Assembly: GCA_022841825.1 (NCBI GenBank)
Contig: JALHQT010000001.1
Coordinates: forward strand, 1,364,001 to 1,428,000
Direction of reading: 5' to 3'
Source of the DNA: Anaerolineae bacterium
GTDB taxonomy: Bacteria > Chloroflexota > Anaerolineae > Aggregatilineales > Phototrophicaceae
DNA: 64,000 bases
Made by a program: the position numbers and the translations under genes
The notes under the pieces: generated by a model
Seen by the model: only the letters and a program-made list of their open reading frames with translations
The model's database searches: none
Told to the model about the DNA's origin: nothing
Shown: positions 1 through 64,000 of the stretch, piece after piece
Layout: every line of letters begins with the position of its first letter
Numbering within the stretch: the first letter of the stretch is position 1

Positions 1-120
1 AACGCTTACTGACTGAAGTCGAAGGTTTCTTGGAGCAGCAGTAAAAGGTCTACCCGGGTGGACGAATTGAGGTTGGCAAGACTATGAACACTGAGCGCGC
101 ACCGCCGTAAGACAACAAAA

Positions 121-147
121 GACCCGCTGGTTGGTACTTCGCGGGTC
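121..147 (-). terminator. terminator-like hairpin ahead of the primase gene
   Basis: A 7-bp perfect stem (GACCCGC at 121-127, GCGGGTC at 141-147) has a T-rich tract only when read on the minus strand (TTTTGTTGTC follows the stem). It could stop antisense or read-through transcripts running leftward out of the window. No minus-strand gene starts nearby, so its role is uncertain. The rest of 1-287 shows nothing recognisable. Confidence 0.3.
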
Positions 148-287
148 GGCGGAACCGATATGTTGTGACTGTGGTAAGCACAATATATCACGACCCCGAT
201 CCGCATGCAACTCACTTTCGCCTTATTGTCGCGCCATTTGGCACGACCCCTCTTTGACTTTGCATGTAACGGAAACGGGGACCCATC

Positions 288-2843
288 ATGAGCATTAACC
301 TGGAGCAGATTCGCTCCGCTAATCCGATAGAAGATGTTGTGGCGTTGCGGTTTGCGCTGAAGAAAGCGGGCACGCGGTTCGTGGGCGTCGAGCATGACAG
401 CCTGGTCATCGTGCCACGCACACAGATGTACTTCTGGAACTCGAAAGACGAACAAGGGGATGTCTTCGACTTCACCGGGCGGCATCTCCTCAATCTGGTC
501 ACATGGAACCCGCGCGACCCGGCGCACTTTATGGAGGCAGTACGCTATCTTGCGCAGCGCGCGGGTATCATGATTGAGGAAGACGAAAGCTTTAAGCGGT
601 CGCATACGTGGGGGGAACGCCAGCTTGTACAACGGTTGCACGATGCGTTGCTGAACACGCGCCCGGCACTGGAGTATGTGACGAAAGTGCGCGGTTGGGC
701 GATGGAGACGGTGCGCGCTACGCGTATCGGCTTCATGCCAGCGGATAAGCGCGCCTTGGTGGCTGATTTGAACCTGCCGGACAAGTGGCGAACAGTAATC
801 CAGAGGTTCCCGACAGGCATGATCGTCTACACGCATCTCGAAGGTGGGTGTTTGACCTATCTCAGCGGTCGCTCGATTGAGAGCAAGCAGCATTACAACC
901 CCCCGCGCGAAATCATCGGCGAGCGGCAGCCCTACTACAATCATGCCTATAGCAAAGGCTGCGAGCAGGTCGTCCTTGTCGAAGGTCAGGCGGACGCGAT
1001 CACGTTTGGCGAGTGGGGCATCGCAGCAATCGCGCTCGGCGGTATGAAGGTATCGGATGACCTGCTGCGTTCGCTTAAGGGCTACAAGCGCGTTTTCGTG
1101 ACGCTCGACAACACCGACGACGCCAATGCCAAGAGCCGTGAGATCGCGCTGGCGCTGCGTGGGCAAACGTATTTGCCCAAACTGCCCAGCGGCGTTAAGG
1201 ATGCGAATGATTGGCTGGTCAATGTGCAGGCGACGGCGGATGATGCCGCTGGGCTGCTCAACCGCGCCCAGCACTGGCTCGCAGCGGAGGTATCGCGTGC
1301 GGTATTCCTTGAAGGCTTGGAACGGCAGGACGCGATCCGCGAGCTATTTGGCTACGCGGTCGGGTTGGATGACTTCGCGCTGGCGGAGTTTAAGGGACTT
1401 ATGGCGAAGATCGGCGTCAAGGTGCGGCTGTTCGCGGAGATGCTGGCTGCCGCGCGAAATGGGAAGCACGATGACGAGGATGACGACATGCCTGAAGTGT
1501 TAGACGACGATGTTCCGATCCTCTCGCCAGCCCTCGGCTTCCAGCGCGAGATGGCGCTGGTCACCGTTTCGGTGATGGAACGAACGAAGGGCAAGCGGCT
1601 CAACATCCAGCCGTATCTGGTCACCAGCACACGCGAGATGAGGCGACTGGCGGACGAGCAAATCATCACCATCAACGAGCAGGAAGTCGCGCTCAAGGTG
1701 CTGCCGGAAGGCACCGAGTTCCTGATGCGTTGGCGCTACAGCGACATCCGACGATTTCTCGATGGCGAAGTCTATGCGCCGGGCGAGGTCTTCGCGACGG
1801 TGCATGATCTGCTGACCAAGTACATCGACTTTCGCTCCGAGGTCGAGAGCCGCATCCTGACGTTGTGGACGATTGGCACCTACTTTTATACCATGTTCCC
1901 GGCGTACCCGTACCTGGCGCTGAACGGGCCGAAGAACAGCGGTAAATCGACCGTGATGCGCGTGTTGCAGCCCTTGTGCTTCAACATGGTCAGCACGTCC
2001 GACCCGACAGGTCCGTCGATGTTCCGCCTGATCCACTACACGAGCTGCACCGTCGGCATCGACGAGGCAGAACGCTATCACAACCCGAAAGACCCTGGAA
2101 TGCAGCAAATCCGGCAACTCCTGAACAGCGGCTATAAGGCAGGGATGCCCGCTATCCGACTGATCGGCGATGACATGAAACCGCAGGCATTCGATGTCTA
2201 TTCGCCGAAAATCCTGGCGGCGATTATGGGGTTGGAGGACATCCTCGCGTCGCGCTGCATCGCCATCCCGATGCGTCGGACGGACAAGAAGATGCCGTGC
2301 TTTCCGCCAGACTTTGATGGCGCGGCAATCCGCCATCAGCTCTACACACTCGCGCTGACGCACTTCGGCAAGGTCTATGCCAACTACTTCGAGCGCCCCG
2401 AACTACACAAGCTGCACAACCGCTCTGGCGAGCTGTGGTCGCCGCTGGTCGCGCTGGCGGCATTCTTCGAGGAGGTCGGCGGTGTGAGTGGGCTGCTGAG
2501 CGCGATCTCGGACGCCGCGAGTTGGGATGAGCAGATGAGTGAAGGCAAGGCATTGAGCGAGCGCGAAGAGGCGGTCTTGCAAGGGCTGGAGATCATGACG
2601 CGCGGCGAGCAAACAATGATGTGGATTAAAGCGGTTGCGCTGCGCGAGCAGGTGCGGAACCTGCTGGGCTACTCAAACGAGCAGATGGGGCACGCCCAGT
2701 GGATCGGGCATATTCTCAACCGCTTACAGCTCACCGACCGCCAGCGCCGCAAGGCATACGCGGGGGGGCAGATGTACAGCATCCCACGCGCCGACGTGAT
2801 GGACATGATGCGGCGCTATGATGTGAATGTGGTGGAGAAATAA
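288..2843 (+). CDS. primase-like TOPRIM protein fused to a helicase-type ATPase
   Basis: The protein has 851 residues. Residues about 30-70 align with the fold of a CHC2-type primase zinc finger, ending in GDVFDF, but the zinc-binding cysteines are absent. A TOPRIM domain follows, with the acidic Glu at about 232 (VLVEGQADA) and the Asp motif TLDNTDD at about 272-278. The C-terminal half carries a P-loop (GPKNSGKST, about 547) and a Walker B-like GIDEAE (about 590). This architecture is typical of primase-helicases of phages and integrative elements, where it primes and unwinds DNA for replication; that role is inferred here. The start at 288 follows a GGGGA about 6 bases upstream. It stands alone, with no operon partner, and suggests the left part belongs to a replicating or formerly replicating element. 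Confidence 0.75.
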   Translation: MSINLEQIRSANPIEDVVALRFALKKAGTRFVGVEHDSLVIVPRTQMYFWNSKDEQGDVFDFTGRHLLNLVTWNPRDPAHFMEAVRYLAQRAGIMIEEDESFKRSHTWGERQLVQRLHDALLNTRPALEYVTKVRGWAMETVRATRIGFMPADKRALVADLNLPDKWRTVIQRFPTGMIVYTHLEGGCLTYLSGRSIESKQHYNPPREIIGERQPYYNHAYSKGCEQVVLVEGQADAITFGEWGIAAIALGGMKVSDDLLRSLKGYKRVFVTLDNTDDANAKSREIALALRGQTYLPKLPSGVKDANDWLVNVQATADDAAGLLNRAQHWLAAEVSRAVFLEGLERQDAIRELFGYAVGLDDFALAEFKGLMAKIGVKVRLFAEMLAAARNGKHDDEDDDMPEVLDDDVPILSPALGFQREMALVTVSVMERTKGKRLNIQPYLVTSTREMRRLADEQIITINEQEVALKVLPEGTEFLMRWRYSDIRRFLDGEVYAPGEVFATVHDLLTKYIDFRSEVESRILTLWTIGTYFYTMFPAYPYLALNGPKNSGKSTVMRVLQPLCFNMVSTSDPTGPSMFRLIHYTSCTVGIDEAERYHNPKDPGMQQIRQLLNSGYKAGMPAIRLIGDDMKPQAFDVYSPKILAAIMGLEDILASRCIAIPMRRTDKKMPCFPPDFDGAAIRHQLYTLALTHFGKVYANYFERPELHKLHNRSGELWSPLVALAAFFEEVGGVSGLLSAISDAASWDEQMSEGKALSEREEAVLQGLEIMTRGEQTMMWIKAVALREQVRNLLGYSNEQMGHAQWIGHILNRLQLTDRQRRKAYAGGQMYSIPRADVMDMMRRYDVNVVEK

Positions 2844-3083
2844 CTGGCAAATCTGACCACTGCTGACAAAACTGACCACTGATAAGGACGGAAGTTGATG
2901 CGAAGATACGCCAGTTTCTGTTACGCCTAACGCGCTCGCCGTTATAGACAGTGTGTGACCTCGATCGGTTCAGTACCATGGTTACCAACGAGGTCCAAGA
3001 AACATAAGTTCCTCCGATTTGCGAGGCGACTACGACAACTGTTAGCACTACGTCAGCCGAAAGGTCTGTGCCCCGGAATTCAA

Positions 3084-3117
3084 TGAGAAGAGGCAGTCCC
3101 AGGACTGCCTCTTCTCA
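3084..3117. terminator. 16-bp perfect hairpin downstream of the giant minus-strand gene
   Basis: TGAGAAGAGGCAGTCC at 3084-3099 pairs perfectly with 3102-3117 across a 2-base loop. It sits 31 bases beyond the stop codon of the giant secreted protein. It lacks a clear T-tract on either strand, so it may protect a transcript 3' end or block convergent read-through from the primase gene rather than act as a classical terminator. The remainder of 2844-3147 holds only a short repeated CTGACCACTG and no gene. Confidence 0.5.
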
Positions 3118-3147
3118 GATCGGGGGAAGTTGAAGGTGCGCGACTGT

Positions 3148-6100
3148 CTAGGGCGTGGGCGCAACCTCCGGAATGGGCATTGGGGTCGGCGTTTCCGTAA
3201 GGATGGGCTGCATTGTCGGCGCAGTTGTCGCCGTTTCGGTTGGTAGTGCTATGGGTGTCTCGGTGTGGAGTGGTGTCCAGGTTGCCGTTAGCAGTTCTGG
3301 CGTAGCGGTCCCGGTTGGTAGCGGTGTATCGGTCGGGGCTGGCGTCGAGGTTGCAAACGAGCTCAGCGCTTCGGCGGCAGCAGCCGCAGCCACCAGTTCG
3401 AGGGTCAGACGGTCGAGGCGCGCGCCGTCCTCACGGGCATAGAGCACGATTTCGACATTGCCAGCGGGCAGGACGAAGGTTGTGCCGCTGCCACCGACGT
3501 AACGGTCGATGTAACCAGTGCTGACGCCGATGCCATAAGCGGTGATGGCACCGCCATTGACCTGGATGTTGAAGGAGTCGGCGTTGCTATCGGGACCGCG
3601 GACGCGACCGAGGATGCGGTAGCTGCCCGCCTGCGGGATGGAGAAGCAGAAGACCGAACGCGGTGTGGTGGCGTTGGCAGACCAGAAGGTGCCCGTGCCA
3701 TCGGCACGCCCGATATACTGCCCCGCGCTGGCAGCGGGGTCGGGGAAGACGTCCATGCCGTTGAGGCGCGTGCCTGCCTCGGCTTCCTGGGAGAGCGCGC
3801 CGCACGCCGGAACGGCTGTCGCCGTGTGGGTCGGCGTTGCCGTCGAAGTTGGCGGGATGGGTGTATCGGTGGGGGTCGGCGCTGTCGTCGTCGCCGTGGG
3901 CGTGGCGCTGGGCGTCAGGGTTGCTGGCTCCGGCGTGGCGGTCGCGGTGGGCGGTGCTGCGGTGTTGGTGGGGGTTGGCGTAACGGTGCTGCCGCCTACC
4001 AGTTCGAGGGTCAGGCGGTCGAGGCGCGCACCATCTTCACGCGCATAGAGCACGATTTCGACATTGCCAGCGGGCAGGGCGAAGGTTGTGCCGCTGCCAC
4101 CGACGTAACGGTCGATGTAGCCAGTGCTGACGCCGATGCTATAAACGGTGATGGCACCCCCATTGACCTGGATGTTGAAGGAGTCGGCGTTGCTATCGGG
4201 ACCGCGGACGCGACCGAGGATGCGGTAGCTGCCCGCCTGCGGGATGGAGAAGCAGAAGACCGAACGCGGTGTGGTGGCGTTGGCAGACCAGAAGGTGCCC
4301 GTGCCATCGGCACGCCCGATATACTGCCCCGCGCTGGCAGCGGGGTCGGGGAAGACGTCCATGCCGTTGAGGCGCGTGCCTGCCTCGGCTTCCTGGGAGA
4401 GCGCGCCGCACGCCGGAACGGCTGTCGCCGTGTGGGTCGGCGTTGCCGTCGAAGTTGGCGGGATGGGTGTATCGGTGGGGGTCGGCGCTGTCGTCGTCGC
4501 CGTGGGCGTGGCGCTGGGCGTCAGGGTTGCTGGCTCCGGCGTGGCGGTCGCGGTGGGCGGTGCTGCGGTGTTGGTGGGGGTTGGCGTAACGGTGCTGCCG
4601 CCTACCAGTTCGAGGGTCAGGCGGTCGAGGCGCGCACCATCTTCACGCGCATAGAGCACGATTTCGACATTGCCAGCGGGCAGGGCGAAGGTTGTGCCGC
4701 TGCCACCGACGTAACGGTCGATGTAGCCAGTGCTGACGCCGATGCTATAAACGGTGATGGCACCCCCATTGACCTGGATGTTGAAGGAGTCGGCGTTGCT
4801 ATCGGGACCGCGGACGCGACCGAGGATGCGATAGCTGCCCGCCTGCGGGATGGAGAAGCAGAAGACGGAGCGGGGCGTGGTGGCGTTGGCAGACCAGAAG
4901 GTGCCCGTGCCATCGGCACGCCCGACATACTGCCCAGCGCTGGCGGCGGGGTCGGTGAAGACCTCCATGCCATTGACGCGGGGGGCTGCTTCGGCTTCCT
5001 GGGTGAGCGTGCCGCACGTCGGAACGGCTGTCGCCGTGTGCGTCGGCGTTGGCGGGATGGGTGTATCGGTTGCGGTTTCTGTTGGCGTCGGCGTAACCGG
5101 GGCACCGACCAGTATGGTGATGAGCACTAAGTCGATGCTCTGATCGCCATCATCGTCGGTGACGACGAGCGTGATCTCGTGTGCCCCAAGCGGAATGACG
5201 ACCTGCGGTGACACACCACTCGCGATCTGTGTCCCCATGAGATACCAACTGTAATTGAAGATCAGCCCATCACTATCGGAGCTGCCGCTGCCGTCAAGCG
5301 TGACCAGCTCGCTGCCGTTGTTGTCGCTGTCCGTCAGGGTCTGGTCGGCACCCGCGTTGGCGACAGGCGGCTGGTTCGGCGCGGTGGTCGGCGTATTCGT
5401 CGGGGTGGCGGACGCGGTTGGCGTGTCTGTTGGTGTCGCGGTCGGCGGGACAGGCGTATTGGTTGGTGTGTCCGTCGGTGTTGCCGTACTCGTTGGAGTC
5501 GCCGTCGGCGTCGCGGTTGGCGGGACTGGCGTATTGGTTGGCGTGTCCGTTGGGGTGGCGGACGCGGTTGGCGTATTCGTTGGTGTGGCGGTCGGCGGGA
5601 CAGGCGTGTTGGTTGGCGTGTCCGTCGGCGTCGCGGTTGGCGGGACTGGCGTATTGGTTGGCGTGTTCGTCGGGGTGGCCGACGCGGTCGGCGTATCCGT
5701 CGGCGTCGCGGTAGCAGTATCCGTCGCGGTCGCGGTTGGCGTCGGAATTGCCAATGTTGCTGCGGACACCGCTGCGCTAAAACCACTGACGAGTCCGTAC
5801 GCTGGTGTGATCGTTCGCACGACAAAGTAGTAAGTCGTCTCTGGTGACAGCCCGGTCACTTCACACGTCGCGGTCAGCTTGTCTGCCGTCGCACAGCCCA
5901 GCGTATCGAAGGGACCCGTCTCGTTCAGGCTGAACCAGACTTCGTAAAAACCTCCATCGCTGGTATAGAGAATCGGGTTCCATGTGAGCGATATACTGTC
6001 GGCAGTCGTGGTATAGATAGCTAGCCCGGTCGGCGCGATGTTCTGCGTGGTATCCCATCCGGGGCTGCGGCTGTTCATGTACGCCTGAACCGCTGGGTCT

Positions 6101-9100
6101 GATGCCAGCAGCATGTTCCGGCTGACATCGAGTATCGCCAGCCCTGTCAGACCAGTGAGGCTGGGCGGAATTTCTCCTGCCAACTGATTGTTGTTCAGGT
6201 ACATCTCCTGCAAGCCTGTCAGGTTGCCGAGTTCGCCGGGGATGCTGCCTGTGATCGCGTTATACCCGATGCTCAGCACGCGCAGATTGCCGAGATTGCC
6301 AAGCTGCGGCGGGATCGTGCCGGTGAGCTGGTTCGACCATAAATACAGGTACTGCAGGCCCGTCAGGTTGCCCAATTCGCCAGGGATAGTGCCTGTGATC
6401 GCGTTATGGCCGAGGCTCAGCACGCGCAGGTTGCTAAGATTGCCAAGCTGCGGCGGAATGCTCCCGGAAAGCTGGTTCGCCCACAGATACAGGTACTGCA
6501 AATTCGATAGGTTACCCACTGATGCCGGGATCTCACCACTCAGTTGATTGAACGACAGCCACAGGTAGGTGAGCTGGGAGAGATTGCCGAGTTCAGACGG
6601 GATGGAGCCGGAAAGCTGGTTGGCTGCCAGTTCCAAGTACTGAAGTTGGGACAAATTACCAAGCGAGGTAGGTATCGTACCCGTCAGTTGATTGCTGCTT
6701 AGCAACAACCTTTGAAGCGACCCTAAGTTGCCGTACTCAGATGGAATATTTCCGCTCAGTTGGTTGTTGTACAAGCTTAGGTATTGAAGGTTGGAGAGTC
6801 CACCTAGCGTCGATGGCAGGTTTCCAGAGAGTTGGTTGCGATCAGCATACAAACCGATCAGATTTGTCAGATTACCCAACCACGATGGAATTCCGCCCGT
6901 AAGCATGTTCCCATCAACCCGGAACCAATTGAGGACAGACAGCCCACTTAAGTTCGGAATTGCTCCTGTCAACTGATTGTTATACAGGTAAATACCCCAC
7001 AGCTTTGTCAGACTATTCAACTCTGGCGGAATGCTTCCGCTGAGTTGGTTGTCACCAAGCTGCAGGACTTCCAGATTGGTTAGTGATCCTAAGCTTGCTG
7101 GAATGCTACCCGTAAGTTGGTTGCGGTCGAGATAGAGGGTAACCAGTGAAGTCAAACTACCGAAACTCGATGGAATGCTCCCACTCAATGCGTTATAGGC
7201 AAGATCTAGGTGCCTGAGATTGCCCAGACTACTTAGTTCATGTGGGATCGTCCCAGAGAGCGCGTTGAAACCGAGACTGAGTTGGAATACGTTCGTCAGG
7301 TTGCCAAACGAGGCCGGAATACTGCCGGTCAGTTGATTCTGCCACAGGTTGAGGTAGTTAAGCTGTGTCAGATTACCCAGGGATGCAGGTATGGCACCCG
7401 ATAGCTGATTACGGCTCAGGTCGAGAACCTGAAGTTGGAGCAGATTACCCAGTTCAGTCGGGATTCCACCTGTGAGTTGGTTACCATTGAGTGCAATGTA
7501 ACTGAGCTGTGTCAGATTGCCCAACGCGGGTGGGATCGTCCCGCTCAAACCGTTGTTGGGAAGGTAAAGGTTAACGACATGACCATTGCTGCAATAGACG
7601 CCGTACCACGTACATGGGTCAGCCGCCGTCATCCAGCCCGTATTGTTGATCCAGCTCGCGCCATTCGTACTGTTGTAGAGCGCTTCGAGAGCAGCGCGTT
7701 CGGCGGGAGGAATCGAACCGCTGGTCGGGGTGTTCGTTGGCGTGGCGGTTGGCGGCTCCGGTGTATTGGTGGGCGTGTTTGTAGACGTCGGCGTCGCGGT
7801 TGAAGTAGTGTCAACCACGGTCAACGTAACATCGGTCGGATTGTATATCACCTGGAACCGTCGTCCATCCCCTATATCCAATCCACTAATCGAGGAAAAC
7901 TGTCCGCCATGCGACGCGAACGTCATAATCTTGAAAGTGTCACCGATGTTCGGCATGAAGCCATTGATCAAGCTGATGGTGATCTCGCCATCGAGTGTTG
8001 CGCCACCAGTTACAGCAAATTGGTCATGCCCTGTACCCGTCGTCAGACCACCAATCTCGATACTCAACCCACCTATGCTTGTCTGCACATATGAACCCCA
8101 AATCGAGAGACTGCCAGGAGATGTACCAGGAGTTATAATACCGCTGTTGGTAATGTCTCCTGACACAATCTTGTTGCCAGACAGCGTGCCACCTTCGATG
8201 TTTAGCGGTTGACTGAAGCTTAGTCCGCCGCTGATAGAACCTGCCATCTGCCTGAACTGTCCCGCAAAGTGGAATACTCCTCCAAGTGACTCCACAACGC
8301 CTGTATTGTGGAAAGTAATTCCTATATCAAAGGAAGTATAAGACGTATAGACGTCGTTAAAGGGTTTGCGCCAAAGCCCAGCATTATGAATGCTTCCTAC
8401 CATCCCTGGACCGCCGAAACCACAATCTGAGAGGACATCAACAACACCACTCGATAGGTTGCTTATCGTCGCATTCTGATCTATTCGGATGTGTCCGCCC
8501 GTACAGGCAATTGTGCCTGCATTCTCCAACACATGCCTACTTGTCAATGTTTTGTCACTCGTCCCGCTAATCGAGAGTGTCGCATTCGCTGCAATGTGCG
8601 TTATACCAGTACCACTAAGCGTCCCGCCTATCCAGTTCAATGCGCCATTAATATTCAGAGTGCCTGCGATATGAAGTGACTGCATCGTACTTGGTAGTGT
8701 GTAGCTCCCATTGATCGTCACTGTTCCAGGGATCGTGACAGTGCCTCTATCTTGGTTGATGTTCCCCTGGATGGTGCTCGTACCGTTGAATATTGAGGTA
8801 TCGCCCAACCAAAATACGCCACCGCCACTGACAGTAATTTGTGTCCCATCGTTGACTGTCAAGCCTGACCATCGAAGTTCTGCGTCTTGCTCAATGCTGA
8901 ACAATGCCGATCCGCTGGTACTGCCGTTGGTTATGTTAAGTACTCCTGTCAGTATCGCGATGGTACCCGTGTTATTGAAGGCGATGCCTGAGGCAAAGTT
9001 TGTGTAACCGCCGACAACCGACTTACGCCACATACCCGCATTGTTGATGGTTCCGTTTCCGGTGATGGCTCCATCTGTCTGAATGTCAAAGACGCCACCC

Positions 9101-12100
9101 GCCAGGTTGTTAATCGTTAAGCCCTCGTGCATAGCGATCATACGATTTGCCCATACGACTCTCCCTGCGTTTTCCAATACCTGCCCCTCGCCCAAGAAGA
9201 CATGATCGTAAGTCCTGTTGAGGATAAAGGTCCCGTTTGGAGCAATACGAGTTGTACCGTTTCGCCAGTCTTGTCCTGTCCATGTCACTTGTGTATCTAA
9301 TACTAGCGTTCCAGAAACGTACACATCACCAGTGATGATTACATCACCGCCATTTTGACCAATGTTTCCACGTATTGTGCTGAGTCCATTAAAGTGTGTT
9401 TCGCCACTTAGGTAAACTGAGCCACGACCATCTATCGTTACCTCAGCTCCGTTATTGGTTGTAAATTGCTGCCATCTCAACGTCGCTTCTTGTCCAATGA
9501 AAAGCGAACTTGCGCTACTGTTACTGCCGCGCTCCAGATCCAATGTGCCAACCAGTACCTCAATAGAACCGTTGTTATTGAAAGCAACGCGGGTTTGAGT
9601 GGACGCTAGACTTGTTGAGCTACCAACTGACTTGCGCCAAGTACCAGAGTTGTTGATGACACCACGTGCATTTATGTCGTCTATGATGTCATCATCCGTC
9701 TGTATATCGAATACCGCATTTGTCAGGTTGTTTATCACTGCCTGCTGGGAAATGCCGATGTTTCCACCGGTCCAGACAATTGTCCCTCTATTGTCCAAAA
9801 CATGGCCACCGGTCAAGGTTTTGTGTTCTGTGCCGCTGATCGACAAGGTCGATACCACATTTGTTATTCCGCTTCCGGAGAACGTCCCACCAGTCCACGT
9901 AGATGGACCTGTCAATGCGAGGTATCCATTGACTCTCAGTACCCCACCAGTCAAGTGGAGTCCTCCGCTTGTATACGATTGTCCGCCCACCCGCAGACTT
10001 CCGCTTGCGATAGTGAGAGCTTCCTGACTTCTCAGCTCCGCAATCGTTGACGTTAATCCCGAGTAGAGAATCGATGCGTCTCCAGTCACATTGATAATGA
10101 CACGATCCTGGGATTCAGGTATGCGTCCTCCGGTCCAGTTGAGAGGGTTGCTCCAGAGATTGTCTCCACCCAGACCAGTCCACTCTATAGTCGGGTTGCT
10201 ATCCGGCACAAAGACTGCTGTTAAGGTAGCGGCACTGGTTACGGTGTAACCCCGCGCGGCACCAGCTGTTGGATCGTCAAGCCAATGGGAGAATTGCCAA
10301 CCTGCGTCAGGGATCGCCATGAGCGTGATGGTGGTACCAGGGCGGAACTCACGTAGGTTACATCCTGCCGTCGAAGAGGGGAATGAGCCTACTGAGCCGC
10401 CACCGGTTGCAACTAACGTTAGAGACATGCAAGGTGGGGGATCACCGAGGGAGAGGACTCCGTACCCAAAATCATAGTCGGGATCGGTTTGCTGCCGTTG
10501 CTCAAGGTAACGCTGAATGTCATCAGGCGTATAACTCGAATTCGTGGAGGCGACGAGAGCAGCAGCCCCTGCTACGTGAGGCGCTGCCGCTGAGGTTCCT
10601 GAAAATCGACCGACACCATCTCTTGTCCAAACAAGAACATTTGCAAAGGCTGCTAATCGGGGTTGCTGATGTCCGCCATCACGCGACCCGCCTGGTCCAT
10701 ATGTTGGTCCTCGTGAACTGTATAGTGCTAGGTCAAGATTCTGTAGTACATCTACTCCAGCAACAGACATTGCATTAGGTGAACTGCTAAATGCTGCAAG
10801 ACTTCTATCTGCAACCATTATCGAAGGGTCTGTGAAATCACTCCCGTCCCATTCTAACCCATATATCAGCAGACTTAGAAATCGCGATGATTCACTTGGT
10901 TCATAGTGACGTCTAATACTAAGCGCGTACGTCCCATTACTCAGCGTCCCAACTAGCCCATGGTTTAAGTATTCAACTGGAAGAGCCCTTCCGGCATGCT
11001 GCGGAACGTCCTGGTAAGCGTACAGCTGCCAACCTAGAATCGTGAATTGATAGAGTTCAATACTATAATCGCTGCCAAGTACATTAGCAGTCCCATCGCT
11101 ATTCCAGTCATTCCACCGTAATACAGCCTCTAAACAGCGGGTCTCACCTGGTTCAATGCGAAACACTAATCGATCGACAGTCGAAGAGAATTCGATTAGT
11201 CCGTCACCGTTATCATCGGTTGCACCTCCATCCCAGTGAAGATGTCTGTAGTTGCCAGCAGCCTGGATGAAGAGAGCGCCACGTGCTCTGACTTCATCAA
11301 CGGCTCTGCCAACAACACCTGTGCCATCACCAGGATCATACGCATATTCGTCGATGGAAGACGAAATGATTCGATTGTCATTTGCAAGCTCTACAAGAAA
11401 CGAAAAGTACTCGTCCATGCTCGCTGGCGGAGAGGTCAGAAGAAGTTGTGCTCCTGGAGCCATATCGTGGATGATCTGAGCCACGCCAGTACCGTGCGCA
11501 TTTGACTGAGGCTGGTTGCTTCCGCATTGTACGCTTTCTTCACGTGCGTTTGCGGTAAGTAGGTTTCTTGGAAGTTCGCCAGCCGATTGGGCTTCTCTCC
11601 AACCTGCGAATGTATCCATTACTGCTACTTGCACCGTGGAGCCATCGAGACTTGCAGCATGCCATTCACTTGCGTTGCTCAGGGCAACTCCTTCCGACTC
11701 TATTGGTGTGACTATGGACTGATTTGAAGAATTCAATGTAGGTTCCGAAGCAAGATGGGGTCTTGCAGGAGCGGCTATGAGACTTACACCAGAAAAGCTG
11801 GATACTTCTCTTAGCCTAGCTAACGGTACCCATGCACCTATCTGTGTCCAATATTGCACAGCCACTGAACCTCCTATGGACACAATACGCTCTGCAATTT
11901 CGTTCGCTGCTTGCTCGCTGCTTGCGAAGATAGTTACTCGAACCTTGTCTGCCAAAACGGCAAGACCAGCATCCTGGGCGATCCCCTCTGTATTTGCGCG
12001 TCTTTCCTGTGACGCTGCATACAAAAGTCTAAGTTCAGTCGTTACATTGGGTAATTCGGTAATTGGATCTGAAATTCCACTAAGCTGAGTGAATAGACCA

Positions 12101-13536
12101 TTTGGTATAGCTACCGCCGTCGCCATATCTGCTATGGTTAAGGTGTTGTTTAGCGTCACAACTCCCCCCATCGCCACCTGCTGCCCGCGTGCGGATTGCA
12201 CGGCTGCTGCGCCCGCCACATACGGCGCGGCGAAGCTGGTGCCGCCGCCGCCCGGCGCATGACCGCCGTCCAGCCGGGTCGTGACGATGTTCTGCCCCGG
12301 TGCCCAGATGTCCACGCCCGCACCGCGTGCGCTGAAGGAGGCGGTTTGTCGCGCTTCATCGACCGCGCCGACGGCGATCACGGGTGCGTATGCCGCGGGG
12401 TAGAGCACCTGCTCGCTCCCCGTGTTGCCCGCCGCCGCGACGACCGTCACACCGCGTTCGACGGCGTAGTTGATAGCATTCTCCATCAGCGTCGAAGGGA
12501 ACGCGCCGCCGAGCGACAGATTGATGACCTGCGCACCTTCATTGGTTGCGCGGATGATCGCCGCCGCGACATCGGAATAGGCACCGACGCCGCTGCTGTT
12601 CAGTACGCGCAGCGGCAGGATCATGGCGTTGGGCGCAACACCTGCCATGCCGATGCCGTCATCCGCATTGGCGGCGATGATGCCCGCCACGCCGCAGCCA
12701 TGCCCGAAGGCGTCCTGCGGGTCGGCATCGTTCTCGACGTAATCCCACCCAGGCAGTATCCGCCCCTGGAGATCGGGGTGACTCGCACAAACGCCGCTGT
12801 CGATGACCGCGACGGCGACCGTCGGCGCATCGACTGGCAGCGCGAGCCAGGCATCCGGCGCGCCGATGGCGGGCAGCGCCCATTGCTGGGCGTAGAGTGG
12901 ATCGTTGGGCGGCACATTGACCTGGGCGACGACCTGGTAGTCCGGCTCAGACGCGGCGACGACCGGCGATTCTGCCATCCTTGTGATTGCGCCCGCATCG
13001 GGAAGCGTCACAACGACGCTGTCGAGCGCGGTGATCGACTGGCTGGCGACCGCGCCGATGCTGGCGAGGTAATCGGCGCGCTCCTGCGCGCTGGCGCTTT
13101 CCGTAAAGGTGATCACCACCTGGTTGGCGATGGGCTGCTGAGGCGGCGGGATGACCACGATGGGCTGGTTGGGCGTAATGGGCGTCGGCGGCAGGAACGG
13201 TGGATTGGTCGGGATGGCGGTCGGCGCAAAGGCGACGACCTGCGGCGCGGGGGCATCGGGGGGGACGGGCGGCGGAGCCTGCGCAGGCGCGCCACCACCG
13301 GCTCCCTGCGGATCGTTTTGAGCGCGTGCATCCGCGAGTGCGGGCACAGGTAGCACGGCGGCGACATCGGAGGACGGCGGTGAGTCCGCGATGGTCGTTG
13401 TGAGAGAAGCGAGCGTTGGGAGTTGGGCGACAGGCTGCTGCGAGGGAAGTGCGGTGCTGGCGATCAAACTCAGGATTAAAGTCAGTGATAAGAACAGGAC
13501 TGCCAACGTCAGGCGCTGGCGGGACGATAAGTGCAT
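3148..13536 (-). CDS. giant secreted protein: two S8 protease domains, beta-helix repeats, LRRs, Fn3, PKD and three CBM-like domains
   Basis: The protein has 3462 residues. It opens with a signal segment (hydrophobic residues about 10-30), then a proline-rich stretch. A subtilisin domain follows with catalytic Asp246 (VIDSG), His279 (GHG) and Ser434 (GTSFAAP). A second subtilase-like domain has candidate Asp near 641, His near 682 (AHGTG) and Ser near 982 (GTSAAAP). Next come an InlB-like repeat (about 1043-1120), a long run of Ser/Thr/Gly-rich beta-helix-type repeats (about 1130-1910), some twenty plant-type leucine-rich repeats (about 1960-2460), an Fn3-like domain, Thr/Pro linkers, a PKD-like domain ([10 protein letters not shown]) and three nearly identical carbohydrate-binding-like domains of about 140 residues. 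There is no obvious anchor at the C-terminus. The start is supported by AGGGGTGG about 5 bases upstream. It is probably a cell-surface or secreted adhesin-protease; the substrate cannot be told from sequence. Confidence 0.9.
3393..5040. repeat. 606-bp tandem repeats inside the giant secreted protein gene
   Basis: Three copies of a unit with a 606-bp period run through the gene's 3' end. Each encodes one carbohydrate-binding-like domain plus a Thr/Pro linker. Copies beginning near 3400 and 4006 translate to identical stretches of more than 100 residues, and the copy near 4612 differs only modestly until its outer edge. Such identity implies recent duplication or active gene conversion, and the domain number is likely to vary between strains. 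Confidence 0.9.
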
Positions 13537-13616
13537 GAGTCCACCCCTGATTTGCTCTCTTTAGCGCAAATATACCCCTAACACCTAAAATTAAGATAAA
13601 GTGTGTCGGCGCGAAA

Positions 13617-13630
13617 GTGACGAAAGTCAC
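13617..13630. promoter_or_regulatory. small dyad in the upstream region of the giant gene
   Basis: GTGACGAAAGTCAC is a 5-bp inverted repeat around GAAA, about 80 bases upstream of the giant gene's start in an A/T-richer stretch (13555-13690) that probably holds its promoter. It could be an operator; the evidence is only its symmetry and position. Confidence 0.25.
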
Positions 13631-13834
13631 TATTTAATACCGAGTTATGACAAATAGTCGAAAGTCGAACCCTCCTCTAACCCAGTCTTGTCAATCACAC
13701 GGTCGTAAACTCCAGACACGGACTAAGGGATGCGGCACGATCTGCTCATCCCCTGTAACCTGCTGATCTGTGTGCGTTATCTCCGACCTCCCCCTGCTTC
13801 TCTCCTCCCACATCGTCCTTCTCCCCGCTTTGGT

Positions 13835-14008
13835 GTGCAGTTCATCGCGCCACCGTAGCACGGCGCGGGCACACGTCCAGCCGCAGGCGGCTGCTGGCTC
13901 GGATTTTGCGCCTGGCTTGTGCCGCTGACGCTCAGCGCAAAATCCGGCAGGGCTGCGCCGACGCGCGCCTGCCTCGCGCCGCGCTCTTTTGGGTGGCATG
14001 AACTGCAC
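13835..14008 (+). ncRNA. candidate structured RNA, copy A, with conserved loop shared with copy B
   Basis: An outer stem pairs GTGCAGTTCAT-CGC-GCCACC (13835-13854) with 13992-14008: 17 base pairs with a 3-base bulge. Inside it is an apical stem of 10 perfect pairs (13901-13910 with 13936-13945) around a 25-base loop that starts CCTGGCTTGTGCCGCTG. A side hairpin (GCCGC-AG-GCGGC, near 13880-13891) sits on the 5' flank. The same architecture and nearly the same loop occur at 35580-35684, but with entirely different stem sequences, which is the signature of a conserved secondary structure. The plus strand is favoured because copy B precedes a plus-strand gene and a plus-strand terminator lies at 14303. 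I do not recognise it as a known RNA family. Confidence 0.5.
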
Positions 14009-14295
14009 GTTACCAAATCGTTGAGCCAGTCGGACGCTGCTACGGGCGGAGTGCAAAGCTTCGTGGCGCTGCGGTCTATCCGCAGCCGAAGCCCTACAAG
14101 AGCAGCGGACGCTCGCGAAACGCATCCGTCCCTGACCAATTCGGGTCAGATGACGCTGAACGTCGTGGATGGGGCTGTGAAAGACAAGAAGCAGCCTGCC
14201 GGAACGGTCTACAGTTCGAGGTGGTCGCTCATGCGATCCCGGACTGCATCCAGGCAGCACTCAGCGTCGATGGACGATGGAACAACTGCATATGA
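14002..14295 (+). other. 97-codon open stretch without a start codon, ending just before a terminator
   Basis: This frame is open from a TGA at 13999-14001 to a TGA at 14293-14295, which lies 7 bases before the terminator stem. The translated C-terminal part (for example LQFEVVAHAIPDCIQAAL) looks protein-like. However, there is no ATG, GTG or TTG early in the frame, and the opening stop lies in the 3' arm of RNA candidate A. It may be the decayed remainder of a gene interrupted by that element, or chance in GC-rich DNA. A competing plus-strand frame starting at an ATG near 14150 is open through the terminator and is less plausible. Confidence 0.25.
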
Positions 14296-14302
14296 CTTTT
14301 GG

Positions 14303-14336
14303 GAGAGGGGCGCGAAGCCTCTCTCTTTGTTTTTGT
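14303..14336 (+). terminator. rho-independent terminator, plus strand
   Basis: GAGAGGGGC (14303-14311) pairs with GCCTCTCTC (14317-14325), with one G-U pair and a 5-base GCGAA loop, followed by TTTGTTTTTG. It implies a plus-strand transcript arising within 13540-14300, where no convincing gene with a start codon exists. It therefore supports a transcript carrying RNA candidate A. Confidence 0.7.
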
Positions 14337-14372
14337 ACGAATGGGATAGCTGGATGGACGAGGTGAATGATG

Positions 14373-14840
14373 ATGGCAAGAGAAACGCACGTGATGATCG
14401 CGGGCAGCCGCCACGCGACACGAGAGATGTTCGACTATGCGCGCCGTGCCGTTCAGCGCGCACACCAACTTGGGTGGACGATCCTCGTCGGCGACAACCC
14501 GAAGGGCGTGGATATGGCGGTGGTGCAGGAATGCCGCCGCTTACGGGCAAAGGTGATCGTCGCTGGAATTGCCAACTTCCCGCGCAACTATGGCTGCAAG
14601 CACGGTCGATACATCAAGGTCACGCGCGATCTGTATCCGGGCACAGGCGGGGAGCAGCTCGACGGCTACACGGTACGCGATCGCTGGATGGTCGATAACG
14701 CACAGCGATGCCTGTTCATCTGGAACGGTGATAGCCCCGGCACGAAGCGTGGGCATGATTACGCGGTGCTGCGTGGCAAACAGGCGCATCTCATCAACTT
14801 CGTGTCGTGTCTCACAAAGTTTGACACGCAGCACGGCTGA
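14373..14840 (+). CDS. SLOG-fold (DUF2493-like) nucleotide-binding family protein, C-terminus altered
   Basis: The N-terminus MIAGSR, the following GVDMAVVQECRR segment and the VIVAG strand fit the SLOG/DUF2493 family of small Rossmann-like proteins, thought to bind nucleotides or nucleotide-derived ligands and common on mobile elements. Three ATGs occur in a row; the third (14373) has the best spacing to a GAGGTG ribosome site. The last dozen residues (VSCLTKFDTQHG) are encoded by the first copy of the 20-bp repeat array that starts at 14807. The native end may therefore have been replaced when that array arrived. The specific ligand and role are unknown. Confidence 0.6.
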   Translation: MARETHVMIAGSRHATREMFDYARRAVQRAHQLGWTILVGDNPKGVDMAVVQECRRLRAKVIVAGIANFPRNYGCKHGRYIKVTRDLYPGTGGEQLDGYTVRDRWMVDNAQRCLFIWNGDSPGTKRGHDYAVLRGKQAHLINFVSCLTKFDTQHG

Positions 14841-15080
14841 AAATCTACAGTGTCTCACAAAGGTTGGCACGGAATACCCGCAAAGATTGGCACAGTACAG
14901 GCACTATCTCACAAAGCCTGACACGCTCCAGCACCAACCAACGCCATACCACAACTCCATGCTACCTCATTGCGAGTAACGCTCAGCATATCGACAAGCG
15001 GCTTTTAGGCACGGAGTGACAACGTTTATGAGACAGAGAGACAGACTCTATGAGCACAGTGACAACTTTCGTGAGATACG
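14807..15080. repeat. array of ~20-bp repeats in direct and inverted orientation
   Basis: Four copies run in the plus direction: 14807-14828, 14850-14872, a partial 14877-14894 and 14905-14925, with consensus TGTCTCACAAAGNNTGRCAC. Two copies are inverted: 15016-15035 (16 of 20 identical to copy 1) and 15059-15080 (15 of 20). The outer pair begins TGTCTCA and ends TGAGACA. The layout matches either transposase-binding sites at the ends of a lost or non-autonomous transposon, or operator/iteron sites in front of the 15105 gene. The 14841-15104 interval otherwise holds no gene. Confidence 0.7.
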
Positions 15081-15104
15081 ACACTTCGACCGGAGTCCAC
15101 AGTC

Positions 15105-16595
15105 ATGAACGTCCATATCATCGCAGTGGACACCTATGGCGCGCAGCGCGTCACCGATCCGCGCACGGGTAAGCGGGTCAGCGCGTACAAGCTCGGCTAC
15201 ACCAGCGCGGTCACGGCGGTGCTGCTGGCACTGTATGGCGATCAGGCGCGCGATGTGTCGCCGAAGCAGGCGTCCTACCGCTACATCCAAATTGATGGCG
15301 ATGTCGTGGTGCGGCATGGACACATCCTGATCGCGCTCACAGCAGATGAACAGGCGAAAGCGGAGCGCATCACGCGCCAACACCATCGCGCCGGGGTGTA
15401 CCTGTGGCGGGATCGGAAGTGGTGGGTGCTGCCAGATAGCTCGCACGCGGACTACACGGAGCCGGGCTATCGCGTGGGTCCGAGCTTCGACCCGACGGGT
15501 TTTCGTCCGCCGTCTCCATCGACGGGTGAGCGAGAGAGCGTCGCCACAGGCATTACGGTCGAACGCAGCCAGCGTGAGGAAGGCGGGCGAGTGTGGTGGT
15601 GGATCAATGGCGACACCTATCCGCACCGCGAGCTGCTCAAGCGGCATGGCGCGCGCTTCAGCGGCAAGCGGAAGGCGTGGTACTGGGTCGGTGCGGAGCT
15701 GCCTACCGCGATTCAAGCGCTGACCGCGACTGAAGCTCAGCCTATTGCACCTGAGCAAATATGCTCTGTACCCAACATGAGTCCCGAACTCGCCAACATG
15801 ATAGAAGCTGCGCTGGACACGGACGAAGCCAGCGAGCCAACAGTAGCGCACAGCGATGAACGGAACGTGGCAGTGCAGCCGCAGATTCGCGTTCTCAAAC
15901 CGACGCCGCTGCCTGCTGATGGCGAACCGCTGGACGCAGTGCAGACGGCTCTTCTATCGGTCAAGGCGCAGCCCATCGCCGCAGTGCAAGGTACCGCGCT
16001 CGCCAATGGGCGCGCTGTACGCATCGGACAGGAATTTGTCGGCGAACTGACGGGCAGCATCACCGGGCAGGTGTTCTGTTACGGGTATGCCGTGCATGAA
16101 GGCATCTGCGTCTATGTCAACATGGCGGGGCCGCGTATGGGCGTGGAAGCCATCCGGGCGAAGCTGAGTAAAGGCGATCAGGTGTCTGTCGTGCCGCTCG
16201 ATGCACCATCTGTTGAACTGACAGCAGGCGAGGGCAACAGCGGCATGTATCACGCCTACCTGCACTACCTGCCCGAAGCACGGTTCGCGTCACTCATCCT
16301 CGTACATGACTGGGCGGTCGCGCCAAACTACGGTGGCAAATCGACCACCTTCATCTTTCGCACCAGCGAGGCACAGGCAATCGCCAAGCTCAAGCACCAT
16401 GTGATGCAGCTCGTGAATATTCCCGTGTTCGATGCGTGGTCAGCCTACCTGTATGATGCGGGGCAGCGGGCAATGCTCGTCCGCAAGACACGCAGCGCAG
16501 GCGGGATTGACCTTCTGAGCGTTGATCTTGATGTGGATTCATGGACGCGGCTGATTACGGGCGGGCTTGAGCAGAACATCATCACGCTGGTGTAA
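15105..16595 (+). CDS. uncharacterised 496-residue element protein
   Basis: I do not recognise a family. The protein begins MNVHIIAVDT and contains two similar short Trp-rich segments, HRAGVYLWRDRKWWVLP near residue 93 and HGARFSGKRKAWYW near 180. These resemble repeated small modules seen in proteins of mobile elements. A middle stretch (about 225-300) is of low complexity, and a C-terminal half of alternating beta-strand and helix follows. There is no signal peptide or membrane segment. Two inverted copies of the 20-bp repeat lie within 90 bases upstream and could control it. It is followed after 40 bases by the antitoxin gene. ParB-like or accessory replication functions are possible but unsupported. 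Confidence 0.6.
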   Translation: MNVHIIAVDTYGAQRVTDPRTGKRVSAYKLGYTSAVTAVLLALYGDQARDVSPKQASYRYIQIDGDVVVRHGHILIALTADEQAKAERITRQHHRAGVYLWRDRKWWVLPDSSHADYTEPGYRVGPSFDPTGFRPPSPSTGERESVATGITVERSQREEGGRVWWWINGDTYPHRELLKRHGARFSGKRKAWYWVGAELPTAIQALTATEAQPIAPEQICSVPNMSPELANMIEAALDTDEASEPTVAHSDERNVAVQPQIRVLKPTPLPADGEPLDAVQTALLSVKAQPIAAVQGTALANGRAVRIGQEFVGELTGSITGQVFCYGYAVHEGICVYVNMAGPRMGVEAIRAKLSKGDQVSVVPLDAPSVELTAGEGNSGMYHAYLHYLPEARFASLILVHDWAVAPNYGGKSTTFIFRTSEAQAIAKLKHHVMQLVNIPVFDAWSAYLYDAGQRAMLVRKTRSAGGIDLLSVDLDVDSWTRLITGGLEQNIITLV

Positions 16596-16601
16596 ACGCA
16601 C

Positions 16602-16607
16602 TATAAT
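16602..16607 (+). promoter_or_regulatory. -10 element for the antitoxin-toxin operon
   Basis: A perfect TATAAT lies 28 bases before the antitoxin start. No good -35 hexamer is visible at 17-bp spacing, so this is a partial promoter prediction. Confidence 0.4.
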
Positions 16608-16635
16608 GAAGCGAGCAAATAGGAGCTTCGGAGCG

Positions 16636-16920
16636 ATGACTGACCGAACGATTACGCTGCCTTCGGAATTGGTAGAACGCCTGGAAACACTGGCGCAACG
16701 GCAGGGACGTCCGCTGGATGAGGTCTTCAGCGAACTTCTCAACACCTACGCACCGACACCGAGCGGAAACTGGGCGCTGGCGGTTGCGGAAGGCATGGAA
16801 GCCGCCGACATCGACTGGCTCGACGATCCCGACGCATCCGTGAACAGCCGCACGCATTTCCAGCAGCACCTGCGTGAAAAGTGGGAGCGGGGTCAAAACG
16901 GCGGTGGCAATGATGCCTGA
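16636..16920 (+). CDS. ribbon-helix-helix-type antitoxin (VapB-like)
   Basis: This 94-residue protein starts MTDRTITLPSELVERL, followed by AQRQGRPLDEVFSELL: a strand and two helices typical of ribbon-helix-helix DNA-binding antitoxins. The acidic C-terminal half would wrap the toxin. Start 16636 is chosen because GGAG motifs lie upstream and the RHH strand begins at once. It overlaps the PIN toxin gene by 11 bases, the usual antitoxin-first order. Family knowledge suggests it represses its own promoter with the toxin as co-repressor. Confidence 0.7.
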   Translation: MTDRTITLPSELVERLETLAQRQGRPLDEVFSELLNTYAPTPSGNWALAVAEGMEAADIDWLDDPDASVNSRTHFQQHLREKWERGQNGGGNDA

Positions 16921-17341
16921 CGGACCCTCTGATAAGCTAGTCGATGCCAGCTACCTCGTCGCGCTGGGCTATCCGGGCGACCGCAATCACGAGAAGGCAA
17001 AAGCATTCGCAGCTGCTCACCCAACGGGGCTGCTTATCCCGGATGTCGTGCTTGTCGAGGCGGTCTACAATCTTCAGCGTTTGGGTGGAACGGCTGCGAC
17101 GGTAAGCTTTTCCACTCTGCTTGCCGCGCAAACACCGCAGTTCGTGCCTCTGAACCTTGTGGATTTCACGCGTGCCGTCGCGCTGATGGATCGCTACCGG
17201 GATGCTGAACTCGACTTCGTGGACTGCTGCCTGACCGCGTTGGCAGAGCGGCTGAACATCACCACACTCTGCACGTTCGACCGCCGCGATTTCTCGATGA
17301 TACGTCCAGCGCATGCCGAATACTTCGAGCTGCTGCCATGA
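16910..17341 (+). CDS. PIN-domain toxin (VapC-like ribonuclease)
   Basis: This protein of about 143 residues carries the conserved acidic positions of PIN nucleases: Asp in LVDASYLVAL, Glu in VVLVEAVYN, Asp in ELDFVDCCLTALAE and Asp in CTFDRRDF. VapC toxins cleave RNA, often tRNA, when the antitoxin is lost. Two adjacent ATGs at 16910 and 16913 are possible starts inside the antitoxin's 3' end. Its stop overlaps the next start as ATGA, so all three genes form one translationally coupled unit. The target RNA cannot be inferred. Confidence 0.8.
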   Translation: MMPDGPSDKLVDASYLVALGYPGDRNHEKAKAFAAAHPTGLLIPDVVLVEAVYNLQRLGGTAATVSFSTLLAAQTPQFVPLNLVDFTRAVALMDRYRDAELDFVDCCLTALAERLNITTLCTFDRRDFSMIRPAHAEYFELLP

Positions 17342-17577
17342 CCCCTGCTGAAGAAGCGATGACCGCGCTCATTGATACGCTTGAAGTGGAACTCAGCCAT
17401 CTGGCGATGCGCTGGCGAGGGCGGAAAGACACGCCCGAAGCCGATACTATCGTCCGTTACTATCAGGCAATTCTGCGCTGCATGATCGAACTCGGGTTCC
17501 GTGGCTCACTCTATGTGGATGCTGAGCTTCCTGACCGCCTGATGCCACAGGAATACTTCGATCTCTTCAAGCGGTAA
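17338..17577 (+). CDS. small uncharacterised protein coupled to the toxin gene
   Basis: This 79-residue, mainly helical soluble protein has no recognised domain. Its ATG overlaps the toxin's TGA by four bases, so it is the third gene of the toxin-antitoxin operon. A strong terminator follows 39 bases later. It could be an accessory factor or unrelated passenger. Confidence 0.6.
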   Translation: MTPAEEAMTALIDTLEVELSHLAMRWRGRKDTPEADTIVRYYQAILRCMIELGFRGSLYVDAELPDRLMPQEYFDLFKR

Positions 17578-17616
17578 ACGTCACTCGCCTCGTCCAACCC
17601 AATCTGTAACACATTC

Positions 17617-17639
17617 GCCCCCGTTCATGGGGGCTTTTT
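17617..17639 (+). terminator. rho-independent terminator of the toxin-antitoxin operon
   Basis: GCCCCC (17617-17622) pairs with GGGGGC (17629-17634) around a GTTCAT loop, followed by TTTTT. It separates the toxin operon from the methylase-helicase gene. Confidence 0.85.
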
Positions 17640-17658
17640 CATTTCAGGAGAAGTCCCC

Positions 17659-20600
17659 ATGTCTAGGCTCGAAAACAAGCAGATGATGGGATTCTTTGCA
17701 ATCGAGGAGCGCCACTACCCGGCGCTCTTGTCATTAATCCACCCAGCTACACCCGCCCATCGGCTGTTGGATCCGTTTGCCGGTGAGGGCGCATTTCTCG
17801 AAGCGGCGGCGCGGTCGTGGAACATGGCACCGTATGCCAACGAGCTGGATGGGGAGCGGGCGGCGGCTTGCATTGCCCGTTTCGGCGCGATGCAGGCGGT
17901 GCGCTGTGACGTGGAACGACTCGTTGCCTCCAACAATGCCTTTGGCGCGGCATGGCTCAATCCTCCCTATGACCATGACGCGAGCGCGTCAGGCAGCAAG
18001 CGCGTCGAGTTCCGCTATCTGCGCCATGCCTGGAAATGGGTACAAGACGGCGGGCTGGCGCTGTGGTGCATCTACCGCCACCACATCACGAGCGAAGCAG
18101 CGGCGTTCCTGGCGAAACACAGCACGCGCGTCGATGTGTGGGCGCTGCCGGGGAAGCACCTCGGTGCGTATGATCAGATGATCGTCGCAGCGATCAAGGG
18201 TGTGCCTCTCGATCCCGCCGCGCTGTATGAGCAGATCATCCGCGACCGCGACCATCCGCAGCCGCTCACCGTGCAGGCGGAGCCGATCTACCGCCTGCCC
18301 ACGCCGCGCCCGATTCAGCGGTTCGTGTTCGCGCCGGATATGCTCGATGAAACCGCCGGGCTAAAACTGATCGAGGAGCAGGGCGCGTGGAAGACGGGCG
18401 GGTTTCAGGCGCTGCTGGATGTACCCGCGCCGCCCACCGAGATCGAACCGGTCGTCGCGCCGCGTCCGGGACACCTGGCGCTGGTGCTGGCGGCAGGCGT
18501 CGCCGATGGTGCGGTGATCGAGACGGCGGAGTATGGGCGGGTAGCGCTGCGCGGCAAGACGCGCCATGTCGAACAAATCGCCCGTGTCGAGGTCGAAGCC
18601 GATCCGAACGACCCGGAACGTCAAGTCAAGAAAACGACCATCCGCCTGAAACCCTCGACTACGCTCTCGCTCCTGAGTGGAGATGGCACGACGGTCGAGA
18701 TGGAAGGTGATGAGGCGCTGCTCGGTTTCATCACGTCCAACAAGCGGGCGCTCGCACAGTACCTCAACGCCAAGTTCCATCCGATGTACCGCTTCGACTT
18801 TGCTGGGATCGGGCAATGGCTTGATCGCATCCGTTTAAAGGGCAAGTACCCGATGTACACCGCGCAGAAGCATGTCGTCGGTGCGATTGCGCGTGGGTTT
18901 CAATCGCGCAGCAGCATCCTGCTGATCGGTTCGATGGGCACGGGAAAGACGCTGATGGGCGGGTCAGCCGCCGTCAGCATTGCGTCCGGCATTGTGAAGG
19001 CGCTGGCGAACGACATGCGCCCGGATCAGGTGGTGCTGATCGTCGCGCCGCCCCACCTGATTGAGAAGTGGAAACGGGAACTGGCCAGCATTGCGCCGAA
19101 AGCGGTCATCGAACGGCTGGATCGGCATGAAGACGTAAAAGCCTTCCTACAGCGCGCCGAAACCCTGCCCGCGCATGTGCCGAAGATCGGGCTGATCAAA
19201 CGCGACTTGACCAAGCTCGGCTGCGCGTGGGAGCCGTCGGTTGTCTGGCGAACCGAAGCGGTTGCGCTGTGGCGGCATGGCGCGCCTGTCCCGGATGGGT
19301 ATTTGCCCCACCAGCGTATCCGGCGCGAACGTGTGCCGAAATGCCCGCACTGCGGAAACACCGTCATGCAGGAGAAGAAGGGCATCAGCGCGCCCGCGTC
19401 GCAGTCGTGGCTGGAAGGCGGCAAACGGTCATGCGCTGCCTGCAATGCACCGCTCTGGCGTGACAGTCGAGACAAGGGTTCGCAGCCGAAGCCCGGCGAG
19501 AAGTATGCGACCAAGAACCCGCGCTACCGCCTCGATGAGTACCTCAAGCGCATGTTCCCGGATCGCGTCTATCTGCTGATTTGGGACGAGGTGCATGAGT
19601 GTCAGCACGGGGACACGGGCAATGGCGAGGCGTTCAGCCGGATGGCGGGCATGGCGAAGAAGGTGCTGGCGATGACTGGCACGCCGTTCAACGGACGCGC
19701 CTCGTCGATCTTCAATCTGGAGTACGCGCTGAATCCGCGCGTGCGCCAGCATTACCACTGGGGCGGCGGGACGCGCTTCAGCAGGAAGCAGCGCGGGACG
19801 CAGGAGTTCCAGGCAATTGTCAGCGACAGCGCCAACCAGCGCGGGCGAGCCGAGTCGCGCTGGGTCGCGGCGATGGGCGTGCGCGAGCAGGTGGTTGAGG
19901 AACGCCCGTCGTATGACCGTGACACGGGCGCATATACAGGCACATCGACCTACGAGCGCCCTTACGAGGAAGCACCCGGAATTTCGCCGCTGCTGGTGGC
20001 GGAAGTGCTGGATCATGCGATCTTCTTCAGCCTGGGCGATCTGGGCAAGGCGCTGCCGCAGTACGAGGAAATCGCACTGCCGGTTGTGCTTGACGATGAT
20101 GTGTCCGCGCAGTACGACAAGACACGCCAGCAGTTGAAGGACTATCTCATCCAGCGCCGATGGGAAGGCGATACGACATTTCGCGGGTCATATCTGCAAT
20201 GGTCAATGGGTTGGGTGAATGCGCCGTTCCGTCCGTATGAAGTCATCCACAACCTGAAGCATCCGGTCAGCGGCGAGAAGCTGGCGCACACCGTCGCCAG
20301 CATCCCCAGCTACGGCGAAGAGCGCATCTTCGCCAAAGAGCAGGCGCTCATCGACCTGGTGCGCGATGAACTGGCGGCAGATCGTCCGTGTGTCATCTAC
20401 TTCCGGCAGACCGCCACCCGCGATGTGCAGCCCCGCTTCGAGCGACTGCTGCGCGAACACATCCCCGAAGCCAAGTCGTTCATCCTGAAAAACACGGTCG
20501 ATGCTCAACGGCGCGAGAAGGTGATTGAGGCGGAAGTCGCCAAAGGCTGCAATGTCCTGATCTGCAATCCGGAGCTGACCAAGACCGGATTGGACTTGAT

Positions 20601-21234
20601 CTTCGCGCCAACCATCATCTTCTTCGAGATTGTGTTCAATCTGTCGACGATGATGCAGGCGGCAGCGCGCTCGTACCGCCTGAACCAGACGCACACACAC
20701 TGCAAGGTCTACTACCTCTTTGCCGAGGGCACGATGGAGCAGACGGCGGTGCAGCTCATGAGCCGCAAGCAGCGCGCTGCGAAACTGCTCACCGGCGATA
20801 TTGGGCTGACGGGTCTCGATTCTCTGACGGAAGGTGAGGGCGGCTTTGAGGAAGCGCTGCTCCAGGCAATCGGGCGCGACGAGACGCTGCTCGATCCGAC
20901 CGAGCTGTTCAAGGCAGAGGCGAAGGTGCGCGAGATTGATCAGGAGGACGCGGCGTACTGGAATGTCGAACTGACGGAGGGTCCGAGCGAAGAACCGCCT
21001 GCTGCCGACCCAGCCCCGCATCCCGACCCGCTCATTGCCGAGGCGCTGCGCGTGGGCGGCATCCTCCGCGACGCGTTGCCGCCATCGGCACCCGCTGCAC
21101 CACGTCCCGACCTGCTTGCCCTGCGCCGCCTCGAACGCGCGCAAGCCAGCAAGCGCCGCGAGACGGTCGCGCCGACGCCCGTTGTGCCGAGGAAGGACGT
21201 GGATGAGCGCGTGGTGCAGTTGGCGCTGTGGTGA
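17659..21234 (+). CDS. DNA adenine methylase-helicase fusion (DUF6094-like MTase plus SNF2-type helicase)
   Basis: The protein has 1191 residues. The N-terminal 200 form an N6-adenine methyltransferase: AdoMet motif LLDPFAGEGAF (36-46) and catalytic NPPY (101-104). After a linker with a small beta domain, a superfamily 2 helicase begins with Walker A GSMGTGKT (424-431). A four-cysteine zinc ribbon (CPHC...CAAC) is inserted before the Walker B box DEVHE (about 643). The C-terminal RecA lobe ends in the motif VI-like ARSYRLNQTH near 1003. Methylase-helicase giants of phages and conjugative elements, such as DarB-like antirestriction proteins, share this plan. Protection of incoming DNA is therefore a plausible role but not shown. 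A terminator precedes it and it appears monocistronic. Confidence 0.8.
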   Translation: MSRLENKQMMGFFAIEERHYPALLSLIHPATPAHRLLDPFAGEGAFLEAAARSWNMAPYANELDGERAAACIARFGAMQAVRCDVERLVASNNAFGAAWLNPPYDHDASASGSKRVEFRYLRHAWKWVQDGGLALWCIYRHHITSEAAAFLAKHSTRVDVWALPGKHLGAYDQMIVAAIKGVPLDPAALYEQIIRDRDHPQPLTVQAEPIYRLPTPRPIQRFVFAPDMLDETAGLKLIEEQGAWKTGGFQALLDVPAPPTEIEPVVAPRPGHLALVLAAGVADGAVIETAEYGRVALRGKTRHVEQIARVEVEADPNDPERQVKKTTIRLKPSTTLSLLSGDGTTVEMEGDEALLGFITSNKRALAQYLNAKFHPMYRFDFAGIGQWLDRIRLKGKYPMYTAQKHVVGAIARGFQSRSSILLIGSMGTGKTLMGGSAAVSIASGIVKALANDMRPDQVVLIVAPPHLIEKWKRELASIAPKAVIERLDRHEDVKAFLQRAETLPAHVPKIGLIKRDLTKLGCAWEPSVVWRTEAVALWRHGAPVPDGYLPHQRIRRERVPKCPHCGNTVMQEKKGISAPASQSWLEGGKRSCAACNAPLWRDSRDKGSQPKPGEKYATKNPRYRLDEYLKRMFPDRVYLLIWDEVHECQHGDTGNGEAFSRMAGMAKKVLAMTGTPFNGRASSIFNLEYALNPRVRQHYHWGGGTRFSRKQRGTQEFQAIVSDSANQRGRAESRWVAAMGVREQVVEERPSYDRDTGAYTGTSTYERPYEEAPGISPLLVAEVLDHAIFFSLGDLGKALPQYEEIALPVVLDDDVSAQYDKTRQQLKDYLIQRRWEGDTTFRGSYLQWSMGWVNAPFRPYEVIHNLKHPVSGEKLAHTVASIPSYGEERIFAKEQALIDLVRDELAADRPCVIYFRQTATRDVQPRFERLLREHIPEAKSFILKNTVDAQRREKVIEAEVAKGCNVLICNPELTKTGLDLIFAPTIIFFEIVFNLSTMMQAAARSYRLNQTHTHCKVYYLFAEGTMEQTAVQLMSRKQRAAKLLTGDIGLTGLDSLTEGEGGFEEALLQAIGRDETLLDPTELFKAEAKVREIDQEDAAYWNVELTEGPSEEPPAADPAPHPDPLIAEALRVGGILRDALPPSAPAAPRPDLLALRRLERAQASKRRETVAPTPVVPRKDVDERVVQLALW

Positions 21235-21371
21235 TGGAGAAATGCCTTTAGAAAGGGACATAAGTGATCGACTGCGTAGGTTCGGTTTCAAGGCGCGAAC
21301 CACTAGTGCTTCTGCTATGTCTGCGGGACGCTACTTTGTGAGCCTGCGCCTTGAGATACGTCTGCACCACG

Positions 21372-22007
21372 CTAATCACGACGGATCATTACGGGTACAG
21401 TATAGAGTTCGTCATCAAGTCGAACGTAAAGCGCGTCATCACCGCTCTGCTGGAAGAAACTCACAGCATGCACAGGTATTCTCGCTGTCACGTTACTTTC
21501 ACGATGAGGGGAATGAATGTTGGTACAGATCAAGCCCGAGCTATCACATTTGTAGACAATGTAGACATACAAATTGTAGTCGAAGCCTGGTTCTGCACCG
21601 TGACTTAAGCCGAGGTGGTAGATATTTTGACCAAGTCGAGTTGTATCGATATGTAAGAAACCAGGCGTCAACATAGTGTATCCACATGTGACAATTGTCA
21701 TACCGAAGCTAAGCGCACTGATCAATCCTACCAAGAACCCCAACCAGATCGCCCTGATTCTCGCTCTAGCTATGCCGAGCAAGACGATTGCTAGAGCTCC
21801 AGTGGAAGCTCCTAAATTGAACAACCAATTGCGGGTAACCAGCAGCACTGGATAGACAATCGGGTCGTTCTGCTGATAGGGGAATTCCGCGACTGTCAAC
21901 TGAAGAAGCGAATATGCTAATGCAAGTCCCAACCCCCCAATCAACATTACCCACCGCTGTATGCCCTCGCGATCAACTTTTGGCTGCTCTGAAGTCATCA
22001 GACTCAC
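21372..22007 (-). CDS. membrane protein of unknown function (cargo)
   Basis: This 211-residue protein has three or four hydrophobic segments in its first 130 residues (for example MLIGGLGLALAYSLLQL and GFLVGLISALSFGMTIV) and then an extracytoplasmic or soluble tail with several cysteines. No family is recognised. It is the first of a series of single minus-strand genes placed between plus-strand operon genes, and its base composition is more A/T-rich than the neighbouring methylase gene. The 137 bases before it (21235-21371) hold nothing recognisable. Confidence 0.5.
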   Translation of the reverse strand: MSLMTSEQPKVDREGIQRWVMLIGGLGLALAYSLLQLTVAEFPYQQNDPIVYPVLLVTRNWLFNLGASTGALAIVLLGIARARIRAIWLGFLVGLISALSFGMTIVTCGYTMLTPGFLHIDTTRLGQNIYHLGLSHGAEPGFDYNLYVYIVYKCDSSGLICTNIHSPHRESNVTARIPVHAVSFFQQSGDDALYVRLDDELYTVPVMIRRD

Positions 22008-22056
22008 TCTCTAATCAATCGATTTCTCATCATTGTATATGCCGAAAGGGTATTAA

Positions 22057-22227
22057 ATGTCCAAACAAACATCCGCGACCGAGCTCAATATTGTCGTCAC
22101 AATGCCTCTCCAATTCCTGGAAGGTAGCAGGGGCGTGGCGGAATCAGAGTCTGCCACGCTGCTCATCCAGCGCGGGGAGCTGGCGCACCTGCCGCAGTTC
22201 GCCAATTGTGTCATGGGGCGACGCTGA
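22057..22227 (+). pseudogene. truncated copy of the 23385 gene (N-terminal part)
   Basis: This 56-codon frame ends ATLLIQRGELAHLPQFA, matching ATLLIQRGEMAHVQQFA in the full-length protein at 23385, and then stops after a few unrelated residues. It keeps an A/G-rich ribosome site (GAAAGGG). It is the 5' third of the gene only; a minus-strand DinB-like gene begins (at its 3' end) 12 bases later. Confidence 0.65.
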
Positions 22228-22238
22228 CTTAAGGGCGT

Positions 22239-22730
22239 TTAACTGATTTGTTCGTACAAGTAGAAGACCAAGTCCTGCGGACCCGTCCTGACGCCCAGGT
22301 CATTCAGCAGTCGGAGCAGTTGGGCGCGATGGTCTGTGCCATGATTGACCACATGGAGCAGCACCTGCCACGTCGTCAAGTCCTTGTCCTCTTCCAGGAC
22401 GATCGGTTTTGCAAACAGCATCTCATCCCGTAAGCCTGCGAGATACTCCCGCATCATCCCCTCAACCATATCCCACTGCTGGCGAATCTTCGTCTGGTCA
22501 TCGCTTTCATCCCTGAACGGGATAGCAGGCTCCGTCAAACCCTTGAGTTCGCTAAACCATATCGTGTCCACTTCCGTCAGGTGGACCATGTGGTTGCGCA
22601 CCGACCCCAACGAATAGGCGCTGTGCCGGGTGAAGTCCTCCTGAGAAAGCGAGGTGATGTAGCTATCCCAGAGCTTGCGATTTTCGCGGAAGTGGTAGTC
22701 GTAGAGCTGGCGAAACGCATCGGCATTCAT
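22239..22730 (-). CDS. DinB-like four-helix protein (cargo)
   Basis: This 163-residue all-helical protein shows the DinB/YfiT-type pattern: an N-terminal YHFRENRKLWDSYI helix, a central SVRNHMVHLTEVDTIWF helix and VVNHGTDHRAQLLRLL near the C-terminus. The histidines lie where this fold usually binds a metal. DinB-like proteins are often thiol-dependent metalloenzymes or stress proteins; the substrate is unknown. Its ribosome site TTGGAG precedes the ATG. It forms a tandem pair with a second DinB-like gene 72 bases upstream. Confidence 0.75.
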   Translation of the reverse strand: MNADAFRQLYDYHFRENRKLWDSYITSLSQEDFTRHSAYSLGSVRNHMVHLTEVDTIWFSELKGLTEPAIPFRDESDDQTKIRQQWDMVEGMMREYLAGLRDEMLFAKPIVLEEDKDLTTWQVLLHVVNHGTDHRAQLLRLLNDLGVRTGPQDLVFYLYEQIS

Positions 22731-22802
22731 GATGGCTCCAAGTACAATGAAAAGTAGGATGTGTGTGCGATGGTGTCTACACCCGATACAACGCCAGCAA
22801 AT

Positions 22803-23279
22803 TCACCCAATCCACGCTTGCCACTGGTCGCTGACCGACTTCTGTAGCCCTTTCAGATACACACTGGCTTTGGCATAAAACATCATGAGCGCTTCGCGGT
22901 AGATTTCGAATTGCGTTTGTGCAGAAACTTTCATGTCGTTTCCGCGATCAATTTCCTTGCTGTTCAGGTCGTCGTCGGAAAACCCACGCAGCACAGTTTC
23001 GAACGCTGCATCAAGCGTCCTATACCAGGTTGTCAAATCAGCTACGCTGGTTGTCAGTTTCGGGTCTGTGTTTCGATACGACCAGTCCTGTTCCAGCGTC
23101 TTGAATGACTGAACATAGCTGTGTTCAATGTCGCCCATCTCTCGGCACAATTCGCCCAATGTCGGGTTGTCACCCGGCAACTTAAAGGCTAGGTCAGCGT
23201 CCGTCAAAGCGTTGATGAGGTCGTAACGCAGACTCTGCGTTTCATGTAAAGGAAACTCCTCTTCAATGAGGCGGTTCAT
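22803..23279 (-). CDS. second DinB-like protein (cargo)
   Basis: This protein of about 158 residues begins MNRLIEEEFPL. A DinB-like helical pattern is suggested by the helix LGELCREMGDIEHSYVQSF. It is diverged from its neighbour at 22239, so it is not a recent duplicate. The start at 23279 is preferred over 23285 because GGAGG lies 6 bases ahead. Conserved metal ligands are incomplete, so catalytic activity is uncertain. Confidence 0.6.
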   Translation of the reverse strand: MNRLIEEEFPLHETQSLRYDLINALTDADLAFKLPGDNPTLGELCREMGDIEHSYVQSFKTLEQDWSYRNTDPKLTTSVADLTTWYRTLDAAFETVLRGFSDDDLNSKEIDRGNDMKVSAQTQFEIYREALMMFYAKASVYLKGLQKSVSDQWQAWIG

Positions 23280-23384
23280 ATGCATCCTCCATGTTCATAA
23301 CCGATGAGAGGATGGTAGCACAAATATTCTAATAGAGTCAACGGATTAGATACAGCTTTCGGATACAACAGAAAGGAATACACC

Positions 23385-23987
23385 ATGTTCGACAAGAAAC
23401 AAAGCACCAAACAGTCGCCGCCGCCCATCATTATCTCGCTGACGCTACCCACGCCTTCGGAGGGCGGTATTCCGCTGGAACGCGCCACCGCGACCCTGCT
23501 CATCCAGCGCGGGGAGATGGCGCACGTGCAGCAGTTCGCCTACAGCGACATGGCGTCACTGGGCGCGATCATCGCCGAAGCAATGGAGGCACTGGCCGCA
23601 GTCGAGGCGTCGCATCCGCCTGTCATCCCCGAAGCGCCAAAAGCGGAACCGAAGCTCGCCGCGCCGCGCAAGCCTGCCGCAAAAGCAGCGACCGCGCCTG
23701 CCGAAACGGGCGAACCAACTATCGACATTCCGCTGCGCAAGGGCGTGCGCAAAGTCGCGGCGTCACTAATCGATCTGCCGGATGATGAGGGGGAGTGCGC
23801 GGCAGTGCTTGCGCTAGCGGGGCGGCTGATCGACGGCAAGCTGTGGGACTCAACCGTGCCGATCCGCATCCGCGACGTTGACGATGCGACGCGCAAGCTC
23901 AAGTACCTGAGTGATAAGGAGATAGCGCTTTTCACACTGGAGGAGTTCGCGGAAGTGCTGGAGGCTTCATTCCAGCAAACTGATTGA
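23385..23987 (+). CDS. PRTRC-cassette-associated protein, full-length copy (E-like)
   Basis: This 200-residue protein has an N-terminal beta-rich part (IIISLTLPTP), a helix near 60-75, an Ala/Pro/Lys linker (about 80-115), and a C-terminal domain from DIPLRKGVRKVAAS to LFTLEEFAEVLEAS. I place it in the PRTRC cassette by its recurring link with the C gene; assignment to protein E is a guess. It is the only intact member of a local family: a 5' fragment lies at 22057, a perfect internal 250-bp copy at 24962, and a diverged 3' copy at 26399. AAAGGA precedes the ATG. Its 3' end overlaps the minus-strand gene at 23967 by 21 bases. Confidence 0.6.
   Translation: MFDKKQSTKQSPPPIIISLTLPTPSEGGIPLERATATLLIQRGEMAHVQQFAYSDMASLGAIIAEAMEALAAVEASHPPVIPEAPKAEPKLAAPRKPAAKAATAPAETGEPTIDIPLRKGVRKVAASLIDLPDDEGECAAVLALAGRLIDGKLWDSTVPIRIRDVDDATRKLKYLSDKEIALFTLEEFAEVLEASFQQTD
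23515..23764 (+). repeat. 250-bp perfect direct repeat, copy 1
   Basis: Positions 23515-23764 inside the E-like gene are identical base for base to 24962-25211, at an offset of 1447 bases. Identity over 250 bp with unrelated sequence on both sides marks a very recent duplication. Confidence 0.9.
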
Positions 23988-24749
23988 TTGAGTAGCCTCT
24001 GCCCGCTTCCATGCCTCCGAGAGTGCCTCCGTCAGGTACCAACGCCAGAACTCCAAGAGCAAATCAGTGTCAATCAAGACATTGGTATCCTCGACATTGA
24101 CATCTTCAAGCTTCACTTCCGCCAGACACGCACAGGCAGTTGCTGCCGCCGATACACAATCGGCGGATGCACCTCCTACAAACGCCCAGAGAGAATCAGT
24201 CAGAATTTTCGGCGTGATGTCGGAATACGTACCATCTTCGTCGTATTTTGAGATCCAAAACTGCTTGATCGGGTTGAATTTCGACCAAAGCACCTCCATT
24301 GCATGGGTATCTGAAGCTTCGACTAATGCTCGATTGGCCGCAACATTGGCGAAATGGGCTTCTGCAGGTTGAGTGAAGTGCATCATGTTGCCAACAGTGT
24401 AATGCTTGTCACATGCAAAACTGAAAGCCTGCTTCCTCGATACATTGCCCAACAAGACTCGCTCAGCCATGGTCAGCGAGAATTGCGGCAAATCGGAAAC
24501 ATAAGCTTGATCTTCGAGAGTTGCTTTCATATCTGGAGTGAGAAATCGCTCGTACTTGAACAGCGACTTCCTTGCCGCAAGTACAGCCAACCAGCGCACT
24601 GCTCGGTCGGCCAAAGGCTGTTCGAGCGCATGGAAAGTATCGACCAGCAGTTTGCGATTTCCAGGTCCGTACTCGTGAAAGGGGTGGTCATGAATTTCTC
24701 GTAATGCCTGTGCTGCCACCGTTCGAACCGCTTCTGGAAAGCCCATCAT
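23967..24749 (-). CDS. uncharacterised helical protein (cargo)
   Basis: This protein of about 260 residues is mostly helical, with an Ala/Cys-rich helix (ADCVSAAATACACLAE) near residue 200 and an acidic C-terminal part ending in FWRWYLTEALSEAWKRAE. There is no signal peptide or membrane segment. No family is recognised with confidence; the helical, Ala-rich layout is compatible with immunity-type proteins, but that is speculation. Its stop codon lies inside the 3' end of the convergent plus-strand gene. Confidence 0.55.
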   Translation of the reverse strand: MMGFPEAVRTVAAQALREIHDHPFHEYGPGNRKLLVDTFHALEQPLADRAVRWLAVLAARKSLFKYERFLTPDMKATLEDQAYVSDLPQFSLTMAERVLLGNVSRKQAFSFACDKHYTVGNMMHFTQPAEAHFANVAANRALVEASDTHAMEVLWSKFNPIKQFWISKYDEDGTYSDITPKILTDSLWAFVGGASADCVSAAATACACLAEVKLEDVNVEDTNVLIDTDLLLEFWRWYLTEALSEAWKRAEATQSISLLE

Positions 24750-24806
24750 CAAGCTTCTTTTGTCGCTACAAGGTCAATCACTAGCAATTGTAAGGAGTGA
24801 CATTCT

Positions 24807-25334
24807 ATGTCGTCAACATCTGCTCGAATCATCAAGATCGGGGCGACGCGCATTGTCGCTGATGCCAACTTGTCTCACCTGGGTCCCGAACAGCTTCGGG
24901 AGACGCTCAAAATCACCTACCCGGAAATCGCGCACGCGACGATGCGCGAGACCACGCTGGAAGATGGCGCACGTGCAGCAGTTCGCCTACAGCGACATGG
25001 CGTCACTGGGCGCGATCATCGCCGAAGCAATGGAGGCACTGGCCGCAGTCGAGGCGTCGCATCCGCCTGTCATCCCCGAAGCGCCAAAAGCGGAACCGAA
25101 GCTCGCCGCGCCGCGCAAGCCTGCCGCAAAAGCAGCGACCGCGCCTGCCGAAACGGGCGAACCAACTATCGACATTCCGCTGCGCAAGGGCGTGCGCAAA
25201 GTCGCGGCGTCGCTGCTCATGCCTGCCTGCTGCACCGTCGGATCGATCTGTGCAAGTGTCACCGCACCACCCTAAACAACTTCCGAGGCGAGTGCGGCTT
25301 TTCCTGCCAGCTTGTCCTCAAAAGGCGCGTATAA
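24807..25334 (+). pseudogene. PRTRC protein C copy fused out of frame to an internal E-like segment
   Basis: The first ~54 codons (IIKIGATRIV, then SHLGPEQLRETLKITYP) match the intact protein C at 27268. At an AGATGGC shared by both genes, the sequence switches to the 250-bp internal piece of the E-like gene. The reading frame then runs through that piece in the wrong frame and ends in unrelated sequence. The C-terminal strand of the ubiquitin-like fold (VLEWVVVAGRKG) is lost. A good ribosome site (AAGGAG) is retained, so a chimeric protein may still be made. Confidence 0.7.
24962..25211 (+). repeat. 250-bp perfect direct repeat, copy 2
   Basis: This is the second copy of 23515-23764, sitting downstream of the truncated protein C copy. 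The left junction falls in a 7-bp AGATGGC that occurs in both parent genes, which points to microhomology-guided joining. The 25212-25429 interval that follows is of unknown origin. Confidence 0.9.
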
Positions 25335-25429
25335 ACGGTGTAAGTTGTGTCGAAGGCACTGCTATGTTCACTCTGTTCTCGCGGTTTGACCTTACTATCA
25401 GCGGCGAAATCATGCTCACGCGGCCAGTC

Positions 25430-26182
25430 TCAACGGCTGCCTATCAGCTCGTCGAATGCGTCTTCACTGGTCATCGAAGGCGTTCCAAAGCTGCTCAGAC
25501 CGGCCAGAGTCGAGGAAGCATTGCTGATCTTCCAGTTATCGCCATAACGAAGCAGCGCGAAGCCCACGAGATAGGTGTTGCCTTCGAACAGAAACAGGGC
25601 TACCCGTTCGGTCAGTTCTTCCGCGCCGTAAATCTGGGCTATCGTATTCCAGTTTTGCAGATTGCGTTCAGAGGTCGCCAACTCAGGGTTAGGAAGCCCG
25701 ATCTTGACGACCTGGAGTTGGTCCAGCCTCTCAGGGTTCACCTCGTCGATGAACTGGAGCGTTCCTTCGGGATCGATGAGAACGGTCTGTCCCTCGACCA
25801 CTCTATTCTCGGTAGCCAACAAAGCATAAGCCAGATTACGTGCCTGACTCAGGATTTGCCACGAAAACTGCACTTTGTTCATCTCCGCGTAAAGCGGATA
25901 GGTGGAGGGTGCCGGGCTGAGCATCGTCAGTGCCTGAAGCCTGTTCGTGTGAAGTTCGAAGTTAAACCCGTCGCCCATTTCATCAACTGCGCAGGCCTGC
26001 AAGATTTGAGCGATGTCGCCTTGGGTCACCCCTTGCATATAAGCCATGATGGCTTCTTCCGGGGTACGGAATGACACACTGGCGCTCTGATCTTGGGCCG
26101 TCGCCAGACGGGCCATCCCTGAAAGACCTAGCGCCACGAATAGCAGACATACGATCGGGAACAGCGCGCGCTTTTTCTGCAT
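25430..26182 (-). CDS. secreted protein of unknown function (cargo)
   Basis: This 250-residue protein has a classical signal peptide: MQKKR, a hydrophobic core to about residue 22 and a likely cleavage after ATA (about 29). The mature part starts TPEEAIMAYMQGVTQGDI and ends RYGDNWKISNASSTL. This resembles small NTF2-like or DUF4878-type extracytoplasmic domains, though the match is weak. A GGAGG lies upstream of the ATG. It stands alone on the minus strand between fragments of operon genes. Confidence 0.6.
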   Translation of the reverse strand: MQKKRALFPIVCLLFVALGLSGMARLATAQDQSASVSFRTPEEAIMAYMQGVTQGDIAQILQACAVDEMGDGFNFELHTNRLQALTMLSPAPSTYPLYAEMNKVQFSWQILSQARNLAYALLATENRVVEGQTVLIDPEGTLQFIDEVNPERLDQLQVVKIGLPNPELATSERNLQNWNTIAQIYGAEELTERVALFLFEGNTYLVGFALLRYGDNWKISNASSTLAGLSSFGTPSMTSEDAFDELIGSR

Positions 26183-26334
26183 GGTGGTATCCTCCGAGGT
26201 TGCATTCCCCTAAAGCCATCCGTGCCGGGGAAAGAAGAGACTACTGGACATGCGCCGACGAGTCAAATTCACGAAAGCGCTGCCCAGCCCTCGGCACTTG
26301 TCGGCCCACAGAAGCGCATGAATCGCAGTTGTCC

Positions 26335-26781
26335 CGCTCGTTCGCCACATTCGTCAGACTCGATGGCATGAGTGTTTGCAGTGTGGCGATAGGGCGGGCG
26401 AATCCGCCCGTCATCCCCGAAGCGCCGAAACCAGAGCCGAAGCCCGCTGTGTCGCGCAAGCCTGCGGCGAAAGCAGCGCCAACACCTGCCGAAGATGCCG
26501 AGCCGACGCTCGACATTCCGCTGCGCAAGGGTGTGCGCAAAGTCGCGGCGTCGCTGCTCGATCTGCCGGATGACGAGGCGGAGCGCGCGGCAATCCTGGC
26601 GCTGGGGGGGCGGATGATCGACGGCAAGTTATGGGACGCGAGCGTGCCGATCCGCATCCGCCATATCGAAGATGCGACGCGGAAGCTTCGCTACCTGAGC
26701 GACAAGGAGCTGGCATTATTTACGCTGGACGAGTTTGCAGTGATCGAGAGTTCAGAAGCGACTCAGGTGCTCCTTGAATAG
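26335..26781 (+). pseudogene. fusion of an E1 (ThiF) 3' fragment to the 3' part of an E-like gene
   Basis: FATFVRLDGMSVCSVAIGR (26340-26397) matches the C-terminal FATFVSLDGMSARSLPIGR of the E1 protein encoded to 32466. It then runs in frame into PPVIPEAPKPEPK and the rest of a diverged E-like C-terminal domain to 26781. About 40% of the E-like N-terminus and nearly all of E1 are missing. The join therefore puts the last gene of the operon before its first, as expected from a tandem operon duplication followed by deletion. Convergent overlap with the GNAT gene is 19 bases. Confidence 0.65.
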
Positions 26782-27215
26782 ACATACTCCAGAAAGCCAT
26801 GTTCATCGGGATCGAGATGAAGAAGGCGAAAGCCGATCCTCTCGACCAATTGCACGCTTGCATGATTTTCTGGTTCGATGAAAGCGTGAAAGCATGCCAC
26901 TTTCGCTAACTCTGGTTGTGTAAGCGCTGCGCGTACAATGTCTATGCCGTATCCGCGCTTGCGATGCTCTGGCGCGACCATGAAGGCAATACTTGCCTGA
27001 TGTGGATCATCGTCAAAAAGATCAACCTGCACTTGTCCAAAGGCTGTCTCTGCCACATAGATCATCCATGTGAAGCTCCCAGCAGCAGTGACAACATACT
27101 CAAGCCACTGCTCATCTGGCTCACCAAGCCAGCGCTGGGTTTCCGCTTCTCTACACCACTGTCGGTACAGAGCGAAGTGCTTTGCCCCAAAGCGGACAAA
27201 GCACAGGTTGCCCAT
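26763..27215 (-). CDS. GNAT-family N-acetyltransferase (cargo)
   Basis: This protein of about 150 residues carries the acetyl-CoA-binding motif VAPEHRKRGYGIDIVRAAL (the R/Q-x-x-G-x-G/A loop) and the C-terminal pattern NHASVQLVERIGFRLL. GNAT enzymes transfer an acetyl group from acetyl-CoA to an amine; the acceptor is unknown. The start at 27215 (MGNLCFVRF) is preferred because an upstream-extended frame would run antisense into the protein C gene. It is wedged between the E-like remnant and the intact C gene. Confidence 0.75.
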   Translation of the reverse strand: MGNLCFVRFGAKHFALYRQWCREAETQRWLGEPDEQWLEYVVTAAGSFTWMIYVAETAFGQVQVDLFDDDPHQASIAFMVAPEHRKRGYGIDIVRAALTQPELAKVACFHAFIEPENHASVQLVERIGFRLLHLDPDEHGFLEYVYSRST

Positions 27216-27267
27216 CTCTAGCACACAATCCTCCAACTTGAATAAGGCTATTCTAAGGGAAAAGCTC

Positions 27268-27486
27268 ATGAACGACCAGAACACCTCCCAGCCCACCCGC
27301 ATCATCAAGATCGGCGCGACGCGCATCGTCGCCGATGCCAGCCTGTCCGCCCTGAGTCCCGAACAGCTTCGGGAAACGCTCAAAATCACCTACCCGGAAA
27401 TCGCGCACGCAACACTGCGCGAGACTACGCTCGAAGATGGCACGCAGGTGCTGGAGTGGGTCGTGGTCGCTGGTCGGAAAGGCTGA
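27268..27486 (+). CDS. PRTRC system protein C, ubiquitin-like beta-grasp
   Basis: The 72-residue protein has the pattern of PRTRC protein C: strand IIKIGATRIV, helix SPEQLRETLKI, and strands HATLRETT and VLEWVVVAGRKG. Published analyses of the PRTRC cassette describe this protein as ubiquitin-like, acting beside E2-like B and E1-like ThiF. It ends in a glycine rather than a Gly-Gly pair, so conjugation through the C-terminus is not assured. An AAGGGA ribosome site precedes the ATG. The next gene starts two bases after its stop, beginning a tightly packed operon. Confidence 0.65.
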   Translation: MNDQNTSQPTRIIKIGATRIVADASLSALSPEQLRETLKITYPEIAHATLRETTLEDGTQVLEWVVVAGRKG

Positions 27487-27488
27487 TC

Positions 27489-27749
27489 ATGGTCGGCTCT
27501 CCGTTCGGACTGGAGGATTTGCGCGCGTGCCTGGCGGGCATCGCGCGAGTCGAACTCAAGGGTATGGGGCTGCTACGCGAGCAGCCCCAGTTGCTCGCCG
27601 GAAGCGCGCCGATCCCCCGTGCGCAGTTGGTCGAGGCGGTGACGGAGATCGTCGCCTACACCGGGCGCTGCGCAGCGGCGGCGCGGCAGTTGGCACAGCT
27701 CACCCCGATCCCGCTGCGGACGGTCGATATTGTGGAGTACGTCCTGTGA
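27489..27749 (+). CDS. small PRTRC-operon protein
   Basis: This 86-residue, helical and soluble protein begins MVGSPFGLEDLRAC. It starts two bases after protein C and its stop overlaps the next gene's GTG start (GTGA). No family is recognised. The tight coupling argues for a function with the ubiquitin-like cassette. Confidence 0.6.
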   Translation: MVGSPFGLEDLRACLAGIARVELKGMGLLREQPQLLAGSAPIPRAQLVEAVTEIVAYTGRCAAAARQLAQLTPIPLRTVDIVEYVL

Positions 27750-28576
27750 ACACCTTCAGCGCCACCTACGGACAGCTCGCCCTCGCGCTCACGGGCGATC
27801 CGCTCCTTCTGCTAGCATCCGCTGTCGCCACGTTCGATCCGTTTTGGGCAGCCTTCGACGAGACGGACATCGACGACGAGACCGATCCGCTCCAGATTGC
27901 GTTGCAGGTGACACGCGGCGCATTCCCGGACATCTACGCTGAAGCGGTCGAGCGGTTGCGGGCGGGCGCGTCGTATGCGGAGCTAGATCGGCTGCTGTGC
28001 ACGGCGATCACCGCCAAAGGCATCCCGCTCGATGATCTCGACAGCATTGGGTGGGGGATTCCACTGAACGCGGTCGGGGTTGATCTCGAAGACCCGGAGT
28101 TTTACGCTGTTCACAGCGACTTGTTCCCCATCCTTGCGCCGTTCGGCATCGCTATCCCCGAAGGCGAAACCTACAGCGTGGATGTGCCGGAATGTGTCTA
28201 TGCCGCCGGGCGCGCCGTCGCTGCCAGCCTGACCGATCATCCCGATTCGGCGCTGCGACAGGTAGGATGGGCGTTCGCGTGGATCTTCTCGTGCAGCGGG
28301 AACAGCCTGATCGACGACACAGCCGAGTCGCTTGCCGAAATCCCGCCGCTCTCGTGGTCAGCGGAGGATGTCGCCTTTGCGATTGAGCTGGTCGAAGAGG
28401 CGGACGGCATCCTGCGCGATGTGCAGACGGGGATTGAGACGCTCAAGGCATCACCTGATCTGATGGCGGCGTTGGAGCGGAATGTCGCCCATCTCTATCG
28501 TGAACTGAAGAAGAAAGGCAAGCTCAATGAACGGAAACGACTATGCTGGGCAAGCGTTAGCGTCGGCGCTGAATGA
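27746..28576 (+). CDS. PRTRC-operon protein of unknown function (possibly F)
   Basis: This protein of about 276 residues is read from a GTG that overlaps the preceding stop. It is acidic and mostly helical, with no transmembrane segment: MNTFSATYGQ at the start, a central FPILAPFGIAIPEGETY segment and a Lys-rich end. Its position between C and B fits the PRTRC protein F slot, but the identification rests on gene order only. It overlaps the B gene by 50 bases in another frame, an unusually long overlap. Confidence 0.55.
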   Translation: MNTFSATYGQLALALTGDPLLLLASAVATFDPFWAAFDETDIDDETDPLQIALQVTRGAFPDIYAEAVERLRAGASYAELDRLLCTAITAKGIPLDDLDSIGWGIPLNAVGVDLEDPEFYAVHSDLFPILAPFGIAIPEGETYSVDVPECVYAAGRAVAASLTDHPDSALRQVGWAFAWIFSCSGNSLIDDTAESLAEIPPLSWSAEDVAFAIELVEEADGILRDVQTGIETLKASPDLMAALERNVAHLYRELKKKGKLNERKRLCWASVSVGAE

Positions 28577-29228
28577 GCAGCCATCGCTGATTCTCTCGTT
28601 CTACAGTTACGGGCTGATGCTGCGTAAGACTGACGGCGAAGTCACACAGGAATATCCGGTTGATCCGGCGCAGATCGCGCTGGCGCTGGCGGCGAAAGTC
28701 ACATTTGACACCGGGCTGCTCGGCGGCAATACGCTGCTGGTGCGGCAAGATGGCGTGAAGAAGACGGTCGTCGAATATCGCCCGCCGCAGAAGACGGGCA
28801 TCTATTTCGACGACGCGGAGGCGGCGCTGCGCGTGCCGCTGCCGGGACTGGTCATGATCCGTGTGACTGCCAGCGACAAAGCGCCGCAGTATGGCGTGTA
28901 TGCGGTCAAGCGCCGCCCGGAAACGCTCGATACGCCGCTCTTTCATGCCCCGCTGCCGAATGTGTTCGGGTCGGGTGGCGTGTGTTGGGGAACAGTGCAG
29001 CGGGTGGCGGATGAGGCATTGCGCGGTGCGTCGCTGAGGGACGATTGGGCGATGCTGCTCGGATCGCCGTTTGGCAATCACGCCTGTTCAGGCAAGTCGC
29101 GCAGCCATCCACAGGACATTCGCGCCAAACTGGTCGCGCTGGAAGCGCAGAAGGCGAGGCGGTACCCGGTATCCGACCTGATCCCCGTCAGGAGGACGCT
29201 GGCACAAGCGTTGGGAGATGCGACATGA
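28527..29228 (+). CDS. PRTRC system protein B, E2-like
   Basis: This 233-residue protein contains PLPNVFGSGGVCWG (142-155). It resembles the HPN...G-x-(I/V)-C active-site block of ubiquitin E2 enzymes, with Cys153 at the catalytic position. A conserved VPLPGLVMI strand lies at 103-111. PRTRC protein B has been described in the literature as an E2-like fold. The role would be to accept an activated ubiquitin-like protein from the E1, but the pathway's substrate is unknown. Its stop overlaps the E1 start as ATGA. Confidence 0.65.
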   Translation: MNGNDYAGQALASALNEQPSLILSFYSYGLMLRKTDGEVTQEYPVDPAQIALALAAKVTFDTGLLGGNTLLVRQDGVKKTVVEYRPPQKTGIYFDDAEAALRVPLPGLVMIRVTASDKAPQYGVYAVKRRPETLDTPLFHAPLPNVFGSGGVCWGTVQRVADEALRGASLRDDWAMLLGSPFGNHACSGKSRSHPQDIRAKLVALEAQKARRYPVSDLIPVRRTLAQALGDAT

Positions 29229-32200
29229 ACGGCATTTTCGACCCCAATCTCTACCTCAAGACGATCACGCTGGTGGGCGTGGGCGGCACCGGGGCATCGA
29301 CTGCCCGCATCGTCGCGCGCATCCTCTACGACATGCAGCGCGCACGGCTGCACGCGCCGTCGCTGGTCTTGATCGACCCGGATCTCGTCGAGGAGAAGAA
29401 CATCGGACGGCAGGCGCTGTTTGCGCCCGCGGACATCGGGCAGCCGAAAGCCGAGTGTGTCGCCCGCCGCCTGAACGCCGCGCTGGGGCTGGACATCGGC
29501 TGGATCGCGGAGCCGCTCGACCCGGAGCGCCATGCCGACCGCTTCGGCACGGGTCTGGTGATTTCGTGCGTGGATAATCACGAAGCGCGGCGTGCCGTCC
29601 ACCGGATAAAGGGGATTCTAATCGGTGGGGGAAACCATGCGGACGCCGGGCAGGTCTGCATCGGCAATACCGATGACCTGGAGCTGATGCGCCGCTACAT
29701 CGATGGGCGCGACGGCAAGTATCCGTATCTGCCGAAGGAGGGGCTGCTGTTCCCGGCGCTGCTCGAGCCGGAACCGACGTCAGAACGTCCGCTCGCAGCA
29801 CCTGGCGCGTCGTGCGCCGAACTGGTCGATGCGGGCTACCAGCACCTGCTGATTAATGGTGCGCCCGTAACAGGGTGTTAGTCTCAGAGGAGAGAAATCT
29901 CTACTTCCTGCGGAAAGGGAAGTTGCTCAGCGCCTTACCCAAAGTGCGAAAGCGTGATGGGGAACATAGCACGGCGTCAAAAGGGAAGATGACCGCTCCA
30001 TCAAGCGGTCAGGCTTCTTAGAGCAATCTCGATACGGTGAAGGCTGAATTGCTTGAAGCTCAGAGGCAAGTGGGGCAACAGGACCCAAGCAGGAAGATGG
30101 TGATACCTGCTTTCACATGAATGAGAGTTGCGTCGTTCTCAACTGTCATATCCGCTCATGTGGCACAGCCCACGTAGATGGGATGAAACCTCGAACGAGC
30201 CACCTAAGTCGAGAGGGTCTGAACTAACGTCTAAACGGGGATTGCCCCTGTCTGAATGCGATTTTCGCTATGGCGTTTGCGCCTGAATATCAGACGAGGC
30301 AACGGAGCCTGCGTAGTAGTCTGAGGACGGGAAAGCCGTCCACATGGCGAAGGCAGGCAGGTTTTCATATCAGAAGCGGAGTGAAAGGCGCACAAAGTGC
30401 AAAATCCAATTGTTCTGCTGACGATGCTTGGCAATATGGCTCGCAAAGCCGATGTGAAGTTCGACAAGCTGTTCCCCAAGTTGTACAACGTCGAACTTTG
30501 GCTTATGGCATATCAGCGTATCGCTCCCAAACCTGGCAATCTGACGGCAGGGGTGGACGGCACGACCATTGACCGCACGGGGAAAGCACGCATTTACAAA
30601 CTCATTGATGAGCTGCAAACGGCGCGCTACACCCCTCATCCTGTTCGGCGTGTCTACATTCCAAAAGCAAATGGCAGCTTCCGACCTCTAGGCATTCCTT
30701 CGTTCGAGGATAAGTTGCTGCAAACGGTCGTCAAGCTCTTGCTCGAAGCGATCTATGAACCAACATTTTCGCCCGATTCACACGGTTTCCGACCGGGACG
30801 AAGCTGTCATACGGCGCTTGAGCAGGTTAAAGTCATGAAAGGGATTCGGTGGTGGGTTGAAGGAGACATTCACGGCTTCTTTGACCACCTGCAACATGAT
30901 ACGCTGCTGGGCATTCTGGGGAAACGCATTACAGACAAGCGGTTTCTACACCTCATCGGTCAGTTTCTCAACGCAGGCTACATTGAAGCGGGTGTGAAAT
31001 ACGACACCTACTCAGGAACACCGCAGGGTGGCAACCTCAGCCCCTTACTCGCCAACATTTACCTCCACGAACTCGACCGTGCCATCCAAGAGAAACAACA
31101 CGAGTTCAACCGAGGAAAAGAGCGACGAGTACGTCCTGAATATCGCCGCTTACAACGACACAAACGCAGGGCAAAAGCGCAAGCCAAGGTTAGCGGGAAT
31201 TGGACAACCTTCAAAGCACTCCAACGTCAACAGCTAAAGATGGAAGTCACTGACCCGTTTGACCCGACCTTTCGTCGTCTGGAATATGTCCGCTATGCGG
31301 ACGACTTCCTGATAGGGGTGAATGGAAGCAAAGCTGATGCACACCAAATCAAAGATTGGCTAACGGATTTTCTCCACACGCAGCTGGGCTTGGAACTCTC
31401 GGCAGAAAAGACGCTAGTCACGAACGCCAAAGAGCGAGCACGGTTCTTAGGCTACGAGGTTCAACGGTGGCAAAGCAACCGCATACTGCGCACACGGAAT
31501 GTCAAATATGGCGCGATAACGCGACGGACAACGAACTTTCATCTACGCCTACTCATTCCTCGGGACAAGGTACAAAAATTTGCACGCACCTATGGAGCAG
31601 CCGAGAAATGGAAAGCAAAAACCCGTCCGCATGTCCTCCGCCATAGTGAGTTGGAAATTCTGCTTATCTACAACGCAGAAACACGGGGTTTCCTAAACTA
31701 CTATGCCCTAGCCGACAATCTCAGCTACGTCGCTGCTAACGTTCTATGGCTGACCACCAATAGCTTCCTGAAAACGCTCGCCAACAAACGGCGATGCAGT
31801 GTCAACAAAGTCGTCAAATCACTGAAAACAGCACCAAATACCTTCGACCTGAGGTGCCGCAAACCCGATGGGACAGTAAAGATATACCGCTTGGTTTCGT
31901 CCACTCGGCAGTTGAAACGGGCAAAGGTGATGCACACAGATGTTGACCGGATAGCCACAACATGGCAATACCGGTTACCAACTGAATTGGGACAGCGACT
32001 GAATGCCAACCAATGTGAATGGTGCGGAACAACCGAAGGGTTCATGGAAGTTCATCATATCCGACGACTGCGTGACCTAAAGGGAAAGGCTGCGTGGGAG
32101 ATTCGCATGATTGGTAAACAGCGAAAAACAATGGTGCTATGCCAATCGTGTCACTATGCCTTACACGCTGGAAAGCTCACGGAAGCGACGAGACAGAAAG

Positions 32201-32466
32201 CCAAGTGAAGACTGGAGAGCCGGATACACGGAAACGTGTACGTCCGGTTCGGGGGGGAGCGCAGTGAAACCGACTGTAGCGATACAGCACGGCGCACGGC
32301 GCTTACCCTACACTGGATCGCGACGGTGATCGGCACCTACGTCTACAAGCTGCTCCACAGGCAGCCCATCCGCACCTTCGCCACGTTCGTCAGCCTCGAT
32401 GGCATGAGCGCGCGGAGTTTGCCGATTGGGCGGGAGGAATTGGCGGCATATCTTTCTGATGGCTAA
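29225..32466 (+). CDS. PRTRC E1-like ThiF-family protein, split by a group II intron (exons 29225-29858 and 32312-32466)
   Basis: The first exon encodes the adenylation domain: GVGGTG nucleotide loop (18-23), DPDLVEEKNIGRQ (51-63) and the conserved SCVDNHEAR (114-122). A cysteine lies in GASCAEL (197). The second exon encodes DWIATVIGTYVYKLLH through to LAAYLSDG. Joining G29858 to A32312 gives a GAC codon and restores one frame of 262 residues, the normal size of the PRTRC ThiF protein. Without splicing, translation stops within the intron at 29881, losing the last 50 residues. E1 enzymes adenylate the C-terminus of a ubiquitin-like protein; protein C is the likely partner. Confidence 0.8.
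29859..32311 (+). mobile_element. group II intron inserted in the E1 gene
   Basis: The 5' end reads GTGCGCC, the group II consensus. Domain V is a perfect 34-mer hairpin at 32217-32250 (GAGCCG ... GAAA ... CGGTTC). Domain VI follows, closing with GCGCTTACCC, in which A32305 is the expected bulged branch-point adenosine, seven nucleotides from the 3' end CTAC. The stretch 29859-30396 is the ribozyme's domains I-III. The ORF lies in domain IV. Splice sites restore the host reading frame exactly, so the element is probably active or only recently fixed. Confidence 0.9.
30397..32208 (+). CDS. ltrA: group II intron reverse transcriptase/maturase with HNH endonuclease
   Basis: This 603-residue protein uses a GTG start (an in-frame ATG at 30424 is an alternative). 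Reverse transcriptase blocks include IPKANGSFRPLGIPS, the GTPQGGNLSPLLANI block and the catalytic YADDFLIG. The maturase (X) domain follows. The C-terminus is an HNH nuclease zinc module: CEWC (about 553), HHIRRLRDLKG and CQSCH (about 586). Such proteins help the intron fold and splice, cut the target DNA strand and copy the intron back in (retrohoming). All catalytic motifs look intact. The gene symbol follows the Lactococcus prototype. Confidence 0.9.
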   Translation: MQNPIVLLTMLGNMARKADVKFDKLFPKLYNVELWLMAYQRIAPKPGNLTAGVDGTTIDRTGKARIYKLIDELQTARYTPHPVRRVYIPKANGSFRPLGIPSFEDKLLQTVVKLLLEAIYEPTFSPDSHGFRPGRSCHTALEQVKVMKGIRWWVEGDIHGFFDHLQHDTLLGILGKRITDKRFLHLIGQFLNAGYIEAGVKYDTYSGTPQGGNLSPLLANIYLHELDRAIQEKQHEFNRGKERRVRPEYRRLQRHKRRAKAQAKVSGNWTTFKALQRQQLKMEVTDPFDPTFRRLEYVRYADDFLIGVNGSKADAHQIKDWLTDFLHTQLGLELSAEKTLVTNAKERARFLGYEVQRWQSNRILRTRNVKYGAITRRTTNFHLRLLIPRDKVQKFARTYGAAEKWKAKTRPHVLRHSELEILLIYNAETRGFLNYYALADNLSYVAANVLWLTTNSFLKTLANKRRCSVNKVVKSLKTAPNTFDLRCRKPDGTVKIYRLVSSTRQLKRAKVMHTDVDRIATTWQYRLPTELGQRLNANQCEWCGTTEGFMEVHHIRRLRDLKGKAAWEIRMIGKQRKTMVLCQSCHYALHAGKLTEATRQKAK

Positions 32467-33224
32467 TTCTCCTTCAACTGAACGTAGATGTCTGAATTGC
32501 CACCCTTGCTTTCTCGTTTCTCCATCTCAAAGAAATGCAGATTAGCCTGAACGAGTTGCGAAAGGAGCTTGTGACCATAAGTACGAGGGTCGAAACCAGG
32601 ATCAAGCTTTCGTAGCGAGCTTCCCAGTGTCCCTAAATGCGCCCAACCATCATCCTGAACGACGGAGTCAAAAGCTGTTCGGAACAGCGATTCGAGATGC
32701 GTTGCCTCTGTAGGCGCTTGTTCAGACGTGGAGACCGGAGATTTGGTTTCCGACACCGCATCGGAAACTTCTGTCAGAGGTATATCGTCCGTTTTAAGGT
32801 TTTCGGTGTACACGAAAACATCACAGGCATTCACAAAGGCACGCGGCGTGGTGCTTTTCCCAATCCCCATCACAAACAGGTTCTTCTCACGAACTCGAGT
32901 TGCGAGAGGCGTGTAATCGCTATCACTCGAGACGATACAGATACCATCAACCCCCGCTGTGTTGATGAAATCCATGGCGTCAATGATGAGTGCAATGTCT
33001 GTTGCGTTCTTGCCTGCTGTGTAGCTGAACTGTTGCTCTGGTTTCAGAGCGTAAGTATGTAGGAGTTCCTGCCAAGCTTTAAGCTGTGGTGATGCCCAAT
33101 TCCCATATACCCGACGTATCTTCATAATCCCGTACTTGCTCACCTCGGCAAGCATCTGTGGTAACAATGCTGCCTGTGCGTTGTCCCCGTCAATCATCAG
33201 CATTAGCCGCCGATTTGTTTCCAT
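32463..33224 (-). CDS. NYN-domain nuclease with C-terminal LOTUS/OST-HTH-like domain (cargo)
   Basis: This protein of about 253 residues has a PIN-like NYN domain: LMLMIDGDNAQ, ATDIALIIDAMDF and VSSDSDYTPLATRVRE supply the conserved aspartates. A Ser/Thr/Glu-rich linker leads to a C-terminal segment (FRTAFDSVVQDDGWAHLG...DPRTYGHKLLSQLV) that fits an OST-HTH/LOTUS RNA-binding domain. Such proteins are probable RNA-cleaving enzymes. The start at 33224 is preferred for its GAGGTAG ribosome site. The stop overlaps the E1 gene's stop by four bases, tail to tail. A TGCCAGA/TCTGGCA hairpin lies upstream at 33291-33315. Confidence 0.8.
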   Translation of the reverse strand: METNRRLMLMIDGDNAQAALLPQMLAEVSKYGIMKIRRVYGNWASPQLKAWQELLHTYALKPEQQFSYTAGKNATDIALIIDAMDFINTAGVDGICIVSSDSDYTPLATRVREKNLFVMGIGKSTTPRAFVNACDVFVYTENLKTDDIPLTEVSDAVSETKSPVSTSEQAPTEATHLESLFRTAFDSVVQDDGWAHLGTLGSSLRKLDPGFDPRTYGHKLLSQLVQANLHFFEMEKRESKGGNSDIYVQLKEN

Positions 33225-33360
33225 GTCATCTACCTCGTTGAACGCGACCATTCCATCATACCGCTATGAACGGAACATAATTGCTTAACATGCCAGATCG
33301 CAAAGCCTTCTGGCACTTCAACAAGCTCACATACTTCCAATGAGACGAAAGGAAAACCTC

Positions 33361-33981
33361 ATGTCCGACAGTACCCTCTACACCGCCCACGCCCGCTATC
33401 ACGAAAAGTTCGTCAATGCGATTTACCGCGCACTCCTCGACCAGATCGCTGCGGAGCTACGTGTTGAGCGCGAGAGCGAGAAGGTCGCCGAGGCGGCAAA
33501 CCTCGTGATCGATACGGCACTGGAAGTCTGCGGGTCGCAGGCGCACGCGGGCGCGCACATTCGCTTGGCGATCTACTGCGCTTCCCACGCCATCACGCCG
33601 CCGACGACCCGCGCGATTGCGGAGTATCTCTACCGCTTCGAGCCACCGTGGGAATCGACTGCCATCGATTTCGAGGCGACGGCAAAGGCGCTCCTATCGG
33701 CACGCGCGGCGCGCTATCACCTGCGCGATGCGGTCACGCTGACCAGCGACATCCACTCCTGGCAAGGGCGGATGGCGCATGAGCTGCTCGCTGCGTCGGA
33801 TTACCTGCTGCTGGCGGCGACGCACAGCCTCGCGCAAGGCGACCCAACCTACACCCACGAAAAGTTGAGCTTTGCGCTCAACCGCGTGACGCTCGCCTTA
33901 TACGAAGGCATCCTCAACAGTGACGCGCCGCTGTTCGATCTGAGCACGCATCGGTTCCCCACCCGCCGCTCCGTCCGCTAA
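33361..33981 (+). CDS. uncharacterised protein of the PRTRC-type operon
   Basis: This 206-residue, nearly all-helical soluble protein starts MSDSTLYTAHARYHEKF and has an Arg-rich end. It has no recognised domain. AAAGGA lies ahead of the ATG at 33361, which is preferred over an in-frame ATG at 33340. It shares strand and codon style with the PRTRC genes and was probably the gene after E1 before the NYN gene arrived between them. Confidence 0.6.
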   Translation: MSDSTLYTAHARYHEKFVNAIYRALLDQIAAELRVERESEKVAEAANLVIDTALEVCGSQAHAGAHIRLAIYCASHAITPPTTRAIAEYLYRFEPPWESTAIDFEATAKALLSARAARYHLRDAVTLTSDIHSWQGRMAHELLAASDYLLLAATHSLAQGDPTYTHEKLSFALNRVTLALYEGILNSDAPLFDLSTHRFPTRRSVR

Positions 33982-34079
33982 CGCATGCCTCGCTGCTGCA
34001 TATCGCTCGCAGTCAGCATCCATAAGCTTCCATTTCCATGGTTTGCCTGAGGCAGTAACGAAGCGCTGACCGCATTGAA

Positions 34080-35141
34080 CTAGAAGGCGTTAGGAACAAC
34101 AAACTCCCAGTCGAAGACACGTACATTTCCGTTGATAGGAACAATGACAATCTCCATGCTATGTCGGCCAGGTTGCCAATCTTTGGTAATGCAGTATTGC
34201 CATGCGTCGGTGCCGGTACTATCTGTAGGGCGTAGTGAAAAGGTGTCTTCGGTAATGACCGCAGAGGGCTGCGCAATGCCGTCGATCGCGATGCTCACTT
34301 CGGCGTTCTCGTATCCGGAGTGTAAGGATGGGTCAAATGCAAAACGATCCCAAACCCGCGCGAGTGCTCTGGTCTCCATGCAAATCGTCGGATATCCGAG
34401 AACATACGACCCGTTGAGGGCGCGAAATCCTGTAACGTTCAGGCGAAATGCATCTCCTAGGGGAGTAATCGCGTAAGCTCGAGGATATACCTCCTCTGCC
34501 ATTCCACTGCTGTTGGGGTCGAAAGGGAGATGATACGAGACGCGGTACACATTTGGGTTCGTTGTATCTAATACAATTTCCTCAAGCCAGTACCAGTTAG
34601 CATTTATCCTGCCGTCCCACCGGGAACAGCGATTTCCGCGAACTGAGAGCGACGTATCATTGGAATAGGCATAGTGGATTGTTCCCTTGCCTCGAACCAG
34701 TACGGCCTCAGTGCCGGGGCTATCGCTTTCTATCGAGTTGAACGGGTCAAAACCCGGATGAAGTACTCCGTTGCAGAAGTGAGCTGCAAATGCGTTTGCA
34801 ACGTCTGGTGTGCTGGTGAAGGAGAATTCGAGCGTTGGAAAGATGCCATAAGAGCCAACAAGTCCCAATTGTCCTTCTGCGACAAAGTCACGCGCTTGTG
34901 CTGGGATTTGAAGTTCGATGAAGTGACCAACGTTATCAGGATTCCAGTCTCGTTCGCGACCTATGTCCGCAAATCCAGGAGGATACTGGCGAAAAGGCTG
35001 GAAGATAAGAAGCCATAGACCGGCCAATGTAACGGCGATACCGATGATACCGACCAAGAAATACAGCCCGGCGAGTCCCAAAACTGATTTCCAACGCCAT
35101 GCACTCCAACGGCGTATAGTCCCACTTCTTTCGGCTTCCAT
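34080..35141 (-). CDS. membrane-anchored extracytoplasmic protein (cargo)
   Basis: This 353-residue protein has a short basic N-terminus (RRWSAWRWK) and one transmembrane segment (about 20-48, VLGLAGLYFLVGIIGIAVTL). A large beta-rich domain presumably lies outside the membrane, with paired cysteines and a terminal stretch (AWQYCITKDWQPGRHSMEI) that looks like a beta-sandwich edge. No family is recognised. The codon use and lower GC resemble the other minus-strand cargo genes rather than the plus-strand operon. Confidence 0.6.
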   Translation of the reverse strand: MEAERSGTIRRWSAWRWKSVLGLAGLYFLVGIIGIAVTLAGLWLLIFQPFRQYPPGFADIGRERDWNPDNVGHFIELQIPAQARDFVAEGQLGLVGSYGIFPTLEFSFTSTPDVANAFAAHFCNGVLHPGFDPFNSIESDSPGTEAVLVRGKGTIHYAYSNDTSLSVRGNRCSRWDGRINANWYWLEEIVLDTTNPNVYRVSYHLPFDPNSSGMAEEVYPRAYAITPLGDAFRLNVTGFRALNGSYVLGYPTICMETRALARVWDRFAFDPSLHSGYENAEVSIAIDGIAQPSAVITEDTFSLRPTDSTGTDAWQYCITKDWQPGRHSMEIVIVPINGNVRVFDWEFVVPNAF

Positions 35142-35579
35142 GTAAGCTGCCTAACCTGATTGCAACTACACCAATGGTAACTGAAATGAAGGCTTTACAT
35201 GCTTCAGTTCGCCGCCGTTCGCCCGACGCTTTGCCAAGTGCTAGCCCGCCCCTTCTACCAATCGCCACCCTGCTTCAATCATCTCGATTAGCGTCCTTGC
35301 AGCTCGCCAAAGCGTCTGATCCTCCACCTCGTCTCACCACCCGCGTGTCGCCCACACTCGCCTGCTGCATCCGCCACCAGCGTTCCATCGTTCGCACAGA
35401 GCAGCGTTTCGCCGCGCGACGCGTTGACACTGGCGAGAGGCTGCGCTGCATCCACCTCAGCCGGGCGGTCGCGCCTTGTTCGTGACGCGGATGCGCTGGC
35501 GTCATGATCTCCTCTTGCGCGGGCTGCTTTCATCCGACCCGAAGCGTGCCGATTTGTCACTGACCATCCTAGCAGGCGC

Positions 35580-35684
35580 GCCGCCCATCATAACGACTGG
35601 CGTCGTCACGCTTGACCCGATTGCTCCTGGCTTGTGCCGCTGCGCTCACCGCAATCGGGTAGCGCCCTTTGGGTGATGGGCGGC
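35580..35684 (+). ncRNA. candidate structured RNA, copy B, upstream of ssb
   Basis: The outer stem GCCGCCCATCA (35580-35590) pairs with 35674-35684 over 11 bp. The apical stem ACCCGATTGC (35615-35624) pairs with 35651-35660 over 10 bp around a 26-base loop. That loop contains CCTGGCTTGTGCCGCTG and CGCTCA, as in copy A. A small ACGAC/GTCGT hairpin (35593-35606) sits between the stems on the 5' side. The flank CCTTTGGGTG at the 3' arm is also shared with copy A. It ends 77 bases before the ssb start, so it may be a leader controlling ssb or an independent RNA. The remaining sequence of 35142-35761 shows no convincing gene. Confidence 0.5.
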
Positions 35685-35761
35685 TCTTTCGCCTGCTCTT
35701 GTCCGGTCAGAAATCGGCACAGGGTCGATGGAAAGAGCGCGCAGGCGCGAGGAGAGACATC

Positions 35762-36118
35762 ATGGGCAGCAGCATCAACATTCAGGTCACGGGATACGTC
35801 GGCAGCGATCCGCAGGTGCGGCAGGTGGGTGAGCAGAGCGTCGCGTCGTTCTCGGTGGCAGTCAGCCGCAAGAACCGCAACGGCGAGAAGCAGACGCTCT
35901 GGGTGCGCGTCAATTGTTGGAACCGCCTCTCTGAGGTGGCACAGCAATTCGTGAAGAAGGGTTCGCTGGTCCAGGCGAGTTCAGATTGGCTGCGACCGAG
36001 CGCGTGGACGGATCAGAGCGGGACTCCGCAGGCGAGCCTGGACATGGACGCCAACCGCCTCGTCCTTCTCGACCGCGTCGAGAACGGCGCGCATGGCGAG
36101 GAGGAAGTCGAGTTCTAG
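35762..36118 (+). CDS. ssb: single-stranded DNA-binding protein
   Basis: This 118-residue OB-fold protein starts MGSSINIQVTGYVGSDPQVR and contains SFSVAVSRKNRNG and LWVRVNCWNRLSEVA, the core strands of bacterial SSB. The acidic end (GEEEVEF) replaces the usual DDDIPF tip, and the flexible tail is missing. A GAGGAGA ribosome site lies 6 bases upstream. SSB coats single-stranded DNA during replication and conjugative transfer; a short element-borne version fits the primase and methylase-helicase genes of this window. The upstream structured element could regulate it. Confidence 0.85.
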   Translation: MGSSINIQVTGYVGSDPQVRQVGEQSVASFSVAVSRKNRNGEKQTLWVRVNCWNRLSEVAQQFVKKGSLVQASSDWLRPSAWTDQSGTPQASLDMDANRLVLLDRVENGAHGEEEVEF

Positions 36119-36164
36119 CGCTTAAGGTGGGCGGCATCGCTGCGTGCGGTGCCGCCCAGTTTGA

Positions 36165-36575
36165 TCATTCGCTTCGTTCTTGTGCCTTCCGAAGTGCATC
36201 GATAATTCGCTGGGCGTCTGTTGGATTCGTGAGGTATTTCCGCCCATCTTTGAGTGTAAAACTGTTCGACTTTGTCCGATGGACTTCGACTTGCGACACA
36301 TCGGCGAGATCAATATTCATGAAGGTCTGATTGACACTGACATTGACTTCGACAAGTATCGATCCTAAGTCCTTTACCAGCGGTGCTTGCGCCATATCAA
36401 TTGTGCCGCTCCTCTGTTCATTGGATAGTTCACCATACACGATTTCCAGTACGGGCAACCACTTTTTGCCGCTGGCAACCCAGGTTTTTTGCTGAATACG
36501 CGGGTGGTCGACCAGATAGCGTATCGACTCGATGATCTGTCGTAGGGCAGCAGCAGTATTGGGGTTATCCGACAT
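36165..36575 (-). CDS. uncharacterised protein following an hsdS tail (cargo)
   Basis: This 136-residue soluble protein has an N-terminal helix (AAALRQIIESIRYLVDHP) and a beta-rich C-terminal half ending in DAQRIIDALRKAQERSE. No family is recognised. It starts 12 bases after the stop codon of the HsdS tail fragment at 36588 on the same strand, with GGAAGGAAG as ribosome site. It may therefore have been expressed as the gene following hsdS. Confidence 0.55.
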   Translation of the reverse strand: MSDNPNTAAALRQIIESIRYLVDHPRIQQKTWVASGKKWLPVLEIVYGELSNEQRSGTIDMAQAPLVKDLGSILVEVNVSVNQTFMNIDLADVSQVEVHRTKSNSFTLKDGRKYLTNPTDAQRIIDALRKAQERSE

Positions 36576-36587
36576 GGGCTTCCTTCC

Positions 36588-36722
36588 TTACAACTCCCCC
36601 CGAAACGCCCGATCCAGCAGCGAAGGCAGCAGCGCGTCGAGTTCGGCGGCGCTTTCGGCTTGCAGACGCTTAAGCGCATCAACGCGCGCTTGGAGTTCGT
36701 CGAGATGGGCAACGATGCACAT
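36588..36722 (-). pseudogene. hsdS: HsdS C-terminal tail fragment 1
   Basis: Translation on the minus strand gives LDELQARVDALKRLQAES, then ELDALLPSLLDRAFRGEL and a TAA. This is the conserved C-terminal coiled helix and end of type I restriction specificity subunits. Only 44 codons remain. The same tail, almost identical, occurs at 38001-38185. The 36723-36916 interval upstream holds no recognisable gene. Confidence 0.75.
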
Positions 36723-36916
36723 AATTAATCAGCTTTGCTGCATTTTCCATGTCTTGTTGATGAGACATCAAGTGTTCCTCCTATGTTCCGCATCAATCTT
36801 GCTCACATCCAACCCACCTGATGCTGAGTAGGGTAGCCCGTTGCAGGCTTATGGCAATTTACTCATTTCACTTATGATGTGAGTGCCCATCGTGCGAACG
36901 ATGATGATAAGATCCG

Positions 36917-37792
36917 TTACTTCACCCGACGTGATTGTGACTTTACGTCCTTTAATTGCCGTTGCATCATTGGACTTTGCACATAATCATCATCAATCAC
37001 CCCGCTGTTGTGAGCTAACAGGTGCCGCTTCTGAAAACCGCGAATGGCGGCACTCCATTCAGATGGAGAGAGCGATCCAGCAATATCGAACCCGAAGTGC
37101 TTCTGCAAATTATTCTGTGCGCCCGTTAAGTTCTGAAAGCGAATATCAGCAGATTGCGCTGGACTGGCTGTTTTGTCCGCATACATTCGGCAAACCTCAC
37201 GTCCAAATCCATCAAATGCTGAGACTACATTCTCTAATGCATCGTTGGTTAGATATTCTGCAAGTTCAGTGTCAACGGTTGCTGTCAGATCAAGTTCTTT
37301 CTGCGCCAGTTCCAAATTCTTTTCGAGGATTTGCTGAGAATTGTGTATCCCGCAGTCAGGACAATAAGCATATACGCCAAAAACTGCATACTTCAGCGTA
37401 CACTGCTTGCACTCCACTTGGGTTTCTAATGTGGCTTCCTGGTAGAACTGGATAGGCGGTAATCTGCCTGTTTTAACCTTGAACTCAATACTTATCAGTC
37501 CTTTGCGACTGCTGCGTTTTGGCTTGAAGGCATTCTTAAGTACCTTTTGAAGTTCAGAAACCATGTAGTTTTTTGCAACTGACATCGCATAATCAATCTG
37601 ATCCTGTGTGTAGAACTGACTGTGGTCGCTTTTGTGACCGCAATAAGGGCAGATACAATGGGTTGTGTCCTTTAGCCCCGTGCCAAATACGATCTTGAAA
37701 TACGACTTGCATTCAGGGCATTCTCTACCCGTGTAGCCATCTTCATCAGGCTGCATGGGTATCGTCATACGATCACCAGTGATGTTAAACAT
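36917..37792 (-). CDS. double zinc-ribbon protein (cargo), preceded by an in-frame HsdS tail
   Basis: The protein has about 291 residues from the ATG at 37792, which has a GGGGGC ribosome site. Two zinc ribbons are visible: CPEC (25-28) with CPYC (48-51), and CKQC with CPDC near residue 135-155. A helical C-terminal half contains a predicted RNase-LS/HEPN-like RGFQKRHLLAHNSGVIDDDY segment, in which R-x4-6-H spacing is seen. The frame is open upstream to 37891 through an HsdS tail, so a fusion product is also possible. Function is unknown; HEPN-type RNase activity is a hypothesis from the RxxxxxH-like motif. Confidence 0.6.
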   Translation of the reverse strand: MFNITGDRMTIPMQPDEDGYTGRECPECKSYFKIVFGTGLKDTTHCICPYCGHKSDHSQFYTQDQIDYAMSVAKNYMVSELQKVLKNAFKPKRSSRKGLISIEFKVKTGRLPPIQFYQEATLETQVECKQCTLKYAVFGVYAYCPDCGIHNSQQILEKNLELAQKELDLTATVDTELAEYLTNDALENVVSAFDGFGREVCRMYADKTASPAQSADIRFQNLTGAQNNLQKHFGFDIAGSLSPSEWSAAIRGFQKRHLLAHNSGVIDDDYVQSPMMQRQLKDVKSQSRRVK

Positions 37793-37891
37793 CTCTATTG
37801 CCCCCAATTCAAACTCACTCACATCCAACTCGCCCGACACCAGACGCGGCAGCAGCAAATTGCGGGCTTCGCGGAGCGCGATGTTCCTCAT
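37793..37891 (-). pseudogene. hsdS: HsdS C-terminal tail fragment 2 (different HsdS type)
   Basis: The minus-strand frame reads NIALREARNLLLPRLVSGE and then LDVSEFEL, the typical end of another HsdS subfamily. It runs in frame into the zinc-ribbon gene. Only 33 codons remain, joined on the upstream side to a TIR-domain fragment. Confidence 0.7.
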
Positions 37892-38000
37892 TATTCACAA
37901 CACGGAAACTTTCGCGCAATGGTTTGACCAAAGCATCGTACAGCCTACTGCTGTATCCCGCGCTGTCACTGCGTCGATAGCTGATAAAGACCTTGACCAT
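37892..38000 (-). pseudogene. N-terminal fragment of a TIR-domain protein
   Basis: MVKVFISYRRSDSAGYSSRL continues to LRESFRVV, the first strand and helices of a TIR domain, then breaks into the HsdS tail 2 sequence. The ATG at 38000 directly abuts the TAG of HsdS tail 3 (38001-38003). The GGGGGGAG inside that tail's last codons lies about 6 bases upstream and would serve as ribosome site. TIR proteins are often NAD-cleaving defence effectors; this one is truncated and cannot be active. Confidence 0.7.
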
Positions 38001-38185
38001 CTACAACTCCCCCCGAAACGCCCGATCCAGCAGCGAGGGCAGCAGCGCGTCGAGTTCGGCGGCGCTTTCGGCTTGCAGGCGCTTGAGCGCATCGACGCGC
38101 GCTTGCAGGGCGTCGAGGTAGGCGACGGTGCGGCGCTGATCATCCAGCGATGGCAGTACAAAATCGAACGTGCGAAGAGAGACTA
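38001..38185 (-). pseudogene. hsdS: HsdS C-terminal tail fragment 3, cut by an IS element
   Basis: The frame reads FVLPSLDDQRRTVAYLDALQ and on to LLPSLLDRAFRGEL with a TAG at 38001-38003. The PLPPLxxQ-like linker and the terminal coiled helix are those of type I specificity subunits. The upstream part is missing: the IS701-like element begins at 38186. No hsdM or hsdR gene is in the window. Confidence 0.75.
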
Positions 38186-39231
38186 TTAGGACTTACGCAG
38201 TTGAAGGAATCAAGTAGGTGGGATGCGCCAGATAGTGCCGAACGGCAAGGCGAATGATGTCGAGCTTGCTGGCGCAGATGGAGATGCGGGTTTTCCAGCG
38301 ATGAAGCTCGAGGCGGACATAGGCTCGAAGCGCCAAGCCAATGTGGTTGCGTTGAGAGCGTTCGAGGCGAAACTGTCCTCGCTCGATGCCTGTGAACTGC
38401 TTGAGCGCACGATGGTAGACTTCGACCAGCCAGGCGCGGTTGGCGAACAGCTCGCGTTCGGCGTCGGTCATAGTCATGTGACTGGTCGCCCAGTAGTCCG
38501 CGTTGCCGTGTGGGTCAACCGTCCGAAACACTTTGACCATGCCGTACCCGCGCAAATGCACCACTAACCCGTTGGGCGGGATGTCCAGGTCGCTGACCGC
38601 CTGTTGTTCCCCCACTTTCAAGCTCACCTGACGGTTGCTCTTCAGTCGTGTCAACCAATCCCAAGTGAAGTCTCGCACCAGTTTCAAGTTCTCCAAACTG
38701 CTGTACCAACTGTCGAACGCCACCAAACCGGGCTGAAACCCGCGCTCATGCGCTGTCTCAAGCAGATGTCGAAAGCGGTCGTTCTTGCTCAAGCCATCAT
38801 GGTCTTTGTTGTACAGGCGATAGTCGCACGGCAGCGCCGCATCCCCGTCGCTCCACACCAGACTGATGAGGTTAATCCCCTGCACCACCTGATGATGTTT
38901 TCCCGACCAGTGGCGTGTCACCAACCCCATCTGACTGGCGTAGGGCTTGTCCAGCGTCGTGGCATCGATGATGAGCAGCCCCTTGTTCAGATCAATGCAT
39001 CCCTGCACTTCCGCCCACAACACCTCGCTATCCGGCGGCAGTCGTTGCAGCAGTCGCGTATAGGCGTCATGCGCTACCTTCTGCTCCCCCTCCGGATGGC
39101 TACGCGAGGCTTCCACCGCGCTGAATACCTGATGCGCGGCGACCAGGAAGTTGATGCAGTCGTATTCGGTACATTTCGGTGCGTTCATACATCCGATTCT
39201 ATCGGCCTTTTTTCAACTGCGTAACTTCTAA
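38186..39231 (-). mobile_element. IS701-like insertion sequence
   Basis: Terminal inverted repeats TTAGGACTTACGCAGTTGAA (38186 on) and the complement of the right end at 39210-39231 match at 18 of 22 positions. They enclose a single transposase gene. A clear target duplication is not visible, so one flank may have been rearranged. It interrupts the hsdS remnant. Confidence 0.75.
38193..39188 (-). CDS. IS701-family DDE transposase
   Basis: This 331-residue protein has candidate catalytic acids in IIDATTLDKP (Asp), VAFDSWYSS (Asp) and WLVEVYHRALKQFTG (Glu in the Y-x2-R-x-x-K/Q region of IS4/IS701 transposases). It is complete, with ATG at 39188 and its end close to the left inverted repeat. 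It is slightly shorter than many IS701 transposases, which can exceed 400 residues, and lacks an N-terminal DNA-binding extension. Activity is plausible. Confidence 0.8.
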   Translation of the reverse strand: MNAPKCTEYDCINFLVAAHQVFSAVEASRSHPEGEQKVAHDAYTRLLQRLPPDSEVLWAEVQGCIDLNKGLLIIDATTLDKPYASQMGLVTRHWSGKHHQVVQGINLISLVWSDGDAALPCDYRLYNKDHDGLSKNDRFRHLLETAHERGFQPGLVAFDSWYSSLENLKLVRDFTWDWLTRLKSNRQVSLKVGEQQAVSDLDIPPNGLVVHLRGYGMVKVFRTVDPHGNADYWATSHMTMTDAERELFANRAWLVEVYHRALKQFTGIERGQFRLERSQRNHIGLALRAYVRLELHRWKTRISICASKLDIIRLAVRHYLAHPTYLIPSTA

Positions 39232-39492
39232 CATAGTTGACTATAGTTGTACCTGGGGATAACCTTGGCGCTGTGACATAGCGACAAGCTGAGTATGGTC
39301 AGGTAATTGCCTATGAATACTTGAAGATACCCTACTACAAGCTCGTGTACGGTATCTGGTCAGGTTGAAGGGGGCATATGGTTTCGTACTTCAGTGCTCG
39401 AAAAGCCTTGACGACGCGAACACAGTATTCTGAGGAATCTTGCTGGGTGGTGTGATCAACTACTCCAGCGCCATCATATGGAGATAACACTC

Positions 39493-39759
39493 ATGTTTGC
39501 CAATAGTGACGACTTCAAGAGTTACCTATCACGGACGTTCGGGGCAACTGGCGATCTCGAACGCTTTGCTCAGCTATCTCTCCAACGCAATGAACTGGTC
39601 AACCTGAGTCAATCGGCGCACTTACTAGTTCTGACGATGAAAATGGTTCTAGATCACGAATACATGGATGCAGCCCAAAATATCGACCTCGTATGCAAAA
39701 CGCTAGCTGAGGTTAGTCAAGAGCTACGATCCTCGCCGTCGAAACATTACAAAGCATGA
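39493..39759 (+). CDS. small uncharacterised protein
   Basis: This is an 88-residue helical protein (MFANSDDFKSYLSRTF start). The ATG at 39493 has GGAG 9 bases upstream. No family is recognised. The stretch 39232-39492 before it contains no recognisable gene. Confidence 0.45.
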   Translation: MFANSDDFKSYLSRTFGATGDLERFAQLSLQRNELVNLSQSAHLLVLTMKMVLDHEYMDAAQNIDLVCKTLAEVSQELRSSPSKHYKA

Positions 39760-39892
39760 TTCAGGTCAATTGAACACGTTCGTGCCGCACGGAAGCTTCA
39801 AGTGGGTACTCCTATCGAATACCGTTGATACCTATGTTTGTTGAAAGTAACGCGATAGGCGTACACAACTGGCGCACATCTAGTGCCGCGTT

Positions 39893-40177
39893 CTACTGCT
39901 CGCACAATGTATTGCCGTCTATGCTGCCACAGCAATCGTCACTGACTACTTCCAGACTGCTGCCTTCCGCGACTGCTTTCAGCAGTAGATTGAAAGAGTG
40001 CGCGGTCGAGCTGCGATACCCTTCCGTCTTCACACTCAGATGTGCTCCTATCCAATCCAACATCATGCCGCGTACATCTTCCGCATTTAGCACGTATTCC
40101 GCTATCATCTTCATGGCTTGTCTCGGTTTGTTTTGGCGTCGTAACCGAAAACGTAACTGTGACAAGTCTTTTGTCAA
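39893..40177 (-). CDS. possible small protein
   Basis: This is a 94-residue frame with amphipathic helices (MKMIAEYVLNAEDVRGMMLDW). An overlapping plus-strand frame (39825-40205) is the main competitor, but it has a less protein-like composition. No family is recognised, and it may not be expressed. Confidence 0.3.
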   Translation of the reverse strand: MTKDLSQLRFRLRRQNKPRQAMKMIAEYVLNAEDVRGMMLDWIGAHLSVKTEGYRSSTAHSFNLLLKAVAEGSSLEVVSDDCCGSIDGNTLCEQ

Positions 40178-40241
40178 TTCACACTCAACTTTCGTGATTC
40201 ACTGAGGTTATCTATTGATAATCTGCCCGTAAGCATGGACG

Positions 40242-41072
40242 CTATACATCGGGAAGCCGTCTGAGAAGCATCGAGACATGCATACAGCCATAAACGTTCG
40301 CATTCAGGGCGGTCGCGTCCCGCAAGTCACGTTGGTGGAGTCCTTTCGCCAACTGCTGTGCTGCATCTTGCGAGACGAGAGCGAGAGGCAGCGCCCACTT
40401 GGCGTAGCCGAATACGCCCTGCACCTTTTCAATTGCGAAGTACTTCTGAATGATGGGGAACGTGGCACGCGAGAAAGGAAACTCCCAGTCGCGGTCGCTC
40501 TGAAAGGGGCGGTAGAGGGTGCGGATGAAGCGGACACCGAGATGGGTTTGGAGCGGATCATAGGAGACGACTGCGCCGCCGGGATTCAGGTGGGCATAAA
40601 GCACTTGCAGAAAATCGTCGAAATAGCGAAAGTGATGGAGAACGGCGCGCGCGTAGATGACATCGAACATGTCGACAAAAGTGGGCGATAGGAAGTCGAT
40701 AACCTCGGCAGCCGCGTGGGGATGACCAGCACTCGCCAAGCGTTTGCGCATAGACTGAATGTTATCTGTACTCAGGTCAATCGCCAAATAGCGATTGCAG
40801 CGGGCAGCCAGGGTCAGACTGAGCGGGTTGCCTGTGCCGCAACCAAGATCAAGCACAGATTTGTTGGACAGGTCTCCCAGCCAATCCAACTGCCCCTGAT
40901 CGACCGAAGTGCTGATGCCGGCGGCGGCATTCAGTTGTTCGAGCCTGTGGCGGGCACTTCTCCACAGGCGCGTTGCCAGCGAACCACGGCTGCGGGTATG
41001 GGCATAATAGCTGGACTGCTCTTTGTTGGTGGTGAGCATCTCATCAATGGGTTTCTGAGGTGGGTTGGTCAT
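40242..41072 (-). CDS. class I SAM-dependent methyltransferase
   Basis: This 276-residue protein has the AdoMet-binding VLDLGCGTGNP (about 73-83), motif II acid in YLAIDLS and the post-motif FDVIYARAVLHHF. The C-terminal half is larger than in simple ubiE-type enzymes, which suits a sugar or lipid substrate. It lies at the downstream end of the minus-strand glycan block, 86 bases beyond the epimerase gene, and probably modifies the polysaccharide or its precursor. Confidence 0.8.
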   Translation of the reverse strand: MTNPPQKPIDEMLTTNKEQSSYYAHTRSRGSLATRLWRSARHRLEQLNAAAGISTSVDQGQLDWLGDLSNKSVLDLGCGTGNPLSLTLAARCNRYLAIDLSTDNIQSMRKRLASAGHPHAAAEVIDFLSPTFVDMFDVIYARAVLHHFRYFDDFLQVLYAHLNPGGAVVSYDPLQTHLGVRFIRTLYRPFQSDRDWEFPFSRATFPIIQKYFAIEKVQGVFGYAKWALPLALVSQDAAQQLAKGLHQRDLRDATALNANVYGCMHVSMLLRRLPDV

Positions 41073-41157
41073 AAGGCTCTGTGTTCAAGTTATCTGCATT
41101 GCTGATCAACGCGATCAGCGTGCGCTGAATGTCTGCGGGTAGGGACTTTCATTGATG

Positions 41158-42075
41158 TTATACCTCGTCGCGCAGGGCTGCCAACGCCCGCCGCATCGTC
41201 AGTGGCGGCTGCCATCCTAACAGCGCTCGCGCCTTGCGGCTGTCAACCTCAAGCGAAGCGACCAGTTGTTGAGCCATACGCTGCCTGCCCAATAGATTCA
41301 GCCCAAAGCGAAGCAGTGTCGGCGGGCAAGGCAATAAGCGCACAGGTATATCCAGCCCCTCCGCTACACGACGCATAAGCTCTGGGGTGGATATGCTATC
41401 TCCATCCCTTATCACGAACGTCTGCCGAGCAGCGTCTGGCTGCGAAAGGCATACGGACAGAAAATCGACCAGATTCTCGACTGCGATCAAGCTGCGTCGA
41501 TTGCGGATCGACGCCAAAGGAAGCGGCAGTCCACGCCGGATCAGCCGCACAAGCTGACCAAAGTTTCCCGGTGCATGTGCCCCGTACACCAAAGGCGGGC
41601 GCACAATCACATATTCCAGTTCGGGCAGCTCGCGCAGTCCTTCTTCCGCTTCCCATTTCGATGTTGCATACGGGTTGGTGGGTGCAATCGGGCTTTCTTC
41701 ATTCCAGGGTGCGGTCGTCGTGCGATCCCCATGGACGCCAATGCTACTGACGAATAAAAATCGTTTGACACCCGCCTCTACCGCAGATTTGGCGAGTCTC
41801 AGTGTGCCATGCGTGTTGATCTCACGAAAGATGTCCAGGCGCGCGTCCCGTGGGTGATGAACATGCGCCGCCAGATGAACAAGATGGTCTACGTCGTCCA
41901 GCGCGTTCGCCCAATCTGTCCTGCTGTCCATCTCCCCGACGACGACAGTGTCAAAGACTGTCTGCGTCTCAGATCGACGCACTGCGGCACGAACGGAATA
42001 TCCCTGCTGGGCAAGGAGCGTGCACAGATAGCGACCTACAAACCCGTTGGCTCCTGTCACCAGCACGCGGCTCAA
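41158..42075 (-). CDS. NAD-dependent epimerase/dehydratase (SDR, GalE-like)
   Basis: This 305-residue protein has the extended-SDR NAD motif TGANGFVGRYL at residues 7-17, SSIGVHG for the catalytic Ser region, and YATSKWEAE with the catalytic Tyr-x3-Lys. Members convert nucleotide sugars or polyprenyl-linked sugars, for example UDP-GlcNAc to UDP-QuiNAc or GalNAc types. A TTG start overlaps the upstream glycosyltransferase's TGA (TTGA), indicating translational coupling. The exact sugar is not determinable. Confidence 0.8.
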   Translation of the reverse strand: MSRVLVTGANGFVGRYLCTLLAQQGYSVRAAVRRSETQTVFDTVVVGEMDSRTDWANALDDVDHLVHLAAHVHHPRDARLDIFREINTHGTLRLAKSAVEAGVKRFLFVSSIGVHGDRTTTAPWNEESPIAPTNPYATSKWEAEEGLRELPELEYVIVRPPLVYGAHAPGNFGQLVRLIRRGLPLPLASIRNRRSLIAVENLVDFLSVCLSQPDAARQTFVIRDGDSISTPELMRRVAEGLDIPVRLLPCPPTLLRFGLNLLGRQRMAQQLVASLEVDSRKARALLGWQPPLTMRRALAALRDEV

Positions 42076-43304
42076 TCTAAGTCCTCCCCAACAGCCTTCC
42101 GAAGAACTTGTTCCAAATCCCTCGCCATGACATCCCGGTGAAACCGATGGTATGCCAGTTCGCGCGCCCGCAGTCGAGCATGGGCGAGTCGGTCGGATGA
42201 GCTGAGAAAATCGGCGAGGGTTCTTGCCGCGGCTTCCGGATCATTCTCAGACAATTGAATGCCGATGCCTGTCTCTTTCAGGATGTCAGCTTGCCATCCA
42301 CCATAGTTAATGGCAATCGGTCGCCCGGCGGCAAGCGCATCAAAAAACTTATTGGCAGAATTATCCCACATCTCACGCACAGGAAGGAACATCGAAGTGG
42401 CGATAGTCGCAGCCGCAAGAATTGCCGGCATCTCGCTCTTGGGCACAGGCTTCCAGATGAACACGGACTTGTCGAGCAGCCCCATCTCGGCTGCCTGTGC
42501 CGTTACCTGTTCAAACTCTGCGCCAGAACCGATAAGGAGAAAACGACACTCCGGCAGATGTGCCCTGATGGAGTGGGCGAGCTCGACCAGGAAACCTACG
42601 TGATTCATTCTGCCAAACGTGCCCGCGTAGACCACCAACGGTTGTCCTTCTGATAGACCAAGCCGCTCACGAATCACAGCACCAGCGGACTCTGGTACAT
42701 CAAACAGATCAAGATCACAACTGTTGGGGATGACCGTGATCTTGTCAACCGCAATGCCACGTGCTATGACCCCCTCTTTCATGCCGGGCGACAGCGCCAC
42801 CACATGTGTCGCTGCATGATATGCGACCCATTCAAGCAGCAGCGCTAGTTGTTTTGCCACAGGGTTCTTGAGCGCGCCAATCGCGATTGGCAAGCGGGGC
42901 CACAAATCGCGCACCTCGAACACCATCGGAATTCGCTGCCATGCGCGCGCGGCAATCGCCGGAATAGCAATCGTAAGGGGCCCGCTGCTGGCATACACCA
43001 CATCGACAGCTTGGCGCATCGAAACCCAGGACGCCAGCAGCGCAAACTTGATGAACTGCACCATGCGCTGGCTAAAGCTCATATAATTGGAATAAGCAAC
43101 CGGGATGAGAATCACCGGCACACCTTCGATAGTCAGCCGTGTAATCCTTCGGTATCCCTGATACTCGGCTGGCAAGTATCCGGGCAGAGTCACGACAGTG
43201 ACATCATGACCACGGTCAATCAGCCTGCGCGCAAACTCATACGTGCGCGTCATGCCGTGCCCCTGCCGTGCAACAAAGTATTGGTACAGGTAGAGTATCC
43301 TCAA
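42072..43304 (-). CDS. GT4 glycosyltransferase (WbuB-like)
   Basis: This 410-residue GT-B protein starts RILYLYQYFVARQGHGMTR and shows the donor-binding strand VVYAGTFGRMNHVGFLVEL and the FFDALAAGRPIAINYGG region typical of GT4 retaining enzymes. WbuB-like proteins add a second sugar (often FucNAc or similar) to the lipid-linked GlcNAc of O-antigen repeats, which would pair well with the WecA-like transferase at 46069. It starts with TTG inside the upstream gene's TGA, the second such TTGA coupling in this block. Confidence 0.8.
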   Translation of the reverse strand: MRILYLYQYFVARQGHGMTRTYEFARRLIDRGHDVTVVTLPGYLPAEYQGYRRITRLTIEGVPVILIPVAYSNYMSFSQRMVQFIKFALLASWVSMRQAVDVVYASSGPLTIAIPAIAARAWQRIPMVFEVRDLWPRLPIAIGALKNPVAKQLALLLEWVAYHAATHVVALSPGMKEGVIARGIAVDKITVIPNSCDLDLFDVPESAGAVIRERLGLSEGQPLVVYAGTFGRMNHVGFLVELAHSIRAHLPECRFLLIGSGAEFEQVTAQAAEMGLLDKSVFIWKPVPKSEMPAILAAATIATSMFLPVREMWDNSANKFFDALAAGRPIAINYGGWQADILKETGIGIQLSENDPEAAARTLADFLSSSDRLAHARLRARELAYHRFHRDVMARDLEQVLRKAVGEDLD

Positions 43305-44737
43305 GCTGGGTCCTTAGTACTGGAGTTCGCCACCTGTTGTAGCTCCTCACGAGAAAGGCGGGAAACAACTGCCTTGAATTTTCCTCGCGCAGTGCGTTCA
43401 ATCTGCTCGACCACTTCAACACGGACTTGCACATCTTCCGTCAGTCGTTGTTGAATACGCCGCACCACATCAGCCTCGTCCTCGGCACTGAAACCTGCTT
43501 TCGGCACAATACGAACCCGGATGAGGTCGAGACGCTCCTGAACAATCTGACCCTCTCGAACGTGCGGCTGATCGGTAAAAATACCGTGAAACCGTACCAT
43601 TCGCCTTCCATCCGGTGCATACACAGTGTCTTCTACCCGTCCTTCTACTTCTTTCAGCACAGGCATCGCTCGACCACATTGGGTAATCTCCGCGCTGAAT
43701 GCTGCGATATCCCCAACTCGATAGCGAATCAATGGCTGGCTGGCGCGTTGAAGTCCCGTTGCTAGCACCTCGCCATACATCCCCGTTGGCACATGGGCGA
43801 AATTGTCATCCACAATCTCCAGTAGCCCGTAATCGGGGTTCACCAGCTTCTGACCATGCTCATTCTCGCAGACATAGAAGACATTCTCCACCGTGCCATA
43901 TTCCTCGTACACCCGCGTGCGGAACGCCGTCTCGATGATTGAACGCATTCCGTCGGTCAGTTTCTCACTGGTCGTTATGACCGCCTTGAGTGCCGGTGTA
44001 CGGATATTCAAGTCCAGTGCCATCTGCGCCAACTGATAGATCGAATTGCTGTACCCCGTAAGCCAGACGATCTTATGTCGCCACAGCGCCTCGACATACT
44101 GCGCGGCGCTTGCCGGGCTAAGGTGAAACGCCGAGAAGTACACCTGTCGCTCCACCAGATTGAACCGATAGTATGGTCCCTTGCTGTTCGGGTCAGGCTC
44201 AACGATGCGCCCGCTGAACGTCGCGCGCGGCATCTCGTAGCTGACGCCAGCGAACCGGCAGGAACGCATTTCTCTGACTGCCATCGAATGGCGGCGCTCA
44301 TCCGGCAGCCAAAAAGTGGCAATGGGGCTGCCGGTCGAACCGCTCGTATGATGAATACGATGCTGCTTGTTCAGCTTTCCGCCCAGCAGGAAGTCGTGTG
44401 GGTGATCGCGTAGCGCACGCTTTTCGGTCGGCGGGAGAGACTCCATATCCGAGACTGTAAAGCGTGTCAGTTGGTCGCGCGTGACGATCCCTTGCCAGTG
44501 CCGACGGTAGAACGGCACCCGATCAAAGGCAAGCGTAAGCACACGTCTCAGTTCAGTTTCGACATATGCTTGCCATTGCTCGGAGCTAAAGGACTCTCTT
44601 TGGAGATAGCCCGCCGCAATACGCTCAAAGTCACCGCCAAATCGCAGACGATTCCATGCCAGACCATAGGACGTCACCAACAGGTGCTGTGCCCATATGG
44701 GCGCAATGCGATAGATTCGTTCGCCAAGTGATGCCAT
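43301..44737 (-). CDS. CapK/PaaK-like AMP-dependent ligase
   Basis: This 478-residue protein is of the phenylacetate-CoA ligase-like adenylate-forming superfamily. It shows the P-loop-like HHTSGSTGSP (about 120-130), EEYGTVENVFYVCE and the hinge RYRVGDIAAF. In polysaccharide loci such proteins (CapK) are frequent but their substrate, perhaps an acyl or amino acid decoration, is not established. It sits in the middle of the tightly packed minus-strand block. Confidence 0.8.
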   Translation of the reverse strand: MASLGERIYRIAPIWAQHLLVTSYGLAWNRLRFGGDFERIAAGYLQRESFSSEQWQAYVETELRRVLTLAFDRVPFYRRHWQGIVTRDQLTRFTVSDMESLPPTEKRALRDHPHDFLLGGKLNKQHRIHHTSGSTGSPIATFWLPDERRHSMAVREMRSCRFAGVSYEMPRATFSGRIVEPDPNSKGPYYRFNLVERQVYFSAFHLSPASAAQYVEALWRHKIVWLTGYSNSIYQLAQMALDLNIRTPALKAVITTSEKLTDGMRSIIETAFRTRVYEEYGTVENVFYVCENEHGQKLVNPDYGLLEIVDDNFAHVPTGMYGEVLATGLQRASQPLIRYRVGDIAAFSAEITQCGRAMPVLKEVEGRVEDTVYAPDGRRMVRFHGIFTDQPHVREGQIVQERLDLIRVRIVPKAGFSAEDEADVVRRIQQRLTEDVQVRVEVVEQIERTARGKFKAVVSRLSREELQQVANSSTKDPA

Positions 44738-44758
44738 GCTTGCCTTTATCCTCTTGTG

Positions 44759-45919
44759 TCAGACATAGCGCTCAAGAGCCTTCAGCAACCGATTGGCATG
44801 GCGTCGTCGCGCGATGTCGCGATAAATCGTCATCAACCTGTTTGCCAGATGGTCGGGATCGTGATTCGCCTCGACCAGCCTTTGAGCCGCTGCTCCCATC
44901 TCCGCCCGTAAGGCTGGCGATTGCGCGAGGATCACCAGGTGCTCAGCCATACCTGATATGTCACCGAACGGTACTAGATAACCAGTTTTCTCCGGCAGTA
45001 CCAGGTATTTGGCATCTCCCGCAGGCGTGCTGATGACAGGTAGTCCGGCAGCCATCGCCTCGATGATGACATTCGGAGAGCCTTCGTAATCTGAAAACAA
45101 AACCAGCATGTCAGAAGCCAAAAGGAGTTGTGGCACGTCCTTGCGCTGGCCCAGGAACGCTACGCCATGCCCCAACAATCCCAGGTCGGCGGCTGTTCGC
45201 TCCCAACGCGCGCGCTCTGGTCCGTCTCCGACGACATAACCCACAAGATGGGGGACTTCCCGCCGCGCAGCCGCCAGGGCTTGCAAGAAGTGTTCGACCC
45301 GTTTTTCGGGTACCAGTCGTCCCACAAAGATCGCTTTGATGAGGTCAGGCGCTGTTCGATCATCAGCCAATTCGTGCGGGTTATATGCGCTTCGGTCGAT
45401 CACGTTGGGCAGTACAAAAAAACGCTCGGCGGGAAGTCCCATTGTATGTGCTTCCTCTAAGGCGCTGTGAGAATTGACAATGATACTGTGCGGCAGGCTA
45501 AGCCCCAATCGTGTCGGAGCACCTAAGAGATCAAACAGGTACTGTAATCCGCTGCGCACCGCGCCGATGGAGATTTCGCCGGGCAATGCCCGCGCCACCA
45601 GCCCTGCATACACGTTTGTAAAGAAGTGTGCAGATTGCAGAATGTGGGGACGAAAATGCCTCACATGCCGCCACAATCTCCAGGTGCGCATAGGCACAGA
45701 ATGTACCTGGCCGAAGTGGAGAACCGGAATCTGCATTTGCTTAAAGGTGTGTTCATGAGCTTCGCCTCGCTGAAGGCAGTAAACCTCTACCTCGACACCT
45801 GCTCTTTGTAAAGCAGCAGCCATATACGTGAGCTGCTTTTCTGCGCCTCCCACGCCCAGCGTGCCAGCGACAAATCCAACACGCAGGCGCTCTTCTCCAT
45901 CCTGACTCGCACGATTCAT
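44759..45919 (-). CDS. GT4 glycosyltransferase
   Basis: This protein of about 386 residues starts MNRASQDGEERLRVGFVAG. The start at 45919 is chosen for its AAGG ribosome site; the frame is open upstream to 46024. Motifs are LGVGGAEKQL near the N-terminus (glycine-rich acceptor loop), IFVGRLVPEKRVEHFL and the E-x7-E element EGSPNVIIEAMAAGLPV. The first gene of the minus-strand glycan block, it faces the divergent plus-strand WecA-like gene 149 bases away; both promoters must lie in 45920-46068. Confidence 0.85.
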   Translation of the reverse strand: MNRASQDGEERLRVGFVAGTLGVGGAEKQLTYMAAALQRAGVEVEVYCLQRGEAHEHTFKQMQIPVLHFGQVHSVPMRTWRLWRHVRHFRPHILQSAHFFTNVYAGLVARALPGEISIGAVRSGLQYLFDLLGAPTRLGLSLPHSIIVNSHSALEEAHTMGLPAERFFVLPNVIDRSAYNPHELADDRTAPDLIKAIFVGRLVPEKRVEHFLQALAAARREVPHLVGYVVGDGPERARWERTAADLGLLGHGVAFLGQRKDVPQLLLASDMLVLFSDYEGSPNVIIEAMAAGLPVISTPAGDAKYLVLPEKTGYLVPFGDISGMAEHLVILAQSPALRAEMGAAAQRLVEANHDPDHLANRLMTIYRDIARRRHANRLLKALERYV

Positions 45920-46068
45920 TGGCGTACCTTTAGTAATTGGGCGCATACGCAGCGAAGTCATTTGAGCACAAATGTTATGCCTTGCCGCATGAAAATCATA
46001 TATGCTGAAAAAGGTTCGCTCCATGAACGTCCAGAGTCAATTTCGCACACCCGCGTTGGAATCCCGTG

Positions 46069-47790
46069 ATGTCGTACCGAGTCGGCTTCCTTTCTGGCAT
46101 CTTTCTGGCAGCAGCCATCGGCATTAGTCTGCTCGCCGCAGCCTTATTGACCGGCGGTTGGGTTGCCGCATCTGTCGGCAGAGCCTTAACGCCGCCGGAA
46201 ACCGTGCAGACCGCCGATGTGATTTTCGTTGCCGGAAATAACATTCGTCGGGTGATACGCGGCTTGGAACTCTATGCCCAGGGTTTTTCCCGGCAGATCG
46301 TCGTGACCGGTGTCTATCCCGATCATCGTTTCGAGTCTCAGACGGCGCTGAACAGATTGCAGCGTGTGGAGATCTACGGAAAAGCCGTAGACTACAATGT
46401 CCCCATCGAAGCCATCATATTCTTACACACCACCAGCACACTTGAAGATGCGCAGGTCATCACAGACTATATGGACGGTCATGCCGCACAATCAGCTCTG
46501 GTTGTCACGGATTGGTATCATGGTCGTCGGATGATGTGTACGCTCCATAGTGGTGACACGAGCGCGCACCAATTCCGATATGCGGCGACGTCAACATCAT
46601 TCGCACCGAATGACTGGTGGCAAGCCGAAATTGGTGTCGATGCGGTGTGGACGGAAATCGTCAAAATTGCCTATTATCGATTCGCGCATGGGGTGCCCAT
46701 CAGCGGGTGCTGGCAGGGCGACTTTTCTATTGGGCTGTTCGGGCTGTTTGCCGGAGCCGCGCTGACACTCGGTTGGATTGGCACCGGGCTTATCCGCAAT
46801 TTCACCCTACGGCGCAGTCTGCTGGACTTGCCCAATCAACGCAGCTCTCATGCAGTTCCCACGCCGCGGGGTGGCGGGCTTGCCATCTTTGCCGTGACCA
46901 TCTTCTTGCTGATCACCTGGCTCGTGTTCAACGGATTAGGCGAGATGCCGCTGGCAGCAGTTCTCGCCTACATCCTCAGCGCACTAATTCTCGCGGCAGT
47001 AGCGCTGTATGATGACTGGGTTAAGGATGTGAAAGCGCAGATCAGGTTTGGCTTTCATGTCCTGGCGGCTTTTCTGCTGATGGTCGGGCTGGTTCTTCCC
47101 GTCGAGTCGTTGGCTTCTATTCCGCCCATGACCCTCTTTCTGAGCTTCGTCGCCATCATCTCGGCATGCCTGTGGCTCGTGTTTCTCACCAACGTCTACA
47201 ACTTCATGGATGGCATTGATGGGATCGCAGCCCTCAGTGCTGTCTGTGCCGGTCTTGCATGGACGCTGCTGATGTGGCTTGAAGGTCAAACTGCCCTTAC
47301 TGTCACAGCCCTGCTCGTCACCATGACGAGCCTCGCCTTCCTGTGGCATAACGCGCCCCCGGCATTGATCTTTATGGGCGACGTAGGCAGCACTTTCCTC
47401 GGCTTCACATTCGCTGCGTTCCCCCTGCTTGCGTATGAGGTGCTTGGTGACATGCGGCTTTGGGTGACAGGTCTCTGTTTTGTCGTACCGTTTGTCCTTG
47501 ATGGGGGGTATACAATACTCTGTCGGCTTCGTCGGCGCGAACGGATCTGGACTGCCCATCGAACCCACATCTATCAACGCCTGGTGATTACCGGGCTGTC
47601 GCATGGCTTTGTGACTGCCTACTATGGACTGTTAGCCCTCGTATTCATCGCCTGCGGTTATGTCTTCTATGCCAATCGGGGAGCGCCTGGCTGGGCTGCG
47701 CTCTTCCTGGTTGTGCTGCTGGGTGTGCTGCATATCGTCGGGTGCGAGTCATTCATCCAGAGCAGACAGGTACGGTCAAGGGTTGCATAG
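46069..47790 (+). CDS. fusion of a DUF218 (YdcF-like) domain to a WecA/MraY-type sugar-1-phosphate transferase
   Basis: This protein of about 573 residues begins with one N-terminal membrane segment and a DUF218/YdcF-like domain (about 45-200: VQTADVIFVAGN, IVVTGVYPDHR, TSTLEDAQVITDYM, ALVVTDWYHGRRM). A polytopic transferase of the polyprenyl-phosphate GlcNAc-1-phosphate family follows: ALYDDWVKDVK, the catalytic NVYNFMDGIDG, GDVGSTFLGF and the HRTHIYQRLV loop. WecA-type enzymes start glycan synthesis by loading a sugar phosphate onto undecaprenyl phosphate. The fused DUF218 domain is unusual; it might act on lipid carrier or envelope intermediates. ATG 46069 is preferred over GTG 46066. Confidence 0.85.
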   Translation: MSYRVGFLSGIFLAAAIGISLLAAALLTGGWVAASVGRALTPPETVQTADVIFVAGNNIRRVIRGLELYAQGFSRQIVVTGVYPDHRFESQTALNRLQRVEIYGKAVDYNVPIEAIIFLHTTSTLEDAQVITDYMDGHAAQSALVVTDWYHGRRMMCTLHSGDTSAHQFRYAATSTSFAPNDWWQAEIGVDAVWTEIVKIAYYRFAHGVPISGCWQGDFSIGLFGLFAGAALTLGWIGTGLIRNFTLRRSLLDLPNQRSSHAVPTPRGGGLAIFAVTIFLLITWLVFNGLGEMPLAAVLAYILSALILAAVALYDDWVKDVKAQIRFGFHVLAAFLLMVGLVLPVESLASIPPMTLFLSFVAIISACLWLVFLTNVYNFMDGIDGIAALSAVCAGLAWTLLMWLEGQTALTVTALLVTMTSLAFLWHNAPPALIFMGDVGSTFLGFTFAAFPLLAYEVLGDMRLWVTGLCFVVPFVLDGGYTILCRLRRRERIWTAHRTHIYQRLVITGLSHGFVTAYYGLLALVFIACGYVFYANRGAPGWAALFLVVLLGVLHIVGCESFIQSRQVRSRVA

Positions 47791-47846
47791 GTCAATGCCG
47801 ATGCCAAATAGGGAAGTGCACGCACGGCGCGCGCGTGGGGCACTCT

Positions 47847-48395
47847 CTACCGTTCGCGTCCCCACAGCTTGGTCGTCAGCTCACGACGAAGCGATTGTCG
47901 ATCTTTTGCCTCGATAGGGATCATTTTGCGCGCGTAATTCTCAATGTACTCATCCAAGCTACTGACTTCCCGCGCGGGGTTTCCTACCACGACGGTGCGC
48001 GGTGCTACACTCTTGGTGACGACACTGCCTGCGCCCACCACAGAATCGGGTCCAATCTCAATGTCCGGCAGCAGGATTGCCCCCGCGCCGATGAAGGAGT
48101 TATTACGGATGCGGATCGTGCCGAATCGGTTGCCAAAGCGGCTCATGGTCGGAAATTGGTCGCGAAACAGCCGACTGCCTCCATCGTGATTGAGGAAGCG
48201 CACGCCCGTTGCAACAGTTACATCGTCGCCAATCTCGATCAGCCAGGGTTCCGTGCCAAAATCATTGATGGTGTTGTAGATGCTGCACCGTTGACCTATC
48301 CACATCCCTAAACTACGCAAGTATGCCGTCTTGTCTGCGCGGTAAAGGACAAGAAAACTGATGCGCCAGCGCTGCATCCATATCTTTCGGAGCAT
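47847..48395 (-). CDS. hexapeptide-repeat acyltransferase
   Basis: This protein of about 182 residues starts at MLRKIWMQRW, chosen for GAGAAGG 8 bases upstream; the frame is open further, without ATG. Left-handed beta-helix repeats (IEIGDDVTVATG, IRIRNNSFIGAGAILLP, IGPDSVVGAGSVV, then RTVVVGNPARE) identify an O- or N-acetyltransferase of the WbbJ/LbH type. It would acetylate a sugar in the glycan. It lies alone on the minus strand between two plus-strand genes. Confidence 0.8.
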   Translation of the reverse strand: MLRKIWMQRWRISFLVLYRADKTAYLRSLGMWIGQRCSIYNTINDFGTEPWLIEIGDDVTVATGVRFLNHDGGSRLFRDQFPTMSRFGNRFGTIRIRNNSFIGAGAILLPDIEIGPDSVVGAGSVVTKSVAPRTVVVGNPAREVSSLDEYIENYARKMIPIEAKDRQSLRRELTTKLWGRER

Positions 48396-48538
48396 AGGTT
48401 TTACCTTCTCGACTGTAGACAGTTTTGGACTAGTGTGCCAGAAAGCTGTGGATGCCTGCAATGGCGTGGTTGCGTTTAATCCGACCTTGATACGGCAACG
48501 GCTTCGAACCTTTATGAAGGCGTGTCACGTCGGTCTGC

Positions 48539-48544
48539 TATAAT
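48539..48544 (+). promoter_or_regulatory. -10 element upstream of the asparagine synthase gene
   Basis: TATAAT lies 55 bases before the ATG of the asparagine synthase gene. The -35 region is not clear, so this is only a candidate promoter for the following long plus-strand cluster. Confidence 0.35.
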
Positions 48545-48599
48545 CGCATCGTCATTCGGCGCGTCACCGCTTTCTGAAGCCCATAAGGAATTTCTCAAC

Positions 48600-50537
48600 A
48601 TGTGTGGGATTGGCGGATGGTTAGGGCATATGAATTCCGATCCCGCACTGCCGGAACGGATTGCCAGGTCGCTGCATCATCGAGGACCTGATAGCTCCGG
48701 CATCCAATGCTGGCATCGCGCCACGTTCGTCCACACCCGCCTGAGCATCATCGATTTGTCGCCTCTGGGTCATCAGCCAATGTCCAATGAGGACGGTCGC
48801 ATATGGACGATCTTCAACGGCGAAATCTACAATCATCACGCGCTTCGCGCTGACCTGGAGCGGCGTGGACACAAATTCAGAGGGCACTCGGATACCGAAG
48901 TGCTGCCTCATCTGTATGAAGAGTATGGCTCGGGCTTCGTAAGCCAGCTTCGGGGTATGTTCGCGTTTGCTATCATCGATCTGGAGACATCCACACTCCT
49001 GTTGGCGCGCGACCGGTTTGGCATCAAGCCCCTCTTCTTCGCACAAACACTTGCCTGGCTCGGCTTCGCCAGCGAGATCAACGCACTTCTGCACCTGCCG
49101 GGCATAGACACGACCCCGAATGCCCAGGCGATTTACGACTATGCCGCTCTGCTCTACATTCCTGCCCCACAGACATTCTATCGCGGCATACAGGCGCTAA
49201 TGCCCGGACAAACGCTTGTGGCTGAGATGCGGGGCGACACCATCACCCAGTCCACTCATTCGTATAAGCAGTGGGAGATTCGGTGGCAGTCGCCCGCGTC
49301 CTTTGACGACACGGTCAATCGGGCGGATGACCATGTCCGCGCAGCGGTTGGCAGCCAGATCGAAAGCGATGTGCCGCTCGGCTCCATGCTCAGTGGTGGC
49401 ATAGACTCTTCGCTGGTGAGTGCGGCAGCCCAGTCCATTATTCCTGGCGATCTCAAGACCTTCAGCGTCAGTTTTCCCGAGCAAACCTACGATGAGTCTC
49501 CCTTTGCCCAACTGGTCGCTGCTCATATCGGAAGCGATCATCACGTTCTCTCCATGCCACCTCAAGCAGGTACATGGGAGCTTATCACCTCGCTGCTTCA
49601 TCATGCCGGGCAGCCCTATGCCGACACTTCGCTGTTTGCCGTCAGCGGCATTTGCCGCCTCATGCGCCAATATGTCACGGTCGCCCTATCAGGGGATGGT
49701 GGAGATGAGGCATTCGCGGGTTACAAGTACTTCCGTCGCGCACTCCAACTCCAAAGATTACGCCGCATCCCCGTTTTGGGCTTGCCGTCCACCTGGAGTG
49801 CCGCGCAAGTGCCCCTCCAATGGGCTGCGCGCGTCAGCAGTCGTATGCGCCGTATAGCCTATAGCGCTGGCGAGATGAGCGAGGGCACCGACCTTACGGG
49901 CATTCTCCAAACCATGCTCTCATGGATTCGCCCGAATGAACTGCGCGCCCTTTGGTGTGGTCCGAGCGTACAGCCCCTGCGACGCTGGTTTGAACCCCAG
50001 TGGGACTATCAACTATCGAGGCACATCCCAATCGAAGACGAGGTCATGGCTCAGTCCACGGAAATCGCTATCCGTTTGATCCTCCCCAACGATTTCCTCT
50101 TTAAGGTCGATACCGCCAGCATGGCGCACAGTCTTGAGGTGCGTGTACCCATGTTGGATGAAGATTTGGTTGAGTTTGGTATTTCGCTGCCCTACCATAA
50201 GAAAATACAAGGCAAGCAAGGAAAGCGGGTACTTCGCTCACTGGCTGCGCGCTGGCTTCCGCCCTCCGTCGCCAACAAACCAAAACAAGGTTTTGCCATC
50301 CCGGTTGACCGCTGGGTGGATGGTGCATTTAGGCAGCAGCTTAAAGACACGCTCGACGACCGTAGCCCTGTAGCGAACTTTTTCCACCCGGAAGTCTATC
50401 GTCAGTGGCTTGATGCGTTCTGCGATGGCGGCAAGAACAGCTTGCTCATCAGCCGCGAAGGGTTGTACCAGCGTGTGATCATGCTCCTCTCCCTTCACCT
50501 TGCGCTGACTCGAACAGCAGTATCTCAGGTCGCATAA
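48600..50537 (+). CDS. asnB: glutamine-hydrolysing asparagine synthase
   Basis: This 645-residue protein has the N-terminal nucleophile Cys2 exposed (MCGIGGW), glutaminase motifs RGPDSSGIQ and FNGEIYNHH, and the synthetase PP-loop SGGIDSSLVSAAA (about 266-278). Length matches AsnB. Such paralogues are common in polysaccharide clusters, where they may amidate uronic acids rather than aspartate; context favours that here but does not prove it. Start 48600 is fixed by the need for Cys at position 2. Confidence 0.9.
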   Translation: MCGIGGWLGHMNSDPALPERIARSLHHRGPDSSGIQCWHRATFVHTRLSIIDLSPLGHQPMSNEDGRIWTIFNGEIYNHHALRADLERRGHKFRGHSDTEVLPHLYEEYGSGFVSQLRGMFAFAIIDLETSTLLLARDRFGIKPLFFAQTLAWLGFASEINALLHLPGIDTTPNAQAIYDYAALLYIPAPQTFYRGIQALMPGQTLVAEMRGDTITQSTHSYKQWEIRWQSPASFDDTVNRADDHVRAAVGSQIESDVPLGSMLSGGIDSSLVSAAAQSIIPGDLKTFSVSFPEQTYDESPFAQLVAAHIGSDHHVLSMPPQAGTWELITSLLHHAGQPYADTSLFAVSGICRLMRQYVTVALSGDGGDEAFAGYKYFRRALQLQRLRRIPVLGLPSTWSAAQVPLQWAARVSSRMRRIAYSAGEMSEGTDLTGILQTMLSWIRPNELRALWCGPSVQPLRRWFEPQWDYQLSRHIPIEDEVMAQSTEIAIRLILPNDFLFKVDTASMAHSLEVRVPMLDEDLVEFGISLPYHKKIQGKQGKRVLRSLAARWLPPSVANKPKQGFAIPVDRWVDGAFRQQLKDTLDDRSPVANFFHPEVYRQWLDAFCDGGKNSLLISREGLYQRVIMLLSLHLALTRTAVSQVA

Positions 50538-50562
50538 TGACAGAAGATTGTGAGTCTGCCTG

Positions 50563-51723
50563 ATGCAAACTTTGGCACCCCTCAGGATGCTCGTCCTATC
50601 CTGGTCGATCCCCCACATGACCACAGGCGCGGCAGTGGTGATGGGAAACCTGGCGACGCAGTTCCGCCGCGATGAGATGACACTCGTGGGTGCCTATGAT
50701 CCTTCTGCACCAACAGCATACTGGCAGAAAGATTGGCCCAGGCTGCGCTACGCCATGCTTCAGCCGCCCGATGCGCAGCCGGGCGCGCGGTGGATCCGCT
50801 GGGTGCAGTTTCCGTTCGTCCTCTTACTGAGCCTGTGGCTCACGTTTCTCCACCGCCGCAACCTTCTTTTCGCTGTGTACCCCGACCAGATATTCCTGCT
50901 GGCGGCTTACTGTGTCAGCCTCGCTACTGGGCTGCCCCTTGTGGCTTACTTTCACAACACCTACGTGGAATGCCGCCCCACCCCCTTTGCCCGTTGGCTT
51001 CAGGAGCGGGTCTTCAATCACGCAAAGATCGTCTTCGTCATGAGTGAAGGCATGGCGGAATACTATCGCGAGCAATATCCAGACCTCCGCTGCGTGCCAT
51101 TGATACACACCCATCATGGCGCGCCCCCTAACCGCAAAGATGAAATTCGCGATCACGCACGCATACAACTGGCATTTGCCGGCAACATCAACGGATCATG
51201 CAGTGAAGCATTCGCCCGCATCGTCCATGCCATCAAGTCTATGCCCGATGTCCATTGCACAATCTACGGACACTCGAACCGGAAGATTCTGGAAGCCATT
51301 GGCGTTACGGATGCCCAATTCACACTCGACCGCGTCCCTTATACCCAGCTCATCGAACGTTTGCAGTCAGCAGACATCCTCCTTCTGCCACACGGATTCC
51401 ATGGCGTACTGCCGCCCGCAGAATATCGAACCATCTTCCCGACCAAGACCATTGAGTATCTCTATTCATGCACACCGATTCTCGCGCACGCACCGGCAGA
51501 CTCCTACATCGCGCGTTTCCTGCAAGAGCATGAATGCGCGTATCTGGTCACTGTTCCCGACGTGGATCACATCAAGCAGGCAATACACACCCTGCACAAC
51601 GACCTTCACCTGCGCCACAAACTGATGCAGAACGCGCGTCAGACCGCCCGCCGATTCGATGCAGCGCTTGTAGCCGCCGAACTGCGCCGCCAGCTTGCCT
51701 CCTTACGAAATTCAGAATCTTAA
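50563..51723 (+). CDS. glycosyltransferase family 4-like protein
   Basis: This 386-residue GT-B protein has an N-terminal LVLSWSIPHMTTGAA, the linker region LAFAGNINGSCSEAF, and the donor-site segment LLLPHGF...FPTKTIEYLYSCTPILAHA, in which Glu is in the expected E-x7-E position. It lies 25 bases after the asparagine synthase gene and 21 bases before neuB, so it is probably cotranscribed with them. Donor and acceptor sugars are unknown. Confidence 0.75.
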   Translation: MQTLAPLRMLVLSWSIPHMTTGAAVVMGNLATQFRRDEMTLVGAYDPSAPTAYWQKDWPRLRYAMLQPPDAQPGARWIRWVQFPFVLLLSLWLTFLHRRNLLFAVYPDQIFLLAAYCVSLATGLPLVAYFHNTYVECRPTPFARWLQERVFNHAKIVFVMSEGMAEYYREQYPDLRCVPLIHTHHGAPPNRKDEIRDHARIQLAFAGNINGSCSEAFARIVHAIKSMPDVHCTIYGHSNRKILEAIGVTDAQFTLDRVPYTQLIERLQSADILLLPHGFHGVLPPAEYRTIFPTKTIEYLYSCTPILAHAPADSYIARFLQEHECAYLVTVPDVDHIKQAIHTLHNDLHLRHKLMQNARQTARRFDAALVAAELRRQLASLRNSES

Positions 51724-51744
51724 GCGACAGCAACCAGGATTTGG

Positions 51745-52773
51745 ATGATGATAGTGTTTGATCAACGCAAGCCGATTGTGATTGCCGAGATTGCTCAGGC
51801 GCATGATGGCAGCCTGGGTACAGCTCACGCATATATCGACGCCGTTGCTGAGGCAGGTGCCGATGCAGTCAAGTTCCAGACTCATATTGCTGCTGCAGAA
51901 AGCACCCCTAGTGAAGCCTGGCGCGTCAAGTTCAGCCATCAGGATGCATCGCGCTACGACTACTGGAAGCGCATGGAGTTTTCTGAAGAACAATGGCATG
52001 GGTTGAAGCAACATGCCGATGACCGGAGCCTACAGTTTCTCAGTTCGCCCTTTTCCCTCGAAGCTGTTGATCTTCTCGAACGGGTGGGGGTGGCGGGATG
52101 GAAAATCGCCTCCGGCGAGACCAGCAATACCTTGCTCTGGGAACGCCTCGTGCAATCTCGCCTTCCCATACTGATCTCGACGGGCATGAGTGACTGGAAC
52201 GAAATCGATCACGCTGTCGGCTGGGTGCGCAGGCATGATCTTCCATTTGCAGTGCTGCAATGCACCTCGATGTATCCGACGCCGTCCGAAAAAGTGGGGA
52301 TCAACGTCCTCAGCCAGTTCCGCGAACGTTATGCCTGTCCGGTCGGGTTGTCCGATCATTCAGGGGTGATCTATGCGGGGCTTGCTGCGGCAGCCCTCGG
52401 TGCAACCGTCATCGAGGTACATGCGACATTCCATCGCAAATCGTTCGGTCCCGATGTGCCCGCTTCGCTCACCCTTGAAGAATTGGAACAACTCGTGCAA
52501 GGCGTACGTTTCATCGCGCACATGAATAGCCATCCAGTCGACAAAGATGTGATGTCCGCACAACTGCAAGGGATGCGCAATCTTTTCACTAAAAGCGTCG
52601 TGGCGCGTGTATCCTTGTCAGCCGGAACGACCCTTACTAGAGAGCATCTGGCAATCAAAAAACCTGGCAGCGGTATACCTGCGCAGAATCTGCCAAAGGT
52701 CATCGGTGCTCGGCTCCGGCGCGATGTTCAGACAGACAGCATCCTTACAGATGAGGACTTAGACTACCCATGA
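51745..52773 (+). CDS. neuB: N-acetylneuraminate (nonulosonate) synthase
   Basis: This 342-residue TIM-barrel enzyme has a C-terminal SAF domain (from about 270, ending LAIKKPGSGIPAQNLPKVIG). Signature pieces are IAEIAQAHDGSLGTAH, GADAVKFQTH, KIASGETSN, LQCTSMYPTP and GLSDHSGVI. It condenses phosphoenolpyruvate with a six-carbon amino sugar to make a nine-carbon sialic-type acid. NeuC and NeuA follow at once, and the stop overlaps the neuC start by four bases. The product could be neuraminic or a related (legionaminic-type) acid; no dehydratase or aminotransferase for the latter is in the window. Confidence 0.9.
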   Translation: MMIVFDQRKPIVIAEIAQAHDGSLGTAHAYIDAVAEAGADAVKFQTHIAAAESTPSEAWRVKFSHQDASRYDYWKRMEFSEEQWHGLKQHADDRSLQFLSSPFSLEAVDLLERVGVAGWKIASGETSNTLLWERLVQSRLPILISTGMSDWNEIDHAVGWVRRHDLPFAVLQCTSMYPTPSEKVGINVLSQFRERYACPVGLSDHSGVIYAGLAAAALGATVIEVHATFHRKSFGPDVPASLTLEELEQLVQGVRFIAHMNSHPVDKDVMSAQLQGMRNLFTKSVVARVSLSAGTTLTREHLAIKKPGSGIPAQNLPKVIGARLRRDVQTDSILTDEDLDYP

Positions 52774-53927
52774 ACAAACGTAAGGTCTGTGTCATCGTCA
52801 CAGCCCGCCCCAGTTATAGCCGGATCCGGACAGCGCTTTTCGCCATTCGTGACTCTGCCGAACTTGAACTCCAACTGGTCGTAGCCGCGTCAGCGCTCCT
52901 CGATCGTTACGGAAGCCTTATCCAGTACATCCATCAGGACGGTCTCGAGATTGCAGCCCGCGTGTACATGGTGCTGGAGGGCGAGAACCTGACCGCAATG
53001 GCAAAGACGACCGGTCTCGGCGTACTGGAACTGGCGACCGTCTTTGATAATTTGAAGCCCGATGTGGTAGTCACAATTGCCGATCGCTTTGAGACCATCG
53101 CCACGGCAATTGCCGCTTCTTACATGAATATCCCGGTTGCGCACGTCCAGGGCGGCGAAGTCACCGGCTCCATCGACGAAAAGGTGCGCCACGCCGTCAC
53201 CAAGCTCGCGGATGTGCACTTTGTGTCCACTCAGTTGGCACGCGAACGTGTCATCAGAATGGGTGAACAACCTGACCAGGTGTTTGTTACCGGCTGCCCC
53301 TCCATCGATATTGCTGCCGAGGTGTTGCGAGATCCTGCGCTGAACTTCGACCCCATGCGCAAATATGGCGGTGTGGGTATGGATATCGATCTCTCAGATG
53401 GATACATGGTGATCATGCAGCACCCCGTAACGACAGAGTATGGGCTTGCGCGCCTTCATATCACAGAAACCCTGTATGCAGTAAAAGAAACGGGGCTTCC
53501 CGCCTTCTGGTTCTGGCCCAATGTGGATGCTGGTTCTGATGGCACCTCAAGCGGCATTCGGGCATTTCGAGAGCGCGAAGGGCAGGTCAATATGCACTTC
53601 TTCAAAAATATGGCACCGGAGGATTTTCTCCGCCTCATCATCAATAGCAAATGTCTGGTTGGCAACTCCAGCGTGGGCATTCGTGAATCTTCCTATCTGG
53701 GCGTGCCCGTCGTGAACATTGGCACGCGCCAATGTGGGCGCGAACGCGCAGCCAACGTCCTCGATGTCGATTATGAGCGTGATGCCATTGCCTCGGCGAT
53801 CCACACGCACATCAATAATGGGCGTTATCCCTCAGACACGCTCTACGGTGATGGGCAGGCGGGCAAGAGAATTGCGGAATTGGTCGCAAATGTCCCCCTG
53901 ACTATCGAAAAGCGGCTCACCTATTGA
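52770..53927 (+). CDS. neuC: UDP-N-acetylglucosamine 2-epimerase, hydrolysing
   Basis: This 385-residue protein of the WecB/NeuC family shows VIVTARPSYSRIRTALFAI, TIADRFETIATAIAASY, HVQGGEVTGSIDE and GNSSVGIRESSYLGVPVVN, then IGTRQCGRER. The hydrolysing form yields ManNAc from UDP-GlcNAc, the substrate for NeuB. The GNSSxGIRE motif and the genetic link to neuB and neuA favour NeuC over the non-hydrolysing WecB; LegG-type activity on diNAc-bacillosamine is the alternative. Confidence 0.85.
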   Translation: MNKRKVCVIVTARPSYSRIRTALFAIRDSAELELQLVVAASALLDRYGSLIQYIHQDGLEIAARVYMVLEGENLTAMAKTTGLGVLELATVFDNLKPDVVVTIADRFETIATAIAASYMNIPVAHVQGGEVTGSIDEKVRHAVTKLADVHFVSTQLARERVIRMGEQPDQVFVTGCPSIDIAAEVLRDPALNFDPMRKYGGVGMDIDLSDGYMVIMQHPVTTEYGLARLHITETLYAVKETGLPAFWFWPNVDAGSDGTSSGIRAFREREGQVNMHFFKNMAPEDFLRLIINSKCLVGNSSVGIRESSYLGVPVVNIGTRQCGRERAANVLDVDYERDAIASAIHTHINNGRYPSDTLYGDGQAGKRIAELVANVPLTIEKRLTY

Positions 53928-53948
53928 TAGGATATTCCCTTCAACATC

Positions 53949-54656
53949 ATGCCTAAAACGCTCGGCATTATCCCGGCTCGTGGGGGATCAAAAGGGGTCC
54001 CCAACAAGAATGCGCGCCCGTTGTGCGGCAAACCGCTGCTCCAATACACCATTGAAGCCGCACAAGTGGCACAGCGTCTGGATCATGTCATCCTGAGCAC
54101 GGACAGCGCGGAAATTGCCGCCATTGGTCATGAATGCGGTGTGGACATGCCGTTCATGCGCCCCGCCGATCTGGCACAGGATGATACCCCCATGCTCCCG
54201 GTCATTCAGCACGCCGTCAGCAGCCTCGAAGCGCTTGGCGAAGTCTACGATCTGATTTGCCTGCTTCAACCCACCAGCCCACTACGTGACGCACCCATGA
54301 TCGATGGCTGCATCCAACTCCTGCTGGAGCGGCAAGCCGACTCTGTGTTCACCGTCCTGCCGGTTCCTTTTGAACACAATCCGCACTGGGTGTACTTTGC
54401 CAACGATGAAGGCTACCTTAAGATTAGCACGGGCATCCGAGCACCGATCCCGCGTCGCCAATTGCTTCCCCCCGCCTACCATAGAGAGGGATCAGTCTAC
54501 GTGTCAACCCGCGCGGTCGTCATGGAACACAACAGCTTGTACGGTGATCGGATCATCGGCTATCCGGTTGACCCTACGCGCAGCGTCAACATCGATACCC
54601 TCGAAGACTGGGCTTTAGCTGAACAGCTCATTTGCGGAAGCAAACCCAAACCATGA
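53949..54656 (+). CDS. neuA: CMP-sialic acid synthetase (cytidylyltransferase)
   Basis: This 235-residue protein has the nucleotide-binding start GIIPARGGSKGVPNKNARP and ICLLQPTSPLRDA, standard for the CMP-NeuAc/CMP-Kdo synthetase family; length fits NeuA. It activates the nonulosonic acid with CTP for transfer. It lies 21 bases after neuC, and its TGA overlaps the next gene's ATG, so the three steps of nonulosonate activation are coupled to the following transferase gene. Confidence 0.88.
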   Translation: MPKTLGIIPARGGSKGVPNKNARPLCGKPLLQYTIEAAQVAQRLDHVILSTDSAEIAAIGHECGVDMPFMRPADLAQDDTPMLPVIQHAVSSLEALGEVYDLICLLQPTSPLRDAPMIDGCIQLLLERQADSVFTVLPVPFEHNPHWVYFANDEGYLKISTGIRAPIPRRQLLPPAYHREGSVYVSTRAVVMEHNSLYGDRIIGYPVDPTRSVNIDTLEDWALAEQLICGSKPKP

Positions 54657-56359
54657 AGCCGCTCTATCTTCTTGGCAAATTGGCTGAAAAACTGCATCTG
54701 AAACCGTTCGCCCGCCGGGTTCTCAACCGCCTTGGTATCGAGATTCGTACTGGCAATTCGTTGACCGAAAATGCTGCGGCAGTCTTTCGGAGCAGTACGC
54801 ACCTGGTGTCCGTGCTGCCATCAGGGAGCGGGAAACGTGTCCTTTTTCTGACGGGACGCAACACAGCCCGCGAATTCCCCATGATCGACGGACTGGTAGG
54901 CTGGGGCTTGCGACTGCGTGGGGCTAGACCGTCGTATCTGATCTGTGACCAGGCACTCACTGCCTGCGAGTTGTCAACGATCAACCATTACGATCGTGAC
55001 ATCGCTCGCTTCAATGACGCGCAACTTCCGGCAACTTGCCGATCATGCTACAACAGAAGCCGCGAACTGTTGAGCGCTCTCGGCTGGCAGCCCAGAAGGC
55101 TTTCGGAGTTTTTCACACCTGCTGATTGGCACGAAGCGCGCGCCATCGTTTCCCCGCTATCCGTCGCCCAGGCATTTGCCCTGGAATACGATCATCTCAA
55201 CCTGGGAGAACATATCCAGTCCACCGCCTATCGAACACTACTCAGCGGCACGCTGGACATGGACGATCCCCAAGTGCTCCGCAGCGTGCGCCGCATCGCG
55301 CTCAATGCCGTTGTCCTGGCAAAAGCAGCCCCTCGCATTTTCGAGACCATGCAGCCGGATTGTATTGTCGCCCATCATGGCATCTATCTGTCGTCTGGTG
55401 TATTGTGTGAATATGCCAAACAGCGCAGGACGCAGGTGGTCAATTGGACGACATCCTATCGCCGCGACTCGGTCATCTTTAGTCACGGCGATACCTATCA
55501 TCGCACCATTGCCAACGATCCGGTCGATACCTGGCAAACGAGTGAACTGACCCAATCCAATCGCAAAACCCTCGAAAATTACCTGGGCACCCACTGGAAA
55601 AGCAGTTGGGACACCATCAGCTACAATCGCGACACCAATGACGATCCTGACGTGCTTGCACAATCACTCTCGCTGGATCGTTCAAGACCCATCGTCGGGC
55701 TGTACACCAACATCGCCTGGGACGCCCAGATATTCTATAAGAGTACGCTTTTTGCCACCCATACGGAATGGCTGCTCAAAACCATCGAAGTCAGCCTCGA
55801 TCAACCCAATGTACAGCTCGTCGTGCGCATACACCCCGCCGAGGTTAAGCATGGACTTGGGCCGGTGCGCCAGCGTGCAGACGACACGATCCGCGCTCGC
55901 TTTGGCAGCCTGCCCGCCCACATCAAGATCATTCCCCCGGAAAGTGATCTGAGTTCCTACGCCCTGATGCGCTTGACCGCTGCTAATGTCGTGTACGGAA
56001 CCAAGCTTGGCATCGAGATGGCAGCGATGGGACTGATCGTCATCGTGGCGGGCGACGCATGGTATCGTGGCAAGGGCTTCACCTACGATCCCGTCGATCA
56101 ACACAACTATTTTCACTGGTTGCGCGAGCCGCATCAATTGAAGCCAATGCAGCCCCTCCAATTGTCGCTTGCCGAGCGCTATGCCTATCACTTCTACTTT
56201 CAGCGGGTGATGGGCTTCCCGACTGTGGCGCGCCGCGGAGAAAACAGTTACATCACTTCACTGGAGCAACTCAAGCCTGGACTTCATCACAACCTTGATG
56301 TTGTCTGCGAAGGCATCCTGAATTTAACGCCTTTTGTCGGTGATTATGTGGTAGATTGA
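54653..56359 (+). CDS. capsule-type glycosyltransferase (KpsS/CDP-glycerophosphotransferase-like)
   Basis: The protein has about 568 residues, with ATG overlapping the neuA stop. Recognisable late GT-B motifs are LVVRIHPAEVKHG (about 400) and YALMRLTAANVVYGTKLGIE, then MAAMGLIVIVAGD. These are shared by capsule polysaccharide synthesis proteins and glycerophosphotransferase-like enzymes. The N-terminal half is unique. Adjacent to NeuA, it may be the transferase that uses CMP-nonulosonate, but the acceptor and linkage cannot be told. Confidence 0.65.
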   Translation: MKPLYLLGKLAEKLHLKPFARRVLNRLGIEIRTGNSLTENAAAVFRSSTHLVSVLPSGSGKRVLFLTGRNTAREFPMIDGLVGWGLRLRGARPSYLICDQALTACELSTINHYDRDIARFNDAQLPATCRSCYNRSRELLSALGWQPRRLSEFFTPADWHEARAIVSPLSVAQAFALEYDHLNLGEHIQSTAYRTLLSGTLDMDDPQVLRSVRRIALNAVVLAKAAPRIFETMQPDCIVAHHGIYLSSGVLCEYAKQRRTQVVNWTTSYRRDSVIFSHGDTYHRTIANDPVDTWQTSELTQSNRKTLENYLGTHWKSSWDTISYNRDTNDDPDVLAQSLSLDRSRPIVGLYTNIAWDAQIFYKSTLFATHTEWLLKTIEVSLDQPNVQLVVRIHPAEVKHGLGPVRQRADDTIRARFGSLPAHIKIIPPESDLSSYALMRLTAANVVYGTKLGIEMAAMGLIVIVAGDAWYRGKGFTYDPVDQHNYFHWLREPHQLKPMQPLQLSLAERYAYHFYFQRVMGFPTVARRGENSYITSLEQLKPGLHHNLDVVCEGILNLTPFVGDYVVD

Positions 56360-56395
56360 CCCAGAGCAGTTGGAAACAAAGATGACAGACCCAGC

Positions 56396-57265
56396 ATGAC
56401 ATCACTTGGCGCTCGCGAACTACCCATAGAGCCGGAGTCTAGCCCCGTCCACCTTCAAATTCGTCCGTCGCATGGTTGGGCACGGATCGACCTGGGCGAA
56501 CTCTGGCGCTATCGTGAACTCATTTACTTCTTGACGGTGCGCGACATCACAGTCCGCTACAAACAAACCATCCTCGGTGCCTTATGGGCGATCATCCAGC
56601 CCTTGCTCACGATGATCGTGTTCAGCCTCTTTTTTGGTCGGCTTGCGGGGGTGTCGTCCGATGGCGCGCCGTACCCGCTGTTCAGCTTCACTGCACTTGT
56701 GCCTTGGACGTTTTTCGCCAATAGCATTACCGCAGGCTCCAACAGCCTCGTGCAAAGCGCCAACCTGCTCAAGAAAGTCTACTTTCCCCGTCTGGCGCTT
56801 CCGCTCTCTGCCATTCTCGGGGTGCTGGTAGATTTCGTGCTTGCGTTTGGCGTTCTGCTCCTGATAATGATCGGTTACGGCGTGCCTATCACCCTGCAAG
56901 CTTTGTGGGTCATCCCGCTCAGTATCTTGGCGCTCGTCGCGGCGCTCGGCGTATCACTCTGGCTCGCCGCCATGAATGTCCAGTACCGCGATGTTCGCTA
57001 CGCTGTGCCCTTCCTCACCCAACTCTGGATGTTCCTGACACCTGTCGCTTATCCCAGCAGCCTGATCGAAAACGAAACGCTCCGCAGCCTGTACGCAATC
57101 AATCCGATGGTTGGCGTTATTGAGGGGTTCCGCTGGGCGCTGCTCGATACGGGCACTGCGCCTGGACCCATGATCCTCGTCTCTACCGTCGTTGCCTTGC
57201 TCATCCTACTGGGTGGGCTGTTCTATTTCCGCAGAATGGAAGATTCCTTTGCTGATGTCGTATGA
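56396..57265 (+). CDS. wzm: ABC-2 polysaccharide export permease
   Basis: This 289-residue inner-membrane protein has six hydrophobic segments after a cytoplasmic N-terminus. It contains the family motif DITVRYKQTILGALWAIIQP and ANSITAGSNSLVQSANLLKK before PRLALPL. Wzm/TagG-type permeases flip finished undecaprenyl-linked polysaccharides across the membrane together with the ATPase encoded next. Stop and next start overlap (ATGA). Confidence 0.9.
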   Translation: MTSLGARELPIEPESSPVHLQIRPSHGWARIDLGELWRYRELIYFLTVRDITVRYKQTILGALWAIIQPLLTMIVFSLFFGRLAGVSSDGAPYPLFSFTALVPWTFFANSITAGSNSLVQSANLLKKVYFPRLALPLSAILGVLVDFVLAFGVLLLIMIGYGVPITLQALWVIPLSILALVAALGVSLWLAAMNVQYRDVRYAVPFLTQLWMFLTPVAYPSSLIENETLRSLYAINPMVGVIEGFRWALLDTGTAPGPMILVSTVVALLILLGGLFYFRRMEDSFADVV

Positions 57266-58584
57266 TCGACACACGTGAAGAAGTAAGTGGGTGGTGTCAT
57301 CCAATGACGACTACGGCGATCAAGGCGGCAGGACTGGGAAAACGATATCGAATCGGCGTGTCGCGTGCCAGTAACAAGACACTTCGCGAGAGCATTGTCG
57401 ATGCGGCAACCTTTCCGGTCAGGCATCTCAGAGCGTTGTCCAGCAGTACGCGTCGTGCCACACGCCTCGACTCAAGTCACATTTGGGCTTTGCGTGATCT
57501 CGCATTTGAAATTCCGCATGGGCAGGTCGTGGGTGTTATCGGTCGTAATGGCGCAGGTAAGAGTACGCTCCTGAAAATACTCGCACGCATCACTCAGCCC
57601 ACAGCCGGAATGGTGGACATCTACGGCAGAATCGGTGCCCTGCTCGAAGTCGGTACCGGTTTTCATTCCGAGCTGACTGGTCGCGAGAACATATACCTCA
57701 ATGGCGCAATCCTGGGCATGACCCGTAAAGAGATTCAACGAAAGTTCGACGAGATTGTCGCTTTTTCGGAGATCGAAGAATTTATCGACACACCAGTCAA
57801 GCATTATTCCAGCGGTATGTCACTCCGGCTTGGGTTTGCGGTCGCGGCACATCTGGAACCAGAAATCCTCATCATTGATGAGGTGCTAGCGGTTGGTGAT
57901 GCTGCGTTCCAGCAAAAGTGCATCGGCAAAATGAGCGACGTTTCGGAACAAGGGCGCACGGTACTGTTTGTCAGCCACAACATGGCTGCCGTACGCGGTC
58001 TTTGCAGCCGCGCGCTCTGGATTGATAAGGGTGCGCTGGTGCAAGATGGCGCTGTCGATGACGTGGTCGATACGTATATGCGCCAAACCTTGGCGACATT
58101 GGGCGATGGACAGACCAAACTGAGCGACCGCGTTGATCGCAAGGGCGCTGGTCCGGTTCGCTTCACCACCTTTGCAACACGGCTAGTGGGCGGTCAGAAA
58201 GAAGACCCGCTGCGCGTAGGAGAAGACGCACAGATCATTCTCGGCTATGAATCAGAAAACGAACAAAGCATTGGCGAAATGATTGTCTTCGTCCATCTGA
58301 TCGACTCATTCGGCAATGGCATCACTATGTTGTCGAATCATCTGGAAGGCACACGATTCTCGCGCTTACCGCCAAAAGGTGAAATCACTTGTACGATACC
58401 TCGTCTGCCTCTACTGCCCGGCGAGTACATTGTGAATTTGACCTGCCGCATGGGGCAAACACTGTCTGATAAAGTATCCGAGGCGGCAATGATGCGTGTG
58501 GTCGAAGGCGATTACTTCGGTACGGGTCGGCAATTGGCGAGCAAGCAGGCGGTCATACTGCTCGATCACAAATGGACATCCTGA
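57262..58584 (+). CDS. wzt: ABC polysaccharide exporter ATPase with C-terminal carbohydrate-binding domain
   Basis: This 440-residue protein has Walker A GRNGAGKSTLL (about 94), signature YSSGMSLRLGFAVA and Walker B ILIIDEVLAVGD. Residues after about 270 (VRFTTFATRL...) form the extra Wzt-type domain that recognises the terminal modification of the glycan and so gates export of finished chains. The ATG at 57262 overlaps the permease stop; a second in-frame ATG at 57304 is possible. Chain-end capping, perhaps by a methyltransferase in this locus, would be read by this domain. Confidence 0.9.
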   Translation: MIDTREEVSGWCHPMTTTAIKAAGLGKRYRIGVSRASNKTLRESIVDAATFPVRHLRALSSSTRRATRLDSSHIWALRDLAFEIPHGQVVGVIGRNGAGKSTLLKILARITQPTAGMVDIYGRIGALLEVGTGFHSELTGRENIYLNGAILGMTRKEIQRKFDEIVAFSEIEEFIDTPVKHYSSGMSLRLGFAVAAHLEPEILIIDEVLAVGDAAFQQKCIGKMSDVSEQGRTVLFVSHNMAAVRGLCSRALWIDKGALVQDGAVDDVVDTYMRQTLATLGDGQTKLSDRVDRKGAGPVRFTTFATRLVGGQKEDPLRVGEDAQIILGYESENEQSIGEMIVFVHLIDSFGNGITMLSNHLEGTRFSRLPPKGEITCTIPRLPLLPGEYIVNLTCRMGQTLSDKVSEAAMMRVVEGDYFGTGRQLASKQAVILLDHKWTS

Positions 58585-58612
58585 ACCTACCCTGGCGCAA
58601 AGGTTTATTGCT

Positions 58613-59860
58613 GTGTTGAGTCTCATTACCTGGATTGTGGCTTTCTTTATCTTTACGGTTCCGTGGGAAAACAGCGTCACACTGGCTGGCTGGGGCACCA
58701 TTAGTCGTATTTTGGGGCTTCTGGTGAGCTATTGCGGACTGATCGAGATCATCCGCACACGTTGGATCAAGCCTGCACCCTGGCTGCTCGCCGGTTTTCT
58801 GCTCTACAGCCTCTATAGTGTGATCAACGCCATGGGCTCACCCCAGATGGACATCGCCCTCGTGCGCGTATCCAGCCTCATCCAGTCCGTCATCATGATC
58901 ATCTCGCTGATTCAGGTGACCGATTCGTTTGAAAAGTATAGGCTGTTTCTCTGGGCATTTGTCCTGGGAAACATCGTCCAGTTCGCCATCACCATCACCT
59001 ATGCCAATCCGCTCGACCCAGATTTCTACCGCCTGCGTGCAGAGAACTACAACCCTAACAATATCGCCTTCTTGCTCTCAATGGGCGTTGTGACCGCCTG
59101 GATACTCCTGGTCGATCACTCTCCACGCCATCGCATATTCGATGCTATCTGTGTCGCTGCGATGATCAGCTTTACCGTCGGCATACTCTTGACTGGCTCT
59201 CGCGGAGGTCTCATTGCGTTAGCGGCGGGTTACTTGATCATACTGGTATCGTACCTTCGGTCGAACATCCGTAAATGGTACAAGCCGATAGGTGTGGTCG
59301 TGGTTTGTTTGCTATTGGTTCAGACCTTGATGCCGCAGTCGCTCTGGCTGCGCTACTCGACGCTTCTCAACCTGGAAACAAGCACACTCGAAGGTCGTCA
59401 GGGAATCTGGGAAGCCGGTTTAGAGGCAGTCCAGCAAAGCCCCATCTTTGGTATTGGCATTGGGACGTATGCGGATGTGTCCTTAGAAGCCTTGGGGCGC
59501 GAATTCACCGCTCACAACACCTTTGTGTCAATTTACGTCGAGCAGGGCATCGTTGGGCTTGCCTTGTTTGTCGTCCCGTTAGCGCTCATGCTGTTTCAGG
59601 TCTGGCGATTTCCGCACCACCAAAACTATTATGGGGTCGCCATGATCGTCGTCATCATCGCCATGAGCCTCACTGCCACTCTGCACTGGAACAAAGTCAT
59701 CTGGCTGGTCTTTGGTCTGCTCATGAGTTACCGGATGTTTTCGCTTCCGAACGTGCAAAGCACTGCGCTGCGCCGTGTGCCTGGCTACCCCCTGGCTGCC
59801 GGTCAGGCGAACAGCCCCACCTACAGCCGGAACCCGATCAGATCACCGAGAAAAAGATGA
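58613..59860 (+). CDS. O-antigen ligase/polymerase-like membrane protein (Wzy/WaaL-type)
   Basis: This protein of about 415 residues reads from a GTG 9 bases after AAAGGT, just past the wzt stop. An upstream-extended frame overlaps wzt and lacks a better start. About ten hydrophobic helices flank a periplasmic loop holding the ligase-family motif TGSRGGLIALAAGYL and HNTFVSIYVEQGIVGLALF. It could ligate the exported glycan to an acceptor or polymerise repeats. In an ABC-export pathway a ligase role is more usual. Confidence 0.75.
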   Translation: MLSLITWIVAFFIFTVPWENSVTLAGWGTISRILGLLVSYCGLIEIIRTRWIKPAPWLLAGFLLYSLYSVINAMGSPQMDIALVRVSSLIQSVIMIISLIQVTDSFEKYRLFLWAFVLGNIVQFAITITYANPLDPDFYRLRAENYNPNNIAFLLSMGVVTAWILLVDHSPRHRIFDAICVAAMISFTVGILLTGSRGGLIALAAGYLIILVSYLRSNIRKWYKPIGVVVVCLLLVQTLMPQSLWLRYSTLLNLETSTLEGRQGIWEAGLEAVQQSPIFGIGIGTYADVSLEALGREFTAHNTFVSIYVEQGIVGLALFVVPLALMLFQVWRFPHHQNYYGVAMIVVIIAMSLTATLHWNKVIWLVFGLLMSYRMFSLPNVQSTALRRVPGYPLAAGQANSPTYSRNPIRSPRKR

Positions 59861-59863
59861 CCC

Positions 59864-61315
59864 ATGACACAGAAATCGCCCTCTATCATCATCGCCTCTC
59901 ATCCAGGCTTTTTCGCGCGCATGCAGCTTCGCTCCCCTGTATTCGATCTTCTCTCCACACAGTCCGGAATCACCGTTCTCATGCCCGCCCCGCACGCCGG
60001 GTATCTGGCGTCCGAGCTTGCTGCAAAAGAAGTCCGGCTGGAAGAACTGCGCACCTACTCCGCCGCCTCGTCCTTCAAAGTCAAGGTCAATCGCTTCCTC
60101 GAAACAGTTCGCCATCTCACCTATCCCGGAGATCGCAAGTACCTGCCCGCGCAGGTGGAACACGCCCGTCGCGAACGGGAGAACCGGAAGGCTCATCAGG
60201 CGTACTCCATAACCGACGCAGCCTATCTCTGCTCACAGGTCATGTCACGACTGCGTCCCATCAGAAGCATGGAACGGAAGCTGGAAACGGTACTGCTGGC
60301 AACCCGGTTCTATCACGACCTGTTTGCGCGCGTGACACCCGATGTGATAGTGGTTGGGTCGCCGGGCTTTGGGGCATGGCGCGAAGAAGTTCATCTGCTG
60401 CGCGAAGCGAAGGCGGCGGGTATACCGACGATCTACCCCGTCATCAGTTGGGATCATCCCAGCAACAAGGGTCTGCTTGGCGCGCAGCCCGACTATGTGT
60501 TGGTGTGGGGTGAACGAATGAAACAGGAATTCATGGAGCAGCATGACGTTCCTGAAGCTAACATTCGTATCGTCGGCACGCCTCTCGCGGATGTCTATGT
60601 CACGCATCGCCACGAACCCCACAGGGAGTGCCTCATCAACGCCTACCGACTCGATCCCAACAGGCGCATCATCTTCTTCGGCACGATTTCGCCCACCAAC
60701 CATGATCAGAATGTGGAACTCATCGAAATCCTGACCGCCGCGGCAGAAGACGGCAGCATCGGTTTACCTGCGCAGTTGATCGTTCGCCCGCATCCGATCT
60801 ACTTTCACCCCAGCAAAGGCCGCCCCGATGAACTACGCAAAATGCGCGCCCTTGCCGAGCGCCATCCGCATCTGCACATCGTCGAGCCGAAGCCGCTTGA
60901 AGACAACACCATGGACCTCGGCTGGAACGAAATGCTCACGAGTATGCGCCTTGTCTATGGTTGCGATATCATGATTAATCAGTACTCGACCCTCCAGATC
61001 GAGGCGGCCGTGGCGGATCGTCCCATCATCAATATCGCGTTTGAGCCGGTCGCCACATCCGGTCGTCCGCCAACAATCTTGGGCAGCTTTCCCCACAATG
61101 CCCGTGTGGTCGAAGCGCACGCAGCCAGAGAAGCCGGCTCGGCAAACGCGCTCATCGCGCACATCAACGCCTATCTCCAGGACTCCACCCTCGACTCTGC
61201 TGCCCGCAAACAGATCGCACAGCAGGAAATGGGCTTGCTGGATGGCAAGGCGTCCGCGCGAATCGCCAATTTTGTCCTGCAAGTCGCACAGCGGCAGCAG
61301 CCAGTCACTCAATAG
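59864..61315 (+). CDS. capsule-type transferase, CDP-glycerophosphotransferase-like
   Basis: This 483-residue, GT-B-like protein contains PDYVLVWGERMKQEFME, IRIVGTPLADVY, LIVRPHPIYFHPSKGR and DIMINQYSTLQIEAAVADRP, then IINIAF. These resemble the nucleotide-sugar or CDP-glycerol binding half of capsule and teichoic-acid-type transferases. It is 3 bases after the ligase-like gene. It is a distant relative of the 54653 protein, sharing the R-x-HP-x motif. The donor is unknown. Confidence 0.65.
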   Translation: MTQKSPSIIIASHPGFFARMQLRSPVFDLLSTQSGITVLMPAPHAGYLASELAAKEVRLEELRTYSAASSFKVKVNRFLETVRHLTYPGDRKYLPAQVEHARRERENRKAHQAYSITDAAYLCSQVMSRLRPIRSMERKLETVLLATRFYHDLFARVTPDVIVVGSPGFGAWREEVHLLREAKAAGIPTIYPVISWDHPSNKGLLGAQPDYVLVWGERMKQEFMEQHDVPEANIRIVGTPLADVYVTHRHEPHRECLINAYRLDPNRRIIFFGTISPTNHDQNVELIEILTAAAEDGSIGLPAQLIVRPHPIYFHPSKGRPDELRKMRALAERHPHLHIVEPKPLEDNTMDLGWNEMLTSMRLVYGCDIMINQYSTLQIEAAVADRPIINIAFEPVATSGRPPTILGSFPHNARVVEAHAAREAGSANALIAHINAYLQDSTLDSAARKQIAQQEMGLLDGKASARIANFVLQVAQRQQPVTQ

Positions 61316-61374
61316 GCGATCGGCGTGGCAGTGCCGTGCCGGACATGCAGTCAGCTCGCAGTGGGAGCCGGAAG

Positions 61375-62055
61375 ATGATCGCACGCAAATTGAGAACCCT
61401 CGTTACCAACCCGATCGGCGTCTATCGTAAGTATGGGCGCGCGCTAGCAGATTTAGTCGGGCACAGCCGCCTCAAGCAGTTGGGTCATGACACCTTGATA
61501 GCCGGGCGTCCAGACGATGCCATCCCGCCCGTTTGGTCAGACCTATGGTATCTCTATCGTCAGGTACGTCTGCGCAAACCACAGGTCGTCCTGGAGTTTG
61601 GCAGCGGCTGTTCCACCGTCATCATCGCCCAGGCGCTCGCGGAAAACGCCAGAGACGGACAATCGCCCGCCCCGCATATCTACTCTGTCGATGCTATGGA
61701 AGAGTGGTTGCAGGCTACCTCCGCCTTGATCCCTCAAGCGCTTTTGCCTTTCTGCACACTCATCTATAGCGAGCTTCACGAAGTCGAGCGGCATGGGGTC
61801 CTGGGTTTCCAACACACCCAGGTGCCCGATGTTGTGCCCAACTTCCTCTACCTAGACGGCCCAGCGCTGACGCCGGAGCGGCAGGTGGCAGTCGATGTAC
61901 TCGATATGGAAGCCCGTCTGCCCGCCGATTTCTTCATGGTGATCGATGGTCGGGTACGTCAGTGCGAATATCTCAGGCAAACCCTCACACGCCGCTACCG
62001 CATCTCCGACAGCGCCGTTCTCTCTCATTCGACCTTTGAACTGCTTCCATCCTGA
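61375..62055 (+). CDS. SAM-dependent methyltransferase-like protein
   Basis: This protein of about 226 residues has a GGGAG ribosome site before the ATG at 61375. The AdoMet loop VVLEFGSGCSTVIIAQAL is clear, followed by IYSVDAMEEWLQAT (acid binding the ribose) and PNFLYLDGPAL. A C-terminal region resembling class I O-methyltransferases ends in LSHSTFELLP. It may methylate a sugar of the exported glycan, or cap chains for recognition by Wzt. It is the last gene of the plus-strand block. Confidence 0.7.
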   Translation: MIARKLRTLVTNPIGVYRKYGRALADLVGHSRLKQLGHDTLIAGRPDDAIPPVWSDLWYLYRQVRLRKPQVVLEFGSGCSTVIIAQALAENARDGQSPAPHIYSVDAMEEWLQATSALIPQALLPFCTLIYSELHEVERHGVLGFQHTQVPDVVPNFLYLDGPALTPERQVAVDVLDMEARLPADFFMVIDGRVRQCEYLRQTLTRRYRISDSAVLSHSTFELLPS

Positions 62056-62114
62056 CTGCGGCGTTTAAGTATCGGTGTAAAAGGAATGACTGGTCGCCCC
62101 GGACAACTCCGGAC

Positions 62115-63200
62115 TCACCGTGGACTGATGTCGCCTCCTGCCGTGAGGTTACTCAGCAGTGTCTCCCATTTCGGTAGTATCACTCCCCAGTCGAATTCAG
62201 CCGTCTTCGCTCTGGCATTCGCCGACAATCCACTAGCCAGAGTTGTGTCTCTCAGTATGCGCCGGATCGCCTCCGCCATCGCCTCCGGTGCCTCCGGCGG
62301 CACCAACAAACCATCAACCTCATCATCCACCAGGTAAGGAATGCCGCCCACCTGCGTGCTCACCACGCACAATCCACACGCCATTGCCTCCATCACGCTC
62401 ACGGGCGTATTGTCGATACCAGTCGTATTGATGAAGATGTCGCCCTGGTTCATCGTGTCTGGCACGTCCTGCTTGGCAACCTGCCCGATCAACGTCATAC
62501 GCCCCTCAATCCCAAGCGCGTGCGCAGTCTGCTGTACCAACTCCAGGCTGCCATCTTTGTCCGGTCCTACCATTGTCAAATGAATCTCGGGGAACTCATC
62601 GACAAGAAGCCCGACGACTTTGGGCGCAAGCTGCGGGTTGTAAATGCGATGAAACGAGCGCAGCCACATCAGGCGAGGACGTGGATTCGTCCGCTGCTGA
62701 AATGTGTAGCGCGCAATGTCTATAGGATTTGGAAGCAGCTGAATATCGTCCCGATATGCTCGTAACTCGTCGACCAGATAGCCTGACGGTGCAGTCACAG
62801 TCACCGCTGACTGCAATAAGCGGCTCACACTCCCCGCATGTTTAGCCGCGTACTCTGGCAGGTTTCCCCCACGTAGCACCAGCAAGTATGGCTTCTTCAA
62901 GCGGCGCAGCAGCCAGCAGACTGCCTCTGCCCACAGGAAAGCAGATCCGCTGTACACATCAACCTGCGCTGCGCCATATGCCGCCCGATGCCTCCATACG
63001 CTGAAAAGCATGTCGATGACACGTCCGGCGCGTGTGCCTCGCCCCGATGCAGTCAACACATGCCAACCGTTCGCAGTCAGACGCTCTGCCAGGTCTTCGC
63101 AGACGGCGCGCCCACGAGAAAACTGGCTTAGGAAAAACCCGATGATGAGGATCGATCTGGACAATGAGTCGTGCGGCGTTGCTTGCATAGCTCCAGTCAT
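62115..63200 (-). CDS. GT4 glycosyltransferase
   Basis: This 361-residue GT-B protein has N-terminal ILIIGFFLSQFSRGRAVCEDL, domain linker PRLMWLRSFHRIYNPQLAPK, and donor-site DIFINTTGIDNTPVSVMEA, then GGIPYLV. The E-x7-E Glu sits in SVMEAMACG. It is convergent with the methyltransferase gene, with 59 bases between the stops. It closes the polysaccharide locus. Confidence 0.85.
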   Translation of the reverse strand: MTGAMQATPHDSLSRSILIIGFFLSQFSRGRAVCEDLAERLTANGWHVLTASGRGTRAGRVIDMLFSVWRHRAAYGAAQVDVYSGSAFLWAEAVCWLLRRLKKPYLLVLRGGNLPEYAAKHAGSVSRLLQSAVTVTAPSGYLVDELRAYRDDIQLLPNPIDIARYTFQQRTNPRPRLMWLRSFHRIYNPQLAPKVVGLLVDEFPEIHLTMVGPDKDGSLELVQQTAHALGIEGRMTLIGQVAKQDVPDTMNQGDIFINTTGIDNTPVSVMEAMACGLCVVSTQVGGIPYLVDDEVDGLLVPPEAPEAMAEAIRRILRDTTLASGLSANARAKTAEFDWGVILPKWETLLSNLTAGGDISPR

Positions 63201-63671
63201 CTAACCTGTGCCAAAAGCGTTCGCGTCACTACAATATCCCTGGGAGCAGAGGATTCGTCTTGCCCGGCAGCATGTGGTCTCGGCAAAGTTCAACCTTGCT
63301 TGACCCCGATAATCCTTGTCAGGACCCTCTCACTGACCGAGTTTCTCGCCAGTATGCGTCGCGATGGCAGTCGCGTCGATCTGCAAATGCTGCAATGCAT
63401 GACAGAGTACCTTAGCTTTCGCGGCCTCGCCAACGAGACGGACTTGACAGGCACAGGCATCACCATCGGCTGTTCCTACGCCTTCGATATTGATCACGAC
63501 AGGCAGCCCAGTTGGATGGTAGCGTTTGGCTGGTCGCCAATGCAAGAATTGGGTGCGGCTGGCACAAACCGTAGTCGCCGCAGGACTGTCGGCACTGCCA
63601 GTCGGGTGCCTGCCTTAAGGTACTGCATTCCAAAGCGTACATTCGGCATTGCAGCGAGGGCAAGAGCCTGA

Positions 63672-64000
63672 AAGAGACGCAAGAAGGCGGTGCCTACGGG
63701 TGGATTTGCTTGTCCCAACGCCCGTTGTGACTATCGCGCGATGACTGACGAGGCGGTTCATGCGCTGGTTGGATACGGCACACATAACGGCATTCACCTG
63801 CGCTGTTCCACGATTTGAGAGGACGATTGGCGGTGAGGTGCATCCCAGCCTTAACGACGGATGGGCTGCGGAGCTACTTCTACGCGCTGACGGCGCACTT
63901 CGGAGCATGGTTTTGTCGAGCGAAAGCGCGCACGGATCATTGGCAGCCGAGCGAGGAACTGTACTAATGGAAGGCTGGTGAAGCGCAAGTGGGGAGTGTA
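63672..64000 (+). pseudogene. decayed transposase, cut by the window end
   Basis: RRKKAVPTGGFACPNARCDY, followed by MTDEAVHALVGYGTH, is the zinc-finger start of a transposase family common in Chloroflexota. A stop at 63816-63818 and a gap follow. Then another frame reads TDGLRSYFYALTAHFGAW and on to WQPSEELYYGRLVKRKWG, the family's catalytic-core region, again with a one-base shift near 63964. At least an internal deletion and a frameshift are present. The preceding 63201-63671 holds no convincing gene. Confidence 0.55.

Follow-up and report, generated by a model that had tools for sequence, protein, structure and literature searches.

A family of folded, DNA-like elements upstream of ssb and SLOG-like genes in presumed conjugative-type elements of one bacterial order

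Copy A and copy B are palindromic elements within the window, by which is meant the whole 64,000-nucleotide stretch of DNA that was analyzed. They belong to a family of 54 distinct stem-flanked copies recovered by pattern searches, all but one of which are found within the same order as copies A and B. Evidence from these elements points to single-stranded DNA of the bottom strand, which is the template of the adjacent genes, rather than to plus-strand RNA. On balance it seems probable, though far from assured, that copies A and B represent a family of DNA elements that function during the single-stranded state of the bottom strand, serving as a single-stranded promoter or priming site in the presumed leading region of a conjugative element, and resembling Frpo in role and not in sequence. 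They may turn on gene expression soon after the DNA has entered a new cell. An initial annotation of the window had described a two-copy structured element (copy A at 13835-14008, copy B at 35580-35684); this is confirmed, and the family proves to be larger. The parts of the two copies are as follows.

13835..14008, minus strand: copy A (SLOG-type, or type 2), a palindromic element recognized from sequence, bottom-strand DNA folding and homologues, and read as bottom-strand single-stranded DNA
13835-13845 / 13998-14008: outer stem of copy A, from sequence
13878..13893, unstranded: side hairpin P2 of copy A, CAGCCG-CAGG-CGGCTG, from sequence; a hairpin of different sequence is at the same place in many relatives
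13900-13911 / 13935-13946 (13900..13946), unstranded: apical stem P3 of copy A, from covariation, enclosing the conserved tip
13914..13931, minus strand: tip of copy A, two adjoining bottom-strand mini-hairpins, GC-GTCA-GC (GNNA loop) and GGC-ACAA-GCC, from the DNA fold and the loop and stem variants of relatives
35546..35720, minus strand: copy B (ssb-type, or type 1), from sequence, DNA folding and homologues
35546-35555/35711-35720: outer stem of copy B, GTGCCGATTT/AAATCGGCAC, from sequence
35580-35590/35674-35684: inner stem of copy B, from sequence
35615-35624 / 35651-35660 (35615..35660), unstranded: apical stem P3 of copy B, from sequence and the DNA fold
35629-35645: tip of copy B, on the bottom strand GC-GCA-GC (GNA loop) and GGC-ACAA-GCC, from the DNA fold
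35665..35673, unstranded: hairpin P4 of copy B, CCC-TTT-GGG

Each element comprises, in order, an outer stem (P1), a side hairpin (P2), an apical stem (P3) with the conserved tip, a hairpin (P4) that is found in most copies, and the second arm of P1. P1 mostly carries TAGCA...TGCT. In an alignment of 26 of the 27 cores then in hand (L164 was left out), changes on both sides are present in 19 of the 24 base pairs predicted by RNAalifold, so the wholesale replacement of stems with pairing kept, which the initial annotation had noted from two copies, is borne out across relatives. The palindrome that it described is real and is longer than it supposed, with arms of roughly 100 nucleotides in most copies and about 150 in some. 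Its figure of 10 base pairs holds for the apical stem of copy B; that of copy A has 12. Two main types are distinguished, the SLOG-type (copy A) and the ssb-type (copy B). Copy B had been placed in the ssb leader, and indeed ssb is located directly 3' of it; in a leader alignment, the ssb-type palindrome reaches the ribosome-binding site. When folded as bottom-strand DNA, copy A has a z score of -6.4 and copy B (35540-35780) a z score of -4.8, and in each case 0 of 200 shuffled sequences folded as well. A MITE or REP-like repeat, with dispersed copies and alike stems, was rejected: the stems differ between most copies, and the elements recur at one place in a gene run.

The recognized form of the element is found in 31 of 154 genomes of the order. 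The pattern GCTTGTGCCGCTN{0,2}CGCTCA occurs at 32 places in 24 of 151 genomes of relatives (home genome included), and its reversed control at none. The pattern GGCTTGTGCCGN{5,7}CTCA, which leaves 5 to 7 loop bases free, occurs at 72 places in 35 of the 154 genomes, versus 5 places for its reversed control. Four of these 35 genomes have unrecognized middle strings only, and inspection covered all of the 72 places except those in G036 (C278), G045 and G102. In a sample of the phylum, 6 of 400 genomes were matched, and because the sole hairpin-borne copy beyond the home genome was L250, in G356, the family appears to be nearly confined to the order, with the pattern used. In assembling the 54 elements, chance matches were removed and copies sharing the same 12-nucleotide flanks were counted once. 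L251-L254 were removed from the mismatch count as chance matches, and L277, L302, L305, L306 and L307 were likewise dropped as chance matches. L252 had passed the stem filter by chance and was removed by eye, whereas L300 failed the filter, is a clear palindrome and was restored by eye. L205 and L246 are short, atypical copies and were retained.

Searches with an exact 16-mer returned at least 119 stretches from a very large genome collection, with no further copy having the apical stem among the matches listed, and 39 stretches from a viral collection, none with the apical stem. The exact matches outside the home genome were therefore set aside as chance-like. A scan of the home genome allowing three mismatches (203 places, versus 179 for the reversed sequence) was uninformative apart from the known copies. 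One SLOG-type stretch had no blastn match among named plasmids, and one ssb-type stretch had none among phages. Rfam models at the gathering threshold identified only a group II intron in the window and nothing for the element, and 10 loci searched at E up to 1 gave a single match, located outside the element. The earlier statement that no known family has this loop thus agrees with the Rfam searches made, in which the element has no match. The initial annotation had also looked to homologues with covarying stems for support, and pattern searches of the order's genomes supplied them.

The initial annotation read the element as a conserved RNA or folded single-stranded DNA and not as a MITE. 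The element is structured and is not a MITE, and the option of single-stranded DNA had been named; it is the emphasis on plus-strand RNA that does not hold. Were the transcribed element to fold as a leader or noncoding RNA, it might regulate ssb and the SLOG gene, and the covarying stems, as well as a structured RNA candidate after copy A, count in favor of such an RNA. G·U pairs are common in RNA stems. However, isolated mismatches in the core stems of 39 elements comprise 27 A·C, 12 G·T and 53 others versus 3083 matches, so the ordinary use of G·U on the transcribed strand that is a feature of structured RNAs is not seen in the core. An A·C mismatch on the top strand equals G·T on the bottom strand. 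Among the core pairs predicted by RNAalifold, which favors G·U on the folded strand, the plus strand has 16 G·T and 20 A·C, and the minus strand has 20 G·T and 1 A·C. The few G·T pairs of the core, together with the features of the tip and P4 given below, make a plus-strand RNA quite unlikely in our judgment.

The conserved loop reads TGA-GC-GNA-GC-GGC-ACAA-GCC on the bottom strand, and this corresponds to two adjoining mini-hairpins, both of which are present in the DNA folds of copies A and B. In 50 of 54 elements, the loop of the first mini-hairpin, read on the bottom strand, is GNA (47 elements) or four-base GNNA (3 elements). Under this loop, the tip stem varies among GC/GC, GT/AC, GG/CC and GCC/GGC, and a pair other than Watson-Crick is found there in 6 of the 54. 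The four tips that lack a GNA or GNNA loop have the top-strand strings CTTTG, CTGGTG, CTAAAG and CTGTG. Matches were selected through fixed flanks of the tip, and with some patterns also through part of its stem and loop; GGCTTGTGCCGN{5,7}CTCA left the middle free.

The P4 loop is TNC on the top strand, and hence GNA below, in 34 of 41 P4 hairpins, including all 8 with a T-A closing pair. The loop of copy B is among the 7 exceptions. Excluded from this count are 12 elements without a countable P4, as well as L300; 4 matches to the pattern were judged by eye not to be P4, and apart from L252 there were 8 elements in which no match occurred. P4 in the form C(TNC)G would, we presume, also be a UNCG tetraloop in RNA, and this was counted in favor of a plus-strand RNA. 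However, where P4 has a T-A closing pair, an RNA UNCG tetraloop would be lost, and the GNA and GNNA loops of the opposite strand persist through such changes of the closing pair.

By using DNA parameters, the bottom strand was calculated to be the more stable in 43 of 54 elements (p 5e-7 overall and 2e-5 against flanks, values that are optimistic in view of the elements' shared descent). No such preference beyond that of the flank control was found in the 54 elements with RNA parameters. Like Frpo and ssi, the elements have a stable secondary structure when folded as single-stranded DNA, as the DNA folds of copies A and B and the strand preference indicate. Because G·T pairs are few, the GNA or GNNA mini-hairpin is on the bottom strand, and DNA folding prefers that strand, the copies are unlike a transcribed plus-strand RNA. 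The signature of the family is DNA-like and belongs to the bottom strand.

The RNA suspected in the initial annotation seems instead to be located next to the element, downstream of copy A.

About 14009..14335 (limits chosen by us), plus strand: candidate for a conserved structured RNA in the interval from copy A to the SLOG-like gene, from alignment folding and a terminator-like site

In SLOG-type loci, the approximately 330 nucleotides between the element and the gene are conserved. A set of seven sequences that includes copy A has a z score of -9.9 on the plus strand (G·T 60, A·C 9) and -7.9 on the minus strand, which is a modest strand preference. A sister set of seven, one of them shared with the first, has -11.9 on the plus strand (G·T 89, A·C 10) and -5.9 on the minus strand. 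The latter counts differ from those of the element core on its plus strand, although RNAalifold favors G·U, and this difference is a further argument against reading the element itself as plus-strand RNA. Because of that same bias, the G·T and A·C counts alone are a weak sign; a better one is how far the two strands differ in energy (32 kcal/mol in the sister set and 19 kcal/mol in the set with copy A). The initial annotation took a plus-strand terminator to support transcription of copy A. A terminator-like hairpin with a T-rich tail is indeed found on the plus strand at 14301-14327 (one found; shuffles gave a mean of 0.4), but the RNA that is likely transcribed sits downstream of copy A. Most sequences of the sister set have a hairpin and then a T-rich stretch at the same place. 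The RNA candidate had no Rfam match in the searches made.

The genes around the two copies include the following.

14367..14840, plus strand: SLOG/DprA-like gene, 157 amino acids (Pfam DNA_processg_A, E 0.0073, below the curated cut-off), which follows the type-2 element in many relatives
15105..16595, plus strand: 496-amino-acid protein of the same gene run, whose cluster is found around 15 elements, with no Pfam or NCBIfam match
17659..21234, plus strand: DUF6094 methyltransferase-helicase of the same gene run (Pfam), whose cluster is found around 14 elements
28527..29881, plus strand: PRTRC-like protein B (28527-29228; TIGR03737, 4.8e-17) and ThiF-like protein (29045-29881; TIGR03736, 1.3e-27), both below NCBI curated cut-offs
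35762..36118, plus strand: ssb gene (Pfam SSB, 7.5e-15, for the longer open reading frame 35669-36118), directly 3' of copy B, whose palindrome has its base at the ribosome-binding site of ssb

Among 50 elements with at least 700 nucleotides downstream, the downstream gene on the same strand is ssb in 20 and SLOG-like in 13, and is reversed in none. The other 17 have neither gene by motif within 1.3 kb. Members of the SLOG cluster are nevertheless found after two of these 17, at +883 (L227) and +840 (L229), and members of the cluster of the 496-amino-acid protein after three, at +5407 (L223), +1844 (L224) and +208 (L230). The elements therefore have a single orientation before an ssb or SLOG-like gene wherever one is recognized, and conjugation genes are nearby in relatives. 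Between elements of the two types, the recurring genes encode the SLOG-like protein, the 496-amino-acid protein, the methyltransferase-helicase, a conserved primase-like protein (PriCT_1, E 7.9e-4, below the cut-off), PRTRC-like protein B and the ThiF protein, followed by ssb. Within the PRTRC-like region of the window, a group II intron with a reverse transcriptase/maturase occupies 30397-32311, and an NYN-LOTUS protein is encoded at 32463-33251, between the PRTRC-like genes and copy B.

Beyond ssb, relatives encode an RHH protein, a relaxase-like protein and a coupling protein. The relaxase-like family (A2) has a conserved Tyr and HxH, and had no match in Pfam, NCBIfam or the PDB, the last searched with a profile. 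The coupling protein matches PF02534 with 2.7e-35 in L221 and 5.4e-34 in L308. Still further on, G022 (L310) has a VirB4/TraC-like ATPase (2e-11, below the cut-off) and a topoisomerase. Among the window proteins sent to Pfam, no coupling protein or known relaxase was identified, so the window's own element may be incomplete. As judged from gene content, the surroundings of the copies are best explained as the presumed leading region of a conjugative-type element, probably integrative, that carries a PRTRC-like module. In the F plasmid, ssb and most leading genes run on one strand toward traM, traJ and traY, and the comparison of gene order uses the place that we take oriT to have in F. We infer that the present region is likewise a leading region and that the bottom strand, the template of these genes, is the strand transferred. 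That oriT was not located weighs against this reading, as does the lack of a database match for the relaxase-like protein.

Two further observations concern the neighborhoods of ssb-type elements. In G041, an HsdM-like methylase (PF02384) and further large open reading frames at L308:10135-17992 separate the ssb-type element from the relaxase-like gene and may make up a type I restriction-modification set. A PAPS-reductase-like gene at L267:6426-7526, possibly with an anti-defense function, is conserved upstream of the ssb-type element.

In the explanation that we prefer, the bottom strand would be transferred and would fold on entry, with the tip hairpins resisting unwinding. The folded duplex might then recruit an RNA polymerase, such that ssb and the SLOG gene run would be transcribed before second-strand synthesis, and the same start may also prime that synthesis. 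Past a SLOG-type element, the transcript would begin with the conserved structured RNA. At most ssb-type loci, the DNA upstream of the hairpin could also pair with ssb, and the gene would be partly double-stranded in the entering strand. A search of the 3' arm for sigma-70 sequences in 52 of 54 elements gave a mean best score of 7.37, equal to that of shuffles (7.37); the order's polymerase may use other sequences.

Alternatively, the folded bottom strand might act as an sso or ssi site, at which RNA polymerase or a primase starts second-strand synthesis, without driving gene expression. The sso of ICEBs1 is a known single-strand initiation site, according to the account in PMC4595007. The few G·T pairs, the GNA and GNNA loops and the bottom-strand folding fit such a site equally, and the gene run encodes the conserved primase-like protein noted above. 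However, the element is immediately before ssb, with the palindrome reaching the ribosome-binding site, and before the SLOG gene, in one orientation where these genes are recognized. Moreover, a plus-strand structured RNA candidate follows type 2, and two copies per element would seem redundant for mere priming, all of which leads us to consider this alternative unlikely.

It is less probable still that the elements are single-stranded recombination or replication sites, either attC-like or plasmid origins, that adjoin these genes by chance. AttC sites likewise use the bottom strand and combine stems of variable sequence with an unpaired part that is conserved. A second partial module starts at TTAACAAA, about 430 nucleotides after the element, in L195 and L214, and in L197 the sequence changes at TTAACAAA, just after CACCT, as if modules had been joined there. 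Even so, across several families of the order, the elements recur at one position of a conserved gene run rather than in a cassette array.

F-like plasmids have promoters of single-stranded DNA, Frpo and ssi (Masai and Arai 1997, cited in PMC11541004). As described in PMC11541004, Frpo is found ahead of ssb in leading regions, and SSB stimulates it. The present elements are similar in their predicted folding as single-stranded DNA and in their location, in one orientation, before ssb and other genes of a presumed leading region. In contrast to Frpo, they have no sigma-70 -35 and -10 sequences above shuffles, and because this feature was tested and found wanting, the elements are kept apart from Frpo. 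They differ also in having a branched fold with a conserved GNA or GNNA tip and in that the one SLOG-type stretch searched has no match in named plasmids, and the ssb gene of F has none of the gene-length complementarity described below.

The promoter of the N4 virion RNA polymerase is reported in PMC4496689 to be a template-strand hairpin, with a three-base loop containing a sheared G:A pair, that is helped by SSB and whose stem bases are partly free provided that pairing holds. The template-strand tips of the present family share the G-N-A type of loop (50 of 54, GNNA included). However, N4 uses one short hairpin and a phage polymerase, whereas the present elements are multi-branched with arms of roughly 100 nucleotides or more, and no T7-like virion RNA polymerase was matched among the proteins sent to Pfam. 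GNA and GNNA mini-hairpins such as d(GCGNAGC) are described in PMC4686876 as extraordinarily stable DNA, a physical motif with nuclease resistance. The tips resemble them in having a GNA or GNNA loop over at least two pairs, but are conserved and natural, with a covarying stem that is not always solely G-C. Like structured RNAs in Rfam, the element has a covarying multi-branch fold, and the region downstream behaves like such an RNA, but the element itself matches none of them.

According to PMC11541004, Frpo-like single-stranded promoters were found in thousands of conjugative elements through similarity to five known sequences, and where similarity failed, candidates were built on the -35/-10 consensus. 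A design free of this consensus, far from the Enterobacteria, would suggest that conjugation in general requires leading genes to be switched on from single-stranded DNA, that this requirement has been answered more than once, and that searches built around Frpo overlook such elements. If confirmed as a control element, it would be a new design of a rarely seen kind, with about 50 natural variants that follow a clear code of GNA tip and branched stem.

The ssb-type loci have a further feature. The sequence upstream of the element, once reverse-complemented, gives an alignment with the coding region of ssb that in some loci extends up to about the stop codon.

35210..35476, unstranded: arm upstream of copy B, showing weak complementarity to the coding region of ssb (local alignment score 80)

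Among 20 ssb loci, the z score of this complementarity is 4.0 to 13.3 in 14, 2.9 in copy B, and 0.1 to 1.5 in five (L258, L297, L269, L295 and L228). The maximum among 29 non-ssb loci is 2.9, and the two groups differ by a Mann-Whitney p of 1.9e-7, which is optimistic given shared descent. This comparison covers 49 of the 54 elements, with L300 and four elements with short flanks left out. Because the z score of copy B is no higher than that of the best non-ssb locus and is matched by some shuffles, copy B alone would prove nothing.

In extended ssb arms, mismatches number 55 A·C, 42 G·T and 122 others (489, 478 and 1608 in a cross-locus control), a slight excess only of A·C. Runs of 5 to 9 paired bases are in excess over the cross-locus control. 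A scarcity of runs of 10 or more was discarded as evidence, since they are equally rare in the control. The ssb gene of the F plasmid has no gene-length complementarity (z 0.4), and in the open-access literature searched we found no report of a self-complementary ssb or of a conjugative single-stranded promoter of such a kind, which does not prove that none exists.

Both selection for pairing and repeated inverted duplication remain compatible with the fold-back over ssb. The complementarity, as distinct from the element, might be a functionless and decaying inverted duplication of ssb that is occasionally re-made by template switching at the hairpin, an account to which we assign nearly an even chance. 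In most of 18 comparisons, compensation between individual bases comes close to the chance level or falls below it, and in 17 of 18 loci the gaps are mostly in the noncoding arm, the pattern expected of decay with a deletion bias (the slices of 395 and 435 nucleotides slightly favor this result). In addition, the arms of L221 and L261 match the ssb of a relative better than their own. However, in 14 of the 18 rows of a cross-matrix (all but L221, L228, L258 and L261), the arm has its best match in its own ssb or scores equally with a near-identical locus. The match at third codon positions (0.80) is about as good as at the others (0.82), and compensation exceeds expectation in two pairs, L257/L267 (9 versus 2.4-4.4) and L235/L261 (3 versus 0.9-1.7).

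More speculatively, and we think it rather improbable, ssb might carry its own second strand. The upstream region of the entering single strand would fold over ssb in short bulged helices as a stand-in for the non-template strand, and RNA polymerase starting at the folded tip would yield a free, translatable ssb mRNA before the complementary strand is made; the sister element upstream would start the structured RNA likewise. Should the fold-back be maintained by selection, it would represent an unusual way of organizing a gene.

Several relatives depart from the common form. L246 (G000:C1:177374) and L205 (G000:C1:788915) are short, atypical relatives located elsewhere in the home genome, and their P3 stems are alike. 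L284, L289, L290 and L291-L294 are variants with CCTTCGG or GTTCC tips. Among these, L284, L291, L293 and L294 have neither ssb nor a SLOG-like gene by motif, and may precede other genes.
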